This document shows positions 1-64,000 of a stretch of DNA of 64,000 bases, piece after piece. The notes below the pieces were generated by a model, which was not told the origin of the DNA, did no database searches, and saw only the letters and a program-made list of their open reading frames with translations. The DNA comes from Cupriavidus sp. D39 (GTDB lineage: Bacteria > Pseudomonadota > Gammaproteobacteria > Burkholderiales > Burkholderiaceae). The DNA lies in the NCBI RefSeq assembly GCF_026627925.1, contig NZ_JAPNLE010000009.1:744001-808000 (forward strand). The letters run 5' to 3'. The stretch's first letter is position 1; each line of letters begins with the position of its first letter. The translations under genes and the position numbers were made by a program.

Positions 1-45
1 CGAGCCGGCCGCCACCACGACAAAACCCGCTAGCAGCTTCGTCAT
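1..45 (-). CDS. 5' end of an exported protein (partial)
   Basis: The reverse strand opens with ATG at position 45 and reads MTKLLAGFVVVAAGS before the window ends. A lysine followed by a hydrophobic run is what a Sec or lipoprotein signal peptide looks like. A GGAG-like stretch lies just upstream. Only fifteen codons are visible, so the product cannot be named. It is divergent from the GGDEF/EAL gene. Confidence 0.35.
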   Translation of the reverse strand, partial: MTKLLAGFVVVAAGS

Positions 46-213
46 GCTCCACTACCCAACTCGCTGGCCAGACGGTATGCCTGTCTGCTTGATCTTGGTT
101 GACGACGGATGCACATTTCCCCGGTCCGCTGCGGCGTGGTCGGTCCGCGATCCGGCGTGCCGTGGTAGCATCACCGCTACAGGCCTCACCTACCGGTCGA
201 CTGGGAGGAAAGG

Positions 214-2067
214 ATGCGTAAAGAAGACTCTCATGAGGATGCGCCAGCGTTGAATCTCGACGCACGGGCGATTCCCGCGGCGGATGCGATGCCGTCGTTT
301 CCGGTTGCTGACGACGAGCTGGAGCGCTTGCGCTCCCTGTACAGCACGGGCTACCTTGAGGCGCCCCCCGATCCACGGTTCGGCGCCTTTACTCGACTTG
401 CTGCCCGTATGTACGATGCGCCGATGTCTGCTATTTCGCTGATCGCGGGGGAGCGCGCATTGACCCTTTCCGCCGTGGGGGTGCCGCAGGGAATGAGTAC
501 GCCACGTGAAGATTCCTTTTGCGCTCGTTGCAGTTTGAGGCCAGGTGGCGTGATGATCGTAGAGGATGCTTCTCGACATCCCGACTTCGAAAGTAATCCT
601 CTCGTGACGGGTCCCTTTGGCTTTCGCTTTTACGCAGGCGTCGCTTTGAAGGACACAGAGGGTCGAGCGCTAGGTGTGCTATGCGTGATCGACACCAAAC
701 CGCGGTCTATGTCCGAGCAGGACCTGGGCCCTCTGCAGGATCTTGCGATCGGCATATCGGCGATCATCCAACGCGATCAAATGCTCTCCTATGGAGCGAA
801 TCACGAGCTTGTAACCGGGTTGCCCAATCGCCAAGCATTGCGTTTCTACCTCTCGCAAAAACTGGACCAATATCGTATTGGAGGCTCCTGCCCGGTGCTG
901 GCACATATTGACATAGATGAATTCAACAAATTGCGCGACTCATCGGATCACCGTGACATCGATGTGCTACTAAGGCAATTCGCCGATCGTCTTAGCCTGG
1001 CTTTTCCAGGTGCTGACATGCTCGCCCACTTCGGAGCGGATGAGTTTGCCGCATTGCTGCCCGTGACGGAGTCGGTGGATACACTAAGTTTGCTACTGAA
1101 GCACGCGGTGGAAACGCTTCACGAACCATATCTTGTGAACGGGACGAGTGTGGTCCTCGAAGTAACTATAGGGCTGGCCATTGCTTCCTTCCGACAGCTT
1201 AGCGTTGACGGCTTGTTACGGAATGCAAATATCGCTAGATGCAGTGTTGAATTTAACTCGCGCGAAAAATGGCGAATATATTCACCATCGATCGATACGC
1301 GTGTGGCTATTGAGAGTTCCCTTCCACAGTTGAATCTCAAAAATGCCCTTCGATTCGGTGAGCTATCACTCGCCTATCAACCGATCGTCATCGTTCCAGA
1401 ACGAAGGATCACGAGCTTGGAAGTGTTGTTGCGATGGAATCATCCGCAACTCGGCCCAATCCCACCTGCGGAATTTATTCCACTGGCAGAAAGAAACGGA
1501 ATGATTGTCCCCATTGGAATGTGGGCACTGCGCGAAGCTTGCCGGGAAGCTACTGGCTGGTCGAGCGACGTCAAAGTATCGGTGAATATTTCACCGTTGC
1601 AGATTACTTCTGATCTGCCGGAGCATGTATCAGAGATCCTTGCGGACAGCGGCTTGCAGCCCGAGCGGTTGATACTCGAAGTGACTGAGACGACTTTGCT
1701 TGAGCCTTCTGAAGGCAATGTTGAGATACTTAAAAAGCTACGTAATCTTGGCGTACAGATCGCGCTGGACGATTTCGGGACAGGCTTTTCTTCGCTGAAT
1801 TATTTGTTACGATTTTCATTTGACGAGATTAAAATCGATCGCACGTTCGTAAGCGGCGTTCTCGGTCGGCATGAGAGTCAGACTATCGTGCATGCTGTCA
1901 TTGATATTGGGCGATCGCTAGGGATTCCAGTTGTGGCAGAAGGAGTTGAGACTGCAGAGCAATTGGCATGGTTGATTGATAACGGATGTGACCAGGTACA
2001 GGGGTATTTTTGGGGAGGCCGATGCCGCGTGAGGCCGTCTTTGGTCTCGTGGGCGGCCGCGCCGTAG
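214..2067 (+). CDS. GAF-GGDEF-EAL cyclic-di-GMP signalling protein
   Basis: This 617-residue cytoplasmic protein has a GAF sensor domain (about residues 35-165), a GGDEF domain (about 195-340) and an EAL domain (about 370-610). The GGDEF signature is altered to GADEF near residue 275, so cyclase activity is doubtful. The EAL side keeps its metal and substrate residues: EVLLRW near 402, the Asn in VNISPLQ, LEVTE, the Asp pair in ALDDFGTGFSSL near 517, the Lys in IKIDRT, and AEGVET. It therefore more likely hydrolyses cyclic-di-GMP than makes it. The start is preceded by GGGAGGAAAGG. No transmembrane segment is visible. It appears to be transcribed alone. Confidence 0.9.
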   Translation: MRKEDSHEDAPALNLDARAIPAADAMPSFPVADDELERLRSLYSTGYLEAPPDPRFGAFTRLAARMYDAPMSAISLIAGERALTLSAVGVPQGMSTPREDSFCARCSLRPGGVMIVEDASRHPDFESNPLVTGPFGFRFYAGVALKDTEGRALGVLCVIDTKPRSMSEQDLGPLQDLAIGISAIIQRDQMLSYGANHELVTGLPNRQALRFYLSQKLDQYRIGGSCPVLAHIDIDEFNKLRDSSDHRDIDVLLRQFADRLSLAFPGADMLAHFGADEFAALLPVTESVDTLSLLLKHAVETLHEPYLVNGTSVVLEVTIGLAIASFRQLSVDGLLRNANIARCSVEFNSREKWRIYSPSIDTRVAIESSLPQLNLKNALRFGELSLAYQPIVIVPERRITSLEVLLRWNHPQLGPIPPAEFIPLAERNGMIVPIGMWALREACREATGWSSDVKVSVNISPLQITSDLPEHVSEILADSGLQPERLILEVTETTLLEPSEGNVEILKKLRNLGVQIALDDFGTGFSSLNYLLRFSFDEIKIDRTFVSGVLGRHESQTIVHAVIDIGRSLGIPVVAEGVETAEQLAWLIDNGCDQVQGYFWGGRCRVRPSLVSWAAAP

Positions 2068-2099
2068 CCGTATGATTGCCTCGATGCCCGCCAAGTCAG

Positions 2100-2646
2100 T
2101 CAGTTCGTGGCCAATCCCTCTGGCATTTGACCATCCAGCGCGCGGATGATCGCCACGAGCTTGTCACTCAGCGCCGACAGGCGCGGATCGGCTACCGACC
2201 ACCTGCCGTTGTCGCAAGCAGCTGCCGAGACCGCACCGCTGGGCTGGTCCCATGACATCACGCCGTAGTGGCGACCGGTCAGGTAGTGGTCCCCGAGCTC
2301 GCGCCGCATACCAGGGCGCGGGTCCGCCACGGCATAGGCGCCCTGGCCTGTGTCGCTGCGCGCGATCACGGTGGCGGTCGGCTCGTCGAAGCGAGTAACG
2401 CGGTACTTGCCGGCGCCCAGGAAGCCGGTCGACGCACGCGGGTCCTGCACGCACTGGCCGGTGCCGTGGGCGCTGGTGACGGCGCCGGCGGCCTAGTCCC
2501 ACGGCACGATCCGGAAATTCGTTGTTATGCTTGGCCGGCCCGGGGTGGCGCGGGTCGGCCACGCTGAACTTCCCGTTCGTCGGCAGCGACTCGCCAGCCA
2601 CAGTGCCTGCCGGCTCGTGCCAGTCGATCACGCCCAGATGGCCGGA
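2100..2646 (-). pseudogene. Relic of a phage-type DNA cytosine methyltransferase (C-terminal part)
   Basis: On the reverse strand three repeats of a W/F-D-x-P...VADPR module can be read, for example SVADPR, AYAVADPR and WSVADPR, followed by a tail resembling VIRALDG. This is the C-terminal architecture I know from cytosine methyltransferases on Burkholderiales phages and mobile islands. The frame is broken twice: a shift after KHNNEF near 2515, and an amber TAG replacing an expected Gln codon near 2490. The catalytic N-terminal half is missing. The upstream end abuts, in opposite orientation, a truncated receptor gene, so this is a junction of two degraded elements. The family call rests on motif memory, not alignment. 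Confidence 0.55.
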
Positions 2647-3100
2647 TAGGCTGGATATCATGCATGTCCCATACAAAGGAGCCTCTGCCATGGCCATGGA
2701 TCTACTTGGTGGGCAGGTCGATCTAGCCGTCATGGTCTTGTCATCAGCACTCCCGCACATCGTAGCTGGCCGGGTCATCGCTTACGGCGTCACGACCGCT
2801 CGTCGCGCTACGGTTGCGCCCGCCGTACCAGCCTTGGCAGAAAATCCAACAATGAAAGGCGTCGACATGGACGTCTGGTTCGGACTCATGGCGCCAGCGG
2901 CAACGTCCTCCGCTGTGCTTGCACGACTCAACACTGAGATGATGGCGGTACTGGCTACGCCCGGGGTCGTGAGCACGTTGGCGGATGCCGGTGTGGAAAT
3001 CGCGACGGGTAATCCAACGACGTTCTCATCGTTTGTGCGGTACCGGACTAACCAATACCGAGCCATTGTCCATCTAGCTGGAATCGAGGTAGTGCGCTGA
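2646..3100 (+). pseudogene. 5'-truncated TctC/Bug-type solute receptor
   Basis: The reading frame carries the C-terminal half of a tripartite tricarboxylate transporter receptor: MHVPYKGASAM, then DLLGGQVDLAV, then the GLMAPAATSS segment that closes the second lobe. The signal peptide and first lobe are absent. The frame runs upstream into the antisense side of the methyltransferase relic without a plausible start. About 150 residues remain of the usual 320. It is probably dead. An intact member of the same family lies at 14817-15812. Confidence 0.7.
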
Positions 3101-3307
3101 TATAGGCAGCACGTGTGACCACCCTTCGCCGACCCGATGGAATCACCGATTGGTTGCCTGCACGCCTGCATCCGCAAGGCGTGCAGACTTCAACTCATGG
3201 CGCTTGGCACAGCACCCAACTTGGCCAGCGAAACACATCGGGAAAATGTCGTCGCTCTTAAAGCATCTGTTGATTCGCGCTGCGCCACCTCGACGCTCGC
3301 ACAGATT

Positions 3308-3657
3308 TCATATGGGTAGATTACGGCTCCCCAGCATTTTGCTGACCTCCATCGCATGTGCGGTGCCCCACTCGCATAGCGGCGCGAGAGCCTTTGCCAG
3401 CGTCAGCCCGAATGCTGTCAGCGAATACTCGACTCGCGGCGGAATCTCCTTGTAGTCGACGCGGTGGACAAGACCATCCATCTCCAACTCTTTCAACTGC
3501 TGGCTCAGCATCTTGTGGCTGACCGCTCCGATCAGTCGCCTCAATTCACCATAGCGTCGCGTGTCGTGAGCGAGGTGAAAGAGGATCAGGGGCTTCCATT
3601 TCCCCCGATCACGGCCAGCGCCGCGTCGAGCCCGCACGTGAACAGATCTGTCTTCAT
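3308..3657 (-). pseudogene. HxlR-family transcriptional regulator (frameshifted)
   Basis: This is a winged-helix regulator of the HxlR family, divergent from the SDR gene it probably controls. The natural start seems to be ATG at 3657 ([19 protein letters not shown]), giving the family's usual N-terminal Cys. The frame then breaks in the C5 run at 3602-3606. One extra base would continue it into KWKPLILFHLA, GELRRLIG, KMLSQQLKELE and DGLVHRV, ending at 3308 for about 116 residues. Without the repair, a longer frame starting at 3691 covers the C-terminal part but has an atypical N-terminus lacking the Cys. Either the gene is dead or one base was lost in sequencing. Confidence 0.75.
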
Positions 3658-3758
3658 GCATCACCTTCCTGGTACTTACCAAAAAGTGCATACTAGCTAA
3701 AAGTAGAGTAAAGTTCTACCATGCCTGTCCACGATTTATGTTTTGCAAGGAGTACGTA

Positions 3759-4508
3759 ATGGGCAGACTGACGGGCAAAGTCGCACTGGTGACCGGCGGC
3801 AATAGCGGAATTGGACTGGCCACCGCGAGGCGCTTCGTTGAGGAAGGTGCCTTTGTGTTCATCACAGGTCGCCGCCAGTCCGAGTTGGACAAGGCCGCGA
3901 CGCTCATCGGGCACGACGTGCGGGTCCTTCAGGGTGACGTCACAAAGCTTGATGATCTCGACCGAATTTTTGCCGCAGTGCATGCGGAAAAAGGACGCCT
4001 CGACGTGCTGTTTGCGAACGCGGGATTAGGCTCGTTTGCACCGCTCGGAGAGATCACGGAGGCTCAATTCGATCTGACATTCGATGTCAATGTAAAAGGA
4101 ACGCTGTTCACGGTACAGAAGGCGTTGTCGCTGATGAACGCTGGGGGGTCGATCATCCTGACCGGGTCGACGACAGGCTCGAAAGGGACGCCGGCCTTCA
4201 GCGTCTACAGCGCAACGAAAGCGGCCATCCGCAATTTCGCACGCAGTTGGGCGCTTGATCTGAAGGGCTCCGGAATCCGCGTGAACGTATTGTCGCCAGG
4301 CGCGACGGCGACGCCGGGCCTCATGGAAACGCTGGTCTCGGGTGCTCAACTGGATGCGTTGCTCGGCCTGTTGAAAGAGCAGACGCCGCTCGGACGCATC
4401 GCGAACCCTGATGAAACGGCCGCAGTGGCACTGTTTCTTGCGTCGGACGAGAGCAGTTTTATGACCGGCAGCGAAGTGTTTGTTGATGGAGGTCTCGCGC
4501 AAGTTTAA
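3759..4508 (+). CDS. Short-chain dehydrogenase/reductase
   Basis: This is a 249-residue classical SDR with the NAD(P) glycine motif TGGNSGIG near residue 13, FANAG near 87, the catalytic Ser in the GSTTGS segment and YSATK as the YxxxK motif. I chose ATG at 3759 because AAGGAG lies seven bases upstream. The longer start at 3738 has no such site and adds an unusual leader. The C-terminal GSEVFVDGG is the normal SDR end. It is divergent from the HxlR gene, a common arrangement in which the regulator responds to a reactive aldehyde or quinone. The substrate is unknown. Confidence 0.9.
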
Positions 4509-4945
4509 TCGCGACTGAGCGCCACAGATATTCATTCGGCAGTGGCCGATACGCTATTCCTGGCGCTCATAAGCAGCATCTCTCCACATCGGACGAGCTA
4601 CTGCTGCTTCAGTACTTCGCCGTTTAGACAGAGCGGATCGGAAATTCTTGGCCGGACTCGCTCGTTGTTTTGCACGTAATGTGTCGTCATTCCTGTCGAC
4701 CATCCGCCACACCGTTTTCGTCCACGACGCACGCAGCGTGGTGAGCAAGGCTAAAGTTCGAACGACCGCTGCGGAACTCTTCGCAGTCATTGTGGCCGAT
4801 GCGGGCGACCGTCTGAAAGGGGTCGGGGGACTAAACCGCTCGCACGGTAACCCTCCGGCGAAGCGCCAAGTGACTTAACCGCCAGCGCTGGTTCCTATGT
4901 TGAGGACCGAGGCAATTCGCCTCGAGCCTCGACAGGAGGACAGCC
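4509..4945 (+). other. Intergenic stretch without a supported gene
   Basis: About 440 bases lie between the SDR gene and the integrase fragment. Short open frames exist on both strands, but none shows a recognisable motif or ribosome binding site. I see no terminator or repeat here. Confidence 0.5.
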
Positions 4946-5175
4946 ATGTCAGTCGCCACGCCTGCCATCAGCCCGCTACGCCAGCGCATGATCGAAGACA
5001 TGCGGATGCGCAAGCTTGCGGACAAGTCTCAGAGCCAATACATCCACGCCGTGTGCCAGTTCACGGCCTTTCTCGGCCGCTCTCCCCACACGGCCAGCAT
5101 CGAGGACCTACGGCGCTATCAACTCCATCTGGTCGATCACGGCATTTCCCCGGTTTCCCTCAATGCCGCGATCAT
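4946..5175 (+). pseudogene. N-terminal fragment of a tyrosine recombinase
   Basis: ATG at 4946 follows an AGGAGG site and opens ISPLRQRMIEDMRMRKL, then YIHAVCQFTAFLGRSP and LRRYQLHLVDHG. This is the SAM-like N-terminal domain of the tyrosine recombinase that accompanies IS91-type elements. After SLNAAI the expected core-binding and catalytic domains (R, H-R, Y residues) are missing; a short unrelated tail leads up to the Tn3-type inverted repeat at 5266. Only about 75 family residues remain, so it cannot be active. Confidence 0.7.
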
Positions 5176-5265
5176 GGCCTCGATGACTTTGCCGACCCTG
5201 TGGTTGCCTTCTTTGGTCCAGAACGTCCGAAGACGGTTCGCCTTTGAAGTGCCCTCTTCCATATA

Positions 5266-5300
5266 GGGGTAATCGTACTTTCCGTGCAAAATCTGGCGGT
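5266..5300 (+). repeat. Tn3-family terminal inverted repeat, left
   Basis: This 35-bp repeat starts GGGGTAATCGTACTTTCC and ends ATCTGGCGGT. It is the inverted partner of 10256-10290, with only a few differences. Related ends occur at 58221, 59310, 62103 and 62240. Confidence 0.85.
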
Positions 5301-5489
5301 GAGGCAATAATTATCCTTACAAATCAAAGTGTTAAGAAACCATCAAATTCACCAGCTTGCATCCTTTCGATGCAAAATTTGGCGCCAGCCTTGCCAGCCT
5401 TGCCGGCCTTGCCGGCAAACGCAGCCCTCGAACCCTCGAACAATGCAGAAAGGCGCGCTGCATGTTTGTGTGCGATAGAGCACATGTGC

Positions 5490-5660
5490 CTAGTCGCCAG
5501 CGCGGACGAAGTATTTCGTGAACAACCGCTCGGCCTCGCCTAGGCCCTCGTCGGTTAGCCACACCGATTTCGCCCGGTTCACCGGATCCCCGATGAGCCC
5601 CTTCTCGTGCAGGCGGTTCAATGCGTCCCAGTCAAAGCTCCTCCAGGCACGATTTTCCCC
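5490..5660 (-). pseudogene. C-terminal fragment of a DUF6429-family protein
   Basis: Read on the reverse strand, about 55 codons give RAWRSFDWDALNRLHEKGL, then KSVWLTDEGL, ending FVRAGD and a stop at 5490. This matches the small DUF6429 proteins that often ride with transposons. The N-terminus is cut off near 5660, directly against the truncated end of the Tn3 transposase, so this is a fusion point between two mobile-element remnants. The function of the family is unknown. Confidence 0.6.
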
Positions 5661-5668
5661 GCACAAAT

Positions 5669-6255
5669 TTAGGTAACGACTCGCTGCCCCTTACCGCGCC
5701 AGGCGTCGACCGTCGCCTGCATGCGCTGCGTGTTCCATGCGATGACCAGGTTTGTCAGTAGCGTCAAGGAGCCAGAAATCGCGATCATTTCGTCACGACG
5801 ACGGCCTCGCTCCGGCGCGACCTTACCCGTGTATGTCGTACGCTGGAGCTCGTGCACCGACTCATCGCGACTGAGTAGCGCATGCAGTTCTCGGCGAAAC
5901 TCAACATTGCTGAAATAGTCGCACAGGAACAGGGTACGCAGCAGCTTGCCAAGCTGTTCCGCCGCCCGATAAATCGGATCCCCTTGGGCTGCGCTGCCGA
6001 ATCGCTGCAACGCGACGACAGCGCTGACACGCCCTGACTTGATTGATGCAACGAGCCGTAGCAGCCCGTCCCAGCCGTCGCGAATGGGCTTCAGTGAGAT
6101 ACCATGATCCACTATGGGAGCAAGATCTTTGGCCATCTCCATACCCCGTGGCAGATAGAGCTTGCGCTCCGACAAGTTGCGTAGCCGCGGGCATAGATCG
6201 AAGCCGAGCAGCTTCGATACGGCCATCCCCACGTTTGTATACCCATGCGTATCAA
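5669..6255 (-). pseudogene. tnpA: Tn3-family transposase, C-terminal part
   Basis: The reverse strand reads AVDTHGYTNVGMAVSKLLG, then FDLCPRLRNLSERKLYLPRG, FGSAAQGDPIYRAAEQLGK and NLVIAWNTQRMQ. This is the last third of the DDE domain and the C-terminal region of Tn3 transposases. It ends early at 5669, after GKGQRVVT, where family members continue for some 50 residues. It is out of frame with the preceding pieces because an inverted segment lies between them. Confidence 0.85.
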
Positions 6256-6289
6256 CGGCAAGCGCGAGCAGGCCGCCATCTTCTCGCGT

Positions 6290-6545
6290 GTCGGTGCGCT
6301 GATGGCACACGGCACCGAGATCGATGCAAAAGGCGTTGCCGCCATGATTCAACAAGTCGATGCTGCGGCGATTTCGAGCACAATGCGTGTGCTCGAGATG
6401 TCGGGCCGGCTGTCGCGCGCCAACGCGCGCGTGGTTGAGTTTCAACGTACACACCCCATCACAGAGTTGTGGGGAACTGGGCAGCGAGCCTCGAGCGACT
6501 CGATGAGCCTGGATACTTCACCTCATCTGTTTTACGCTCGTGTCG
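6290..6545 (+). pseudogene. tnpA: Tn3 transposase catalytic segment, inverted relative to the gene
   Basis: On the forward strand this stretch encodes ALMAHGTEIDAKGVAAMI, then GRLSRANARVVEFQRTHPI and SSDSMSLDTSPHLFYAR. In Tn3 transposases this block precedes the DPRRRTHAVGIYTHV block on the same strand. Here it lies after that block and on the opposite strand. The transposase is therefore both shuffled and inverted in its catalytic core and cannot be functional. Confidence 0.85.
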
Positions 6546-7709
6546 TTGTGGCGCACTGTCCCTTCAATTGCGACCCCCGCCTGGCGCTCGTTAAGGACGA
6601 TGGGCTGGTTGTAAACGATGCCGTGCTGGTCTAGGACGTGCGTGTAGATACCGACTGCATGGGTGCGCCTGCGCGGATCCATAGAGCGAAACAAGTTCGT
6701 TGGCATCGCGTGCCTTCCGCGCCAGCAGTACTTCGCTAAAGCCCGTGCGGACATCCACCTCCATCATCACATCCGCAAACTGAGCTGTGCCGATCGCCTT
6801 GAACAGCAGGTCTCGTGTGCGCCTCGGTATCCCGTCCGTCGGTAGCGCCTCAAGTGCCGAGAGGTGCAGAGCGCCATCCCTGCCGATTGTCACGCGGCCG
6901 GCTTCGCGAGCCTCCTCCAGCGCCGCGAGGCCGGCCTTCAGGTTCTCCGTCAATCGCTCGATAAAGGGCTCCGCCGTAGCTGGTAGACCCAATAACGATA
7001 GGTGCCGACCTCGCTCCGACTCCCAATCTGACGGCGGAATCAGCATCTGGTCACGCTCACGAAAGGACAGACTGTGGTTGATCCAAACCGACCCGCGGCG
7101 CAGATCTTTGCGCAAGCTCGTGATCGCGGCGGCTTCCAGAGCGCGCAGTGCACGCTTGCGATCGTCGCAGTCGACCATGGCGCGCCAGTTGGCACTAATC
7201 GGCACTCCGTGGTCAATGGGCAACTCCGTCGCGCCGCTATCGTGCAGCCTGGCGATAAGCTCGAGTTGCTGCAGGCTTGGTTCTGTGTCCCGGCCCGAGA
7301 ATTCCAGTTCACATAGGGGTGCAAGGAGACTACGGATGCGCCGGTAATCATCAGTCAGCGTTTCGCGCACGCTGGCTGCATGGCTGGCGGGAGGTTTGTC
7401 CGGTAGCTCCCCAAGCAGTGTTCCAATCTCTGCAAGTCGGGCCTCAGCCGGGCGCGTGTTGTCACGAACGAGCGCTTTGATCACGACCAGTTGTTGTCGA
7501 TATTCAATTGCCGATCGAGCCTGTTTCGTTGTGGTCTTGTTGTAGGCGTGCCGAACCAGATCGGAAACGCGGCGCCCTGTTTGATAGAGCAGCGAATCGG
7601 TCAACTCGAGCAGCGTCACGCGCAGGAAAAATACCAGCTCAAGAGTGCGCGTCGTTACCTTGAGCTCGCGAGTCTTCACCGGACGGCGCGCCTGAATTCG
7701 CTGTGCCCA
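6546..7709 (-). pseudogene. tnpA: Tn3-family transposase, middle part
   Basis: From the IS boundary the reverse strand continues AWAQRIQARRPVKTREL through the helical middle of the transposase to MMEVDVRTGFSEVLLARKA and ELVSLYG, including the first catalytic Asp region. At GGATCC (6675-6680) the frame jumps directly to DPRRRTHAVGIYTHVLDQ and NERQAGVAIEGTVRHND, skipping about 80 residues now found inverted at 6290-6545. The sequence up to the junction is intact and in frame with the N-terminal part once the IS is removed. Confidence 0.85.
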
Positions 7710-7747
7710 GGCACCGGAACGTGTCAATGACTTTGCGTCACCTGGCC

Positions 7748-8797
7748 TCATGAATTTACTGTGCCGGGCTGTGGTGTGTTTGGGGTAATGGCCTCCGATG
7801 GCGGCGGGTTGATCCAGACTGCTGTGGGCAGCCGCGGTGGTTCAGGGCGATGCCCTTTAAACCTGTTTGGGGACGCCCTGAATGCTGTGTCGAGTGCTGC
7901 CTGACGGGTGAGGTGCAACTCCTGGGCGAGCCCATAATGAACGCTGTGCGGCGTCATGAATCCGATGCCCGAGTGCCGATGCACGGTGTTGTACCAGGCG
8001 AAGAATGCCTGGCAGTGGGCGCGCGCATCCTCAATGCAGCCGAAGCGCGCGGGGAAGTCCGGACGGTACTTCATCGTCTTGAACTGCGACTCCGAGAAGG
8101 GATTATCGTCAGATACGTGAGGCCGGCTGTGGCTTTTAGTAATGTCCAGGTCGACCAGCAACGCGGCCACCGGTTTAGAGCGCATGCTGGCACCGCGATC
8201 GGCATGAAGCGTGAGCACGCCGGGGGCGATATCGTGGCGTGCCACGCTGTCGGCGATGAGCTGTTCAGCGAGCTCCGCGCTCTCGCGCCCGGCGATCAAC
8301 CAGCCCACGACATGGCGGCTGAAGATGTCCAGGATGACGTAGAGGTGGAAGCACGTCCACCTGGCTGGCCCTTTGAGTTTGGTGATGTCCCACGACCACA
8401 CCTGGTTAGGCGCGCGCGCCAGCAACTCAGGCCTGACGTAGGCCGGATGGACAAGCTGGTTGCGTCGCTCGCGCGAGCCGCCATTGGTTGCCAGCAACCG
8501 GTACATGGTGCGCACCGAGCCCAGGTAGCGGCCTTCGTCGAGCAACGTGGCGTGTATCGCCGCCGGCGCGGTGTCGGCGAAGCGCTCGCTGTTAAGGGTG
8601 TCCAGCAGCACCTGGTTTTCCAGGGCATCCAGAGCCAACGGTGGCCGGGGCCTGGCAGTGGACCGTGGCAGTGGACCGATGAAGGCCATGCGACGCAGGT
8701 GGGCCCGCTGCCGGGCAGGCGTGCCGCGCGGCACGCCCAGGGCATGGCAGGCCGCGCTCGCGCCCAGGGCCGGAGTGAGCTCTTGCACAGCCGCCAT
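7748..8797 (-). CDS. IS3-family transposase OrfB
   Basis: This 349-residue protein has the integrase core of IS3 transposases. It shows NQVWSWDITKLKGP with the first Asp, YVILDIFSRHVVGW, then LHADRGASMRSKPV with the second Asp, and SDDNPFSESQFKTMKYRP with the Glu of the DDE triad. The C-terminus has FAWYNTVHRHSGIG. The start ATG at 8797 overlaps the stop of repaired OrfA as TAATG, suggesting translational coupling rather than a fused product. It is probably intact. Confidence 0.9.
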   Translation of the reverse strand: MAAVQELTPALGASAACHALGVPRGTPARQRAHLRRMAFIGPLPRSTARPRPPLALDALENQVLLDTLNSERFADTAPAAIHATLLDEGRYLGSVRTMYRLLATNGGSRERRNQLVHPAYVRPELLARAPNQVWSWDITKLKGPARWTCFHLYVILDIFSRHVVGWLIAGRESAELAEQLIADSVARHDIAPGVLTLHADRGASMRSKPVAALLVDLDITKSHSRPHVSDDNPFSESQFKTMKYRPDFPARFGCIEDARAHCQAFFAWYNTVHRHSGIGFMTPHSVHYGLAQELHLTRQAALDTAFRASPNRFKGHRPEPPRLPTAVWINPPPSEAITPNTPQPGTVNS

Positions 8798-9305
8798 TAC
8801 GGCTTGTCGGTGTCGTCGTCGATCGGATTGCCCAGCAAGGCTGCAAGTTTTTTTGGACGTCGATCACCAGCAGCGCCTTGTCGAGTCGCCTCCTGAGATT
8901 ATCGCGCTCGCGCGTGAGCTGCGCGATGTGCCGCGCCTCGGCCCGAGTCTCGTCGAATTTGGGTCCGCGCTTTTGTGGGGCAAGGGCAGCCAGTTCGGCA
9001 GCCTCGCGCTGGCGCCGCCACGTGCTCAAGGATGACGAGTACACGCCTTCATGGCGCATCAGCGCGCCGATCTCTCCGGGCTTGGTGCAGCGGTCAGCCG
9101 CCTCCAGTATGCGGCGCTTGTCGGCGTTGGAAAATTGCCTGCGCCGAGCGCGAGCAACGACCTCTGAATCGGTGCCGGACGCTGACGCCAGCGTCGCCGA
9201 TCCGGGCGCCTCTTCAGTCGCCCTACGGGCTCCTTGCGTTGCGCCCGGATCGGACACATTTCTGACGGCGGCCATCGTTGCCTTGGATGAATTGTTGACG
9301 GTCAT
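8797..9305 (-). CDS. IS3-family OrfA (helix-turn-helix), frameshifted
   Basis: OrfA is the DNA-binding half of the IS3 transposase. It shows RRQFSNADKRRILEAADR with a helix-turn-helix, then STWRRQREAAEL and a leucine-zipper-like ITRE...RRRLDKALLVIDVQK stretch. The start at 9305 follows GAGGTAGGT. The frame breaks in a run of seven A residues (T7 at 8848-8854 on the forward strand). With eight it would read VQKKLAALLGNP and stop exactly at the OrfB start. Unrepaired, the frame runs on to 8592 as an unrelated tail. A canonical A AAA AAC slippery heptamer is present, but a -1 shift there leads to the same stop, not into OrfB. Confidence 0.75.
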
Positions 9306-9365
9306 ACCTACCTCGTTGCTCACTAATCTATCAGGGATAAGTGACGCACGTCATATTGGCACGGG

Positions 9366-10130
9366 GGCACGCTGCTTGTCGATCGGCACGGTGTCCAGCG
9401 TCCATGTGTGTACCCCGATCTCCTTGAGAAACCGAATCTTCTCCAGCGTTTCCGTGAGCGTCGTCGGACTGTGTCGGGCCGGCGGCGTCTTGAGCCAGTC
9501 GAGAACGGTCATGCCTGCGGCGTCGTGTTGGCTCGATAGTGCTGCGTCGGCGCGCCTCAGTTGCGCCTCAGGGACGGTCGCCTCGATCAGGGCGAGAGTG
9601 TTGCGCACGATCTCAGCCCAGACCGATCGTCCGAGATCCCGCAACGTCCGGTCGGCGGGAATCAGAATCCTTCGTTCGTACAGCCAGCAGTTCGTGTGCT
9701 GGAGCAATTCGTCGAGCGTGAGCGATTCCTTGGCATCCAGGCGCATCCATGCTTCGAGGTCCGCCCACTGGTCCGGTCCGATCGACTTCAAGCCCAGATA
9801 CCCGCAGGCCCAGATCAGGTGGTCATAAAGCGTCTTGTACCGGCGATATAGAGTCCGCAGCGATGCGATCGTCGGCGTCGGTAGGCCGAGCCGCTGGCCG
9901 ACATAGTGCAGCAACTGGCGAGGCAGCGTACCGACCTGGCCGAGGCTATGCCCACTTGCGCGCAGAAATACCAGTTGGATGGCCGCCCCAGCGCGCCGAT
10001 CGGGCCGAAAGCGCTCATTGATCGCCGCGACGTCGCTGTCAGTCAGTGCGAAGTACCGCTCCACATCGAATTCCGACAGCCGCATCGGCAACCGGTCACT
10101 TCCCACATAGCGAAATCCCAAGCCCGGCAT
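9366..10130 (-). pseudogene. tnpA: Tn3-family transposase, N-terminal part
   Basis: This piece holds the N-terminal DNA-binding region (DUF4158) of a Tn3 transposase: MRLSEFDVERYFALTDSDV, RAGAAIQLVFLRASGHSLG and YRRYKTLYDHLIWACGYLG. It ends at HTWTLDTVPIDKQ, where the IS3-family element begins. The start could be 10130 or a methionine about fifteen codons later. Its frame rejoins the middle part after IS removal. Confidence 0.85.
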
Positions 10131-10255
10131 CTCTTGCCCCCATCGAGATGGCGCGATCCGAATCGCGGGCAGATATGTTACGCCCTCCTCTCATTCGCAG
10201 CGGCCAACAGGTGTGGGCTTGTCGGAAAGTGTTGTCGACAAAGGCTTTCGGGGAA

Positions 10256-10290
10256 ACCGCCAGAATTTGCACGAAAAGTACGATTACCCC
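10256..10290 (-). repeat. Tn3-family terminal inverted repeat, right
   Basis: This is the reverse complement of the repeat at 5266-5300, reading GGGGTAATCGTACTTTTC inward on the reverse strand and ending CTGGCGGT. The transposase start lies about 125 bp inside it. Confidence 0.85.
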
Positions 10291-10393
10291 AAGAAGGGGC
10301 GATGGACGTGGGCAGCGAGACATCTCGAAAGCCCAGCGTCCCACCCGGCGTGATAGATCCTTGCTACTCGCCGACTGCGGCGATCCAAGGAGG

Positions 10394-11146
10394 TTAGTAA
10401 AGACCGCGCCTAGTGCGCCGCATTTGCGTTAACAGACTCCGTCGCTCTGCCGGATAGATCGTCTCGCTGATTTCAAGAATCTCGTTTCGGATATTCTTAT
10501 AGTGGCGAACAATACGCAGGCCAGCCGAATTCTCGTCAACCTTGAGTGCCTGACTCGTAGGTTTGTCGATCAGCACGGCATCTGCAATCTGTACCAGATC
10601 GGTAATCCCCTCGTTGCATGCGGTTTCGATGATCGAACTGATCAAGGTCTGCGGGCGCGCTAGGACTTCCTCGCGAATCGCTGCAAAGCGCGCATCCACG
10701 TAGAAGTTCGCGATCGCCAAGACCTTGCCATCGCGTGCATCAACACGCGTGCCACCGAACAACAACCATCGGCTTCCCGGAGGCGCGTGCAGCCGCCGCG
10801 CGGTACTGCGGTCGAGCAATACCTCCTTGACGGATTCAATCTCTCGACGCTCGTTCGCGGCGATGCGCACGAGGTCGTCCACGGATGCCACCACCTGAAC
10901 GTAGGGAGAGGAAGCATCCATGCTCTCGACCCGAGTTCCAACCGACTTCTTGCGTGACACGTAACCACGCTCCTGCAGAATGTCCAGCGCCGCGCGAACC
11001 GTCTGCCGACTCACACCATATTGCTGTGCCAAGTCCACCTCCGTGGGAAGCAGGCTTCCCACGGCATAACGACGGCTTGTGATTTCCTCGGTCAGCTTTC
11101 GCGCGAGGTCAATATACCGCGACGAGGCAGTGGCGGGCTTTGGCAT
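10394..11146 (-). CDS. GntR-family regulator with UTRA ligand domain
   Basis: This 250-residue regulator has an N-terminal winged helix (residues about 10-75: LPTEVDLAQQYGVSRQTV, ALDILQERGYV) and a C-terminal UTRA/HutC-type effector domain (about 100-245: LFGGTRVDARDGKVLAIAN, IDKPTSQALKV, ISETIYP). It sits downstream of the lyase and hydratase genes on the same strand and is the obvious candidate to control the divergent CoA-ester operons. Paired TAGGTACGTAC motifs in the 13.3-13.4 kb intergenic region are possible operators. The effector is probably a pathway acid or CoA ester. Confidence 0.88.
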   Translation of the reverse strand: MPKPATASSRYIDLARKLTEEITSRRYAVGSLLPTEVDLAQQYGVSRQTVRAALDILQERGYVSRKKSVGTRVESMDASSPYVQVVASVDDLVRIAANERREIESVKEVLLDRSTARRLHAPPGSRWLLFGGTRVDARDGKVLAIANFYVDARFAAIREEVLARPQTLISSIIETACNEGITDLVQIADAVLIDKPTSQALKVDENSAGLRIVRHYKNIRNEILEISETIYPAERRSLLTQMRRTRRGLY

Positions 11147-11196
11147 CTATGGCAGTTAACAGTGCGTGCTATTTAACGGATTAGCTCCAGACGAAG

Positions 11197-12190
11197 TCAG
11201 GCGAAGAATTGCTCCAGAGCAGACGGAGGGACCGCCATACCGGTCGCCTTTGCCTTTTCGAGGACGATCCAGAAGTAACGGTATGTCGCTCGATCATGCA
11301 ACTCGCCATTATACTGGGTTGGGCCCCAATCCGCCTTCTGGGCGGCAAGCAAGATCGCCGCGGCATCGTTGACCTCATCAAAGTCGGGCTGCATCGCTTC
11401 GACAATGGGCTTGATCTGCGCGGGATAGATGCTCCACATCCGCAGGAACCCAAACTCGCTACGAGCACGCGCAGCATCCTGACGTACCACGTGGGCGTCC
11501 TTCAGGTTCAGGCAAACATTGTGGGCGGGTACCACGCCGTTTGCCAGCGCTGCCGCTGCGACCTCCGCCTTTGCCCGCGCGATCAGGCGGTGCTCGAACT
11601 GGCCGGGGCTACGCATCTGCGAGGCAGCGATCGCTCCGTGGTGGCCACTCACGAAGTCCATTAGGCCAAAGTCAAGGACTTCAAGATTGGGAATGGTCGC
11701 GATCTGAGCCACGTCGCGCAGCGCACCATGGGTTTCGATTAGGATGTGCAGCGGGATGGCGCGGTCGAGGCGGAGACGCTTGGCCGTCGCCTGGATATAG
11801 GCAGCGGTGCCCTGCAACTTGCTCGTAGGACGTGGCCTTCGGGATGGTGATATAGGCAATCTCGCGGCCGCACTTCGACAGGAGGATGTCCACATCCTCC
11901 TTGCAGGACGCATGCGAGGGATCGTGAATGCGGGCGCCGATCTTCTTGTGAACGTTCTGCGCTGACGCTACAAGCTCCGCCACCATTTCCGCGTGAGCGA
12001 CCTCCTCGCCTGCTCGGGCGCCATCCTCGCAGTCTGCCGTGATGTCAAATATAGGGCCGTACTCGATCTGCAGCGCCAGCGCTTTGTCGATGAGCTTTCG
12101 GCTGCCCGCGAAGTGCTCGCAGGCAGAAAGGACCGGGAATGCCTTTTCGCCAGCAAAGAGTGCTTTCTTGGGGTGTATCAGTTTTTCCAT
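11197..12190 (-). pseudogene. CitE-like CoA-ester lyase (frameshifted)
   Basis: The product belongs to the HpcH/HpaI aldolase and citrate lyase beta family, in the longer variant of about 330 residues. These enzymes cleave malyl-type CoA esters with a divalent metal. The N-terminal part has ACEHFAGSRKLIDKALAL and FDITADCEDGARAGEE, and the C-terminal part has HILIETHGALRDV, LDFGLMDFVSGHHGAI and MWSIYPAQIKPIVEAM. The two lie in different frames, shifted near 11818 after SYEQV. The shift is +1 (or -2) and not at a homopolymer, so this may be a true lesion. The start follows AAAGGAA and lies 15 bp after the hydratase stop. I infer cleavage of beta-methylmalyl-CoA or citramalyl-CoA. Confidence 0.78.
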
Positions 12191-12205
12191 GAGATTCCTT
12201 TCAAT

Positions 12206-13270
12206 TCAATGTTGCTTACGTGGAATAACGACGGTGTAGTCGAGATCGAGAATGACGTCCTTGGAGTACGTCGCCTTGCCGGTGCCGGCCTCTGGAGCCA
12301 CTATGGCATCGGCCCCTCCAACGTTCTTGGCTCCGATGGTGCGGAGGCGGAGCGCGCCGACGCCGGCATCAAGGGGATAGGTGTCAACGACCTCCGTCAT
12401 GCATGAAAGCGTGTCGCCTGAGTACACGGGCGACACATGGCTGCCTGCGTTGATCGCGAGCATGCCGAGGCTGTTTTCCAGGCCGTCGTATGCGAGTGCG
12501 CGGCAGATTGACATCACGTGGCCACCGTAGACGAGGCGCTTGCCTGCAGGACTCAGTGCCATCAACTGAGCGTCGAAGTGGGCCTTCGCGTTGTTCTGAT
12601 AGAGCCTTGCGGCGATGCTGTGATCGCTCTCATTTACGGTCATCGAGCTCGGGTGCTCGATTCGTTCGCCTTTTTTGTAGTCCTCCCATAGATCACCGAA
12701 GCCGGTAACCGCAGTAACTTGACTGGGTCGTGAGTAGGCTGGGGTTTCAAGCCTCTCAGGCTCGACAAAGGGAGGAAGCTCCGGTAGTTCGGCCAAGGCC
12801 GCCGCGGGCTGCCCTGCCTCGCGCTTATGAACCATAACCCAGCGGACGTACGAAAGCACTTCGATCCCATGCTGGTTCTTGGCCGTGGAACGTACGTAGA
12901 CCACCCCGCTCTTGCCGTTGGAGTTCTCCTTCTTCGCCAGCACTAGGCTGGCAACGGACAGGGTGTCACCTGCGAAAACGGGGGCGAGAAACCGTCCATC
13001 CGCATAACCGAGGTTTGCTACCGCATTTAGCGAGAGTTCCGGAACTGTCTTACCGAACACAATATTGAAGACCAGTAGATCTTCGATGGGCGCGCCCGAG
13101 AGGCCCAGCACCTTCGCAGTTGTCGATGCAGTATTCAGCGCCGATCGGCTGCCGGTCAGTCCAATGTAAAGCGCGCGTTCGCCCTCACCAATCGTTCGAG
13201 GCACACCGTGCTGAAAGGACTGCCCCACACGGAAATCCTCAAAAAAGTTGCCACTCCTGCTCTTCGACAT
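12206..13270 (-). CDS. mch: MaoC-type hydratase, probable mesaconyl-CoA hydratase
   Basis: This 354-residue protein has two hot-dog halves. The first (about 10-160) has GNFFEDFRVGQSFQHG, DLLVFNIVFGKTVPELSLN and VVYVRSTAKNQHG. The second (about 200-350) has HFDAQLMALSPAGKRLVYGG and SHVSPVYSGDTLSC. Length and these motifs match the Mch family, which hydrates mesaconyl-C1-CoA to beta-methylmalyl-CoA. AGGAGG precedes the ATG by seven bases. It is the first gene of an operon with the lyase, divergent from the CoA-transferase gene. Itaconyl-CoA hydratase is the main alternative but is usually shorter. Confidence 0.82.
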   Translation of the reverse strand: MSKSRSGNFFEDFRVGQSFQHGVPRTIGEGERALYIGLTGSRSALNTASTTAKVLGLSGAPIEDLLVFNIVFGKTVPELSLNAVANLGYADGRFLAPVFAGDTLSVASLVLAKKENSNGKSGVVYVRSTAKNQHGIEVLSYVRWVMVHKREAGQPAAALAELPELPPFVEPERLETPAYSRPSQVTAVTGFGDLWEDYKKGERIEHPSSMTVNESDHSIAARLYQNNAKAHFDAQLMALSPAGKRLVYGGHVMSICRALAYDGLENSLGMLAINAGSHVSPVYSGDTLSCMTEVVDTYPLDAGVGALRLRTIGAKNVGGADAIVAPEAGTGKATYSKDVILDLDYTVVIPRKQH

Positions 13271-13312
13271 GCCGCTGACCTCCTTTGCTCTCGTTTGATC
13301 AGAAAAATCTTG

Positions 13313-13323
13313 TAGGTACGTAC
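13313..13323. promoter_or_regulatory. Candidate GntR operator, copy 1
   Basis: TAGGTACGTAC, containing the palindrome GTACGTAC, lies about 43 bases upstream of the hydratase start. An identical 11-mer occurs 108 bp away before the CoA-transferase. A GntR gene is linked. Assignment is inference from repetition and position. Confidence 0.45.
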
Positions 13324-13420
13324 ATAGTATATGTATGATTCCATCACGGTCAAGAACTGGCGCAAAATACGCGACTTTTGTGGCTATTAACCGTCAACCA
13401 CCATGGCAACGCCGTGAAAT

Positions 13421-13431
13421 TAGGTACGTAC
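13421..13431. promoter_or_regulatory. Candidate GntR operator, copy 2
   Basis: This second exact TAGGTACGTAC ends two bases before the AAGGAG ribosome binding site of the CoA-transferase gene. A repressor bound here would block that transcript, while copy 1 would cover the divergent one. Confidence 0.45.
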
Positions 13432-13443
13432 TAAGGAGACTCG

Positions 13444-14667
13444 ATGTTCAGTTCTGGCGCACTGTCCGATGTGAAGGTGATAGACCTCACGCAAATGCTC
13501 GCTGGCCCCTTCTGCACCCAAGTTCTCGCCGACCAAGGTGCTCGGATCGTCAAGGTCGAACCCATAAACGGCGAGGGCATGCGACGCACCGGCCCATTTC
13601 TTGCTGATGACAAGCTCCGCTCGTTCGGCGGCTATTTCCAGAGTGTCAACCGCAACAAGGCATCGATTGCCCTAGACCTGAAGAATCCGGAAGGCCGAGA
13701 AGTGCTCAAGGAACTCGTCGCCACTGCGGACGTGGTGGTGGAAAACTTTCGCGGTGGCGTGATGGAGCGCTTGGGCCTGTCCTATGAGGAGTTGGCCAAG
13801 ATTAACCCGGCGTTGGTTTACGCAACGGTGCGTGGCTTTGGCGATAGGCGTAGCGGGGAGAGCCCTTACTATGAGTGGCCGGCATACGACGTAGTCGCGC
13901 AGGCCATGGGTGGCATCATGGGAATCACCGGACCGTCCCCTGAGCAGCCTACCAAGATCGGGCCCGGCGTTGGCGATACGGTGCCAGCGCTAATGCTGGC
14001 GATCGGCATACTCTCGGCCGTGCACCATGCACGCAGGACAGGAGAAGGACAGTTTGTCGACGTGTCGATGGTCGACTGTATCCTGGCGCTGACGGAGCGC
14101 ATCGTCTATCAACACTCCTATGAAGGACACAGCCCGGTCCCCGAGGGCAACAAGCATCCGCTTCTTTGCCCTTTCGGCCTTTTCCGCGCCAAGGACGGCT
14201 GGGTTTCAATCGCTTGCGCCACTGACGAACTGTGGCGTGAACTGGCGCATGCATTCGGACGTGCGGATCTTGCCGAGTCAGCAGAATGTGCCACCAACGC
14301 AGCCCGAGTGCGGAACGCTGGTCTCGTCATCCAGTCGCTGGAAGAGTTCACCCGCCAAAAGACCAAGGACGAACTCAAAGTCATTCTGGGCGGAAGGGTT
14401 CCCTTCGGTCCAGTCTACACAGCAGATGACGTGTTCCACGACGAGCACTTCCGAAGCAGAGACATGCTGGTGGAGATTGATCACCCGGGTAGCCAACAGC
14501 GAGTAACGATCACAGGTGTGCCGATCAAGCTGAGCAAAACCCCTGGTGGCATTGGCCGTCGTGCGCCAACGGTAGGTGAGGATACCGACGCGATCCTTCG
14601 AGAAATCGGCATGTCTTCAGACAGGATCGAGCGACTGCGCAAGTCTGGAGCGGTGGCCGGCGCGTGA
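13444..14667 (+). CDS. Family III (CaiB/BaiF-type) CoA-transferase
   Basis: This 407-residue cytoplasmic enzyme moves CoA between carboxylic acids through an aspartyl-CoA thioester intermediate. It has the family N-terminus VKVIDLTQMLAGPFCTQVL, then VENFRGGVMERLGLSYEEL, DVVAQAMGGIMGITG and GEGQFVDVSMVDCILAL. The probable catalytic Asp is near 178 in GVGDTVPAL. AAGGAG precedes the ATG. It opens an operon with a TctC receptor, divergent from the hydratase and lyase. By context it would activate mesaconate, itaconate or citramalate to its CoA ester. Confidence 0.88.
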   Translation: MFSSGALSDVKVIDLTQMLAGPFCTQVLADQGARIVKVEPINGEGMRRTGPFLADDKLRSFGGYFQSVNRNKASIALDLKNPEGREVLKELVATADVVVENFRGGVMERLGLSYEELAKINPALVYATVRGFGDRRSGESPYYEWPAYDVVAQAMGGIMGITGPSPEQPTKIGPGVGDTVPALMLAIGILSAVHHARRTGEGQFVDVSMVDCILALTERIVYQHSYEGHSPVPEGNKHPLLCPFGLFRAKDGWVSIACATDELWRELAHAFGRADLAESAECATNAARVRNAGLVIQSLEEFTRQKTKDELKVILGGRVPFGPVYTADDVFHDEHFRSRDMLVEIDHPGSQQRVTITGVPIKLSKTPGGIGRRAPTVGEDTDAILREIGMSSDRIERLRKSGAVAGA

Positions 14668-14816
14668 ACTACGCATCATGCACACAGTCGGCATCATCGT
14701 CGCTAGGACAAAGCGCACTGATATTGGCTTCGACATTCGCCCCGGCACGACGCTGACACGCATCCAACTGGTCAGCCCGCTTTAGTGCTTTCTGACCTAA
14801 CACTTCCTAAAAGATC

Positions 14817-15812
14817 ATGACGAACCACCATCCGTTCATAGCGCGCAGCTCCCTTACCGTTCTCGCAGCAGCCCTTGCACTCGCCGACTATGCCAATGCG
14901 GCACCATACCCTGAGCGAGCCGTCACCTGGGTTGTACCGTTTTCGGCCGGAGGCCCGGCCGACGTTCTCGCGCGCAACATTGCAGCGAAGGTCGCTGAAA
15001 ACCTGGGGCAACCAATTGTCATCGACAATACCGGCGGCGCAGGTGGCACCATCGGTGCTGCGAAAGTAGCGAAGTCCAAGAACGACGGGTACACATTTCT
15101 TCTGGGACATGTTGGCCAGATGGCAGCCGCGCCGTATCTGTACAAGAAGCTTCCATATGACCCGATCAAGGACTTTGAGCCGGTCTTCCGGCTTCCCTAC
15201 ACCCCCTTGATTCTCCTGGTGGGCGTAAATTCGCCTTTCAAGAACGTCGAACAGTTGATCGCCGCGGCGAAAGCCAAGCCGGGCAGCATCAATTTCGGCA
15301 ATGCGGGAGTTGGCTCGACTTCTCACTTGGTTGCAGCCCTCTTCGCCCAGCAGGCAGGCATCAACATCACGTCCATTTCCTATAAGGGTGCAGGTCCTGC
15401 CATGGTCGACGTCGTGTCCGGGCGGATCGATGCTATGTTTGACCAGAGCAATTCGTCCCTGCCGCAGGTAACTGCAGGGCGGGCGCGTGCGCTCGCGCAG
15501 TCGGGAGCCAAGCGCATGCCGCAGTTCTCTGCTGTTCCGACGGTCTCGGAGTCGACAATACCCCATTTCGCTGCAGTCACCTGGTACGGCCTTTACGCTC
15601 CTCACGGTACACCAGTGGCTGCCCTCGCTACCATGAACACTGCTTATCGAAAGGCCATCGGCGATTCTTCCTTGCGCGACCGTCTCTCCAAGCAAGGCGT
15701 GCAGCTCCTGCAGGACGAAGAATACTCCGCCGCAGCGCTAAAGAAACTCAATGCCGACGAGCTCGTTCGTTGGAAGGATGTGATCACCCAGACTAGGATC
15801 ACGGCCGAGTGA
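14817..15812 (+). CDS. TctC/Bug-type periplasmic solute receptor
   Basis: This 331-residue receptor has a Sec signal peptide (about 1-28, ending DYANA) and the family motifs VPFSAGGPADVLARNIA, DNTGGAGGTIGA, FEPVFRLPYTPLILLV, SYKGAGPAMVDVVSGR and YGLYAPHGTP. Such Bug receptors bind carboxylates in the periplasm for TctAB transporters or for signalling; no tctA or tctB is visible here. It follows the CoA-transferase by about 150 bases on the same strand, so its ligand is probably the acid activated by that enzyme. Confidence 0.9.
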   Translation: MTNHHPFIARSSLTVLAAALALADYANAAPYPERAVTWVVPFSAGGPADVLARNIAAKVAENLGQPIVIDNTGGAGGTIGAAKVAKSKNDGYTFLLGHVGQMAAAPYLYKKLPYDPIKDFEPVFRLPYTPLILLVGVNSPFKNVEQLIAAAKAKPGSINFGNAGVGSTSHLVAALFAQQAGINITSISYKGAGPAMVDVVSGRIDAMFDQSNSSLPQVTAGRARALAQSGAKRMPQFSAVPTVSESTIPHFAAVTWYGLYAPHGTPVAALATMNTAYRKAIGDSSLRDRLSKQGVQLLQDEEYSAAALKKLNADELVRWKDVITQTRITAE

Positions 15813-16069
15813 GTCTAAAGATGACACTCAGAGCTCAGTATGAATCGGGGTCACCGGTGCCGCTGCGGGATTCGGTGCTTTCGGATGGGTCTGCACTTCG
15901 TTCGCAAAGGGCAAGAGCCTTTGCCTCGGTCATCCTGACGGACACGGAGCTCGAGATTTGGAAGCGCCCAGGTCACTGCATGGGATGGGGCGCCCGGTCG
16001 CGCGTGTCAAGGTATCGGAATAGGCGGTCGCGATGTCCGCAAAGCTGGAGGGAAAATACGAGAATAGAC

Positions 16070-16693
16070 ATGCCGGGCCATCTGCGCTCACTACTGTTCG
16101 TACCTGCCGATAGCGACAGGAAGCTGGAGGCGTCCTTGCGCTCCGGCGCGGACGCGCTGGTGTACGACCTCGAAGAGGTTGTACCCGAAGAAGGCAAGGC
16201 GGACGCGAGAAAAGCGGCTTTCCGCTTTTCTCGCGACACATCGGGAGTCGACGGCGGCCTCGTTCTTTGTGCGTATCGACGGCCTGTCCACGGCCCACGT
16301 TCTAGAGGACCTTGCCACCGTCGTGCGCCACTGCCTGGAGGCCATCGTTTGCTCGATGGCCGGCAGCAGACCGGCCTCATCGCCATGGCGACGGACACAT
16401 CGGAGGGCGTGTCAGGCCTGCCGTCGTACCGCAATGCCCAGTTACGGGTTCGTGCGCGGATGTGGGGCGCGGACGACCTGGATGCGTTTTCGTCGCATGC
16501 CGGGCGGGACCTTACCCCGCCATTCTCCGTTGCGCGAACGCTGTGCCTGCTGGCGGCCGCGCAGGCTGGCGTCGACGCGATCGACGCTGTCAGCACCAAG
16601 CCTGGCGACGAGGAGCAGAGCGTGGCAGAGGTCGCCCAGGCGCGACGCGATGGGTTCGCCGCCAAAGCGGCGGGGCTGCAAAGCCCCCACTGA
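16070..16693 (+). pseudogene. Decayed CitE-like lyase
   Basis: ATG at 16070 opens MPGHLRSLLFVPADSDRKL and ADALVYDLEEVVPEEGK, a classic CitE N-terminus. The frame then shifts at a 32-bp palindrome and continues in another frame as FFVRIDGLSTAHVLEDLATV. After an internal deletion a third stretch in the first frame reads IAMATDTSEGVSGLPSYR, MWGADDLDAF and ARRDGFAAKA. The metal-binding and middle barrel segments are partly missing. It is a second lyase of the same broad family as 11197-12190, and is inactive. Confidence 0.8.
16204..16235. repeat. Perfect 14-bp palindrome at a frameshift
   Basis: The arms CGCGAGAAAAGCGG and CCGCTTTTCTCGCG are perfect reverse complements separated by CTTT. The palindrome coincides with the first frameshift of the CitE-like relic, so the second arm may have been copied from the first during replication. 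Confidence 0.85.
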
Positions 16694-16706
16694 AGCCCAA
16701 GCAACC

Positions 16707-17009
16707 ATGCCCTGTCTCCCCTGCTGGCCGCTGGCCGTCATGCTGGCCAGGCACAGCTGGCGAACCTACCGGCGCGGCCACATCACCCTGCGCGATGGCC
16801 GCCGCCGGGACCTCGCGACGGTACCGATTCGCTTCTGGATCGACGTCGCAGGCAGCCTCGTCCTGGCGATTGCGCTGGCCGCGGCGGGCTCAACCCCGCA
16901 GGCTGATTCGCAAAGAGGACGGAGATCGCATGGCGACGCGTCAGCGGCACGCGTCATGACGAAGCCCATGAAGGCATCTTGCAATTTTCCACAGTGGCAA
17001 ACGAGTTGA
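16707..17009 (+). CDS. Possible small single-pass membrane protein
   Basis: A frame of about 100 codons begins at ATG 16707. It contains a basic segment (RHSWRTYRRGHITLRDGRRR) followed by one hydrophobic helix (AGSLVLAIALAAAG) and a low-complexity tail. I see no strong ribosome binding site and no family. The tail overlaps the end of the antisense frame that continues out of the reverse-strand gene. It may be a fragment or not a gene. Confidence 0.2.
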   Translation: MPCLPCWPLAVMLARHSWRTYRRGHITLRDGRRRDLATVPIRFWIDVAGSLVLAIALAAAGSTPQADSQRGRRSHGDASAARVMTKPMKASCNFPQWQTS

Positions 17010-17043
17010 CGTCGCTTTGGCACGCTCTCCGGAACGATTCCGA

Positions 17044-17465
17044 CTAGCGGGCGGCAGGTCTGCCCGGTTGACATCGGGCTGGGCGGCTGCGGTTCCAGAG
17101 GCGCGGTGGAATGCGGTCGATCTCGGCGTTGACCCACGACTCGAGCTTCCCTTCCGCGTCCGGGTGGTGGTCGGTGAACTTGCCGTGCTTCGCCAGCACC
17201 TCGGCGCGCATGGCCTCGTGCTCGGCTTCCACGCCCGACTCCGTGTACCAGCGCGCGGCGAACTTGTGGAGAGCCGCCTTCTTCTTCCCCCGGCGTATTC
17301 AATCCGGATCGGACTGCCGTCGGCGGCGTCGTAGATCGAGGCCACCTTCTGCTTGGCGAGGTAGACGTCGGCTTCGAGGCCGTATCCGTCGTAGCCGATG
17401 AACGTCTTGATGTCCTTCAGCGTATACGCTGGGGCTGCAGCGGGGGTCGTGTTCTTCGCTGTCAT
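17044..17465 (-). pseudogene. Hypothetical protein with one frameshift
   Basis: The reverse strand opens at ATG 17465 with a short Ala/Thr/Pro leader, then YTLKDIKTFIGYDGYGLEA and KQKVASIYDAADGSP. At the C5 run 17287-17291 the frame breaks. One more base would continue it as KKKAALHKFAARWYTE and AMRAEVLAKHGKFTD to a stop at 17044, about 140 residues. I recall similar short proteins of unknown function on Burkholderiales islands but cannot name a family. Confidence 0.5.
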
Positions 17466-17642
17466 CGTCTGGTTCCCCTGCGGGACCGGAGGCCTTTGGC
17501 GGGGGTGGGTTGCGGAAAAATTATCCAAACCGGTTCGGTCCGAGAAGGCGCGAAGCCGGATATGTGCCATTCCAGACTGGGATTAATATCGGCGCTGACT
17601 GCCTACCCTCGGCCAACACGAACCAGCGCCCGGCACCTCCCA

Positions 17643-19031
<1,389 letters not shown>

Positions 19032-19854
19032 TGCTCAGCTTGAACTAGCGCCCAGCCATCGGACAGCCATAGAGCAGCGCGGGTGTACCCGCCGTCGTTC
19101 ATGAACCGTAGCCACTGGCGATTCGTGACCAGGCGATCACCGATTTCGAATGGCTCGATCCACGTTTTATGGCGAGGCCGTTCGTTGTCGAACGCGAACT
19201 TTGACGCGTCGTCGCCAAGATCGCGCAAGCCGCCGGCATGGAACCTGAATCGGCCCGGGCGGCCGGATTCGTCCGCAGGCCAATCGGCCTGATATGTGGG
19301 TTTAAGTGGCGACTGCGCGAACAGATGAAGGACATCCATTAGCAGCAGTTCCTGATGCTGCTCTTCATGCGCGATTCCGAGCAGGACGAGCGGCTCGAGA
19401 TCAGACGCCGGCTCCGCAGCCAACAGCCTGGCCATGTGCGTATCGACGTGCCGCCGATACGCATCGATCTGCTGGCTGGTCGGGCGCGTCAGCAGCCCTC
19501 TGTGCCGCCGGGGCTGGCGCGGACCCAATGCCTCGTAGTAGGAGTTGAAGAGGTACGCATAGTTTGGATCGAACACCTCGTAACCAGGCAGGTGCTCGAC
19601 GAGCACAAAGGTTTCGAAGAACCAGGTGGTATGCGCAAGGTGCCACTTCACCGGACTCGCGTCTGGCATCGACTGGGCCACCCTGTCCTCGTCCCCGAGC
19701 GGTGCGACGAGACGGTCGGTATAGGCACGAACGCGCCTGAAGCGCGCCTGCAAATCTGCAGAGGCGTCAGCGACCGATCGCTTGAACGTCTCCCCAGACT
19801 CGGACGGGTAGATGCGTGCTTCTCTGGAAGAGTTGTTCTGGCTCATGCTTTTGT

Positions 19855-20347
19855 TCACAGGATTTCAAACACGCTGTAGACGGGTCCGTACACGAACCGA
19901 TGGCCCACACCGACCGCGATGACCTGGTTCAACCACGCATACTTTCCGGCCGGCGCCTCGAACATGGGGTTGATCCGGAAGTAGTAGCTTGCAGGGTCGA
20001 CTTCTTCGCCCTTCTCCAGCCGCTGTATGACTTCAGTGGCACCGCGGCGGATACCGCGGTAAGACATCGTGATGTTGGTGCCGTCGTCGGTTTGGAGGAG
20101 CAGACGCACGTCGAGCATGGTGCTTCCGTCACTGCGCACTGTTTGCCAGTCGCTCCCGCCGTCCAGCACATTGCCAGACACTCGCTCGCCGGCGAACGTC
20201 CCCGATGGCACGATGCCTGCGCGTCGAAACGGGCCCGGCGTGTCGCCGACGACAACCATCGGCTTGACGTCCAGGCGCATGACGAACAGCGGCCGCGTTT
20301 GTACGCGCGTGAGCGGTGCAGGGAGATCCTTAAAAAGGGGGGGACAT
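19855..20347 (-). CDS. DUF3237 family protein (start region frameshifted)
   Basis: The protein is a small beta-barrel of the DUF3237 family, function unknown: VVGDTPGPFRRAGIVPSG, DWQTVRSDGS, LLLQTDDGTNITMSYRG. Its stop overlaps the EgtB start, so the two are co-transcribed. The open frame starts at an internal Met (20280). The upstream codons RPLFV in the same frame belong to the family, but no start is in frame. A G7 run at 20337-20343 with one more base would connect ATG at 20347 (MSPPLFKDLPAPLTRV). I take this as another single-base loss. Confidence 0.78.
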
Positions 20348-20454
20348 CGTATTCACCATTGCCGTTGATGGCATGGGCTCGGGTCCCACGCCAGTCATTT
20401 GAGGTTCCAACCGGGGCAAGAATTTGCCGCGATGGGGCTGCTGCGTGCTTGCGC

Positions 20455-20775
20455 CTACTTCAGCGGTGAGAAGTCCGTCGGGCGCATGATCCGCGACTCC
20501 ATGCTCACCAAGATGTCTAGCGCCTTTACCTTGTGACCGAATTCCTGCCAGCGGCTGTCGGCGGCCATCCTGTCCCGACGCGCAAGCCGATCGTCAAATC
20601 CTTTGTAGGCCCAGATATGGACGATCTGGCTGATGTCGCCAATTTCAGTCACGAAGAATCCAATCAGGTCGCCGAGGAATTCCTGCTGTAGCGCCAGCCC
20701 CTCGCTCTTGTACAAAGCGAGCCAATCGGCGCCACGCAGCGGCTTGAAGGTGTAGGTTCGGATTTCGTAGAGCAT
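20455..20775 (-). CDS. NIPSNAP family protein
   Basis: This protein has about 106 residues starting at ATG 20775 (MLYEIRTYTFKP). The longer frame upstream overlaps the DUF427 gene and is not family-like. The NIPSNAP ferredoxin-like fold is indicated by YEIRTYTFKPLRG, IGFFVTEIGDISQIVHIWAY and a conserved region with RDRMAADSRWQEF. The function of this family in bacteria is poorly known; it often accompanies oxidoreductases of aromatic or terpene catabolism. It probably shares a transcript with DUF427. Confidence 0.85.
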   Translation of the reverse strand: MLYEIRTYTFKPLRGADWLALYKSEGLALQQEFLGDLIGFFVTEIGDISQIVHIWAYKGFDDRLARRDRMAADSRWQEFGHKVKALDILVSMESRIMRPTDFSPLK

Positions 20776-20794
20776 TGGATATCTCACCTGGTGG

Positions 20795-21208
20795 TCAGAA
20801 GATCGCTGCGCCGTTCGTGAATTCCTCGATTGCATCGATCCGGTCGGTGTAGAAAGCAAGGTGATCCCTGATCGGTGCGACAGCCGCGAATGGGTCTTCG
20901 TAAGTCCAGACCGCATTGACCGAGCGCTCGCCGCCGATCGGGATCGAGAAGTATGCGCAGTCGCCCTTGTAGGGGCAATAGGTGATGTGGTCGTACCTCT
21001 CGAGGAGCGTCATGTCCACATCCTTCCTCGGGATATACAGGACGGCCGGGTAGCCGCCCTCGCGAAGCGTCAACGCGTCGCATGCATCTGCGATGACTTG
21101 GCCGGCTAGCGTTACCACCACGCGAGACGGGTTGTGCTCGATGGTGATCGGATGATCGGCATCCGGAACCTTGACGGTCCGGGTTGCGGCGGTGGCGTTG
21201 TTTAACAT
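20795..21208 (-). CDS. DUF427 domain protein
   Basis: This 137-residue protein matches the DUF427 fold: HPITIEHNPSRVVVTLAGQV, then YPAVLYIPRKDVDMTLLER, TYCPYKGDCAYFSI and WTYEDPFAAVAPIRDHLAFY. The CPYKG cysteine and the WxYExP motif are hallmarks. The biochemical role is not established. It lies 19 bp ahead of the NIPSNAP gene on the same strand. Confidence 0.9.
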   Translation of the reverse strand: MLNNATAATRTVKVPDADHPITIEHNPSRVVVTLAGQVIADACDALTLREGGYPAVLYIPRKDVDMTLLERYDHITYCPYKGDCAYFSIPIGGERSVNAVWTYEDPFAAVAPIRDHLAFYTDRIDAIEEFTNGAAIF

Positions 21209-21305
21209 GAAAACTCTCCTTTGGATTGACGCGTCGGCCTACGGCCCCGCTTCCCCCTCTACCCCTGCGTAGCCCTGGAAAGCCCCGCCTCTCAGACCAA
21301 AATGT

Positions 21306-21857
21306 CTATGCCACGGCCACCATCGCAGTGATGTCGGCAACGGAGAAGCGATCACCGGCCACGAATGGGACTTGTTCCAGTCGGGCATCGAGATCGGCGA
21401 ACAAATTCTCCACCCGCAGCTTGCTGCGCTCCGCCAGTTCAGGGATCTGCTCGTAGTCGTGGGGGCCAGCGATCGCGCGGCCTTTGAGACCTGGCGCGGC
21501 ATTGCGGATTGCCTCCATGACCGCGGCGAAGCCTTCTAATTCGGTGCGCCGATCCCACATCGCCACCAGCGCCTTTTCCTTTGCCGTGTCACCGAGTAGG
21601 GGTGATTTCGGGTGAATTTCTTCGATGTACCTGCAGATCGCCGGCACTTCGCCGATTGCCGTACCGTCCTCCAGCACCAACGTCGGCACGACCCCGCGAG
21701 GGTAGATCGCCCGATATGGCTCGGAATGCTGCTCGCCCTTGCTTAGATCGACGGGAACGAGTGGTATTGACAACCCCTTCTCTGCGAGGAAGATGCGCAC
21801 GCGTCGTGAGTTGGGTGAGGAAGCTGTGTGGTGGAATCTGATCAGGTCGGAGGTCAT
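21306..21857 (-). CDS. Glutathione S-transferase family protein
   Basis: This 183-residue protein has a thioredoxin-like N-terminal domain with SSPNSRRVRIFLAEKGL, the cis-Pro region VVPTLVLEDGTAIGEVPAIC, and a helical C-terminal domain ending DRFSVADITAMVAVA. GSTs usually continue another 20-30 residues after this motif, so the C-terminus is short and may have been lost to a mutation near 21310. It presumably conjugates glutathione to electrophiles made or met by the neighbouring oxidoreductases. Confidence 0.88.
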   Translation of the reverse strand: MTSDLIRFHHTASSPNSRRVRIFLAEKGLSIPLVPVDLSKGEQHSEPYRAIYPRGVVPTLVLEDGTAIGEVPAICRYIEEIHPKSPLLGDTAKEKALVAMWDRRTELEGFAAVMEAIRNAAPGLKGRAIAGPHDYEQIPELAERSKLRVENLFADLDARLEQVPFVAGDRFSVADITAMVAVA

Positions 21858-21957
21858 AGTTGATTTCCTTTATTGAGAATCGAGATGCTCCCGGGGCGGA
21901 GGTCGGGACCTGCGTTTTCGGAGCGCGTGGGAAGTGCAGGTTCGGTGGAATGCAGGC

Positions 21958-23178
21958 TCACATTCGCTGCATCAAGAGCAGCGCGATCGTTGCGAGGCTG
22001 AGCAAGGCGATCACGCCGGCGCCAAGGTCGACCGCCAGGCCTAGTCCCTCGTGCGTGGCCACGACGCACAGGCCGAGGGCGACCACGCCTAGCGAGAGAT
22101 AGCCGAACAAATAAAGCGTCGAGAGCACTCCGCCGCGGTGTTGCGCATGGGTCAAGTCATTGATCAAGGTGAGACCACCCAGAAAAAGCATGGCATAGCC
22201 GATGCCCGCCATCGTCGTGGCCGCCAGGAATATCCACAGTCCGTGCCAAGCCGTGGACAGAGCCAGCAATGCCATGCCGGCCGCTGACGCGAGTGCGCCC
22301 AAGGTCATGGCAAGGCCAGGGTTTAGCCTACGCGCCACAATCCCGAGCACGCCAGACGTGACGGCGAACAACGCCAGCGCGGCGCCGTTGACCAGGGCAT
22401 TCGGTGACCCCACCAAGTCACGGGCTACCTGGGCCCCGAGCGACAAGATCAACACGCCATGCGTATATGCAGTGGTCACTGCGAGCGCCGCAACTGCAAA
22501 CGCGGGCCGCAAGGCGCAGGGGATGGACGGCGCCCTGGGGCGCCACTTGCAAGCCACCGGCTCACCCGCGCGACGAGGCAAGTGCCAGGCCGCGGCGAAA
22601 AGCAGTGCTATGAGGACAAACAGCACCCAGAAGCTGAGATGCAGCGGCCATGGCGCGTATTGCGTCAGCGCACCGCCTACCAGCAGCGCGGCCGCGAAAC
22701 CGAAAGCTTGTGCAGCCGCCATAACGGATGCGGCGCGCTTCCCCTGCCCCTCCGAGTTGAACTCCACCATCGCAGCCGTCGAGGCGCCCGCGCTGAGGCC
22801 AACGCCGATGCCCATCAGGGCGCGACCAGCGAACAGCCACGACACGCTCGGTGCAATGGCAAACAGCAGCACACCGAGCAACGACGCGCCCAGCTCGAGC
22901 AACATCGTCGCTCGACGGCCAAAATGGTCGGAGAGATCACCGAATGCAATCAGGACAATCACTACGACGATCGGATAGACGGCGAATATCCCGGTGGTCA
23001 CCGTGTGGGTCAGTTGCCACTGCTCGGCATACAGCCGATAGGTCATGGCGGGCGCCGCGCTGGTCCATAGCGTATGTGCGACCACCCCCGCCGACACCCA
23101 GAAACTGGTCCGTGGCCCCAGCTCGAATGGCCGAGAGCCGTCCGCAGGATGGTTCGACATCTGGCGCTCGATGGTCAC
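21958..23178 (-). CDS. MFS transporter, drug:H+ antiporter-like
   Basis: This 406-residue protein has about twelve hydrophobic segments. It shows the MFS loop motif GDLSDHFGRRATML after TM2, GRALMGIGVGLSAGASTAAM in TM4, and repeated small-residue-rich helices in the second half. The probable start is GTG at 23178, overlapping the TGA of the SDR gene upstream, which implies translational coupling. It resembles inner-membrane efflux carriers for small organics and likely exports a product or toxin linked to the SDR genes. Confidence 0.88.
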   Translation of the reverse strand: MTIERQMSNHPADGSRPFELGPRTSFWVSAGVVAHTLWTSAAPAMTYRLYAEQWQLTHTVTTGIFAVYPIVVVIVLIAFGDLSDHFGRRATMLLELGASLLGVLLFAIAPSVSWLFAGRALMGIGVGLSAGASTAAMVEFNSEGQGKRAASVMAAAQAFGFAAALLVGGALTQYAPWPLHLSFWVLFVLIALLFAAAWHLPRRAGEPVACKWRPRAPSIPCALRPAFAVAALAVTTAYTHGVLILSLGAQVARDLVGSPNALVNGAALALFAVTSGVLGIVARRLNPGLAMTLGALASAAGMALLALSTAWHGLWIFLAATTMAGIGYAMLFLGGLTLINDLTHAQHRGGVLSTLYLFGYLSLGVVALGLCVVATHEGLGLAVDLGAGVIALLSLATIALLLMQRM

Positions 23179-23924
23179 GAAGCGGTCTTGCCGCCGTTGA
23201 CTCGGATGATCTGGCCCGTAATGAAGGTCGCCTTGCCGGATGCGATGAACACGATGGCATCGGCGATTTCCTCGGGAGTTCCCGCGCGCTTCAGGGGAAC
23301 ACTCGCGAGGAAGGCGGCTTTCCTGTCGGCCGAGCCGGTGAGCCGGTCGAGCATGGCAGTCTGAACCGGACCCGGGGCAATGGCGTTGACCCGCACACCG
23401 GATGCCGCGCCCTCAAGCGCGGCCGATTTGGTCAGGCCCTCCACCGCGTGCTTGCTGGCGGTGTAGAGGGATGCGTTCGCCGCGCCACGCTCACCCATCG
23501 TCGATGAGATATTGACGATGCTACCGCTGCCTTGCGCGAGCATCGCACGCATCTCATGCTTCACGCAGAGCAATGTGCCTAGCACGTTGGTATCGAAAGT
23601 GGCTGCGTAGTTCTCGGGAGTCAGTTCCGTTACTGGTGCGAACTGGCCTTCAGTGCCGGCGGCGTTGACTGCCATGTCGAGTCGACCAAAGCGCGCGACA
23701 GTGTTATCGACCAGGCTGCTGACTTCGTCCTCATGACGTACGTCGGACTTGAGAAATTGCGTCTCTGCACCAAGCTTTTGAAGTTCAGCAACCAGCTTCT
23801 GGCCTTCTTCATCGTGCCGTCCGGAGACGACGACGAATGCGCCGTCACGAGCGAAAGCCAGCGCGGTAGCGCGGCCTATGCCGGTCAGTGCGCCTGTAAT
23901 GAGGACAACGGGATGTGTGGACAT
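23175..23924 (-). CDS. Short-chain dehydrogenase/reductase
   Basis: This 249-residue classical SDR has TGALTGIGRATALAFA for cofactor binding, NAAGTEGQ, ISSTMGERGA with the catalytic Ser, YTASKHAVEGLTKSAALE with Tyr and Lys, and GQIIRVNGGK at the C-terminus. ATG at 23924 is preferred over the upstream 23954 start. It closely resembles the SDRs at 23970, 33712 and 38967, so these are paralogues. It is translationally coupled to the MFS gene and probably co-transcribed with the preceding SDR. Confidence 0.9.
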   Translation of the reverse strand: MSTHPVVLITGALTGIGRATALAFARDGAFVVVSGRHDEEGQKLVAELQKLGAETQFLKSDVRHEDEVSSLVDNTVARFGRLDMAVNAAGTEGQFAPVTELTPENYAATFDTNVLGTLLCVKHEMRAMLAQGSGSIVNISSTMGERGAANASLYTASKHAVEGLTKSAALEGAASGVRVNAIAPGPVQTAMLDRLTGSADRKAAFLASVPLKRAGTPEEIADAIVFIASGKATFITGQIIRVNGGKTAS

Positions 23925-23969
23925 TACTTTCTCCTGGACGGGCGCGCCCGCCATGCTGAGACAGAAACT

Positions 23970-24715
23970 TCAACCTGCGGTCTTGCCACCATCGACGGTG
24001 ACGATCTGGCCAGTCATGAAGGACGACGCTTCGGAGGCAAGGAAGAGTACGGCGCTGGCGATGTCGCCCGGCTTGCCGACGCGGCCCAGCGGTACGGTAG
24101 CGGCCAGCGCGGCCTTGTTCTCGGGGGTGCCGGTAAAGTGGTCCAGCATGCCGGTGTCGACGGGGCCGGGGGCAACAGCGTTGACGCGCACGCCCGTGGT
24201 TGCGACTTCCAGCGCGGCCGATTTGGTGAAGCCCTCGACTGCATGCTTGCTGCCGACATAGACGGAAGCGTAGGCCGCCCCTTCATGACCGTAGGTCGAG
24301 GAGATGTTGATGATGCTGCCGCTCTTTTGGGCAGTCATCACGCGCAGTTCGTGCTTGAGGCTCAGCAGCGTGCCCAGCACGTTTGTGTCGAAGGTGGCGG
24401 CGTAGCTCTCGGCGGTCTGGTTGACAACCAGCCCCGGCTGCCCTTCCGTGCCGGCGTTGTTCACGGCCACATCGAGACGGCCGAAGCGGGCCACGGTCTG
24501 ATCGACCAGGTCGCGAACCTGATCGTCGTGGCGGACGTCGGCCTGGATGAAGACGACCTCGGCACCAAGTTGCTGAAGCTCGGTTTCGAGTGCCTGCCTT
24601 CGGCCTGCCGGCGGCCAGAGACAACCAGATGAGCACCATTCCTGGCAAAGGCCAGAGCGGTGGAGCGGCCGATGCCGGTCAGGGCTCCGGTAATGAGGAC
24701 TACGGGCTTGGTCAT
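23970..24715 (-). CDS. Short-chain dehydrogenase/reductase (one frameshift)
   Basis: The frame opens at ATG 24715 with TKPVVLITGALTGIGRST and GRRQAEG. It shifts near 24595, where one A is missing on the coding strand, and resumes as LETELQQLGAEVVFIQADV, NNAGTEGQPGLV, ISSTYGHEGAAYASVYVGSK (catalytic Ser, Tyr and Lys) and GQIVTVDGGK. With one base restored it gives a normal 248-residue SDR. It is divergent from the LysR gene at 24906, which likely regulates it. A conserved 43-bp element lies between them. Confidence 0.85.
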
Positions 24716-24845
24716 GATTCAAAAACTCCGGTGCGATATGATCTGCGGGGTATGGGAATGCGCCTTGCACTAAGATCCGAGGGCGGACAGGAGCCCCCCA
24801 ATACGCTGCCACGCGGGAGAATCTACAGTCTCGCGACAAAATTGG

Positions 24846-24888
24846 AAAAGACTTTAAAAGCAGACTCACATACCTCCCAGGCATGGGG
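24846..24888 (+). promoter_or_regulatory. Conserved LysR-linked upstream element, copy 1
   Basis: The core reads AAAAGACTTTAAAAGC, then ACATACCTCCCAGGCATGG. Similar sequence recurs at 28184, 37436 and 38796 (reverse), each next to a LysR gene or LysR relic. It sits in the divergent LysR/SDR intergenic region and is a candidate LysR binding site. Confidence 0.6.
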
Positions 24889-24905
24889 GTCGCGATACAT
24901 GTACA

Positions 24906-25799
24906 ATGGAACTTCGACACCTTCGGTATCTCATAGCGGTCGCCGAGACAGGTAGCCTGACGGTGGCGGCCGAGCGACGGCTGCACACCTCACAGCCATC
25001 ACTGAGTCGGCAGATCCGAGACCTGGAAAATCAGGTCGGGGTCGAACTATTGAGCCGCAGCGCACGCGGCGTGGAGCTGACCGCAGCGGGCAAGGCTTTT
25101 ATCGATCACGCGCGGCTGGCCCTTAGCCAGGTGGACGCTGCAGTCGAAGCGGCCCGCAGGGCCGCGCAACCAGCCAAGCAGCGGTTTGCGCTTGGGTTCC
25201 TCACCGGGCAGGAAATGACCTGGCTGCCCGAGGCCATGCACATCCTTTGCGACGAATTGTGCAATGTCGATGTCACTGTTTCCAGCGACTACTCGCCGGA
25301 CCTTGCTGAAGGACTTGCACGGGGCAAGCTGGACCTGGCGCTCCTGCGCGTCGAGCCGGGCTTCGATCTCGCTTACAGGGTCGTGAGCCAGGAACCGCTT
25401 GTGGTGCTTATGCCCAGCGATCATCCGCTGACGTCACGCGACGCTATCCGCCCACAAGAGCTTATTGGCGAGCCCTTCATTGCCATGGCGAACAAGGCCA
25501 AGGTGCTACACGCGGTGATCGACGACTACCTTGATCGCTCGGGTGTTCAGATCAAGCCGACGCAAAGTGTTGACAACCCTGCGATGGTCATGTCGTTGGT
25601 GGCCTCTACACGAGGCTTGACGCTGATCCCAGCCTATGTCGAAAATCTGATGCCCCTTTCGGTAGTCAGCCGCCCCCTTGCTGGTGAGGTGCCGACGATC
25701 GACCTCGTCGTTGGCTACAGCAAGGCGAACCGTTCCCCCATCCTGAAGCTGTTCCTGTCCCGGCTGGATGAACTGATTGCTCGCGTATCAATGCGGTGA
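24906..25799 (+). CDS. LysR-family transcriptional regulator
   Basis: This 297-residue regulator has an N-terminal helix-turn-helix (MELRHLRYLIAVAETGSLT, TSQPSLSRQIRDLENQVG) and a periplasmic-binding-like effector domain (FALGFLTGQEMTWLPEAM, VVLMPSDHPLTSRDAI, LVASTRGLTLIPAYVENL). It belongs to the subgroup starting MELRHLRY that typically controls a divergent oxidoreductase. It is a close paralogue of the regulator at 37478-38383. Confidence 0.92.
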   Translation: MELRHLRYLIAVAETGSLTVAAERRLHTSQPSLSRQIRDLENQVGVELLSRSARGVELTAAGKAFIDHARLALSQVDAAVEAARRAAQPAKQRFALGFLTGQEMTWLPEAMHILCDELCNVDVTVSSDYSPDLAEGLARGKLDLALLRVEPGFDLAYRVVSQEPLVVLMPSDHPLTSRDAIRPQELIGEPFIAMANKAKVLHAVIDDYLDRSGVQIKPTQSVDNPAMVMSLVASTRGLTLIPAYVENLMPLSVVSRPLAGEVPTIDLVVGYSKANRSPILKLFLSRLDELIARVSMR

Positions 25800-25826
25800 C
25801 CGACAGCAAAGGCCAGGGGCAATCTC

Positions 25827-26720
25827 TCAAATGTCGGCCTCGGCGGCCTTCTTGAGCAGGAATTCAATAAATAGTCGGGTGCGCGCGGGAAGCTGCTTGC
25901 CGAAGCCATGCAGCGCATAAGCGGGAATGCGGGTCAGCGCGTGCTGGGGCAGGATCTGGACCAGATCTCCTGCGGCGAGGTCCTCCGCGACGGTCACCCG
26001 CAGCAGATAGGCAATGCCAGCGCCGGCAAGCGCGGCACGGCGTATGGAACCGCTGTCGTCCGTATCGAAGCGGCTCTCCAACAATAGCGTCGTTCCATCG
26101 GCGAATGCAACAGGCCATGGTTTGCCTCCCACGGCGTAACGAAGGCCCGTGTGTGACGCCAATTCCTCGACGGTTCGCGGTAAACCATGTTTTCGGATGT
26201 AGCTCGGAGAAGCCACCATCACCCAGTTCAAGTCGGTGATCTTGCGGCTGATCAGTTCGCTGTCGTTGAGCGCGCCCATCCGTACGGCGACGTCGTAGCC
26301 TTCGCGGATGATATCCACGAAACGATCGGTCACCTGGAGCTCGATCTTCACGTCAGGGTAATGCGCGAGAAACTCGGCGGCCCAGCAGGCGATGAGCATG
26401 CGCCCGAACTCCTGAGGAGCCGATACGCGCAGCAGGCCCTGAACGCTGGCGGCTCCCACCGCGATATCGTCTGCCTCGTCTATAGCTCGCAGCAAGGGGG
26501 CCACTCGCTCGTAATAGGCCTGGCCCTCGGCGGTCAGACTGAGCGTACGCGTCGAGCGCTGGAAAAGTCGTACACCCAGTCGACTCTCCAGCCGCGCCAC
26601 GCTCTTTGATACCGCAGACTGGCTAGACCCGAGCACGCGGCTACCTGCGCTGAAGGATCCTTCTTCAGCCGTTCGAACAAACGCAACCAGGCCGGTGGTC
26701 TTTTCCAGGATTGTCGTCAA
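25827..26720 (-). CDS. LysR-family transcriptional regulator
   Basis: This regulator has about 297 residues. I prefer a TTG start at 26720 because GGAGGG lies just upstream and the protein then begins TTILEKTTGLVAFVRTAEEG, the normal LysR N-terminus. The longer frame to 26780 adds a non-family leader. The helix-turn-helix is SSQSAVSKSVARLESRLGV and the effector domain shows VTDRFVDIIREGYDVAVRMG. The C-terminal IPAYALHGFGKQLP segment has a relic copy at about 29540. It may control the WrbA-like gene upstream on the same strand. Confidence 0.9.
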   Translation of the reverse strand: MTTILEKTTGLVAFVRTAEEGSFSAGSRVLGSSQSAVSKSVARLESRLGVRLFQRSTRTLSLTAEGQAYYERVAPLLRAIDEADDIAVGAASVQGLLRVSAPQEFGRMLIACWAAEFLAHYPDVKIELQVTDRFVDIIREGYDVAVRMGALNDSELISRKITDLNWVMVASPSYIRKHGLPRTVEELASHTGLRYAVGGKPWPVAFADGTTLLLESRFDTDDSGSIRRAALAGAGIAYLLRVTVAEDLAAGDLVQILPQHALTRIPAYALHGFGKQLPARTRLFIEFLLKKAAEADI

Positions 26721-26805
26721 CTTACCCTCCGAAGCGTCACATGGTCTTGATATGGCGAGCCCGATTGCCCACCATACCATCCCCTGGCTCGGCCGTTACC
26801 CAGAT

Positions 26806-27510
26806 CTAGACGACTGTGAGACCCGCCACGACACGGGACGCTTCTCTCGGATCGACGCCGCGATGCTCGGGGTCTTGTTCATCGGAGCCGCCTCTTACAC
26901 CAGGCTTTGCCGCTCGGCCTAGCGCCGCCCGGCCCGCCATGAGTTCCTGCGCGACCTCGGCCACCCGTTCACCGAGTAGAAACGCAGTGCGAATGTCGGA
27001 CGATGGGGGCGCGACGTCGCCGCCTTGGTCCATGTTGGCCTGCGCCGCCATACCCAAGGTGTAGCTGTCGCGGTTGAGGATATCCTCGTTGGTATAGGAG
27101 CGATTATTACCATAGTTCAGGCCAAGATTTACCCAGTGCATCTGGTGCTGGGCGGCAAAAGTCACCAGTTGGACGAGAGAATTTTGCTTGTCGCCGCCAC
27201 GCGATGCACCATTGGTGAAGCCCGCCGCGATCTTATTGGCCCAGCGCTTTTCGACATACTGCAGATGCGACGTCGCATCCATAAAGGCTTTAAAGGGTGC
27301 GGACAGACTGCCCATGTAGGTTGGTGCCCCCATGATGATGGCATCTGCGTTGTCGAGCAGGCTCCAATCGAGGTGCGCCTCTTCGGCTTTGACGAGATCA
27401 ACGGCAACACCGTTTACGCTGGCTGCGCCCTGGGCCACCGCCTGGGCGACTTTCACGGTATGTCCGTATCCGCTGTGATAGAGCACGGCCACTTTAGTGG
27501 AATATGACAT
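26806..27510 (-). CDS. WrbA/flavodoxin-like NAD(P)H:quinone oxidoreductase
   Basis: The flavodoxin fold starts at ATG 27510 (VAVLYHSGYGHTVKVAQAVA, the FMN phosphate loop) after a good GGGAGG site. MGAPTYMGSLSAPFKAFMD and KIAAGFTNGASRGGDKQNSL follow. The ORF's upstream extension to 27561 is not family-like. It is 234 residues against about 200 for the family. The last 40 residues (from LMAGRAALG) look foreign and may result from a shifted stop. It probably reduces quinones by two electrons, limiting oxidative stress. Confidence 0.88.
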   Translation of the reverse strand: MSYSTKVAVLYHSGYGHTVKVAQAVAQGAASVNGVAVDLVKAEEAHLDWSLLDNADAIIMGAPTYMGSLSAPFKAFMDATSHLQYVEKRWANKIAAGFTNGASRGGDKQNSLVQLVTFAAQHQMHWVNLGLNYGNNRSYTNEDILNRDSYTLGMAAQANMDQGGDVAPPSSDIRTAFLLGERVAEVAQELMAGRAALGRAAKPGVRGGSDEQDPEHRGVDPREASRVVAGLTVV

Positions 27511-27672
27511 CTGAACCTCCCAATTCATCTTTGAACGGTCGCGGATGCGCCGTGAACTCATGGTAGGTTGAAGCGTCGGTCCCAGTTACCCCCCAGCGTA
27601 ATGGCACTCATGCCCATTGTTCGCAAATTACCCCGGAAGCCTGAGTCATTTGTAGGTGCCTGCTGTGCCCAC

Positions 27673-28062
27673 TCAAGTTGGCCGCAAAGAATCTTTGGAC
27701 TCTGTCTCTGCGGCATCGCAGCAGCAGCCCTCTTCCGGAGACGCATGCTGCCGCTGCTCGATCACTCGAATTCGCTGCTCGAGATCGGTCACGTTGCAGG
27801 CTTGCGCAAGGTACTCATTGATCTCGCTGATGCACAGCGAATCGCGTGTGCTCGCGAACCAACTGGACAGCCTCGGAAAGAGGCATTGCAGCGCTTGCGC
27901 CCGGCGAGCGGCGAGATGCGGATTCGGGATGAATACGGACCCGAAGGCTTCCTCCGGCGTGCTGCTGCGAACCGCGGTGTTCTTGCGCGTTGACGGGGTG
28001 GTCGGCGTCGAAGACTGGCGCCGGAAAAGGCCGGTCAGCTTATTCAGTGTCCAACTAAGCAT
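27673..28062 (-). CDS. DUF3563 family protein
   Basis: This 129-residue protein starts at ATG 28062 behind GGAG. The central part reads EINEYLAQACNVTDLEQRIR, which matches the DUF3563 signature (YLAQ...DLE.R) of short proteins frequent in Burkholderiales. The N-terminal 70 residues and the Cys-rich tail (EEGCCCDAA) are not typical. The function of the family is unknown. Confidence 0.6.
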   Translation of the reverse strand: MLSWTLNKLTGLFRRQSSTPTTPSTRKNTAVRSSTPEEAFGSVFIPNPHLAARRAQALQCLFPRLSSWFASTRDSLCISEINEYLAQACNVTDLEQRIRVIEQRQHASPEEGCCCDAAETESKDSLRPT

Positions 28063-28183
28063 GGTTGACTCCAGATTTCGGACTGGGCAAATCTCCCCGC
28101 CCGAACAACCTTGCCGGCGTCCTCACGCCGACCGGCAGCGACCGCACCGCCAGGAAGAATCTAGAGATTCACGACCCGAAAGA

Positions 28184-28275
28184 AAAAGACTTTGTAGGCC
28201 GGTGGGCATACCTTCCGGGCATGGGGCAGCTCTGGCGTTGAGGCACCTTCGCTATTCCCGAGTCGTGGTCGGAAA
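28184..28275 (+). pseudogene. Vestigial LysR start with its conserved upstream element
   Basis: The conserved element (AAAAAGACTTTGTAGGCC, then GCATACCTTCCGGGCATGG) is followed by codons for LRHLRYSRVVVGKGDL, a degraded match to the MELRHLRY N-terminus of the LysR paralogues. After about 15 codons the similarity ends at the 3' end of the convergent reductase gene. It is a deletion remnant of a fourth regulator module. Confidence 0.6.
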
Positions 28276-28282
28276 GGGCGAC

Positions 28283-29365
28283 CTATGGAACCAGCTTCAT
28301 TTCACGCAGCCGCAGGAGTTGTCGGCGAAGACTGTCATGCGTGTCGATGACTTCGGTAAAGCCGGCTTGGGTCAGCTTGATCGTGCTGAGGACGATGTCT
28401 TCCTCCCAATTCAGGCACGCGTCAAGGAATCCCCAGTTTGCGATCTGCTCGTATGGCGTGTGGACCAGTTCGTATTTATCAACAAGCCTTTCCCACACTG
28501 GCTTCATGGACTCCATTTGCGTGGCGAGATTCATTGGCTGCGGCTCGCCCGTCTCCATGCCATAGACCTCTGAGATCACGCCCCACATATGACGCCAGCG
28601 GAACGAGTCACCGTTGGTGATGTTGAACACCTGATTGCGCGCGCCTTCGGCATCCAGAGCCCAGAGCGAAGCGCGGCCGGACAACTGGGCATCCATGGTT
28701 TGATGCAATGCCGACCATGTGCCCCAACTCCCCGGGAAGCGGAGCGGAGCGCCGAGTTCCCTGCAGATGGCGGCAAAGGTGGCGAGCCCGGTCACCAGAT
28801 TCATGGGCGAGGCGATGCTGGGGCCAAATACCATGTGTGGGCGAAGCACCGTCCAGGTCGCACCGTGGCGCTCCGCCCACTCAGCCAAAAGATCCTCCTG
28901 CTGGTGATAGAAGATGGGTGCAGCGAGGCGGGGGTCGCCCTCTCGAGCCGGAGTCTTCATCGAACCCAGGTGGAAACCATAAGATTTGGCGCCGCCCATC
29001 AATACAACGTTACCCACCGGCACATCTCGAGCCGAGAGCGCTTCGAGGGTGTTTTGCAGGATCGCGATGTTGGCGTTGATCGACTTTTCCATGCTGCCGC
29101 CATCGACATAGGCCGCGAACGCCAGGTCGATCTTCCCGTCGATGCCCGCCAACGCGGCACGCGTAGCGTTGCCATCAAGCAGGTCGACAGACAGGCTGAG
29201 CGGAGCTTGGTGGCCGGCAAAATGGTGCGAGGGAGGGGCGCGGCGAGCGGCGGTGATGACCCGCCGCCCTGAATCTGCGAGAGCGGCGTCGGTGATGCCC
29301 GTGCCGAGTACACCGTAGGCGCCGGTGATGAGCAGGTTGCGCGGTACAGCTTCGTTGGTTCTCAT
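28283..29365 (-). CDS. PRISE-like extended SDR reductase
   Basis: This is a 360-residue extended SDR with NLLITGAYGVLGTGITDAAL at the N-terminus, MGGAKSYGFHLG around the active Tyr, LRPHMVFGPSIASP, and NITNGDSFRWRHMWGVISEV. This set resembles the progesterone 5-beta-reductase/iridoid synthase-like (PRISE) group that reduces activated enones with NADPH. It fits the enone and quinone theme of the region. ATG at 29365 is the natural start. Confidence 0.82.
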   Translation of the reverse strand: MRTNEAVPRNLLITGAYGVLGTGITDAALADSGRRVITAARRAPPSHHFAGHQAPLSLSVDLLDGNATRAALAGIDGKIDLAFAAYVDGGSMEKSINANIAILQNTLEALSARDVPVGNVVLMGGAKSYGFHLGSMKTPAREGDPRLAAPIFYHQQEDLLAEWAERHGATWTVLRPHMVFGPSIASPMNLVTGLATFAAICRELGAPLRFPGSWGTWSALHQTMDAQLSGRASLWALDAEGARNQVFNITNGDSFRWRHMWGVISEVYGMETGEPQPMNLATQMESMKPVWERLVDKYELVHTPYEQIANWGFLDACLNWEEDIVLSTIKLTQAGFTEVIDTHDSLRRQLLRLREMKLVP

Positions 29366-29529
29366 TAGGGAAATCCTTGAATATCAGGGAGATAGCCGCT
29401 GTTTAAACGGAGCGTGCCATCAGCCTATGCCCCATGAGGTTCGTCAGCTACGGGGTACCTGGAACAGCAGCTATGCCTGAATGTCGTCGTGCCTGACGGC
29501 AAAGCCGGAGACGGCAACCGTTCAACTGC

Positions 29530-29640
29530 TGGACGTGGCGGACTTCTTGAGCGGAAATTCAATAAATGATCGGGAGCCGGGAATCTACCTGCCGAAGGCG
29601 TGCAGCGCATAAGCGGGAATGCGGATCAAGAGCGCTGCAG
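29530..29640 (-). pseudogene. C-terminal relic of a LysR regulator
   Basis: The reverse strand reads IRIPAYALHAFGR, a stop, then RSFIEFPLKK, matching the end of the LysR at 25827-26720 (IPAYALHGFGK...LFIEFLLKK). Only about 35 codons remain and they contain a stop. The rest was replaced by the Old Yellow Enzyme gene upstream region. Confidence 0.7.
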
Positions 29641-29791
29641 GCACGCTCGCCGGTGGCTCGATCTCGGACATCTTTGTCCCATATATTCGGAACCCCAGCC
29701 TCTTTTTAGTATTCGGATCTGTCCATACACTCTCCTCAAGGAAAGCCTGCTGTTCACCGAAATTCATCGGCAACTCATCCTCGAGGAAATC

Positions 29792-30901
29792 ATGTTCAGA
29801 CTTCATTCCCCCGTCAAAGTAGGTCCCTACGAACTCTCCCACCGCGTGGTGCTGGCGCCGCTCACCCGCATGCGCGCCGAGGAAGGTGCGCGGCCCGGCC
29901 CGCTGATGGCCGAGTACTACGCCCAGCGCGCTTCCGCAGGCGGCTTACTGATCAGCGAATGTGCCATCGCCGCACGCAACGGCAACGGCTACCTCGGAGC
30001 ACCTGGCCTGTACGACGACATCCAGATTCCCGGCTGGAAGCTGGTGACCGACGCCGTGCACGCCAAAGGCGGCCGCATCTTCCTGCAGCTCTACCATGCC
30101 GGGCGCCAGTCCAACAGCCAGTTGCAGCCGAACGGCGCTCAGCCGGCGGCGCCATCGGCAGTCCCGCATGGCGGGGTCGCCTACACCGAATCGGGCTGGG
30201 TTCCGAACACACCGAGCCGCGCGCTGACCCTCCCGGAGATCGCCGATTTGATCGAGAGCTTCCGCACAGCAGCCATCCGCGGCAAGCAGGCCGGCTTCGA
30301 CGGCGTTGAAATGCACGCCGCCAATGGCTACCTGTTCGATCAGTTCCTGCAGGACGGGAGCAACAAGCGCACCGATATCTACGGCGGCTCGTTCGAGAAC
30401 CGGGCCCGCTTCCTGATCGAGGTCACCCAGGCCGTCATCTCGGTTTGGGGTAGCGAACGCGTGGCTGTGCGCCTCGGCCCCAGCGGCACCTGGGGCGATA
30501 TGTCCGACAGCAACCCGGAAGGACTGTTCACCTACGTGGCGCAGGAATTAGCCGGGCTCAACCTGGCATACCTGCACCTGATCGAGCCACGTGTGTTTGG
30601 CAATGTCGACGATGAGAGCAAAGACCCGAACCCGGTCGCGGCACAGCTGATTCGCAAGCATTACAAGGGCACTATCATCGCCGCCGGCGGATTCAAGGGC
30701 CACACCGCGGAAGCCGTTCTGCAGGCGGGTGACGCCGATCTCGTCGCATTCGGTCGCGACTTCATCGCCAATCCCGATCTGCCCGCGCGCCTGCGCCACA
30801 AGCTGCCACTGAATCCGTACGACCGTCAAACCTTTTTTGGCGGCACAGAAGTCGGTTACACCGACTATCCGTTCTATCGCAACGACATGGTATCCGCGTA
30901 A
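29792..30901 (+). CDS. Old Yellow Enzyme family ene-reductase
   Basis: This is a 369-residue FMN barrel starting at ATG 29792 behind GAGGAA; the longer frame from 29600 runs over a LysR relic. Motifs are HRVVLAPLTRMRAEEG, GLLISECAIAARNGNGY, LYHAGRQSNSQLQP, GFDGVEMHAANGYLFDQF with the His-x-x-Asn substrate pair, SNKRTDIYGGSFENRARFL, and the C-terminal QTFFGGTEVGYTDYPFY. It reduces activated C=C bonds, nitro compounds or similar with NAD(P)H. A second copy at 36216-37213 is broken by an IS. Confidence 0.92.
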   Translation: MFRLHSPVKVGPYELSHRVVLAPLTRMRAEEGARPGPLMAEYYAQRASAGGLLISECAIAARNGNGYLGAPGLYDDIQIPGWKLVTDAVHAKGGRIFLQLYHAGRQSNSQLQPNGAQPAAPSAVPHGGVAYTESGWVPNTPSRALTLPEIADLIESFRTAAIRGKQAGFDGVEMHAANGYLFDQFLQDGSNKRTDIYGGSFENRARFLIEVTQAVISVWGSERVAVRLGPSGTWGDMSDSNPEGLFTYVAQELAGLNLAYLHLIEPRVFGNVDDESKDPNPVAAQLIRKHYKGTIIAAGGFKGHTAEAVLQAGDADLVAFGRDFIANPDLPARLRHKLPLNPYDRQTFFGGTEVGYTDYPFYRNDMVSA

Positions 30902-30902
30902 A

Positions 30903-31156
30903 CGAAGCATCCCTTCAATATCATCGGCGGGGAAATCGGAATCCCCGACCTTAAATTGGTCAAGTTTACGGCGAGCGACTTCAAACAGGTCCTTCTTGGC
31001 TCCGGGTTCGCCGAGGGCGCGGCCAACGACTACGTCGAGATGTTCGATACTCTCGACAAGGGCCTACTGTTCGAGCACATTCAAGAAACCAAGCCCAAAA
31101 TGGCGGGGCTTTCCATCGAGGCGTTCGCAAAGCAGTTCGCCACTGCCTATCGCTAG
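30903..31156 (+). pseudogene. C-terminal fragment of an NmrA-like NAD(P)-binding protein
   Basis: Directly after the ene-reductase stop the frame reads IGIPDLKLVKFTASDFKQVL, YVEMFDTLDKG and IEAFAKQFATAYR. This resembles the last 80 residues of NmrA-type atypical SDRs. The Rossmann half is missing and no ribosome binding site precedes it. A separate short start at 30956 is possible but unconvincing. Confidence 0.55.
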
Positions 31157-31255
31157 AACGTTATACCTGCTCTGGCTATCCCCAAGGCAGGTATCGCTGG
31201 CCGGCCACTGTACACCCATCGCTCTCATCAATGATGACGCCATGAGAAATCGAAC

Positions 31256-31552
31256 ATGATCAAAGTCAGCGTGATGTACGCCAATGAGCTTGGTGCCCGT
31301 TTTGATCACACTTATTATCGCGACAAGCATATGCCGCTGGTACAGGCGCGCCTGGGTGATGCCTGCAAATACTACACGATAGACAAGGGGCATTTCAGCC
31401 GCCAACGCCGGCAATACCGCCGCCTATGTGGCGATGTGTCATATCTTCAGTGTCATATCTTCAGTGAGTCGGTCGAAGCCTTCGAGACTGGGCTCGGACC
31501 TCATGCTGAAGAATTCAACGCAGCCATGCGAAGAGCATGGCTGCCTTCGACT
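31256..31552 (+). pseudogene. EthD-family protein (rearranged)
   Basis: The start is a clear EthD protein: MIKVSVMYANELGARFDHTY, YRDKHMPLVQARLGDACKYY, TIDKG. The frame then shifts for about 60 bases; the expected ISAANAGNTAAYVAMCHIFS lies in another frame. A 14-bp tandem duplication (31437-31464) brings it back to SESVEAFETGLGPHAEEF. The C-terminus is replaced by sequence overlapping the convergent LysR gene. EthD-like ferredoxin-fold proteins assist oxidative catabolism; this one is probably damaged. Confidence 0.78.
31437..31464. repeat. 14-bp tandem duplication in the EthD gene
   Basis: TGTCATATCTTCAG occurs twice in direct succession. Fourteen is not a multiple of three, so the duplication shifts the frame. 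Here it happens to compensate an earlier shift in the same gene. Confidence 0.9.
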
Positions 31553-32473
31553 TCACCATGGGCCCCGCGGCGCAGTAGCTTGCTCGTGTCTAGATCTGCA
31601 AATTCCGGCTGATATAGTCGAAAAAACACGCAGCTTGGGTGAGGCGTAACGGCTCGCCGGCCGCAAGAGCCATAAGGTAACGATCTGGTCTATGAAATCA
31701 TCGAGTACGATCTGCAACGCACCACTCGCCAGCGCATCCCGCACCAGGAAGGTTGGCAGGAAGGCCAAGCCCTTATCCTGAAGTGCCAGAAAACCCAGGA
31801 CTTCAATCGTGTTGCTGACGAAGGTTTGCGGCAGTTCCGGTTCCGCTTCCGAGGCAGCGAGCTGGAATGGCCAGCGTTCCAGCTTGCCGGTAGCTGGAAA
31901 TCTATGTAGCAAACAGGCGTGCCGAACGAGTTCGGACGGATGTGCGGGGACGCCCTGCCGCTGGAGGTAGCCGGGCGAGGCGACCAGCACCTGGCCGCAG
32001 GAACCCAGACGGCGCGACACCAGTCTTGAGTCGTGCTGCTCGCCCGTGCGAATGACCGCATCGAAGCCCTCCTCTACGACATCCACCATCCGATCGGAGA
32101 GATCGACATCCAGCTCGATTTCTGGGTATTGCGCCATGAAGCCGTCCAGCGCCGGTATGATCAACCCTGACAATTGCGGCGTGCTGATCCGTAGCCTGCC
32201 GCGCGGACTGCGGGCGGCATCAGACAGTTCGGCCACCGCCGCTTCGGCTTCGCCCAGGATGCGGCGGCATCGCTCCAGGAACAAGGAACCTTCGGCCGTA
32301 AGCGTGATGCTGCGCGTGCTGCGGTGAAACAGCTGCACCCCCAGGCGCTCCTCGGTGCGCGCGACGCTCTTGCCGACAGCTGAAGACGATACGCCGAGCA
32401 GCCGTCCCGCCTCCGTAAAACTGCGGGTTTCCGCCACCTGCACAAACGTCGAAATCCCACTGAGGCTATCCAT
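31553..32473 (-). CDS. LysR-family transcriptional regulator
   Basis: This regulator has about 306 residues starting at ATG 32473, which overlaps the TAA of the TetR gene as TAATG. The helix-turn-helix is in FVQVAETRSFTEAGRLLGVS and SSAVGKSVARTEERLGVQLF. The effector domain has DLSDRMVDVVEEGFDAVIRT. The last 25 residues overlap the EthD relic antisense and look non-native, so the C-terminus may be altered. Coupling to TetR suggests a two-regulator unit for nearby reductase genes. Confidence 0.88.
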   Translation of the reverse strand: MDSLSGISTFVQVAETRSFTEAGRLLGVSSSAVGKSVARTEERLGVQLFHRSTRSITLTAEGSLFLERCRRILGEAEAAVAELSDAARSPRGRLRISTPQLSGLIIPALDGFMAQYPEIELDVDLSDRMVDVVEEGFDAVIRTGEQHDSRLVSRRLGSCGQVLVASPGYLQRQGVPAHPSELVRHACLLHRFPATGKLERWPFQLAASEAEPELPQTFVSNTIEVLGFLALQDKGLAFLPTFLVRDALASGALQIVLDDFIDQIVTLWLLRPASRYASPKLRVFSTISAGICRSRHEQATAPRGPW

Positions 32474-33069
32474 TAGACTTCCGGACACCCGGTCCAAAGC
32501 CGTGCAAACAGAACACGCTTGAATCGATTTACCGGCTCGGGGCTTCTCCGCACTTTCGCCACCAGGAATGCGCCTTGAAGCGACGACAAAACGAATCCCG
32601 CAAGGTCTTCGATATCAGTGTCGGGAGGAAGCTCACCTGCCTCCACAGCCGCCCAAAGGCAGTAGGCAATGGATCTCTCATCGTCGGCGAATGCTCGTAC
32701 CACTCGATCGACGATTTCATCGCTGTGTTCGTTGGCTTCTGCGCTGATGTTTCCACAGAGGCAGCCATCACACATTTGATTCTGGTTGAGAAAGTCGCGA
32801 GCGCTGTCGATGTAGGCAGACAGCCTGTCGAGCGGGCGCAACTGGTCATTGAGCAAAGTTGCTTGCACCTCCGCTTCTGAGCGGCTTCTATAGCGCTCCA
32901 ACACCTCCAAACCGAAAGCGTCCTTGGAAGGAAAGTGGTTGGTAAATGATCCCAAAGGCACACCTGCAGCGGTTGCTATGTCCCGAACACTGGTCGCAGA
33001 CAACCCGTGCTTATGAACCACCCGCGCGCCCTCAATAAGGAGCTTTTCCCTGTTGTTGAGCCTATTCAT
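32473..33069 (-). CDS. TetR-family transcriptional regulator
   Basis: This 198-residue repressor has the TetR helix-turn-helix LSATSVRDIATAAGVPLGSF with THFPSKD-like NHFPSKDAFGLEVL. The helical ligand domain contains MCDGCLCGNISAE and ends FKRVLFARLW. The cysteine cluster is typical of the subgroup that senses electrophiles or quinones (NemR-like), which would fit the ene-reductases and SDRs on both sides. It is translationally coupled to the following LysR gene. Confidence 0.9.
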   Translation of the reverse strand: MNRLNNREKLLIEGARVVHKHGLSATSVRDIATAAGVPLGSFTNHFPSKDAFGLEVLERYRSRSEAEVQATLLNDQLRPLDRLSAYIDSARDFLNQNQMCDGCLCGNISAEANEHSDEIVDRVVRAFADDERSIAYCLWAAVEAGELPPDTDIEDLAGFVLSSLQGAFLVAKVRRSPEPVNRFKRVLFARLWTGCPEV

Positions 33070-33229
33070 TAGCCTAATTTAGTCGTACATCTTTTTGATA
33101 TCAAACTCGGGGGCTTGCTCTACGCTCCCCAACGCACTTTTGAGCCAGAGGGTTATAAGGGCTTGCACGGGCGTTGAGCGAGCGTGGTTTGGCCGACGCG
33201 CGCCTCACGCGTCGCATCCATGAGAGTTT

Positions 33230-33585
33230 CGAACTCAGTGACCGAACCCTACGGCAGCCCGCGGACTTGCATGACCTGCGGGCTGCCAGCGAGTCATGCG
33301 TAGCCCGGCTGAACCAGCCCACCAACCTGCAAGCCCGACGCAGGCACTGTATGCCGCCCAATGACGATTCGACAAGACTGGAAAACCACATCGCCCCGAC
33401 CCACCTCTAGCATGCGTTCAAAGCAGACGCGCCAACCAGACCAGAAGCGGGTCACAGACTTCATCTACATCTCGACGGCCGAGGGCTGGTCAAACGCAGC
33501 TGCAGTAATGGACCTCTATTCACGTCGCGATGTTGGCCGGGCCATGACCGGAACGCTAGCCTACTCCAGTTTGAACAACGCTTAA
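33230..33585 (+). pseudogene. IS3-family transposase relic
   Basis: Degenerate codons read SCVARLNQPTNLQARRRH and, in a shifted frame, QKRVTDFIYISTAEGWSNAA and VMDLYSRRDVGRAM. These correspond to the linker and first catalytic Asp region of IS3-type OrfB (DFTYIxTAEGWLYxAVVxDLxSRRVVGW). Several conserved residues are changed and both ends are missing. Confidence 0.7.
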
Positions 33586-33711
33586 AGGGGCAAGCAAAGC
33601 GTCCTGGAAACTGCCGGAAGCTCTCATCAAATCCTGCAAGCCAAGCCGCGCGTGGCGCGACTTGCTTCTTCTCGAGAAGACTGATCTGTTCAGCGCAGCC
33701 CTAACCCCCGC

Positions 33712-34467
33712 TTAGACAGCGCTATGCCCGCCATCAACGTTAAGGCTATGGCCAGTAATAAACCTAGCTTCGTCCGAGGCGATGAACACGATTCCATCGG
33801 CGACCTCCTCCGAACGACCAAGTCGAGCAAGCGGTACTCCCTCGACGAGGATTGCCTTGTTCTCGTCTGTGCCGGTGAAGCGGGTTAACATCCCGGTGTC
33901 GGTGGGACCAGGAGAAACGCAGTTCACACGAATCCCAGAGCTCGCGAGTTCAAGCGCAGCGGATTTTGTGATCCCTTCTACCGCATGCTTAGCGGCAACA
34001 TAGACCGACGCGAATGCTGCTCCCTTGTGACCATAGGTCGACGAGATGTTGATAATGTTGCCCTTGTTGTTGCCACCGTTGGCTTGCATCGCAAGGATTT
34101 CGTGCTTCATACTGAGCAGCACGCCAACGACATTCGTGTCGAACGTTGCAGCAACACTTTCCGCAGTCTGGTCTGTAATCGGCCCAACTTGCCCTTCGGT
34201 CGCGGCATTGTTCACAGCAATGTCCAGTTTGCCAAATCGTGTAATCATCTTTGCCACCAGGTTCTTCACTTCCTCTTCATTCCGAACATCCGCGTGGATG
34301 TATTCGGCCTCTGCGCCTATTTTTTTGAGCTCGTGTGCAAGCGCGTAGCCTGCCTCCTCACGCCGGCCAGACACAACCACTCGCGCCCCTTTTCTAGCGA
34401 AAGCGAATGCGGCCGCTCGGCCGATGCCTGTAAGGGCTCCCGTGATGAGAACGACTTGGTTTTTCAT
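33712..34467 (-). CDS. Short-chain dehydrogenase/reductase
   Basis: This is an intact 251-residue SDR with VVLITGALTGIGRAAAFAFA, NNAATEGQVG, INISSTYGHKGAAFASVYVA with the catalytic Ser and Tyr, AKHAVEGITKSAALEL with the Lys, and SLNVDGGHSAV at the end. It is a paralogue of the SDRs at 23-25 kb and the relic at 39 kb, with 60-70% residue identity by eye. Its upstream region faces the IS-interrupted ene-reductase, and the TetR/LysR pair lies downstream. Confidence 0.92.
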   Translation of the reverse strand: MKNQVVLITGALTGIGRAAAFAFARKGARVVVSGRREEAGYALAHELKKIGAEAEYIHADVRNEEEVKNLVAKMITRFGKLDIAVNNAATEGQVGPITDQTAESVAATFDTNVVGVLLSMKHEILAMQANGGNNKGNIINISSTYGHKGAAFASVYVAAKHAVEGITKSAALELASSGIRVNCVSPGPTDTGMLTRFTGTDENKAILVEGVPLARLGRSEEVADGIVFIASDEARFITGHSLNVDGGHSAV

Positions 34468-34627
34468 TTTAGTTCCTTATATCTGACTAGGTTACATGTA
34501 TGAACGTACAGCGTGAAATACGAGGAGCCACGATACGTACATCCAACAACGGGATTCCCGGGCGGTGCGAAGTAACCGGTTACGAATCATCCGCTGCTGG
34601 GTTTCTGAGAGGTGGCATTGCAATGGG

Positions 34628-34742
34628 TCACATGGCTACATCGTTATAGAAAGGCAGGTCGGAATAGCCGCGACGATCTCCGCCGTAAAAATAATCACGA
34701 TCGTAATTGGCAATCGGTAGCCCTCGCTGAAGACGTTTAACC
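34628..34742 (-). pseudogene. C-terminal piece of the IS-interrupted Old Yellow Enzyme gene
   Basis: From the insertion point the reverse strand continues VKRLQRGLPIANYDRDYF and GYSDLPFYNDVAM to a stop at 34628. This is the missing end of the ene-reductase at 36216-37213. Excising the IS and one target copy (CGTTTAACC) gives a continuous 1104-bp frame. Confidence 0.9.
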
Positions 34743-36215
34743 CATTTCCTTATACAGAAGTCATGACTCTTCCCGCAGTGCTTGAATGGTGAGGGCCGCG
34801 TCCATGGTTCGCTGCATACCGATCCAGATCGTCTTAGCGCCGGGCTCGCCATCGCTCTTGCGCCCAAGGAACCCACCCAGGGAAGCAACCAGCCGAATCA
34901 TCTGATTGAGCGTGACCGGTGTCTTCGGGCGAGCTTTCTTGGCAAGCACGTATGCTCCCCGAATTTCGTCGGCGTCGAAGAACACGGACGCATCCAGATC
35001 CGGGCAGGTTCTGCCCAACCGCATCAAGCGGGCAATGCGCCACGCCACCACCATATACAACGCCAAGGCCCGCTCCACACGATCCATGTGCGATAGCTGT
35101 AGCGCTTCGACCTTGCAGCCAGTCTTCAGGACATGGAAGAACATCTCAATCTCCCACCTGGCCCGATACCATTCAACCAGCTCGATGACCGCATCGGCAT
35201 CCTGTGCTTCACGGTTCGTCAACAGCCGCCAAACCACTGGCTTGACGCCTGCGGGCGCTCCGATCTCCCTTGCCTCTACACAGGTGAGCTCCGCGCCGAC
35301 CAGACCCGGCAGCTTCACACGTTTTGCGCGTAGCTCCTGTTTGACCTCGCGCGCCTTCTGGCCTGCACGCCCCGGCAAGATAAAGGTGATTTCCCCAAGT
35401 ACCGGGCTGGCTCCGACGCTATCCCACAACTTGCCGCCCTCGGCAAGGTTGCGGTTGTGTTGGCTGCGGATCAGCCAGTCGGCCGGCCGGCCAAGTTCCT
35501 GGGCGCGCGCCATCAACTCGGCGATATCACCCTCGCGGTCCGTCACATACACCAGCCGCGTCTGGGGCAATAGCACGGCTTGCTCCGCAACCCGTTCATA
35601 CCCTTCAATCCAGCGTACGCTTTCCTTGATCCCGCCGCGGTTTCCGTCGGCGTCCTTTGGCTCGCGAGCCCACATCCAGGCATCGATCACCCCAAGCGGT
35701 TCACGGTCAGGCGTCACCGCGTAGGTCGGATGCAAAAACATGCCCCGCTGGGCTTCGTAGCTCAGCGGCCCCAGCCCCTCCATTTCCTGCCCATTGAAGT
35801 TCAGCTCGGTCGAATCAGCGATGCACAGCACCACCGGAAACTGCGCGGCCCTCGCTGCAGTGCGCTCCCAATGGGGCTGCATCACGTCCCGCCAGTCGAT
35901 CTGCTCATTGCCGAGAAACCGATACGCCCCAATGGTTTGCGACCAGTCATCGCATGCGCCAGGGATGCTCGCCGTAGGCATGGCCGCAAACCGCTTGAGC
36001 AACTCCTTGGCGCGCCGATCCCGCCGCGGATCACCAAGATCCAGACTCTCAAATTCCTCGTCCACCCATGCCCCCGACTCGTTGCCCATTGCAGCCTGAA
36101 AATGCAAGAGTAAACGCGAGTCTGGCGAAGTTAACAACCCCTTACGTCGAAATTTCCGCGGCCTCAGGCTCCATGCCCCGCTGCGGGGACGGTCCTACTT
36201 CTGTATAAGGAGATG
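34743..36215 (-). mobile_element. IS4-family, IS50-group insertion sequence
   Basis: This complete 1473-bp element has 19-bp inverted ends (CATTTCCTTATACAGAAGT and CATCTCCTTATACAGAAGT read inward) that strongly resemble the Tn5 outer end. Both sides are flanked by the 9-bp direct repeat CGTTTAACC (34734-34742 and 36216-36224). One transposase gene fills it. It interrupts an Old Yellow Enzyme gene, and precise removal restores that gene, so the insertion is probably recent. Confidence 0.93.
34761..36137 (-). CDS. IS50-group (Tn5-like) transposase
   Basis: This 458-residue DDE transposase starts at 36137 or at the internal MGNESGAWVDEEF. The N-terminal DNA-binding part has LGDPRRDRRAKELLKRFA, comparable to Tn5. 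The catalytic Asp residues lie in VLCIADSTELNF and YVTDREGDIAELM. The Glu lies in the Y-x2-R-x3-E-x6-K signature WYRARWEIEMFFHVLKTG. The C-terminus has LGGFLGRKSDGEPGAKTIW. It appears complete and could be active. A relic of a related transposase C-terminus is at 58303-58410. Confidence 0.93.
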   Translation of the reverse strand: MLTSPDSRLLLHFQAAMGNESGAWVDEEFESLDLGDPRRDRRAKELLKRFAAMPTASIPGACDDWSQTIGAYRFLGNEQIDWRDVMQPHWERTAARAAQFPVVLCIADSTELNFNGQEMEGLGPLSYEAQRGMFLHPTYAVTPDREPLGVIDAWMWAREPKDADGNRGGIKESVRWIEGYERVAEQAVLLPQTRLVYVTDREGDIAELMARAQELGRPADWLIRSQHNRNLAEGGKLWDSVGASPVLGEITFILPGRAGQKAREVKQELRAKRVKLPGLVGAELTCVEAREIGAPAGVKPVVWRLLTNREAQDADAVIELVEWYRARWEIEMFFHVLKTGCKVEALQLSHMDRVERALALYMVVAWRIARLMRLGRTCPDLDASVFFDADEIRGAYVLAKKARPKTPVTLNQMIRLVASLGGFLGRKSDGEPGAKTIWIGMQRTMDAALTIQALREES

Positions 36216-37213
36216 CGTTTAACCAGGTCGGGATTTGATGTGAAATAGCGACCAAATGCCACGGCATCGGCGTCTCCGCGCTCTAGGATTTCATTTGCCG
36301 TATCGCTAACAAAGCCACCCGCAGCGATGATCGGACCACGGAAAATCTTGCGCAAAGATGCCGCAGCAACAGGCGCTTGAGTGCTCGGATCCTCGTTGTC
36401 ATGGTCGCCGACAATGCGCGGCTCGATGATGTGCAAATAGGCTAGATTGAAACGATTCAGTTGTTCAGCAACATAACCAAATATCGCTTGCGGATTGCTA
36501 TCCAAAACATCACCGTGCTTGCCACTTGGCGAAATGCGAACCGCGACGCGGTCGCCGCCCCAAACATCGACAATCGCCTCGACTATTTCAATTAGAAAAC
36601 GTGCCCTATTCTCTACCGAACCACCGTACGCGTCGGTTCGTTTGTTAACGCCATCGAGGAGAAACTGATCGATCAAGTAACCGTTCGCGGCATGTAACTC
36701 GACACCATCAACTCCAGCAGCCTTAGCGTTCTTTGCCCCTCTGCGGAACTGGTCGACAAGGCCGGGAATTTCCTCAATCCCAATCTCTCGATGCGGTGAC
36801 GCCCGGAAAACGCCCCTGGGTGTGATAGCGACACCGTTGAAAGGCACTACCGATGGCGCCAAGGGTGTTGCGCCGTCCGTAAGATCTATGTGGGCCATAC
36901 GGCCGCCGTGCCATAACTGGGTAAAGAAGACGCCACCTTTCTGGTGCACCGCGTCAGCCACTCTTTTCCAGCCGGCAGTCTGCTCGTCAGACCAGATGCC
37001 AGGGCTGCGGTAATAGACGCGGCCCCCGATTCCGACAGCCGGTCCTTCCGAGATGAGAAGACCGCCAGGAGTGGCCCGCTGTGAATAATATTCGACCATC
37101 AGATCACCGGGGACATCCCCATCGTCCGATCGCATTCGGGTCATAGGCGCGTGCACCACACGATGGGACAGGTTAATAGCACCGAGTTTTACGGGAGAGA
37201 AGAGTTTTGTCAT
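36216..37213 (-). pseudogene. Old Yellow Enzyme family ene-reductase, interrupted by IS
   Basis: The N-terminal 330 residues of an FMN ene-reductase start at ATG 37213 (MTKLFSPVKLGAINLSHRVV). They include HAPMTRMRSDDGD, TQLWHGGRMAHIDL, GVDGVELHAANGYLIDQFLL with His and Asn, VNKRTDAYGGSVENRARFL and AVAFGRYFTSNPDLVKR. The IS follows immediately, adding a short foreign tail to a stop at 36164. The remaining 35 codons are at 34628-34733. It is a paralogue of 29792-30901. Confidence 0.92.
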
Positions 37214-37435
37214 GTTGCAGCGCAGCGATGCGCGAATGAGTAGATCGGCCCGCGCCCTCATTTTTGAAGTCGCTGGCCGGCCTCGCTCTGGCTAGATACA
37301 CCCCAGGAAACGACTGAGGTACGACGTAGTGATTTGGCCCCTAGAAATACGGTGTACGTCCATCTTTTACGTAGGCGATGACGCGATCAACATCGACTCG
37401 CCATGTGGCCAATGTAGGCGTCCGTAGCGCACATG

Positions 37436-37479
37436 GAAAATACTTTGTAAGCTGGGGGTATACCTTTCAGGCATGGAAT
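37436..37479 (+). promoter_or_regulatory. Conserved LysR-linked upstream element, copy 3
   Basis: The core is GGAAAATACTTTGTAAGC and GTATACCTTTCAGGCATGG, ending at the LysR start. It aligns with the copies at 24846, 28184 and 38796. Its overlap with the LysR gene start suggests autoregulation. Confidence 0.6.
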
Positions 37480-38383
37480 GGCTATGGAATTGAGGCATTT
37501 ACGGTATTTCGTTGCCGTGGTCGAGGAAGGCAGCCTGACGACGGCCGCCGAGCTCCGGCTGCACATCTCCCAGCCTTCGCTGAGCCGGCAGATTCGCGAC
37601 CTGGAGTATCAGGTCGGGGCCGAGTTGCTGTCTCGCAGCGTTCATGGCGTCGAGCTCACCGCCGCAGGCAAGGCCTTTCTGGACCATGCCCGTCTGGCGC
37701 TGGCGCAGGTGGATGCCGCGGTGGAAGCGGCGCGCAGGGCCACGCAGCCCGCAAGGACGACGTTCGCCATCGGCTTCCAGACCGGTCACGAGATGAACTG
37801 GCTGCCGCGGGCCATGTATGTGCTGCGCGACGAACTGGAGAACATCCAGGTCACGGTATCGAGCGACTATTCGCCAGACCTCGCCGAGGCGCTCGTCCGC
37901 GGCCGGCTCGACGTGGCCTTCCTGCGCGCTGAGCCGGCCTTCGACCTGGACTACGAGGTGGTGGACCACGAACCGCTGATCGTCCTGATGCCGAGCGACC
38001 ATCGCCTCACCAGCCGCAAAGCGATTCACCCGCGGGAATTCATCGGCGAGATCTTCATCGGCGGTTCGAACAAAGCCACATTGCTGCGCGCCGTGACCGA
38101 GGACTATCTGCGCCGCTCCGGCCTGGACATCAAACTGGATCATGGGGTGGACAACATGGCTATGGCCATTTCCCTAGTTGCGTCGACCCGCGGGTTGGCG
38201 CTGATGCCCGCCTATGCGAAGAATCTGCTGCCGCAGTCCGTGGTCAGCCGTCCGCTGGAGGGCGAAGGGCCAACGATCGATCTGGCCGTGGGTTACAGCA
38301 AGGCGAACACTTCGCCGATTCTCAAGCTGTTCCTCTCCAGGCTTGAAGAGCTGCGGGCACCGATGCCCGAAAAGGAGAATTGA
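37478..38383 (+). CDS. LysR-family transcriptional regulator
   Basis: This 301-residue paralogue of the regulator at 24906 has MELRHLRYFVAVVEEGSLTT and the recognition helix SQPSLSRQIRDLEYQVGAEL. The effector domain has FAIGFQTGHEMNWLPRAM, LIVLMPSDHRLTSRKAI and LVASTRGLALMPAYAKNLLP. It starts at 37478 (MAM) or two codons later. It faces the IS-broken ene-reductase gene divergently, which it probably controlled. Confidence 0.92.
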   Translation: MAMELRHLRYFVAVVEEGSLTTAAELRLHISQPSLSRQIRDLEYQVGAELLSRSVHGVELTAAGKAFLDHARLALAQVDAAVEAARRATQPARTTFAIGFQTGHEMNWLPRAMYVLRDELENIQVTVSSDYSPDLAEALVRGRLDVAFLRAEPAFDLDYEVVDHEPLIVLMPSDHRLTSRKAIHPREFIGEIFIGGSNKATLLRAVTEDYLRRSGLDIKLDHGVDNMAMAISLVASTRGLALMPAYAKNLLPQSVVSRPLEGEGPTIDLAVGYSKANTSPILKLFLSRLEELRAPMPEKEN

Positions 38384-38574
38384 ATGCTTGCGGCCGGCAT
38401 CAATCGAGCCCCTTTGCGACGAAGTCTGCCTGATCGGCCCTTTGCCCTCGTTGCCGCCCGGGCCCCGGCCTTGCAGGATCTCGCCCGCCAAAAAGTTGCA
38501 CGAATTCGAAGGCGTTTATCGCATCGGCATCAACGCACTGCGGCGAAATTCGGTCGAAGGCAATTGGCTCATCC

Positions 38575-38795
38575 TTAAGCGCAGCGGCGGTCGGGAGCGC
38601 GTCTGGCATCCGGATGCCGCCGATGAATTTCCTTGGTCATCGACGGCGTTTCCACATTCCGGGCGATAGGAATTCTGCCGGTTTGTAAAGGTATAGAGTC
38701 TTTCGATTGCGGCGAGGGGATGCGCCGGCCGTTAAAGGCCTTGCCCGCCGCGGTCAGCTTCACGCCGTGCGCGCTGCGGCTCAATCGCGAGCCGG
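38575..38795 (-). pseudogene. Relic of a LysR regulator with internal deletion
   Basis: Reverse-strand codons read SRLSRSAHGVKLTAAGKAFN, the segment following the helix-turn-helix in the LysR paralogues. The first 60 codons are missing: the conserved upstream element at 38796-38838 joins directly to this piece. Downstream it loses similarity within 30 codons. Confidence 0.6.
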
Positions 38796-38838
38796 CATGC
38801 CTGCGAGGTATGACCGCCAGCTTATAAAGTCTTTTCCA
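38796..38838 (-). promoter_or_regulatory. Conserved LysR-linked upstream element, copy 4
   Basis: On the reverse strand it reads GGAAAAGACTTTATAAGC, then TCATACCTCGCAGGCATG. It lies between the LysR relic and the SDR relic, exactly as copy 1 lies between the intact LysR and SDR genes at 24.8 kb. Confidence 0.6.
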
Positions 38839-38966
38839 ATTTTGTCACGAGATCGTAGATTGTTTCTCCCGGCCGCGCATTGGGGGCGTCCCCGTCCAGG
38901 CCGGGATCTTGGTGCCGGCTCCCCTCCCCACACCCCGCAAATCATATCGAACGGAGCTGTTGAATC

Positions 38967-39347
38967 ATGACCAAGCCCGTAGTCCTCCTCACCGGAGCGC
39001 TGACCGGCATCGGCCGCGTCACCGCTCTGCCTTTGCCAAGAATGGTGCCCATCTCGTCGTTTCCAGGCGCCGGCAGGCCGAAGGCAAGGCCCTCGAAACC
39101 GAGCTTCAGCAACTCGGTGCCGAGGTCGCCTTCATCCGGGCCGACGTCCGCCACGACGATCAGGTTCGCGATCTAGTCGATCAGACCGTGGCCCGCTTCG
39201 GCCGCTTCGACGTGGCCGTCAACATCGCCGGCACGGAGGGCCAGTCTGGACCAGTGACGGAACTGACTCCCGAGACGATGCGGCCACTTTCGACACCAAC
39301 GTGCTCCGCACATTTCTCAGGGTGAAGCACGAGATGCGCGTGATGCT
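38967..39347 (+). pseudogene. Truncated short-chain dehydrogenase relic
   Basis: ATG at 38967 opens TKPVVLLTGALTGIGRVTAL. After a one-base loss near 39031 the protein continues in another frame as KNGAHLVVSRRRQAEGKALE, RADVRHDDQVRDLVDQTVAR and NIAGTEGQSGPVTELTPE. A second one-base loss near 39278 precedes ATFDTNVL, and the sequence ends after VKHEMRVMLE without the catalytic Tyr/Lys region. It is nearly identical at the 5' side to the SDR at 23970-24715, so it is a degraded duplicate. Confidence 0.8.
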
Positions 39348-39579
39348 CGAGTGCCCCGACCGATGCGGAACAAACGAAATGTCGTCATCGACCTATCCCT
39401 TCCAGGGATAAATCCAATCGATCTCCGGGCTCCCGTCAACTACTCGACCTGTGCGTTTCCACGTGTTCAGAAAGAGCAGCTTTGCGTCCGATCAGCGGAC
39501 CGGCAGAATCGCGGCGACCGCCGCTCTGCCGTAGTGGCTCCCGTGAACCGCCCTACCCAGTCTGCCGTCATTGCCACCT

Positions 39580-41616
39580 ATGAACTTCTCCCGGTTTTTC
39601 ATCGACCGTCCCGTCTTCGCCGGCGTGCTTTCCGCGCTGATCTTTCTAATCGGTGCGATCGCCATGTTCCGGCTTCCTGTGTCGGAATATCCAGAGGTGG
39701 TGCCGCCGGCGGTGGTTGTCAAGGCACAGTTCCCAGGGGCCAATCCGAAGGTCATCGCCGAGACAGTGGCCACGCCGCTAGAAGAGCAGATCAACGGTGT
39801 CGAGGACATGCTCTACATGTCCTCGCAGTCGAATAGCGACGGCCAATTGACATTGACCGTCACATTCAAACTGGGCACGGACCCCGACAAAGCACAACAG
39901 CTTGTCCAGAATCGAGTAGCACAGGCCGAGCCACGCCTGCCCGAAGATGTCCGCCGACTCGGTGTTACGACCGTCAAGAGCGCCCCGGATCTGACCATGG
40001 TCATCCATCTGGTGTCGCCAAACAACCGATACGACACGACATATCTACGCAATTACGCGCTAATCAATGTCAAGGACAGGCTTGCACGGATACCCGGCGT
40101 TGGCCAAGTGCTGCTACTGGGCTCAGGCGACTATTCCATGCGCGTCTGGCTCGATCCGGCCAAGACCGCTGAGCGGGGACTCACGGCAAGCGACGTCGTC
40201 AAGGCCATTCGAGAACAGAACGTACAGGTAGCCGCCGGCGTGATCGGCGCATCGCCATCGACCCCTGACAACGATCTCCAGCTGTCGGTAAACGCGCAGG
40301 GGAGACTGAACACAGTCGAGGAGTTCGGTGCGATCGTGGTTCGGACTTCGGCTACGGGGGCAGTGACATCCTTACGAGATATCTCCAGGATTGAATTGGG
40401 TGCCTCCGAATACAACGTTCGGTCGTTGCTCGACAACAAGCCCGCAGTCGCATTGCTCATCTCGCAGGCGCCTGGATCGAATTCGATCAACATTTCGGAC
40501 GCTGCACGCGAAATCATGAAGGATGCCAAAGCCGGTTTCCAGGATGATATCGATTACAAAATCGTCTACGATCCCACCGAGTTCGTCCGTCACAGCATCA
40601 ATGCCGTTGTGCACACGCTATTCGAGGCGATCGCGCTCGTTGTCCTGGTCGTGATTCTGTTCCTTCAGACCTGGCGCGCGTCGATCATCCCGTTGCTGGC
40701 TGTGCCGGTGTCGATCGTCGGAACGTTCGGGTTGATGCATCTGTTCGGCTTCTCGATTAACGCGCTTTCCTTATTCGGTCTCGTGCTCGCGATCGGTATC
40801 GTGGTGGACGATGCAATCGTGGTGGTCGAGAACGTCGAACGCAACATCGCGGACGGCCTTGCGCCAAAACAGGCTACGTACAAGGCGATGGAAGAGGTCA
40901 GCAGTCCCATCATCGCAATCGCGCTCACCCTCATCGCTGTCTTCGTCCCGCTAGCGTTCATGACTGGGCTGACGGGCCAGTTCTACAAGCAGTTCGCACT
41001 GACCATCTCGATTTCAACAGTCATCTCGGCGGTCAACTCGCTAACGCTCTCGCCGGCGCTTTCCGCACTCCTGTTGCGCGGCCATGATGTCCCGAAGGAC
41101 CGGTTGTCGCGCGGGATGGACCGCGTTCTGGGCGGCTTCTTCCGCCGCTTTAACCGATTCTTCGCACGCAGCTCCGATCGTTACGCACGTGGCGTCAAGG
41201 GCGTGGTCGCCCGCAAGACCACCGCATTCGGTGTTTACGTGCTCATGCTCGGATTGACCTGGGCAATGTTTCAGCTCGTCCCCAAGGGCTTCGTAACCGC
41301 TCAGGACAAACAGCATCTTGTGGCCTTCACTCGCCTGCCGGCAGGCGCCACGTTGGACCGCACCGAGGACGTCATCCGGCGCATGTCCGCGATTGCGCTA
41401 AAGCATCCCGATGTCGAGGCGGCGGTGGCGTTCCCCGGCCTCTCCATCAACGGGCTGACCAACAGCCCGAACTCGGGGGTGCTATTCGTCACGCTAAAAC
41501 CTTTCAGCGAGCGCAGCCGCGATGACCAGACCAGCTTCGCGATCGGACGAGAACTAACCCGGCGCTATGGCGAGGTCCGCGATGCGCTCATCGGGGTAGT
41601 GCCCCCTCCCCGGTGA
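39580..41616 (+). CDS. MexF-like RND efflux permease, N-terminal two thirds (frameshifted)
   Basis: This is an inner-membrane proton antiporter of the HAE1 class. The start at ATG 39580 (MNFSRFFIDRPVFAGVLSAL) is family-typical. It shows EYPEVVPPAVVVKAQFPGAN, SSQSNSDGQLTLTVTF, FLQTWRASIIPLLAVPVSIV, GLVLAIGIVVDDAIVVVENV (the TM4 Asp pair) and AFPGLSINGLTNSPNSGVLF. It ends early at VVPPPR because one C is missing in the run at 41608-41611. The rest is at 41613-42767. No periplasmic adaptor or outer-membrane gene is adjacent, so partners must be elsewhere or lost. Confidence 0.9.
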   Translation: MNFSRFFIDRPVFAGVLSALIFLIGAIAMFRLPVSEYPEVVPPAVVVKAQFPGANPKVIAETVATPLEEQINGVEDMLYMSSQSNSDGQLTLTVTFKLGTDPDKAQQLVQNRVAQAEPRLPEDVRRLGVTTVKSAPDLTMVIHLVSPNNRYDTTYLRNYALINVKDRLARIPGVGQVLLLGSGDYSMRVWLDPAKTAERGLTASDVVKAIREQNVQVAAGVIGASPSTPDNDLQLSVNAQGRLNTVEEFGAIVVRTSATGAVTSLRDISRIELGASEYNVRSLLDNKPAVALLISQAPGSNSINISDAAREIMKDAKAGFQDDIDYKIVYDPTEFVRHSINAVVHTLFEAIALVVLVVILFLQTWRASIIPLLAVPVSIVGTFGLMHLFGFSINALSLFGLVLAIGIVVDDAIVVVENVERNIADGLAPKQATYKAMEEVSSPIIAIALTLIAVFVPLAFMTGLTGQFYKQFALTISISTVISAVNSLTLSPALSALLLRGHDVPKDRLSRGMDRVLGGFFRRFNRFFARSSDRYARGVKGVVARKTTAFGVYVLMLGLTWAMFQLVPKGFVTAQDKQHLVAFTRLPAGATLDRTEDVIRRMSAIALKHPDVEAAVAFPGLSINGLTNSPNSGVLFVTLKPFSERSRDDQTSFAIGRELTRRYGEVRDALIGVVPPPR

Positions 41617-42767
41617 GACTCGGTACAATCGGGGGCTTCAAGATGATGATCGAGGACCGAGCCGCGCTCGGTTACGAGGCTCTATTCAACGCCACGGCGG
41701 CATTCACTGCTGCGGCGCGGACCCGGCCCGAGCTCGCAGGCCTCTTCAGTAACTACCAGGTCAATGTCCCTCAACTCGATGTTAGCCTTGATCGTGTCAA
41801 GGCGAAGCAGGTCGGTGTAGCGGTTACCGACGTATTCGATACTCTGCAGACTTATCTCGGCTCAGCCTACGTGAATGACTTCAACCAATTTGGTCGAACC
41901 TATAAGGTAAGGGTCCAAGCTGATGCCAGCTACCGCACTCGCGCCGAGGATATTCAGCAACTCAAGACCCGCAGTCTCTCCGGCGAGATGGTGCCGCTAT
42001 CTTCCCTTGTTCGTGTGCAACAAGGATTCGGTCCGGATAGTGTAGTCCGGTATAACGGCTTCACCGCTGCAGATATGAATGGTGGCGCGGCGCCGGGCTA
42101 CTCGTCCGGGCAGGCCCGCGACGCGGCCGAACAGGTCGCATTGGAAACATTGCCCAAGGGCATAAAGTTTGAATGGACCGAACTGACCTATCAGGACATT
42201 CTGGCCGGCAACACCGGGCTTTGGATATTTCCGCTATGTGTACTTCTGGTCTTCCTGGTCCTCGCGGCACAATATGAAAGCCTGACGTTGCCATTGGCGG
42301 TCATCCTGATCGTGCCGATGAGCCTCCTGGCCGCGATGACGGGCGTGTGGCTCACGAAAGGCGACAACAACATCTTCACCCAGATTGGCTGCATCGTGTT
42401 GGTTGGGCTGTCGGCGAAGAACGCAATCCTGATCATTGAGTTTGCCTGGGAACTGGAGCATGAGGGTCGCACGATCGTGGAGGCGGCAATCGAGGCCAGC
42501 CGACTGCGGCTGCGCCCGATACTAATGACGTCCTTCGCATTCGTGATGGGCGTTCTGCCACTGGTCACCTCGCACGGTGCAGGCGCAGAGATGCGCCGGG
42601 CCATGGGCGTAGCGGTGTTCGCTGGAATGATTGGAGTTACCGTCTTCGGATTGATACTGACGCCTGTCTTCTACGTGATCTTCCGGAAGCTGGCGACGCT
42701 CAGCTTCCGAGGTACGCAAGCCCAGCATCTTGCCTCCGGGCAAACCGGACCAGCGGGCACGCCATGA
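41613..42767 (+). CDS. MexF-like RND efflux permease, C-terminal third
   Basis: This frame continues the permease: LGTIGGFKMMIEDRAALGYE, NYQVNVPQLDVSLDRVKAKQ, DVFDTLQTYLGSAYVNDFNQ, PLCVLLVFLVLAAQYESLTL, IGCIVLVGLSAKNAILIIEF and AGAEMRRAMGVAVFAGMIGV. In MexF the sequence before it is PPPPVQGLGTIGGF, so the join is obvious once one base is added near 41611. The complete protein would be about 1060 residues. Substrates of MexF-like pumps include chloramphenicol, quinolones and aromatic compounds. Confidence 0.9.
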   Translation: MRLGTIGGFKMMIEDRAALGYEALFNATAAFTAAARTRPELAGLFSNYQVNVPQLDVSLDRVKAKQVGVAVTDVFDTLQTYLGSAYVNDFNQFGRTYKVRVQADASYRTRAEDIQQLKTRSLSGEMVPLSSLVRVQQGFGPDSVVRYNGFTAADMNGGAAPGYSSGQARDAAEQVALETLPKGIKFEWTELTYQDILAGNTGLWIFPLCVLLVFLVLAAQYESLTLPLAVILIVPMSLLAAMTGVWLTKGDNNIFTQIGCIVLVGLSAKNAILIIEFAWELEHEGRTIVEAAIEASRLRLRPILMTSFAFVMGVLPLVTSHGAGAEMRRAMGVAVFAGMIGVTVFGLILTPVFYVIFRKLATLSFRGTQAQHLASGQTGPAGTP

Positions 42768-42989
42768 TCCTTCTGCCAAGCTCGTCGTCGAAAGCACTCC
42801 TTGGCGCCGCCTCCTGCGGGCCTACGCCCATGATCCATGACGCGAACGCGATGCCAGAGCGGGCTAACGACTCCATTCCGAATCAGACAGCCAGGACCCT
42901 TTTTATCGGGCGCTACCTGGAAGTCGTCGCCTCTAGCCAGTCGCCACGACGTCACCCGCGGCTTCCTCGCCGCTGAATCGGTTGCCTCC
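42768..42989 (+). other. Short spacer after the efflux gene
   Basis: I find no gene, terminator hairpin or repeat with confidence in this 220-base stretch. Confidence 0.4.
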
Positions 42990-43130
42990 ATGGGCTCGGA
43001 CACGCACTTTTATCATCCGGACGATGGCCACGGGCTTCTCAGAGACCCGTTTAAGGCCATCGTGGCGCCACGCGTAATCGGATGGATCTCAAGCCACGAC
43101 GCCGAGGGACGGCCAAATCTCGCTCCATAC
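42990..43130 (+). pseudogene. N-terminal fragment of a flavin reductase-like protein
   Basis: ATG at 42990 opens GSDTHFYHPDDGHGL, then DPFKAIVAPRVIGWISSHDA and EGRPNLAPY. This is the start of a DIM6/NTAB-type flavin reductase-like FMN-binding protein. Similarity stops after NLAPY, where the sequence passes into a transposase relic. About 47 of some 210 residues remain. Confidence 0.75.
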
Positions 43131-43135
43131 CCACC

Positions 43136-43300
43136 ATGCTGCTGACCCGCCTGCTCCATGTTTGCCACCACTTCCCCGGCTTTGTGTATGAAAGCGCTCG
43201 CTTGTGTCGGGCGTCCTACACCATCGAGATCGATGTGCGTCTGCGGCGAGGACCCAGACCGCACTGCTCGGGCTGCGGCCACCGTCCGCCTCGTCGGTGA
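43136..43300 (+). pseudogene. ISL3-family transposase N-terminal relic
   Basis: From ATG 43136 the frame reads LLTRLLHVCHHFPGFVYESA and RGPRPHCSGCGHRPP, which resembles the N-terminal zinc-binding segment of ISL3 transposases (FVY..., then CSGCG). The second zinc pair and the catalytic domain are absent. Confidence 0.5.
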
Positions 43301-43891
43301 CGATCGCCCGGAACGATTGCCCGGAGTCCTGCGCCCGGTAGAGCGCAATCCTCCGAGTCAGGCACTCGTTGATCCAGATCTTCTGCCCCCCGGACATGAC
43401 AGCGAAGTTCTGGCGCTGGCATTTCAATCGCGACGTGGTTTTTTAGCGGACCTGATATGACCGAAAGAAGGCTGCGAGGTGATTCAGCGCGTAGGTAAAG
43501 GCAGCGCAAAGCACGCGTTCCACCCGACCGCATGCCGCCGGGCGGAACGCCATCCCTTGTGCCACCGGCTTCCTGCTTCAGAAGCATGGCGCCATGCGCA
43601 CAAGGTCTTTCTCGGCCAGCCGGCCTGCTGCTACATTTAGCCGCAATGCAGCCGACACGAACCGGATGTATCGGGCGGACACCGGACTCGCGTGCCACGG
43701 CGCGTCGGATACATTGATCTCACCTTTACTCGCATCAGGTCGCATGACGACCAAGGTTCTTGCCAAGCCATCCCGCACGCGGCGTCCGCTACTAATCCCG
43801 GTATGGAATGACACATATCCGATTCGGAGTCTTCTCGAAGCGGGACGGAATAGATAAATTCTCCACTAACGCATCCAGTTAAGAGGCTCTC
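43301..43891 (+). other. Intergenic stretch without a supported gene
   Basis: Open frames on both strands exist, but none has a recognisable motif. It lies between two relics and is probably degraded mobile-element sequence. Confidence 0.4.
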
Positions 43892-44027
43892 ATGTCACGC
43901 ATTATCAAGTTCGCAAAACCCGGTGGCCCGGAAGTTCTCGAATTCATCGAGACGCAGGTACCGGCTCCCGGTCCGGCTGAAGTTAGAGAAAAACGGACAG
44001 TTCGGCAAGATCGTCGTGACGGTGTGA
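43892..44027 (+). pseudogene. Quinone oxidoreductase relic with a large internal deletion
   Basis: ATG at 43892 follows AAGAGG and opens SRIIKFAKPGGPEVLEFIET and VPAPGPAEV, the N-terminus of zeta-crystallin/QOR-type NADPH:quinone oxidoreductases. It then jumps, out of frame, to LEKNGQFGKIVVTV and a stop, the typical C-terminus of the same family. About 270 central codons are gone. The stop lies inside an 8-bp tandem repeat. Confidence 0.75.
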
Positions 44028-44047
44028 CGGTGTGACGGTGTGACGGC
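44016..44047. repeat. 8-bp tandem repeat, four units
   Basis: GTGACGGT occurs three times in direct succession, followed by a fourth unit ending in C. It begins within the last codons of the quinone oxidoreductase relic. Confidence 0.9.
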
Positions 44048-44275
44048 GGATGAGGCGCAAGTGCACCCCATCTAACCCCACGAACACTCACCGGCAAGCA
44101 CGCCTGTGAGGCATGTTCGCCAACCTGCAAAGCCTTGTTGGTGCATAAGTTACTCATCAAGGCCTGCCCACGTTGACGGGCCAACGTAAAGTACGTCACA
44201 TCATGGGTACTTGGAAGTGCCAACAACCGGCATGTCTCGGCCCCCGCTCGAAACCTCTCATCATTGGAGCTCCTA

Positions 44276-45154
44276 ATGTTCTCGACCGACGAGCAACCCA
44301 AGCGTTTCTGCGAAAGTCATGGAAAAAAGATGGCGTATGTCGATGTGGGCGACGGGAAGCCGGTAGTTTTCCTCCACGGAAACCCGACGTCGTCTTACAT
44401 CTGGAGGAACGTGATACCTCACGTGGCGCCCTACGCACGCTGCATTGCGCCGGACCTAATTGGCATGGGCGACTCCGAAAAGCTCGAAGAAGGCGGTGCC
44501 GATCGATACAGCTTTGTGGAGCACCGGCGTTTCCTTGATTCGTTCCTGGAAAGCGTCGATGCCGCTCATGAAGTGGTTATGGTCGCGCAAGATTGGGGTG
44601 GCGCGCTTGCCATGGACTGGGCACGGCGACATGCCCGCGACATACGCGGCATCGCGTACATGGAGACCATGGTGCGCACCAGGACATGGGATGAAATGGA
44701 TCCGATCGTCCGCGGCACGTTCGAACGATTGCGGTCTTCGGAAGGCGAGGATATGGTGTTGCGCGACAATGTCTTTATCGAAAAGCTACTTCCCGCCCGC
44801 ATGTTGCGCGAGCTTACGGAAGCCGAAATGAACGTGTACAGGCGGCCCTATCTTCGCGCCGGAGACGATCGACTGCCTACCTTGACGTTCCCTCGTGAGA
44901 TACCGGTTGACGGGAAGCCGGAACTGGTGGCCCGAGTTGTCAGTGACTATTCGCGGTGGATGGCCGAGGCAGACGTTCCGAAGCTGTTCATCAACGGCGA
45001 ACCGGGTGGCGTCCTCGTCGGAGAAATGCGGGATCTGTGCCGCACCTGGAATAACCAGGAGGAAGTAACCGTACGAGGCAGCCACTTCCTGCAGGAGGAT
45101 TCCCCTCACGAGATCGGGATCGCGATAGCAGAGTGGCTCCGGAAATTGCCTTAG
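44276..45154 (+). CDS. dhaA: Haloalkane dehalogenase (alpha/beta hydrolase)
   Basis: This 292-residue enzyme starts at ATG 44276 behind GGAG. It has the oxyanion segment FLHGNPTSSYIWRNVIPHVA, the nucleophile Asp in VVMVAQDWGGALAMDWARRH, an acidic residue in IAYMETMVRTRTWDEM as the candidate catalytic acid, and the base His in VRGSHFLQEDSPHEI. The HGNPTSSY and DWGGAL combination is characteristic of haloalkane dehalogenases of the DhaA/LinB type rather than epoxide hydrolases, which have tyrosine lid residues. It would hydrolyse a C-halogen bond to an alcohol plus halide. GMC oxidoreductase and aldehyde dehydrogenase genes follow on the same strand. The exact subfamily and substrate cannot be told from sequence. 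Confidence 0.82.
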   Translation: MFSTDEQPKRFCESHGKKMAYVDVGDGKPVVFLHGNPTSSYIWRNVIPHVAPYARCIAPDLIGMGDSEKLEEGGADRYSFVEHRRFLDSFLESVDAAHEVVMVAQDWGGALAMDWARRHARDIRGIAYMETMVRTRTWDEMDPIVRGTFERLRSSEGEDMVLRDNVFIEKLLPARMLRELTEAEMNVYRRPYLRAGDDRLPTLTFPREIPVDGKPELVARVVSDYSRWMAEADVPKLFINGEPGGVLVGEMRDLCRTWNNQEEVTVRGSHFLQEDSPHEIGIAIAEWLRKLP

Positions 45155-45162
45155 AACTCGTT

Positions 45163-45247
45163 TCAAAATGAAGACTCCCCGCGCCGAAGGGTGCGCCAGC
45201 AAATGAGGTAGCAAGCCAGCTTGAGGAAAGCTTCGTGAATGTCAGCT
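45163..45247 (-). pseudogene. C-terminal relic of an IS5-family transposase
   Basis: Reverse-strand codons read RADIHEAFLKLACYLICWRT and RRGESSF with a stop at 45163. This matches the C-terminal helix of IS5/IS427-type transposases (ADxHxAFLxLxCxLICW). A stop precedes it in frame; nothing else of the element is recognisable. Confidence 0.6.
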
Positions 45248-45250
45248 CGC

Positions 45251-45780
45251 TACCCGAAAGCACTGGGCGAAGAGCTGCGGCAAGCTTGTCAATAAAAGGG
45301 CAGAATTTGATAGGCAGTCCGGGGCGAGCCAGCGATATGCTTCAACACGGAAACCGCCGTATGACGACACCTGGTCGCCGATCCGCGGATGAATGGTAAG
45401 GACAGGGATAGATGTTGAGCTACACGGTTTCAATCTACGATATGATTTTTCATACTCATATCGCTATGAGTATGAGTATGAGAATCCTTTCCGTGTCGGT
45501 CTTGGCGCTGGAGGGGACGAAAGGATGCTCGACGAATTGCTCAGATTAGCGCCATCCAGATTAGTGAGCGTGACGGATCCCCTATATATACAGGGGTCCA
45601 AATCGTAGCTAGCTCATAAAATTTTGGCGGTTCACGGAGCGAGGGTATTTCGCGGGTTCATCTTTGCCTTTCGTGCGGACGGATGTGTTTTCGTCCAATG
45701 CGTCTATTATCTTTTTCGAGTTAATGCGAAATAATCAACCAGGCCCCCATGGAGAAAAATGAGCAAGAAGGCAGAACGCG
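45251..45780 (+). promoter_or_regulatory. Upstream region of the GMC gene with two palindromes
   Basis: This 530-base gap has no supported gene. It holds a perfect 9-bp inverted repeat, CATACTCAT and ATGAGTATG, separated by six bases (45451-45474) and followed by a further partial repeat. A near-perfect palindrome with arms GGATCCCCT and AGGGGTCC lies at 45575-45599. The first looks like an operator. The second could be an operator or a weak hairpin. The GMC start follows about 180 bases later. No regulator gene is adjacent. Confidence 0.45.
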
Positions 45781-47418
45781 ATGAGCAAAGCTGATTCCGT
45801 TGCTAATAACACGCCTGAGCAGTTTGACTACATCATCGTTGGTGCAGGATCCGCCGGATGTGTACTTGCCAACCGGCTTTCAGCTGATCCAGCGCGCTCG
45901 GTGTTGTTGCTCGAGGCCGGACCGGACGTCGAAACCTTCTGGGTTCGAGCGCCGGCCGGGTTGCCATTTCTGTTCCAGAACTCGAATCTGAACTGGAAAT
46001 CTTCCAGCGAACCCGTGGCGAACCTTTGTGGCCGTGAGATCTATTGGCCGCGAGGCAAAATCGTAGGCGGCTCAAGCGCCATCAATGGTATGCAGCACGT
46101 GCGTGGAAACGCTCTTGACTACGACGATTGGGCCGCCGCGGGCAACGACGGATGGGCTTACGCGGACGTGCTGCCGTACTTCAAGCGCATGGAGAATAAT
46201 CTGGATGGCGGTGACGGGTGGCGCGGCGTTGGCGGCCCCCTTCAAGTTTCTCGTGGCTCTTACCGGCATCCAGTCACCCGACAATTCGTCGACGCGGTGG
46301 CCGCGTTGGGAGTTCCCCTCAACCCGGATTTCAACGGACGGCAGCAAGAAGGCGTGGGTTACAGCCAGTTCACTATCGCGCGCGGCGTACGATCCTCCGC
46401 CGCTCGTTCCTACTTGGCTCCGGCGCGTGCGAGGCCAAACATGGTGGTGCGCGATCGTTGTCTGGCCCATCACCTGCTGTTGGTTGGCGGCGAAGTGGTT
46501 GGTGTGTTGTATGAACGCGATGGCGCGTTGTTTCGCGCCTTTGCGGCGCGCGAGACTTTGATTAGCTGCGGCGCCGTTGGGAGCCCGCAGCTGCTGATGC
46601 TGTCCGGTATTGGACCCGCTGATGAACTGCGCGTACGCGGGCTGTCGATTCAAGCAGACTTGCCTGGGGTCGGCAAGAATCTGCAGGACCATTTGGCCGT
46701 CAACGTCGGTTACGAAGTAAAAGCGGGTATGTCCATGAATGCGGCGCTCTCGGGCTGGCGCAAATACATGCGCGGCGTACAGTACCTGGTGACGCGTGGT
46801 GGCCCGCTAGCAATGGGCACTTCTCACGCGCTAGCGTTCGTGCGTACTCGCGCCGACCTCGACAGGCCAGACGTACAGATCAGTTTCCGGCCATGGAGCT
46901 TCACCTTCGAAAGCTCGAAGCTACGTGTGCACCCGTATCCCGGCATACAAATCGCCTCCCTGCAGTTGCGCCCTCGCTCGCGAGGCTCGGTGGCATTAAA
47001 TGGGACGTCTGCGCGAGATGCGCCCGCGATTCGACCGAACTATCTTAGCGACCCCGAAGATGTTCAATGCGCTCTGCGGGCCTTACAGTTCGCCCGCGAT
47101 ATTTCATGTACCGCCCCGCTGCGCGATTCCATCGTGCGCGAACACTTGCTCGATGCCGAAGACCGTACCGAAGAGCGAACCATCGAGTTTCTGAGGCGCA
47201 CCGCGCAGTCGCTATACCACCCAGTAGGCACGTGCAAGATGGGATGTGACGCGGATGCAGTCGTCGACAGTCGCCTGCGAGTGCGCGGCATACGACGGCT
47301 GCGAGTCGTCGACGCTTCTGTCATGCCGACTCTTGTCGGCGGCAACACCAACGGGCCGACCATAATGATCGCGGAGAAAGCGGCAGATTTGATCCGTGAA
47401 GACGAGATGCTCGGCTAA
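45781..47418 (+). CDS. GMC-family FAD-dependent alcohol oxidoreductase
   Basis: This 545-residue flavoprotein has the FAD dinucleotide fold FDYIIVGAGSAGCVLANRLS, then LLLEAGPD. The GMC signature 1 region is WPRGKIVGGSSAINGMQHVR, the signature 2 region is SCGAVGSPQLLMLSGIGP, and the C-terminal catalytic His-containing segment is SLYHPVGTCKMG, followed by VVDASVMPTLVGGNTNGPTI. It belongs with choline dehydrogenase and AlkJ-type alcohol dehydrogenases that pass electrons to quinone. With aldehyde dehydrogenase 28 bases downstream and a dehalogenase upstream, it probably oxidises the alcohol released by dehalogenation to an aldehyde. Confidence 0.92.
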   Translation: MSKADSVANNTPEQFDYIIVGAGSAGCVLANRLSADPARSVLLLEAGPDVETFWVRAPAGLPFLFQNSNLNWKSSSEPVANLCGREIYWPRGKIVGGSSAINGMQHVRGNALDYDDWAAAGNDGWAYADVLPYFKRMENNLDGGDGWRGVGGPLQVSRGSYRHPVTRQFVDAVAALGVPLNPDFNGRQQEGVGYSQFTIARGVRSSAARSYLAPARARPNMVVRDRCLAHHLLLVGGEVVGVLYERDGALFRAFAARETLISCGAVGSPQLLMLSGIGPADELRVRGLSIQADLPGVGKNLQDHLAVNVGYEVKAGMSMNAALSGWRKYMRGVQYLVTRGGPLAMGTSHALAFVRTRADLDRPDVQISFRPWSFTFESSKLRVHPYPGIQIASLQLRPRSRGSVALNGTSARDAPAIRPNYLSDPEDVQCALRALQFARDISCTAPLRDSIVREHLLDAEDRTEERTIEFLRRTAQSLYHPVGTCKMGCDADAVVDSRLRVRGIRRLRVVDASVMPTLVGGNTNGPTIMIAEKAADLIREDEMLG

Positions 47419-47446
47419 TTGAAATCTGAATGCGGAGATTTAGATC

Positions 47447-48880
47447 GTGAGACATGAGCAGCACTTCATTAACGGTATGTCCGTCCCTGCGGGCACCTCG
47501 CAATATCTGGACGTTTTTAACCCCGCCACTGGCGAAAAGACCGCCACTGTGGCACGGGGTAATGCTCAAGACGTTGATATGGCTGTCGAATCGAGTAAAC
47601 GTGCGCTGCCCGGCTGGCGGGACGTACGTCCTGCGGAGCGCGGCCGCGTGCTCACCCGCATGGCAGCGCTCATCCGCACGTTCGCAGGCGAATGGGGCGA
47701 TCTGGAAAGCGAGGAGACGGGCAAGCCACCGACGCAGGTAGCAATAGAAATGGAGAATACCGCCCAGTATTTCGAGTTCTATGGCGGCTTGGTCAACGCA
47801 CTTCAGGGCGAGACAATTGATCTGGGGGCTGGATACCATTCGTACACACTGCGTGAACCGTACGGCGTGGTCGCCACGATCCTTCCATGGAACTTGCCGC
47901 TGAACCAGGCTGCTCGCGCGATCGCGCCCGCGCTGGCATCCGGAAATACTGTAGTGGCCAAGCCTTCCGAGGTGACGTCCACAACCCTGTTACGTCTGGC
48001 ACGGATGGCCATCGAGCAATGCGGCTTGCCGCCTGGAGTGCTCAATGTGGTGACTGGTACTGGACCGGAGGTCGGTGCAGCGCTGGTCGAACATCACGAT
48101 GTGCGCAAAGTGGCTTTCACCGGCTCAGTACGTGGAGGGCGTGAGGTGGCACGCGTCGCTGCGGAGCGGCTTATACCGCTGACACTTGAATTGGGCGGCA
48201 AGTCTCCCGACGTGGTATTCGCTGACGCAGACCTGGCTCAGGCCGTGCCTGGAGCCCTGCGCGGCTTCGTCTTTAACGCAGGGCAGGCGTGTGTGGCCGG
48301 GACAAGGGTGCTTGTACAGCGGTCCATTCACGACGCATTCGTTGAAGCCATGATCGATGCGATGCGAAATCTCAAAATTGGCAGTGGCCCCGATGCGTCG
48401 ATCGGGCCAATGACGACCCGTCACCAGTACGACAAGGTGCGAGAATATTTTGAGGTGGCGCATAACGAGGGTGCTGTCGCGGCTGCTGGTGGAACGCTTC
48501 CCCAGGCACCTGAGTTACAAGGCGGTTGGTATGTGACACCGACTCTTTACACCGGCGTAACCAACAAGATGCGCATCGCTCGGGAAGAGGTCTTTGGTCC
48601 GGTTGCATGTGTCATCCCGTTCGACGACGAAGAGGAGGCTGTCGCTATTGCCAATGATTCGGACTTCGGCCTTGCCGCTGGCATTTGGACAAGGGATCTC
48701 GCGCGCGCCCATCGGGTAGCTGCGCGGCTTGAAGCAGGACAAATTTACGTCAATGAGTATATGGCGGGTGGTGTCGAGACACCGCTGGGCGGGTACAAAC
48801 TCAGTGGATACGGGCGCGAGAAAGGTGTTGAGGCCCTGTACAACTATACGCAAGTCAAGTGCGTAACCGTGCGGTTGTAA
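47447..48880 (+). CDS. NAD(P)-dependent aldehyde dehydrogenase
   Basis: This 477-residue ALDH likely starts at GTG 47447. Motifs are PYGVVATILPWNLPLNQAAR, VVAKPSEVTSTTLLRLARMA, AFTGSVRGGREVARVAAERL, the active Glu in LELGGKSPDVVFADADL, the nucleophile Cys in FNAGQACVAGTRVLVQ, and EVFGPVACVIPFDDEEEAV. It oxidises an aldehyde to a carboxylate. The overall pattern is closest to betaine-aldehyde/gamma-aminobutyraldehyde-type enzymes. It is co-transcribed with the GMC gene and completes an alcohol-to-acid pathway. Confidence 0.92.
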   Translation: MRHEQHFINGMSVPAGTSQYLDVFNPATGEKTATVARGNAQDVDMAVESSKRALPGWRDVRPAERGRVLTRMAALIRTFAGEWGDLESEETGKPPTQVAIEMENTAQYFEFYGGLVNALQGETIDLGAGYHSYTLREPYGVVATILPWNLPLNQAARAIAPALASGNTVVAKPSEVTSTTLLRLARMAIEQCGLPPGVLNVVTGTGPEVGAALVEHHDVRKVAFTGSVRGGREVARVAAERLIPLTLELGGKSPDVVFADADLAQAVPGALRGFVFNAGQACVAGTRVLVQRSIHDAFVEAMIDAMRNLKIGSGPDASIGPMTTRHQYDKVREYFEVAHNEGAVAAAGGTLPQAPELQGGWYVTPTLYTGVTNKMRIAREEVFGPVACVIPFDDEEEAVAIANDSDFGLAAGIWTRDLARAHRVAARLEAGQIYVNEYMAGGVETPLGGYKLSGYGREKGVEALYNYTQVKCVTVRL

Positions 48881-49077
48881 CCGGGTATTCTGGTGGAAAG
48901 CTGCGTTTGCACTCGGTGGAAGTGGCATTCCACCAATCTGGCGGAAGGAGTGCGCCGCTACAGCAACCGGAGTAGAGACTGACTGCAGCTTTCCGCTGCT
49001 CCGGCGGCTCGCGCTTTCATGATGTGTGATGGAGTTGGTGACGCACCTCGTTATGAGACGGCGTCGCCGTTTGGTGC

Positions 49078-49407
49078 CCTGACTGCAGCAGCATGTCGAG
49101 TTCGGCGCCATGATCGTCGACCGCCCGCCACAGCAGGTAGGGCTCGCCGCGCAGCGTCACGAACATCTCGTCGAGATGCCACGTGCTGCCTGGCTTGCGC
49201 TGTGCGGCTTTCACACGATGCGCGAACCCCGCGCCAAATTTATCGCGCCAGCGTGCGGATCGTCTCGTAGCTGACGATTACGCCGCGATCGAACAGCAAT
49301 TCCTCGATGTCGCGCAGGCTGAGGTGGAAACGGAAATACCAGCGCACCGCACAACTGATGACGACGGCGGGGAAACGGCGACCGTGATAGAGCGAGTTCT
49401 TCTTCAT
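49078..49407 (-). pseudogene. IS6-family transposase, truncated and frameshifted
   Basis: Reverse-strand ATG at 49407 opens KKNSLYHGRRFPAVVISCAV, RWYFRFHLSLRDIEELL and RGVIVSYETIRT, the IS6/IS26-type N-terminus. An extra base then creates a stop. In the next frame it continues WRDKFGAGFAHRVKAAQRK, GSTWHLDEMFVTLRGEPYLL (first catalytic Asp) and WRAVDDHGAELDMLLQSG. The second half of the transposase is missing. Confidence 0.85.
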
Positions 49408-49416
49408 CGCGCCATC

Positions 49417-49611
49417 TTACGCGACCTCCCCAACGTGACAGTGCCGGAAGAAGGCAGCAGCTGCCAGGATGGACCACGGACCCACATCAAAGACGGCGGA
49501 AACGCCCCCAACTATTGCCGCCACAGTAACGCAAATGAAGAACCCGGAGAGAGTGACGATCTCCAACAGGAACGACAGCAGCCCGATGCCCGCCCACACG
49601 GTGAAATTCAT
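49417..49611 (-). CDS. Small membrane protein, possibly truncated NfeD-like
   Basis: ATG at 49611 has a G-rich site upstream and opens NFTVWAGIGLLSFLLEIVTL followed by two more hydrophobic stretches (GFFICVTVAAIVGG, WSILAAAAFF). The pattern W...LLLEIVTLSGFF resembles the membrane half of NfeD-family proteins. It stops after 64 residues, 10 bases from the IS6 relic start, so it may have been cut by that element. The function is unknown. Confidence 0.4.
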   Translation of the reverse strand: MNFTVWAGIGLLSFLLEIVTLSGFFICVTVAAIVGGVSAVFDVGPWSILAAAAFFRHCHVGEVA

Positions 49612-49803
49612 ACACCCCCTACCGTTGCATATTTTGTTTTTCCTGTTTTCATGGTAATTACGGCGAGCAAGGACCAGTTTGATGTCAAACAAGTAAGTGA
49701 AGATTCCTGCGGCTGCCAAGGAAGAATGAATGATCGTGATCGTGCCGCGGGCAGCGTGGGATGACTGGCTGACCTGCCGGGAATCAGTGTCCGTCTTTGA
49801 GTA

Positions 49804-49962
49804 ATGCGTCTTGTTGCTGCGCTTGCGGTCCTTGAAGTTACCGCCTCCGTCGTGGTTCTCGCCATCCTTGCGTACAAAGCTCTTTTGGCCGGCTCAGAGC
49901 TGTTCCGCTGGTTTATCGGTCTGTCCAACGCGACGACTCGCCTTCGGGCTTTCATTGCCTGA
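49804..49962 (+). CDS. Possible 52-residue single-pass membrane protein
   Basis: The frame begins MRLVAALAVLEVTASVVVLA and continues ILAYKALLAGSELFRWF, then NATTRLRAFIA. It has one strong hydrophobic helix and a basic, amphipathic C-terminus. No clear ribosome binding site is seen. The composition looks protein-like, but the gene is unproven. Confidence 0.3.
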   Translation: MRLVAALAVLEVTASVVVLAILAYKALLAGSELFRWFIGLSNATTRLRAFIA

Positions 49963-50021
49963 CGAGCTTGCAGCTTTGCTGTTCGATGCGCCCGCCAGCC
50001 CTAGATTGCGTGACGCAGGCG

Positions 50022-50975
50022 TCAGGACACCACCCCGCTCCCGTCTGCCATCAGCATCTCCCCTCGCCGCTCCACAATCATCCCATACGCTTGCGGCTGC
50101 CGGTGTGCATCGAAGTTGAACGTGGTGCGCTTGTAGACCTCGCAGAAATCCAAGTCGCAGCGGGCGATGGCGACCTCGTCGCCCTTGGTGATGCAGTTGG
50201 CCAGCACTTCACCGGAGGGCGCGATGATGCAGCTGCCACCAATGCCGTCCACGCCCTCTTCCATCCCCGCCTTGGCCACGCCGACCACCCAGGTGCCATT
50301 CTGGTAGGCGCCGGCCTGCATGGAGAGCTGATTGTGGAAAAGCGAGAGGTCGTCGTGCTGCGGCGCTGGCGCATTGTGCACGGGCGTGTTGTAGCCGATC
50401 AGCACCATCTCCACGCCTTGCAGGCCCATCACCCGATAGGTTTCGGCCCAACGGCGATCGTTGCAGATGGCCATGCCGATCTTGCCGCCAAAAGCGTGGG
50501 TCACGCCGAAATGGTTGCCGGGCGTGAAGTAGCGCTTTTCCAGATGCTGGAAGCGGCGCCACGGTTCGTGCTCGCGATGGCCGGGCAGGTGCACCTTACG
50601 GTATTTGCCGACAATCTCGCCCTGGCGGTTGACGAGGATGGAGGTGTTGTAGCGCACCGCCTTGCCTTGTTCGCTGGCGAGTTCAGCGTAGCCGAGGTAG
50701 AAGCCCACGCCCAGCTCGCGCGAAAGATCGAACAGCGGCTGCGTGGCGGCGCTGGGCATCTCGCGCTCGAAGAAGCTGTTGATCTCCTCGTCGCTCTCCA
50801 TATACCAGCGCGGGAAGAAGGTGGTGAGCGCCAGCTCGGGGTAGACGATCAGGTGCGAGCCGCAGGCATGGGCTTCGCGCATCAGGTCGCACAGGCGCTT
50901 GACCACTTGCTGGCGGCTGTCGGCGCGGGCGATGGGGCCGAGCTGGCCGATGGCGATATTCACAATACGGGACAC
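50022..50975 (-). CDS. Nitrilase-superfamily N-carbamoyl-D-amino acid hydrolase
   Basis: This is a 317-residue cytoplasmic amidohydrolase. The likely start is GTG 50975, behind GGAG, giving SRIVNIAIGQLGPIARADSR; the longer frame to 51095 runs into the upstream gene. The catalytic triad is visible: Glu in YPELALTTFFPRW, Lys in GKYRKVHLPGHRE and Cys in MAICNDRRWAETYRVMGLQ. CNDRRWxExYRVMGLQG is diagnostic of N-carbamoyl-D-amino acid hydrolases, which remove the ureido carbamoyl as CO2 and ammonia. It follows the M20 amidohydrolase and diaminopropionate ammonia-lyase genes in one operon, suggesting a ureido amino acid substrate. Confidence 0.88.
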   Translation of the reverse strand: MSRIVNIAIGQLGPIARADSRQQVVKRLCDLMREAHACGSHLIVYPELALTTFFPRWYMESDEEINSFFEREMPSAATQPLFDLSRELGVGFYLGYAELASEQGKAVRYNTSILVNRQGEIVGKYRKVHLPGHREHEPWRRFQHLEKRYFTPGNHFGVTHAFGGKIGMAICNDRRWAETYRVMGLQGVEMVLIGYNTPVHNAPAPQHDDLSLFHNQLSMQAGAYQNGTWVVGVAKAGMEEGVDGIGGSCIIAPSGEVLANCITKGDEVAIARCDLDFCEVYKRTTFNFDAHRQPQAYGMIVERRGEMLMADGSGVVS

Positions 50976-51036
50976 GGGTAACTCCAGGATGCTTTCAGCG
51001 TAGTGGTTCAGGCTAGCGGCAGGGGCATGGCGTCGA

Positions 51037-52295
51037 TCACGGCCGGTTGGCGAGTTTGAGCACCACCTGCAGCAGGATCTGCGCGCCGTCGACAAGGTCG
51101 TCCGGCTCGGTAAACTCGCGCACGTTGTGGCTCAGACCTTTCACGCTGGGCACGAAGATCATGCCGGCGGGGCAGACGCGGGCGAGCATTTGCGCGTCGT
51201 GACCGGCGCCGCTGGGCATGCGCATATGGGTGAAGCCGAGCGCTGCGGTTTCCTGCTCGACCAGGTCGATCACCATGGGATCGAATGCCACCGGCTCGAA
51301 ACGTGCCAGGCGGCGATGGCTAAGAGATAGGGCTTCCGTCTCGCAGGTTTGCTCGGCAAAGGCGAGGACATCGGCTTCGGCCTGGGCGAGCAGCCGTTCA
51401 TCGGTATTGCGCAGGTCTACGGTGAAGACGGCGCGATTGGGGATGACGTTGATCAGATTCGGCTCGAAGCGCATGGCGCCCACGGTGGCGATCTGCCGGC
51501 CGCCGTAGCGCAGCGCCAGGTCGTGCACGAAATTGGCGATGCGCACGGCGGCGTAGCCGGCGTCGTGCCGCAGCTCCATGGGCGTGGTGCCGGCGTGGTT
51601 GGATACGCCGTCGACCGTGAACTCGGTCCAGGAGATCCCCTGCACCCCTTCCACCACGCCAACCTGCAGGCCGCGCAGATCTAGCACCGGGCCTTGCTCG
51701 ATATGCAGTTCCACGAAACTGTCGACGCGCGGCTTGCCTACGGGCGTCTGGCCGTCATAGCCGATGCGCCGCAGCTCGGCGCCCACCGTGACGCCATCGA
51801 TGCCGGTAGTGGCCAGCGCGCCTTCCAGCGGCATGCCGCCCACATAGACCAGCGAGCCCATCATGTCCGGATGAAAGCGCGCACCCTCTTCATTGGTGAA
51901 AAAGGCGACGGCGATGGGACGACGAGGACGCAGGCCGGCGTCACGCAGCGTGGCGACCACTTCCAGGCCGGCCAGCACCCCGTAGTTGCCGTCGTAGCGG
52001 CCGCCGGTGCGCACGGTGTCAATGTGCGAGCCGATCATGACGGGGGCAGGTCTTCGCTGCCGGGATACACGGCCACGCCGTTGCCGATGGCGTCGATGGT
52101 GACGGTCATGCCCAGCGCCTGCATACGCGCCACCGTCCAGTTGCGGCCGAGTTCGTCGGCATCGGTCAGCGCCAGGCGGCACACGCCGCCCCCTTCGATG
52201 GCACCGAGTTGCGCGAGATCGTCCAGGCTTTGCAGCAGGCGCTCGCCGCGAATGCGCGGCGCGGGCTCCGCCTTTGGTGCGCTCTGCCCGCTCAT
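51037..52295 (-). CDS. M20-type Zn-dependent N-carbamoyl amidohydrolase (one frameshift)
   Basis: The protein belongs to the allantoate/N-carbamoyl-L-amino acid/ureidopropionate amidohydrolase branch of peptidase M20. The start at 52295 overlaps the lyase stop (ATGA). The first 85 residues (RGERLLQSLDDLAQLGAIEG, LTDADELGRNWTVARMQALG) are one frame and the rest another. One base lost in the G5 run 52042-52046 separates PGSEDLPP from VMIGSHIDTVRTGGRYDGNY. Metal ligands are visible in IGSHIDTV, FFTNEEGARF and ELHIEQGPVLD, with SGAGHDAQ near the end. Repaired length is about 419 residues. It probably cleaves a ureido group from an L-configured substrate. Confidence 0.88.
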
Positions 52296-53527
52296 GCCGC
52301 GGCTCCGGCGCGCACCGCGTCCGCACTGCGGCCAACCAGTTCGGCATACAGCGCGGAATCGGTGTCGGCTTCGCTGCAGATAAACAGCAGCCGGCTCTGG
52401 CGGTTGAGCCCGAGCGCCGCACAGGCCTGCGGGTCTTGCATGGCGGCGATGGCAGCGGCCAGCCCGGCAACGGCGGATTCGCCGGCCACGATCACGGGAT
52501 CGTCGCCTTGTGGCTGGGCCAGCAAGCGCATGACTGCCACCGCCGACTCGTCATCGACTGTGCAGAACGCGTCGGCGCCCTGGGCGAGGATTTCCCAGGC
52601 GAGCAGCGAGACTTCGCCGCAGGCCAGGCCCGCCATCAGCGTGTCCAGTTCGCCGGTGACGGTGGTGACCTTGCCGGCGCGCGCGCTTTGCATCAGGCAA
52701 TCCGCCTTGTCGGGTTCCACCACGGTGAAAACGGGGCGCTGCTTGTCCTTGCCGTTCTCGCGTTCCCAAAAGTAACCGCAGACGGCGGCGGCAAATCCGC
52801 CCACGCCGGCCTGGATGAACACATGCGTGGGCCACGCCGGCAGGGCATTCACGGCTTCGTCCACCATCAGTTGGTAGCCTTGCATCACATCGCGCGGCAC
52901 ATCCATGTAGCCGGGGTAGGAGGTGTCGGAAATCACGTACCAGCCGTTGGTGCGGGCATCGGCATCGGCTTGCTGCACGGCCTGGTCGTAGTTGCCGGTG
53001 GTGCGTACCACCTGGGCGCCGAAGCGTTCGATGGCGGTCTTGCGCCCGTCGCTGACGGTGGCGTGGATATAGATCTCACAGTGGCAGCCGAACAGCTGGG
53101 CGCCCCAGGCCACGGAGCGGCCGTGATTGCCGTCGGTGGCGCAGGTCACGGTGAGTTCGGCGCACATGCTGCGCAGCTCCGGCGTACCCAGGTCAGCGAT
53201 GCTTAGCTCGCGGCCGATCCGGTGCCCGATTTCGCGGCACAGCAGGCGCCCCACGGCATACGCGCCGCCGAGCGCCTTGAAGCTGCCCAGCCCGAAGCGC
53301 GAGCCTTCGTCCTTGTAGTGGATCTGGCCGACGCCTAGCGCGGCCGCCAGGTTCGGCAGGGCTTTCAGCGGCGTGGGCTGGTAGCCCTCCCAGGCGGAGA
53401 TCTCGCGGCGGGCGGCGGCCAGGGCCGGCTCGCTCAGGATGGCGACTCGATGTGCACCATAGGGTTCCGCGCGGCTCAGTGCCGGATTGGGGAGAAGATC
53501 GAGCGAGAGGTTGGGGAGCGTGGTCAT
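52292..53527 (-). CDS. dpaL: 2,3-diaminopropionate ammonia-lyase
   Basis: This 411-residue PLP enzyme of fold type II has the cofactor Lys in EGSRFGLGSFKALGGAYAVG, a motif characteristic of DpaL. It also has VTCATDGNHGRSVAWGAQLF, then VVRTTGNYDQAVQQA and IVAGESAVAGLAA. It converts 2,3-diaminopropionate to pyruvate and two ammonia. Its stop overlaps the start of the M20 amidohydrolase, so the two are translationally coupled. The RpiR-type regulator lies 70 bp upstream on the same strand. Together with the carbamoyl hydrolases this parallels the ygeX-ygeY-hyuA arrangement of enterobacteria. Confidence 0.92.
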   Translation of the reverse strand: MTTLPNLSLDLLPNPALSRAEPYGAHRVAILSEPALAAARREISAWEGYQPTPLKALPNLAAALGVGQIHYKDEGSRFGLGSFKALGGAYAVGRLLCREIGHRIGRELSIADLGTPELRSMCAELTVTCATDGNHGRSVAWGAQLFGCHCEIYIHATVSDGRKTAIERFGAQVVRTTGNYDQAVQQADADARTNGWYVISDTSYPGYMDVPRDVMQGYQLMVDEAVNALPAWPTHVFIQAGVGGFAAAVCGYFWERENGKDKQRPVFTVVEPDKADCLMQSARAGKVTTVTGELDTLMAGLACGEVSLLAWEILAQGADAFCTVDDESAVAVMRLLAQPQGDDPVIVAGESAVAGLAAAIAAMQDPQACAALGLNRQSRLLFICSEADTDSALYAELVGRSADAVRAGAAA

Positions 53528-53597
53528 GCGTGTGTCTTGGTCCAGTCAGAATGCGTTGTTGCGTGATGTTGATGACGGCGCTGCGTGCCGGTCAATC

Positions 53598-54476
53598 TCA
53601 GTGGCCGGTCTCCAGGTCCCCGAGCACGTCGTGCGCGCGCTCCACGCGGGCCATGCGTGCGCGCGAGCGTTTGCGGTAGCGGCCTGCCATGGCGGTGGCG
53701 AGGTAGTTCACGAGGCTGACGGCGCCCACGTAGGAATCGAAGACCTGGCCGCCGTGGTGCGAGCAGCGCAGCACGGCGTCGGCCTTGGCGGCCAGCGTGG
53801 AAACTGGGGCATCGCTGAGCAGGATGAGTTTGGCGCCGGCCTCCCGGGCCAGTGTCACCATGCCGTTCAGGCGCTTCGCACGGCGTCGGAAGTCCACCAC
53901 CAGCAGTACGTCCTTGCTGTCGATTTCGGCCACCAGTTCGGCATCCTTGCCCGCTTGCTCATTGAGCAGGTACACCTCGGGGCGCACCTGCGAGAGCAGC
54001 GCATTGGCATAGAAAGCCAGCATGAAGCCGTTGCGATAACCCACCACCCACACGCGGCGCGCGTTGGCCAGTTGGGTAAGCGTGGTCTCCAGCGCGCGCT
54101 CGCTGAGTTGTTCCGGCAGGCTGGCGAGCCGGCGGCTGTCGAGCTGCACGTGCGCCTCTAGCCGAGCCACGACCGATTGCGCGCCCCGCGACTCGGGCGG
54201 CAGCCCGTCGTGTTCCATCAGGTACAGCGGCGATTGCTCGGACACCTGGTCCCGCAGCGATTGTCGGAAGGCGCTGAAGTCCGCATAGCCGAGGCGGCGG
54301 AAGAAGCGCGCCGCGCTCGCCTTGGAGACGCTCGCCAGCTCCGCCAGCTCAGTGGCCGAGTAGCTGAGCAGGTCTTTCTGCCGCATGAGCAGCACGTCGG
54401 CCAGCTTCTTGTCCACTGAAGAGAGTTCGCCGTAGCACTGATGGATTTGCGCTTCCAGCGCGGGTTGAATGGCCAT
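53598..54476 (-). CDS. RpiR-family transcriptional regulator
   Basis: This regulator of about 292 residues starts at ATG 54476 (MAIQPALEAQIHQCYGELSS). The N-terminal HTH_6 domain has LLSYSATELAELASVSKASA and RFFRRLGYADFSAFRQSLRD. The C-terminal SIS domain has VWVVGYRNGFMLAFYANALL and DVLLVVDFRRRAKRLNGMVT. SIS domains usually bind phosphosugars, but RpiR members next to amino acid catabolic genes are known. It heads the dpaL operon and is divergent from the ABC transporter; two palindromes lie between them. Confidence 0.92.
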   Translation of the reverse strand: MAIQPALEAQIHQCYGELSSVDKKLADVLLMRQKDLLSYSATELAELASVSKASAARFFRRLGYADFSAFRQSLRDQVSEQSPLYLMEHDGLPPESRGAQSVVARLEAHVQLDSRRLASLPEQLSERALETTLTQLANARRVWVVGYRNGFMLAFYANALLSQVRPEVYLLNEQAGKDAELVAEIDSKDVLLVVDFRRRAKRLNGMVTLAREAGAKLILLSDAPVSTLAAKADAVLRCSHHGGQVFDSYVGAVSLVNYLATAMAGRYRKRSRARMARVERAHDVLGDLETGH

Positions 54477-54536
54477 GTCGGGTCCGTACCTCCGTTCCGC
54501 TTGCCCGCACCAAAGTAGTCCGGGCCTGCACAATGA

Positions 54537-54552
54537 TGAAACTTAGATTTCA
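54537..54552. promoter_or_regulatory. Candidate RpiR operator, site 1
   Basis: TGAAACTTAGATTTCA is a dyad with TGAAA/TTTCA arms and a six-base spacer. It lies 61 bases upstream of the regulator start in the divergent intergenic region. Confidence 0.6.
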
Positions 54553-54566
54553 TGTATTGGTGCATG

Positions 54567-54582
54567 TGAAACCTATGTTTCA
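54567..54582. promoter_or_regulatory. Candidate RpiR operator, site 2
   Basis: TGAAACCTATGTTTCA repeats the dyad of site 1 with an exact 30-bp offset, about three helical turns. Two sites on the same face suggest cooperative binding of a dimeric or tetrameric regulator. Confidence 0.6.
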
Positions 54583-54780
54583 GTATTGGCGGTCTTTCAT
54601 GCAAGGGCAATGCCAAGTCAGTGGCGCTATCGGGGAGGCGTTCGCTAAGTGTTTGATTTCAAGGCAACGTCGTCGAAAAAATCTCATCGCGTTCGCCCGC
54701 GCAGCCGGCATCGCCAACAGTGGCACACAACTTGCCTTTCAGTCCCGCGTGTTCCCCGACCGACTGATAAAGGTGTTTTT

Positions 54781-55575
54781 ATGAAACGCAGACAGTTCAC
54801 CGCCATCGCCAGCCTGATCGCAGGCGCCGCACTCATCGCCATGGCACCCGCCAAAGCTGACGATTCCCTAAGCGCCGTGATGGGCAAGAAGTCGATTGCG
54901 ATCGGCATCCCGACCGACTTCGCGCCGTATGGCTTCATGGGCACAGACCTGAAGCCGCAGGGCCTGGACGTGGCCGTGGCGCAGATGATCGCCGACAAGC
55001 TCGGCGTCAAGGCCGATCTCGTCCCCGTGAGCACGCCGAACCGCATCCCTTACCTGCAGACCAAGAAGATCGACCTGATCGTCTCGGCACTGGGCAAGAA
55101 CGCCGAGCGCGCCAAGGTGATCGATTTCACGATTGCGTATGCGCCCTTCTACCAGGCGGTGTTTGGTCCGAAGGCAATGAGCATCAAGAGCTTTGCCGAT
55201 CTTGGCGGCAAGACCATCGCGGTCACGCGCGGCACCATCCAGGACGATGTGCTGCAGCAAGTGGCGCCTCCCACGCTGAAGATCCAGCGCTTTGAGGACG
55301 ACAACTCCACCGTGGCCGCCTTCGTCTCGCAGCAAACGCAACTGCTGGCCACCGGCGCGGCCGTGGCTGCCGCGGCGATTGCGAAGAACCCCAAGGTGGA
55401 GGCCGAGTACAAACTGCTCCTCAAGGATTCGCCCAACTTCATCGGCGTGCGCAAGGGCGAAACCGCGCTGCTGGAGAAGGTCAACGAGATTCTGCGCAAG
55501 GCAAAGGAGGATGGCACGCTCAATGGCTACGCGCAGCGCTGGCTCGGCCGCGGCATGGGCGATTTGCCGGACTGA
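54781..55575 (+). CDS. Periplasmic amino acid-binding protein of an ABC transporter
   Basis: This 264-residue family 3 solute-binding protein starts at ATG 54781 with a Sec signal peptide (KRRQFTAIASLIAGAALIAM, cleaved after APAKA); the frame upstream of it is spurious. Mature motifs are IAIGIPTDFAPYGFMGTDLK, PQGLDVAVAQMIADKLGV, DLIVSALGKNAERAKVIDFT and GGKTIAVTRGTIQDDVL. It is the first gene of a four-gene polar amino acid uptake operon. By context the ligand is 2,3-diaminopropionate or a ureido derivative. Confidence 0.93.
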   Translation: MKRRQFTAIASLIAGAALIAMAPAKADDSLSAVMGKKSIAIGIPTDFAPYGFMGTDLKPQGLDVAVAQMIADKLGVKADLVPVSTPNRIPYLQTKKIDLIVSALGKNAERAKVIDFTIAYAPFYQAVFGPKAMSIKSFADLGGKTIAVTRGTIQDDVLQQVAPPTLKIQRFEDDNSTVAAFVSQQTQLLATGAAVAAAAIAKNPKVEAEYKLLLKDSPNFIGVRKGETALLEKVNEILRKAKEDGTLNGYAQRWLGRGMGDLPD

Positions 55576-55642
55576 TTGCAAACGGGTAAACGGATCGCAT
55601 CGTTTCCGGACCCGTGCGCGGGCCCCATGTTGCTAGCGCACC

Positions 55643-55659
55643 GGCCTGCCTCGCAGGCC
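55643..55659 (+). terminator. Intercistronic stem-loop after the binding-protein gene
   Basis: GGCCTGC and GCAGGCC form a perfect 7-bp stem with a CTC loop between the binding-protein and permease genes. No U-tract follows, so it is more likely an mRNA-stabilising or attenuating hairpin that keeps binding-protein levels high than a full terminator. Confidence 0.5.
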
Positions 55660-55697
55660 AGTCCCGCCGAAGACAAAAAACTCTCTAGCTGCACTGC

Positions 55698-56356
55698 ATG
55701 ATCTCATTCGACTTTGCGCCGGTTCTCTCGCAATGGCCCATGCTGCTGCGTGGCCTGTTTCTGACGATTCTCCTGACGGCGTTCTCCGCGGCCTTCGGCA
55801 CGCTGGTCGGCATCGGCTGCGCCTGGGCGCGCATCCATGGCACGGCATGGCTGCGCGCGCTGGTGGGCGGCTATGTGGAGGCAATCCGCAATACGCCGTA
55901 CATCATCCAGCTGTTCTTTATCTTCTTCGGCCTGCCTTCGATCGGCGTGCGGATGCCGGCGGAAGTGGCGTGCGTGCTGTCGATGACGCTGAACCTCGGC
56001 GCCTATGCGTGCGAGATCATCCGGGCCGGGCTGGAGTCCACCCCGCGCGGGCAGATCGAAGCCGCGCAGAGCCTGGCGCTCAACCGCTGGCAGATCTTTA
56101 CGCGCGTGGTGCTGCCGCCTTCACTGTCGCGCGTGTGGCCGGCGCTGGTGAGCCAGGTCATCATCGTGATGCTGGGATCGGCGGTGTGCAGCCAGATCTC
56201 CACCGAAGAGCTTTCTACGCGGCCAATATGATCGCCAGCCGCACGTTCCGCAATTTTGAAGCCTATATCGTCGCCACCTGCGTCTACCTGGGCCTGGCCG
56301 TGGTGCTGCGTGAGATCCTGAACTGGGTCGGTCCGCGCTTCATCTTTGGCCGCTGA
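55698..56356 (+). CDS. Amino acid ABC transporter permease (one frameshift)
   Basis: This is a His/Glu/Gln/Arg-type permease with about five membrane helices: VLSQWPMLLRGLFLTILLTA, YVEAIRNTPYIIQLFFIFFG and the cytoplasmic EAA loop AAQSLALNRWQIFTRVVLPP. At the TTT run 56212-56214 the frame breaks after ISTEEL. One T added continues it as FYAANMIASRTFRNFEAYIV and ends WVGPRFIFGR at 56356. The unrepaired product stops at 56231 and would lack the last helix. It pairs with the next permease. Confidence 0.9.
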
Positions 56357-56374
56357 GATCGGGAGGCATACACC

Positions 56375-57025
56375 ATGGTCGACTTTTCCCTGTGGGACAT
56401 TTTTCGCAACCTGCTGCTGGCGCTGCGCTGGACAGTGGGGCTGTCGCTGATCGCCTTCGCCGGTGGCAGCGTCGTCGGCATGCTGCTGCTGGTTGCGCGC
56501 ATTGCGCGCTTGCCGGGCGCCGTGCGCGGCGTGGCGCTTTACGTGCAACTGTTCCAGGGCATTCCGCTGCTGATGCAGTTGTTCCTGTTCTACTTCGGGC
56601 TGGCGTTGCTGGGCGTCGAGACCTCGGCGCTGTTCGCGGCAGCACTGTGCCTCACGCTGTATGCAAGCGCCTATCTCACCGAGATCTGGCGTGGTTGCAT
56701 CAACGCCATTCCCAAGGGCCAGTGGGAGGCCTCCGCCAGCCTGGCGATGAATCTGCGCGAGCAGCTTCAGCACGTGATCCTGCCGCAGGCCACGCGCATC
56801 GCGGTGGCGCCCACGGTGGGATTCCTGGTGCAAGTGATTAAGGGCACCGCGCTGGCCTCGGTGATCGGCTTCGTGGAAGTCACCAAGGCTGGCCAGATGA
56901 TTTCCAACGCCACCTTCCAGCCCTTCCTGGCTTACGGATGCGTCGCGCTGCTGTACTTCGCCCTGTGTTTGCCGTTGTCGCTGTGGAGCCGCCGCCTTGA
57001 GCGCCGCCTGCAGCCCAAGCATTGA
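56375..57025 (+). CDS. Amino acid ABC transporter permease
   Basis: This intact 216-residue inner-membrane permease has SLWDIFRNLLLALRWTVGLS, VQLFQGIPLLMQLFLFYFGL, the ATPase-contact EAA loop with EASASLAMNLREQLQHVILP, and SVIGFVEVTKAGQMISNATF. It starts 19 bp after the first permease. The two would form the heterodimeric membrane channel. Confidence 0.93.
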   Translation: MVDFSLWDIFRNLLLALRWTVGLSLIAFAGGSVVGMLLLVARIARLPGAVRGVALYVQLFQGIPLLMQLFLFYFGLALLGVETSALFAAALCLTLYASAYLTEIWRGCINAIPKGQWEASASLAMNLREQLQHVILPQATRIAVAPTVGFLVQVIKGTALASVIGFVEVTKAGQMISNATFQPFLAYGCVALLYFALCLPLSLWSRRLERRLQPKH

Positions 57026-57037
57026 GCCCGTCATCCC

Positions 57038-57802
57038 ATGTTCAAGCAAATCGAAACCACCAAGCCCTTTGCCCTCGTCGATATCCAGGGCCTGCGCAAG
57101 CGCTTCGGCGCCAACGAAGTGCTCAAGGGCATCGACTTGCAGATCGGGCGCCGCGAGGTGGTCTGCATCATCGGCCGCAGCGGCTCGGGCAAGAGCACCT
57201 TGCTCCGCTGCATCAACGGGCTGGAAGGCTTCGATGAAGGCGCGCTCAGCGTGGATGGCCAGGCACTGCGCCATGGCGACGCCCGCGCCATGCGCGACCT
57301 GCGCCAGAACGTTGGCATGATCTTCCAGAACTTCAACCTGTTCCCGCACCTGAGCGCCGGGCAGAACGTGATGCTGGCGCCTACGCTGGTGAAGGACACA
57401 CCCAAGTCCGAGGCCGGTAAGCGAGCACAAGCACTGCTCGAGCGCGTGGGCCTTGGCGACAAGTTCCACAGCTTCCCCGACCAGCTATCCGGCGGGCAAC
57501 AACAACGCGTGGCAATCGCCCGCGCGCTGGCCATGGACCCCGCCGTGCTGCTGTGCGATGAAGTCACCTCAGCACTCGATCCGGAGCTGGTCGGCGAAGT
57601 GCTAAGCGTGGTGGAAGGCCTTGCAGCGGAAGGCATGACCTTGGTAATGGTTACGCATGAGATGAACTTCGCCCGCAAGGTCAGCGACCGAGTGGTCTTC
57701 ATGCATCACGGGAAAGTGCATGAGATGGGCTCACCGGAGGAAATTTTCGGGGAGCCGAAGACGCCGGAACTGAAGCAGTTCCTTTCGGGGCTGAATGGTT
57801 GA
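57038..57802 (+). CDS. Amino acid ABC transporter ATP-binding protein
   Basis: This 254-residue ATPase starts at ATG 57038. Walker A is IIGRSGSGKSTLLRCINGLE, the Q-loop is IFQNFNLFPHL, the signature is LSGGQQQRVAIARAL, Walker B is VLLCDEVTSALDPEL, and the switch His is in MTLVMVTHEM. The C-terminus EEIFGEPKTPELKQFLSG is typical of the polar amino acid subfamily. It is the last gene of the operon. Confidence 0.95.
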   Translation: MFKQIETTKPFALVDIQGLRKRFGANEVLKGIDLQIGRREVVCIIGRSGSGKSTLLRCINGLEGFDEGALSVDGQALRHGDARAMRDLRQNVGMIFQNFNLFPHLSAGQNVMLAPTLVKDTPKSEAGKRAQALLERVGLGDKFHSFPDQLSGGQQQRVAIARALAMDPAVLLCDEVTSALDPELVGEVLSVVEGLAAEGMTLVMVTHEMNFARKVSDRVVFMHHGKVHEMGSPEEIFGEPKTPELKQFLSGLNG

Positions 57803-57839
57803 GCGCGTGCCGATCCAGTGCCGGCCTATTGAGACTTGC

Positions 57840-58130
57840 ATAAATGCTGACATCGCCACGTTCGCGCGGGTCAACCGACCAGGCATTTCGAGTGCGCGCA
57901 TGGCGGTGGAGATATGCGCCGGATCCCAACTCCGAAATCATCGCAGCAACGCTCTTTGCATCGAGATCCGTGCCGTGCGAGGGCAGTGCGGCGTACAGCG
58001 AACGAGCTCACGCGCGTCTCGCGCCCTGCGTGCAAGTAGCACTTCGCTGATACCGATGCAGGCGGCTACCTCCATGATCATGTCGGCAAACTGGACGGTA
58101 CCAATCTCCTTGAACATCGTAAGCGGCCAG
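57840..58130 (-). pseudogene. tnpA: Tn3-family transposase relic
   Basis: Reverse-strand codons read FKEIGTVQFADMIMEVAACI and GISEVLLARRARDARELV. In a shifted frame HGTDLDAKSVAAMISELGSG and, further on, SVDPRERGDVSIYA follow. This is the same catalytic region as 6546-6700, but here the blocks are in the normal Tn3 order and orientation. Both ends are missing. Confidence 0.75.
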
Positions 58131-58220
58131 CGAACCCGTCTTGACGGTGATGATCGCAGCGGCTAGGTGGCGCTGGTAGCCGGCTTCCAGCGATGTGGTA
58201 GCGATTCGGCAATGTTACTG

Positions 58221-58255
58221 GGGGTAATCGTACCTTTCGTGTCAAATCTGGCGGT
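58221..58255 (+). repeat. Tn3-family terminal repeat (solo)
   Basis: The 35-bp sequence beginning GGGGTAATCGTACCTTTC and ending ATCTGGCGGT is nearly identical to the end at 5266. Its inside should face right, but no partner bounds an intact element. Confidence 0.8.
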
Positions 58256-58302
58256 AGTTGCGCGCAGAACCGCCTGGCAGCAAGGCTCTGCGGCTTGACA
58301 AG

Positions 58303-58410
58303 AGTGACGGAGAGCCCGGTGCCAAAATGATCTGGATTGGCATGCAGCGAGCCGCCTTTATGATTCAGGCGCTGCGGGGCGGGGAATCATCAGAGCAAGT
58401 GCGTGATTAA
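58303..58410 (+). pseudogene. C-terminal relic of an IS50-group transposase
   Basis: Codons read DGEPGAKMIWIGMQRAAFMI and QALRGGESSEQVRD with a stop at 58410. This is a close match to the end of the intact transposase at 34761 (DGEPGAKTIWIGMQRTMD...IQALREES). Only the last 35 codons remain. Confidence 0.8.
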
Positions 58411-58550
58411 CTGCAACGATGGATGGATGCCCGCCGTGATGATTATCTGCTCAGGTTCACAGCGTACCCCGCGTGCGGTACGCAGGTAATCGGCGAGCGC
58501 TGCGCGCAGAGGGGGATAGCCGGCCAATCCACCTATAAGGAGCCTCGCCT
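58411..58550 (-). pseudogene. Fragment of a MocR-type or aminotransferase class I/II protein
   Basis: The reverse strand reads AGYPPLRAALADYLRTARGV and RCEPEQIIITAGIHPSLQLI. This is the typical N-terminal entry of the aminotransferase domain in MocR/PdxR regulators (GxPxLRxAIAxYLxxxRGVxCxPxQIxITxG). About 50 codons are left. It is fused in frame to the preceding MBL fragment by deletion. Confidence 0.7.
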
Positions 58551-58689
58551 TTTGACAAGATTGGTTTTTGGTGGGTTTCGAGGTGTGGTGTGGGGAGCTT
58601 TTCCTTGGGTGGAGGCACGAGTTGGGATGAAACGGCGGGAGAGACTGCACACCTATCCCAATATATCCAGCGTGAAGATCACACTCAGG

Positions 58690-59040
58690 TTGTTCTCGTC
58701 GTCGAAACTTCAGATGAACAATCGTCTCCGGCGAGACTGTCGGATTTCCCAGGACGCATCCGATGCCGATGTTCCTGCGATTTAGGTCCGGGAAGCCGCT
58801 GGCGTGATCCTCGTCGTAGTTGGTGCACACCAGCAGGTCAAGCCACTTAACGCCCGCGGCTTGAAGGTGCTTGCCCGGATGCCAGGGTGTGCCCATGAAG
58901 TTGACCGAGTGCCCGCAATCGATCAGTACGCGCTGAATGCCACCGAAGGCTGGCATTGTCAACAATGCGCACTGGCCGTGATCGACATTAAAAATCTGCA
59001 GCAACCCGTCATTGACCGGCAGGCTCACGATTTCCTCCAT
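58690..59040 (-). pseudogene. N-terminal fragment of an MBL-fold hydrolase
   Basis: ATG at 59040 opens EEIVSLPVNDGLLQIFNVDH, then GQCALLTMPAFGGIQRVLID and WLDLLVCTNYDEDHASGFPD. The NxDHGQCxLL start and the TNYDEDHxSG metal motif belong to ComEC/Rec2-like metallo-beta-lactamase proteins, which are common in conflict and defence loci. It loses similarity after about 115 residues. Confidence 0.65.
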
Positions 59041-59069
59041 CTGGCTTCTTCTCGTTCGGGTAGGCCCAA

Positions 59070-59309
59070 GCGGTGAACAACTCGATAGCGAAGTGGCGAT
59101 AGAACTTCAGGTAGCGAAGAGTAATACACTTCGCCAGGCTTTAGCCGACCCGGAAATGCTCCAGATTATCGGAACCGACCCGTTCTCGTGGGTACTGGAT
59201 CCCATTGACGGGACGCGTGCCTTCATTGCCGGGCTGCTGCTCTGGGGGACGCTGACGCACTCAACAATGGCCAACGCCCGGCGCTGGGAGTCATGGGCCA
59301 GCCCTTCAC
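59070..59309 (+). pseudogene. Fragment of an inositol monophosphatase-family phosphatase
   Basis: The clear part is SWVLDPIDGTRAFIAGLLLW followed by GTL, then in a shifted frame NNGQRPALGVMGQPFTG. WVLDPIDGTxxFI is the metal-binding motif of inositol monophosphatase and HisN-type histidinol-phosphatases. The sequence is cut exactly where a Tn3-type end begins at 59310. Confidence 0.7.
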
Positions 59310-59340
59310 GGGATAGTCGTACTTTTTGTGCGAATGCTGC
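59310..59340 (+). repeat. Degenerate Tn3-family terminal repeat (solo)
   Basis: GGGATAGTCGTACTTTTTG, then TGCGAATGCTG, aligns with the 35-bp ends elsewhere in the window with several mismatches. It has the same orientation as 58221 and 62103 and is preceded by TTCAC, as is 62103. Confidence 0.65.
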
Positions 59341-59355
59341 CCCGCCAATGAGGGA

Positions 59356-60429
59356 TCACTTTCCCTCAGCCGCGTCCGGTGCAACCGGCGTCGGAGTCGC
59401 AGTCGACAGGAGGTCTTGGGGCTGCGCCGACTTTGTCTCACGTTTGGTGTAGGCGAATACACCAATATTGCCGCTCAAGTAGGACTTGAGCATTTCGATC
59501 TTTAGATACGTCCTTGCCTCATAGAGCTCCTTGTCCGACAGCGACAGGCCGCTGGCCGAGGCCGAGGCCACGTCCTTGGCAACGATGCCGATCTTCGCGA
59601 AGTCCAGCCGCTCCGCATAGATTGCACTGATCCGATTGAACAGAAAGCGCAAGGCCGAATAGCACACGGTCAGAATCGAGAAGCACACCGCCAGATACGG
59701 TAGACGCGTGACGAACACCGTCATCAGGTCGAGGTTGGGCTCCTTGACGTATTTGACGGAGAGGTCTACGGCGCCCCAGAGCAACTGCGTCGTCAAAATC
59801 ATGATGATCCCAAGGGGAACCACGCTCAGCCAGATGAACGTCCGCGCCTGCTTTGCTCCATGGTCGGAGAACGAGGAGAACTCCTCGGAGAAGAGATTCA
59901 CATTGCTGGTCAACTCGCGCAAGCGCCGTTCTGCCCCCGAGGTATCTTCTGCGAGCGAACGCAGTTGCTCCTTACCCTTCGAGATTTCCCCCTCGATGTC
60001 GCGAACGGTCGCCTCCTTCGCGCTAATTAGATCGAGGACTGTTTGCTTGCGTGCCTCGCCGCGTGTGACTTCCTCTTTCAGGGTCGTCAGCTTGGCGGTC
60101 GTTTCTGCCGCGTCGGTCTTCGCTTCCTCGAGCTCCTCCTCCAAGGCAGCAAGCTCAGTTTTCTTCGTGGCTTCCAGCTGGGAGACTGCGACATCGCGTT
60201 GCTTCACTTTCTCCTGCAAAGCCAGGACGGCAGCCTTCTCCCGTCCGAGATCCGTGATAGCGGCCTCGCGCAGGCCCTGTAGGTGCGTCAGAGACTCGGA
60301 CAGGGTTGCAAAGTCTTCCGGAAAGAAGCCCAGTATTCGGATCCGAGTAATCTGAAGCGTGCGTTTGCGAAACAACTCGAAGTAGCCAGGCGGTAGATAG
60401 ATCGATACGCCACTGCTGACGCAGCGCAC
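59356..60429 (-). CDS. Coiled-coil membrane protein of unknown function
   Basis: I do not recognise the family. From the N-terminus there is a short globular part (VSIYLPPGYFELFRKRTLQI), then about 150 residues of heptad-rich coiled coil (for example ALEEELEEAKTDAAETTAKL). Two membrane helices follow (FIWLSVVPLGIIMILTTQLL and LPYLAVCFSILTVCYSALRF), then a cytoplasmic tail ending in a Pro/Thr-rich stretch. The start is uncertain: the listed start is a GTG, but the frame stays open upstream to a TAG near 60585 with protein-like codons (FDALVSRQVRKKCAENSLAS). The gene may be N-terminally truncated. Confidence 0.65.
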   Translation of the reverse strand: MRCVSSGVSIYLPPGYFELFRKRTLQITRIRILGFFPEDFATLSESLTHLQGLREAAITDLGREKAAVLALQEKVKQRDVAVSQLEATKKTELAALEEELEEAKTDAAETTAKLTTLKEEVTRGEARKQTVLDLISAKEATVRDIEGEISKGKEQLRSLAEDTSGAERRLRELTSNVNLFSEEFSSFSDHGAKQARTFIWLSVVPLGIIMILTTQLLWGAVDLSVKYVKEPNLDLMTVFVTRLPYLAVCFSILTVCYSALRFLFNRISAIYAERLDFAKIGIVAKDVASASASGLSLSDKELYEARTYLKIEMLKSYLSGNIGVFAYTKRETKSAQPQDLLSTATPTPVAPDAAEGK

Positions 60430-60582
60430 CTCGAAAGTAACCTTGCTGGCAAGGGAATTCTCCGCGCACTTCTTGCGAACTTGGCGACTTACTAGGGCAT
60501 CAAATACAGAAAGCTCGATGCCGGCACCCGACGCCGACTTCGAGAACTCGGGATAACGGGTTGGTTCACAGGGGAGACAAGA

Positions 60583-60810
60583 ATGACACTAGACGTCACT
60601 GATAGCTCGCTGCAGGCATTGGAAGCGACACCAGCCAAGGAACTGGAAACATTTCCAACGGAGTTCATCAGCAAACTGGGCGGCATTGCACGCTGCTTGA
60701 GCGATGGCAACGACAAGCCATTCGGGATCCGCTCGGGTGAGCCCTACGAGATAAATTTTCAGGAGCCAGCGTATGTTGCCTCCGTCGAGATCGACCGCGC
60801 TGACTCTCAT
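60583..60810 (+). pseudogene. Hypothetical protein, probably 3'-truncated
   Basis: ATG at 60583 has a GGGGAG site and opens TLDVTDSSLQALEATPAKEL, ETFPTEFISKLGGIARCLSD and PYEINFQEPAYVASVEIDR. The composition is protein-like up to about residue 75. After that the frame enters Pro/Arg-rich sequence antisense-like to nothing known and runs into the LysR promoter region. It is divergent from the coiled-coil gene and may have been its partner. No family is recognised. Confidence 0.4.
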
Positions 60811-61028
60811 GAAGCTATGGCGGATCGTTCAAACACGAACCTTGGATTATGCCCCGTACGGCACACAGAGACGAGTAGATCGGCGCCCGGGCGGGCTCTG
60901 CCGCCTATGACGCCTTCGGACCGCTCGGAGCGGACCTGGAAACCGTTGAACCTAAGCATGTTCCAGCGGATACCCCCTCAGGGCCCGGGCTTGAACATTT
61001 GTGACTTGAACTCATCAAGGAGGCCGTC

Positions 61029-61940
61029 ATGGCTCGCCTGGAAGTCAACCGATCCGGCGAACTGGAAGTGTTCGTGCGCGTCATCGAACTGGGCGGATTC
61101 TCGGCCGCTGCCCGCGCCTGCGGGATGACGCCATCGGCGGTCAGCAAGCTGATCTCGCGCATGGAGCAGCGTCTTGGGACACGCTTGATCAACCGCTCGA
61201 CGCGACAGCTCCAGCTCACTCCCGAGGGCTGCGCCTTCTACGAGCGCGGAGTGCGCTTGCTGGCCGATCTGGACGAAGCGGAGCGCTGCGCCAGCGCGCA
61301 CGCGGCGCCGCGCGGGCGACTGCGGGTGAACGCCAACGTACCCTTCGGCCATCATTTCCTGTTGCCACTCGCTTCGGAATTCCTGGACCGCCATCCCGAC
61401 GTGACGCTGGACATCGTGCTGACCGATGAAGTCATCGACATCCTGGAGCAGCGCACCGATGTGGCTGTGCGTGCAGGCCCGCTCATAAGCTCCAACCTGA
61501 TGGCGCGCAAGCTGGGCCAGACTCGCATGGTCATCGTCGGCGCGCCCGACTATCTGGCGCGCAATGGCACCCCGGCCACGCCGGACGAGCTGGCTCAACA
61601 CAATCGCCTGGGAGCCAACTACGTGCGTGCTCAGCCCGGTTGGCCGCTGCGGCACGATGGTGGGGATATCGTGGTTCCCGTGACCGGCAACGCACAGGCC
61701 AGCGATGGTGAAGCGCTGCACCGTCTGGCGTTGGCCGGCGTGGGTCTGGCTCGCCTAGCCGCCTTCCAAGTACGCGAAGACATTGCCGCTGGCCGGTTGC
61801 TGCCGGTGCTCGAAGATTTCAATTCGGGCGATGTCGAGGAAGTCCATGCTGTGTTCGTCGGACAAGGCGGCTACCTGCCGCTGCGCGTGCGTGCCTTCCT
61901 GGACTTCCTAGCCGAGCGGGTTGATATCGGTGCACGCTAA
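61029..61940 (+). CDS. LysR-family transcriptional regulator
   Basis: This is an intact 303-residue regulator. The N-terminal helix-turn-helix is in FVRVIELGGFSAAARACGMT and PSAVSKLISRMEQRLGTRLI. The effector domain has RGRLRVNANVPFGHHFLLPL, DEVIDILEQRTDVAVRAGPL and LALAGVGLARLAAFQVREDI. It belongs to the DsdC/CrgA-like subgroup. Neither neighbour is an intact metabolic gene, so its target has probably been lost or lies elsewhere. Confidence 0.9.
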   Translation: MARLEVNRSGELEVFVRVIELGGFSAAARACGMTPSAVSKLISRMEQRLGTRLINRSTRQLQLTPEGCAFYERGVRLLADLDEAERCASAHAAPRGRLRVNANVPFGHHFLLPLASEFLDRHPDVTLDIVLTDEVIDILEQRTDVAVRAGPLISSNLMARKLGQTRMVIVGAPDYLARNGTPATPDELAQHNRLGANYVRAQPGWPLRHDGGDIVVPVTGNAQASDGEALHRLALAGVGLARLAAFQVREDIAAGRLLPVLEDFNSGDVEEVHAVFVGQGGYLPLRVRAFLDFLAERVDIGAR

Positions 61941-62102
61941 TCCTGTTCGACATGGATGCCGAAAGCGGACTTCCCCGGCGCGAGGTCTGGTCGCAGGGGT
62001 GCGGGCTTGTCCGGGTCGTCGTACTTGAGGGCCAGCGCGGCGCGGGCGTTCCGATTCCCCGCCAGTCGCGCCTGATCGCCTGCATTCGCGGGATTCCTTC
62101 AC
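61941..62102 (-). other. Spacer with an unassigned reverse-strand frame
   Basis: On the reverse strand a frame reads GDQARLAGNRNARAALALKY, DDPDKPAPLRPDLAPGKSA, FGIHVEQD and a stop. It is protein-like and is cut off by the Tn3-type end at 62103. I cannot assign it to a family. Confidence 0.3.
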
Positions 62103-62274
62103 GGGGTGATCGTACCTTTCGTGTGAAATCTGGCGGTCCCGCCCCAAAAACTATTGCGAATCAATGGGTTGCAATATCTCTGGTCGTGCGAAAGGCGGGA
62201 AGGGGCAGAGCCTTGCTGCAGGCGGCTCTCCGGTCGATCACCGCCACTTTTCACACGAAAGGTACGATCACCCC
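62103..62274. mobile_element. 172-bp miniature element with Tn3-type 35-bp inverted ends
   Basis: Two 35-bp repeats face each other at 62103-62137 (GGGGTGATCGTACCTTTCG...CTGGCGGT) and 62240-62274, differing at two positions. Only 102 bases lie between them, with no coding capacity. This is the structure of Tn3-derived miniature inverted-repeat elements. The 5-bp flanks (TTCAC and TCATC) differ, so no target duplication is evident. Confidence 0.75.
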
Positions 62275-63999
62275 TCATCCTGGCGCTGGCGACGCTCTTT
62301 GTAAGGTTACGACCTGGTTGAACACCGCCACCACCAGACCGCCCACTGCCCCCACAGGGCTGGCTGCATGTCGTCTTGCGGAATTCGTGGCCGCCATTAG
62401 CGGAGATAGCGGGTCTGCAACAGAAGTCGCTACCACCATCGATATGGCCACCCACCCTTTTTTCGCTTCTCCTTGCTGCAAATAGGTAGAAAGGCATTCT
62501 TTCACTTCTTCGCTCAACTCTGGACTCAGTAATGCAGACTGCAAGGACTGAATTCCGCTGCGGCGGCGAACCTCTCGCGCTAGCGCTAAGACTTGGCCAG
62601 GATCCCTACTGAGCCTAAGTGCTCCACAGTCAGAGTGTGTGGTTGGCCATTTCGTGACCGCGCTACGTACCATTGCGTCTAATCCGTATGCGCTGCTGTT
62701 CCACTTCGCGAGTGAAGATTCCAGATAGCGCATTTCCCGACTTGTGAGGCGGTACGATTTGACCGCGCGATACAATGGCTCGAAGACGATGTGCCCAATC
62801 TGCAGTGCCAGCATGTCTTCAACCTCGAGTGCCACGAGATAGCCAACGATGAGAGTGGCATCTCCTGCGACACTTCGATGCTCCAAAGAACGGAAAAGCT
62901 GTAACCAGCCGTCAGTCAACCTGAACGGCGGTACCTGCCCAATTTCGGCAAGAGCCAGCGCCTCGAGCTGGTCGGACGTAACGGTGCTTAAGCTGCTTGC
63001 CAGCAACTTTAGTCTTGCGTCCTCACTTACAAACCACTGTGCGACGACATCCCTAACCTCGTCACTACGCTGCGCGAATAGCTCTATACCGAGTTGGTCG
63101 GCTCCCTCGATGAAAACATGAAGCAGCGCCGCCACGGTGCGTGGACCTAGCCCCGGCTTCAGTGCCTGCAGAACTGCGCTCCAGTCAACTTCGAGCATGC
63201 TCGGGAGTTGACTGAGCAGCTCTGCTCGAGCAGCGTCGTCCGACGGCCACCACTCTTTCATGGCCAGGATCTCTGGCCGCAGCTTAGCTATTGAAAGCCG
63301 ACTACGCTCGCTGGCCCCACGCGCAACGGTGGAACCGGGCAACTCCAGCACAAGCTCTCTAAACAGCGAAGCCCCAAAGCTATGCGCGACATCGGACTGG
63401 CAAGCATCCAGCAAGATATTGACTTGCGGAGATGACAATGCACTTAATCGCTGAACCAGCGGTCCACACTCCGCGTCGACAGGGGTATCGCGCAGGATAT
63501 GCGCCAACTCCAGGCATTGCTCGAAACCGTCTGCAGCTCTGACTGCGTCGGCTACGAGATCTCGCGCAAGGCGTGGCATCCGCCCTTCGATGATCAGCGT
63601 TTGGGCAGTCCTGAGGCGCTCGAGCGGACCAGCATCGCCAAGATCGAGATAAAAGCTCGCGAGTTGCACTGCAGCGCTACGAGGCCTGGGGCTTTCTATG
63701 GCATATCGCGCCAGAAATGACCTAAGTCCTGTCGGACCGGCGTACGGTAGGTCCTCCATCATGGCATCGAAGCCTTGCGAACTTTGCACGCGAACTCCGT
63801 CGTGCAGTTCGAAAGCATCGCTGGAAAAACGAAGGGTGCACCCAAAGTCGAAGCCTGACAGGGCGCCCTCTTCAGCAGTGGTAAAAGCGAATTCCCGCCG
63901 CAACGCTGGCCACATTTGGCGCCATACCGAAAGCGCCAGCGCCTCATTGTCGCGCTCGTGCATTGCAGGAACCACCACATCATTAACGGAATGGTCACC
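62275..63999 (-). CDS. Large unrecognised protein, partial at the right edge
   Basis: The frame is open to the window edge: GDHSVNDVVVPAMHERDNEA is already in frame, so the true start lies beyond 64000. At least 575 residues are present. It is mostly helical with repeat-like segments (LERLRTAQTLIIEGRMPRLA, LRPEILAMKEWWPSDDAARA, YRLTSREMRYLESSLAKW) and a hydrophobic C-terminus. The stop at 62275 abuts the miniature element, so the native C-terminus may be lost. The N-terminal part vaguely resembles GTPase-associated (GAP1-type) proteins of bacterial conflict systems, but I hold that only as a guess. Confidence 0.55.
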   Translation of the reverse strand, partial: GDHSVNDVVVPAMHERDNEALALSVWRQMWPALRREFAFTTAEEGALSGFDFGCTLRFSSDAFELHDGVRVQSSQGFDAMMEDLPYAGPTGLRSFLARYAIESPRPRSAAVQLASFYLDLGDAGPLERLRTAQTLIIEGRMPRLARDLVADAVRAADGFEQCLELAHILRDTPVDAECGPLVQRLSALSSPQVNILLDACQSDVAHSFGASLFRELVLELPGSTVARGASERSRLSIAKLRPEILAMKEWWPSDDAARAELLSQLPSMLEVDWSAVLQALKPGLGPRTVAALLHVFIEGADQLGIELFAQRSDEVRDVVAQWFVSEDARLKLLASSLSTVTSDQLEALALAEIGQVPPFRLTDGWLQLFRSLEHRSVAGDATLIVGYLVALEVEDMLALQIGHIVFEPLYRAVKSYRLTSREMRYLESSLAKWNSSAYGLDAMVRSAVTKWPTTHSDCGALRLSRDPGQVLALAREVRRRSGIQSLQSALLSPELSEEVKECLSTYLQQGEAKKGWVAISMVVATSVADPLSPLMAATNSARRHAASPVGAVGGLVVAVFNQVVTLQRASPAPG

Positions 64000-64000
64000 A

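Follow-up and report, generated by a model that had tools for sequence, protein, structure and literature searches.

A conserved dpaL cassette of Cupriavidus sp. D39 with two decarbamoylase families, possibly for aerobic degradation of an alpha-ureido acid

Organization of the dpaL locus

The window analysed here is a 64,000-nt stretch of the genome of the soil bacterium Cupriavidus sp. D39, and the gene block of interest occupies positions 50022..57802 of it (Table 1). Open reading frames and domain searches located all the genes where the initial annotation had placed them. The importer genes indeed diverge from a catabolic operon headed by the RpiR gene, which is adjoined by a conserved palindrome. 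The proposed coupling of dpaL to the M20 gene is also real in the window, where the dpaL stop and the M20 start overlap in ATGA; among the 59 sequences given, 51 loci could be read at the dpaL stop, and 45 of them had the ATGA.

Table 1. Genes and predicted operator sites of the block (window coordinates)
Feature	Position	Strand	Remarks
D-carbamoylase (N-carbamoyl-D-amino-acid hydrolase) relative, CN_hydrolase	50022..50975	-	GTG start, 317 aa
M20 hydantoinase/carbamoylase-family amidohydrolase	51037..52295	-	frameshifted in assembly
dpaL, diaminopropionate ammonia-lyase family	52292..53527	-	411 aa
RpiR/MurR-family regulator, heads catabolic operon	53598..54476	-	PF01418 + PF01380
Predicted RpiR operator 1, TGAAA-N6-TTTCA palindrome	54537..54552	.	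motif
Predicted RpiR operator 2, TGAAA-N6-TTTCA palindrome	54567..54582	.	motif
Periplasmic binding protein, polar amino acid ABC family	54781..55575	+	PF00497
ABC permease 1, frameshifted in assembly near 56214	55698..56356	+	frames
ABC permease 2	56375..57025	+	PF00528
ABC ATPase, GlnQ/TcyN-like	57038..57802	+	family match

The families and positions called earlier were correct, but the frameshifts of M20, which is not one open frame, and of permease 1 had been overlooked. The M20 frame opens at 52295 and runs for 86 residues to a stop codon (52037-52035), beyond which the coding sequence resumes in a different frame. Compared with a 94.7%-identical relative (L009), in which M20 and permease 1 are open and the RpiR gene is split into two ORFs, the window has one base fewer at the M20 site and one at the permease 1 site. 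Both frameshifts, and the position of the permease site outside any long homopolymer, would fit a locus that is decaying and non-functional in strain D39. This is unlikely, as only two one-base losses were found over 7.8 kb, the remaining genes are open and relatives carry open frames at both genes. Open frames are also found in the Polaromonas locus L013 and the Rhodoferax locus L010. Elsewhere in the same genome, 23 M20-family matches include three genes that are split into adjacent fragments and one match interrupted by a stop; because other M20-family genes are thus also in pieces, assembly errors are the likelier cause of both frameshifts.

Catabolic enzymes

Against PDB entries 6lcg and 1fo6, both solved D-carbamoylases, the CN_hydrolase product scored 410 and 394 bits, respectively. 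Its E47, K127 and C171 and the RR pair at 174-175, which we take to be the Glu-Lys-Cys triad and the carboxylate-binding Arg pair, align with solved D-carbamoylases (alignments to 8i99 and 6lcg). The earlier assignment to a nitrilase-type N-carbamoyl hydrolase can thus be kept and narrowed to a D-carbamoylase relative, with D-specific decarbamoylation as its predicted activity. In a sample of 398 genomes the closest D-carbamoylases after the window's own (75-77%) came from a genus read as Bradyrhizobium, with no reference genes nearby. The family has long been in industrial use, and we know of no natural substrate for it.

The second putative decarbamoylase belongs to a mechanistically different family, as had been proposed. 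The M20 product matched TIGR01879 in its C-terminal part (349 bits, cut-off 204), and the intact orthologue of L009 reached 404.9. Identity with the allantoate deiminase AllC was rejected, since the scores (236, and 256.2 for the L009 orthologue) were far under the TIGR03176 cut-off of 597.75. Another intact M20 protein (L013) scored 306 bits against beta-ureidopropionase and 309 bits against L-carbamoylase, nearly equal values that favour neither alpha nor beta regiochemistry. An M20 carbamoylase was absent within 6.5 kb in eight of nine hydantoinase-linked D-carbamoylase regions and present in 31 of 36 dpaL loci; because of this distribution, the M20 enzyme seems to have a second job, different from that of the D-carbamoylase.

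DpaL matched PRK08206 (524.1 bits, cut-off 276) and missed the strict equivalog TIGR03528 for YgeX (355.8 bits, cut-off 532.25). The positions of K77, D120 and D189 of Escherichia coli YgeX, presumably its catalytic residues, are conserved in an alignment to 4d9g, and the two Asp are presumably those that serve the two enantiomers. Membership in the DpaL-type lyases was therefore borne out, with the catalytic residues retained.

Conservation of the gene set

The genes for DpaL, the M20 enzyme and the D-carbamoylase occurred together at 31 of the 36 testable loci, so the set is conserved as a block elsewhere, the lack of such conservation that would have refuted the initial proposal did not occur, and chance co-occurrence is excluded. 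The compact triplet was found in 14 of the 16 genomes examined, 10 of these in the genus Cupriavidus, and it stays together while the transporter varies among five types. Distances of the three enzymes correlate over 41 loci (r 0.85, 0.84 and 0.955, computed without an unlinked control gene). In the Rhizobium operon (L083, L084), which also retains M20, a D-hydantoinase-family gene is adjacent (TIGR02033, 529 bits, cut-off 393). A YgeY-family hydrolase, above the PRK13004 cut-off and below that of TIGR03526, lies beside the triplet in three loci, including a Cupriavidus version; YgeY and YgeX together turn albizziin into pyruvate (PMC12507026). Other guilds of dpaL are different systems, one with an annotated M20/M25/M40 hydrolase and a gamma-glutamyltransferase, another with an M24 peptidase and an Asp/Glu racemase.

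The three enzymes might instead salvage N-carbamoyl amino acids in general, including D-forms, and DpaL would then eliminate promiscuously from beta-substituted alanines, for example D-serine. D-carbamoylases without partners do exist, dpaL lacks both M20 and D-carbamoylase at five of the 36 loci, two regions (L159, L162) pair a D-carbamoylase with an M20 carbamoylase without dpaL, and the score of DpaL under the strict YgeX model points the same way. Enzymes of general salvage would not be expected to form so compact and recurrent a triplet, whose members diverge in step, and we regard this explanation as improbable.

Importer and regulation

In the binding protein the Arg that presumably binds the carboxylate is kept, and Gly occupies the position of the Asp that presumably binds the alpha-ammonium group in its relatives; this Asp was missing in all 36 aligned binding-protein rows. 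The Gly site is common to the whole subfamily, including operons without dpaL, which weakens the idea that the Asp-to-Gly change is a trait of the cassette alone. The loss of the Asp speaks against albizziine and other free alpha-amino acids as the imported compound and in favour of a 2-ureido acid. The ureido-diaminopropionate type of substrate guessed earlier is retained, with diureidopropionate as its likeliest member, and albizziine is disfavoured.

Were the substrate albizziine (2-amino-3-ureidopropionate), supplied by mimosoid plants or by antibiotics that contain ureidoalanine, the M20 enzyme would remove the 3-ureido group, DpaL would finish and the D-carbamoylase would have a side role. 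The YgeY-family hydrolase at three loci would suit this, and albizziin is listed among plant amino acids in PMC12990295. The free alpha-amino group would be expected to need the missing Asp, however, and an alpha-carbamoylase would be superfluous, so that this substrate appears improbable.

A pocket with the Arg and without the Asp also fits a stereo-complementary pair, in which the D-carbamoylase and an L-carbamoylase-like M20 would act on both enantiomers of 3-amino-2-ureidopropionate and a non-stereospecific DpaL would finish. Retention of both DpaL Asp and the equal closeness of M20 to L-carbamoylase and beta-ureidopropionase agree with it. But the Rhizobium operon keeps M20, and an L-carbamoylase would be idle there if the hydantoinase is D-specific; we consider such a pair rather unlikely.

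The two palindromes of the window are spaced 30 bp apart. At least one site was present in each of the 36 intergenic regions kept, against a mean of 0.18 and a maximum of 1 in shuffles, and TGAAA-N6-TTTCA is accordingly a predicted RpiR operator. Operators of the RpiR-family IolR, given as GGAA-N6-TTCC in an excerpt of PMC2597717, have the same spacing as the TGRAA-N6-TTYCA of the cassette, whereas the IolR regulon differs. A consensus promoter scan of the divergent intergenic region found no site.

Discussion

We tentatively read the block, at slightly less than even probability, as an RpiR-controlled aerobic cassette that takes up an alpha-ureido acid and converts it to pyruvate and ammonia; (R)-2,3-diureidopropionate is the likeliest substrate. 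The ABC importer would bring the compound into the cell, the D-carbamoylase would act on the D (R) form and take off its 2-ureido group, and the M20 enzyme would take off the other, 3-ureido, group, each decarbamoylation giving CO2 and ammonia. DpaL would then convert D- or L-2,3-diaminopropionate to pyruvate and two ammonia. Rhizobium versions with the D-hydantoinase-family gene may enter one step earlier, at ureidomethyl-hydantoin. The substrate, the labour split between the decarbamoylases, the operator function and the inducer are what we infer. Counting against this reading are the D-carbamoylases of the presumed Bradyrhizobium without reference genes nearby, the loci with only part of the triplet, the subfamily-wide Gly site and the near-equal M20 scores. 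The anaerobic ureido intermediates have been proposed to be R-configured (PMC12990295), which fits a D-specific enzyme. Diureidopropionate was scarcely named in the literature searched, a free environmental source was undocumented there, and no paper was found that treats an N-carbamoyl-D-amino acid together with diaminopropionate.

The cassette resembles an aerobic version of the final steps of the recently described gut uric acid pathway. The tail of that reductive pathway (E. coli YgeW, YgeY, HyuA and YgeX; Clostridioides difficile UacY) shares the ending through 2,3-diaminopropionate and DpaL, two ureido groups are removed there as proposed here, and hydantoinase and YgeY-family members occur in variants of the cassette. 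The cassette differs in having a D-carbamoylase and a hydantoinase/carbamoylase-family M20 in place of YgeW and YgeY, and in its importer and RpiR control. YgeW-like and YgfK-like matches were absent from the 78 + 20 fetched loci, in line with the lack of a carbamoyltransferase noted initially, and XdhD gave only weak matches there (22-32% identity; L049, L052, L126 and L140, the first two being triplet loci). No convincing SsnA orthologue, judged by similarity alone, was found in the 16 genomes, 13 giving weak matches only (best 27% identity, 76 bits) and three none. For this reason we reject the complete reductive urate pathway for these cells, the suggested purine origin of the substrate inside the cell found no support, and the compound is probably imported rather than made from urate. 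Clusters of D-hydantoinase and D-carbamoylase share the D-carbamoylase family, and a hydantoinase adjoins the D-carbamoylase in nine of 20 fetched D-carbamoylase regions; the window, in contrast, has no adjoining hydantoinase and adds DpaL and the M20 carbamoylase. The single hydantoinase match in the D39 genome at the threshold used (C9:3543775) lies far from the window.

A bolder and rather doubtful extension is that the cassette is an aerobic cross-feeding partner of reductive uricolysis, scavenging (R)-2,3-diureidopropionate or ureidomethyl-hydantoin from anaerobes, and that this is one native role of D-carbamoylases. The natural function of hydantoinases was called still unclear in 2012 (excerpt of PMC3546935), and the order of ureido removal and its stereochemistry are listed as open in the part of PMC12990295 consulted. 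If true, our reading would place D-carbamoylases in a natural pathway and extend the diaminopropionate end of purine breakdown beyond anaerobes, and these enzymes may serve to address the question of ureido order and stereochemistry.

Gene organization and the three enzymes

Two divergent gene sets lie within the window: the leftward one comprises, in order, the genes for an RpiR regulator, DpaL, an M20 amidohydrolase and a CN-hydrolase (hereafter D-carbamoylase), and the rightward one is a polar-amino-acid ABC importer. The dpaL stop and the M20 start, genes that the initial annotation called translationally coupled, overlap as ATGA, and ATGA was also found at the dpaL stop in 45 of 51 readable loci. 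The M20 frame starts at 52295 and meets a stop at 52037-52035 after 86 residues, the remainder being in a different frame, and permease 1 shifts frame near 56214, outside any long homopolymer. In L009, a related locus with 94.7% identity to the window, one extra base is present at both sites and both genes are open; the RpiR gene of L009 is itself split into two ORFs. The source assembly (7.74 Mb, 11 contigs) gave 23 M20-family matches, including three genes present as adjacent pieces and one match with an internal stop. This fragmentation suggests indel errors across the assembly, and sequencing error is therefore likely to lie behind the frameshifts of the window.

The D-carbamoylase scored 410 bits against solved N-carbamoyl-D-amino-acid hydrolases, and the alignment showed preserved Glu, Lys and Cys, which we take to be catalytic, and an Arg-Arg pair, presumably carboxylate-binding. 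DpaL passed PRK08206 and did not pass the strict model TIGR03528; aligned with E. coli YgeX, it preserves the catalytic residues K77, D120 and D189 of that enzyme. The M20 protein is a TIGR01879 member; its counterpart from the related locus L013 scored about equally against the L-carbamoylase 8apz (309 bits) and the beta-ureidopropionase 8c46 (306 bits), and the nearest solved structures to it are uncharacterised ones, e.g. 5thw. Among the neighbouring genes (table), the GMC oxidoreductase and aldehyde dehydrogenase are likely an alcohol-to-acid pair, and the ORF with two unlike parts is possibly a fusion of gene remnants.

Features of the window and of one related locus
Feature	Position	Strand	Basis
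GMC oxidoreductase, then aldehyde dehydrogenase	45781-48880	+	
Predicted operator palindromes	54537-54552 and 54567-54582		motif match
ORF; weak metallo-beta-lactamase-like N part, C part aminotransferase/MocR-like	58390-59040	-	N part below Pfam cut-off; C part by eye
357-aa protein, coiled-coil and membrane stretches	59356-60429	-	by eye; no Pfam match
Ewingella plasmid set: RpiR, agmatinase, same ABC subfamily, RidA, ArgE	L179 5855-12490		

Conservation of the block

The DpaL search returned 46 named loci, of which 36 extended 2.5 kb or more downstream and 10 were too short. The conservation of the gene set as a block, which the initial annotation had named as a check of its proposal, was borne out by 31 of these 36 loci, in which the M20 and D-carbamoylase genes follow dpaL; dpaL stood without these partners in 5/36. 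Of the loci with M20, 34 extended 2.5 kb or more upstream, and 32 of these encoded the same ABC binding protein. Within the genus, 10 of 36 genomes, own included, encode a D-carbamoylase with identity of 69% or more; M20 adjoined it in all 10 loci inspected, and dpaL was no more than about 2.5 kb away in each of the 10 genomes. The triplet was compact in 14 of 16 genomes examined; M20 lies several kb off from the rest in G443, and the D-carbamoylase, with an RpiR of its own, about 10 kb off in G447. Pairwise distance correlations across 41 loci, calculated for these three enzymes only, were 0.955 (DpaL-M20), 0.85 (D-carbamoylase-DpaL) and 0.84 (D-carbamoylase-M20), values that common ancestry alone could produce. 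The trait is patchy, since DpaL exceeded the thresholds in only 14 of 399 order genomes and 32 of 398 phylum genomes, counts obtained with differing queries and cut-offs and with only the best few candidates scored.

The D-carbamoylase was found at 33 places in 398 genomes, 4 of them beside dpaL; of the other 29, 20 regions were inspected. A hydantoinase adjoins it in 9 of these 20 regions, and no M20 carbamoylase was found within 6.5 kb in 8 of the 9. Because hydantoinase-linked D-carbamoylases mostly lack a nearby M20, this pattern suggests that M20 in the triplet may have a second task, most simply removal of the 3-ureido group. Counting against a second task, D-carbamoylase and M20 carbamoylase share one region without dpaL in L159 and L162. 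In L159 they lie beside two ABC ATPases. The D-carbamoylases of L155-L158, 75-77% identical to that of the window, had no reference gene within 6.5 kb, and these, together with the partnerless dpaL genes, count against the cassette reading.

Other dpaL sets were also seen: dpaL with an M24 peptidase and an Asp/Glu racemase recurs in L121, L131, L133, L135 and L136, also in L122 and L132. In L120 and L125, dpaL accompanies an annotated M20/M25/M40 hydrolase, gamma-glutamyltransferase, RidA and TRAP genes, a guild distinct from the triplet.

Regulation

Thirty-six intergenic regions between the RpiR and binding-protein genes were obtained from 48 sequences, the others lacking one gene or a usable gap, and the palindrome TGAAA-N6-TTTCA was recovered, with 64 sites and at least one in every region. 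Over 100 rounds of dinucleotide shuffling, on average 0.18 regions contained a site and never more than 1, on the same related sequences that had yielded the motif; the 13 variant loci not used in finding it, some of them close relatives, are the better test, and 10 of these carried a site. All sites in these loci adjoin the RpiR gene: the two Rhizobium loci have theirs between RpiR and the transporter genes, and elsewhere the sites lie upstream of this gene or at its start. The palindrome was not found in L143, L127 and L160, the last two overlapping in one genome. An additional match occurs in the window at 48917, and a consensus promoter scan found no sigma-70 site between the divergent genes. 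IolR, another RpiR-family regulator, has a motif with identical spacing (PMC2597717).

Ligand, transport and pathway

The binding protein alignment, whose 36 rows comprise the window, its relatives and a paralogue from L022, preserves the Arg equivalent to GlnH R75 in every row; the GlnH D157 equivalent is Gly in 35 rows and Ser in the paralogue, and Asp in 6/6 E. coli control proteins. The Arg binds the carboxylate of the ligand and the Asp its alpha-ammonium group. Since Arg is kept and Asp is not, an alpha-blocked acid is favoured as the ligand and a free alpha-amino ligand appears unlikely, with caution because Gly also occurs in related binding proteins (46-51% identity) from operons of Ewingella, Rhizobium and Azospirillum that contain no dpaL. 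The Ewingella operon, which encodes agmatinase and ArgE, is another system whose binding protein lacks the alpha-ammonium Asp.

The transporter is exchanged among triplet loci: an oligopeptide-type ABC in L044, L054 and L144 (oligo_HPY in L044 and L144, OppC_N in L044, L054 by homology only), TRAP (DctP, DctM) in L128 and L129, a PotD-like ABC with a D-hydantoinase-family dihydropyrimidinase in Rhizobium L083 and L084, and an MFS permease with a YgeY-family hydrolase in L087, L124 and L145, the first two being closely related Cupriavidus plasmid loci. These three YgeY-like proteins exceed the PRK13004 cut-off (355-393 bits vs 321) and all fall under that of TIGR03526 (216-220 bits vs 321.5).

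The end chemistry proposed for the cassette is the same as that of the reductive uric acid pathway, as shown in two studies (PMC12507026, PMC12990295). In the 16 genomes SsnA matches were weak at best (27% identity), and no hydantoinase was found at the threshold used in six of them (G021 and all but one of the six genomes from other genera), so the linear compound would presumably be imported into the cell. The pathway class, import and breakdown of an alpha-ureido acid, is likely. The cassette is real, conserved and well organised; its components are known enzyme families and, as assembled, it is probably new within the open-access literature searched.
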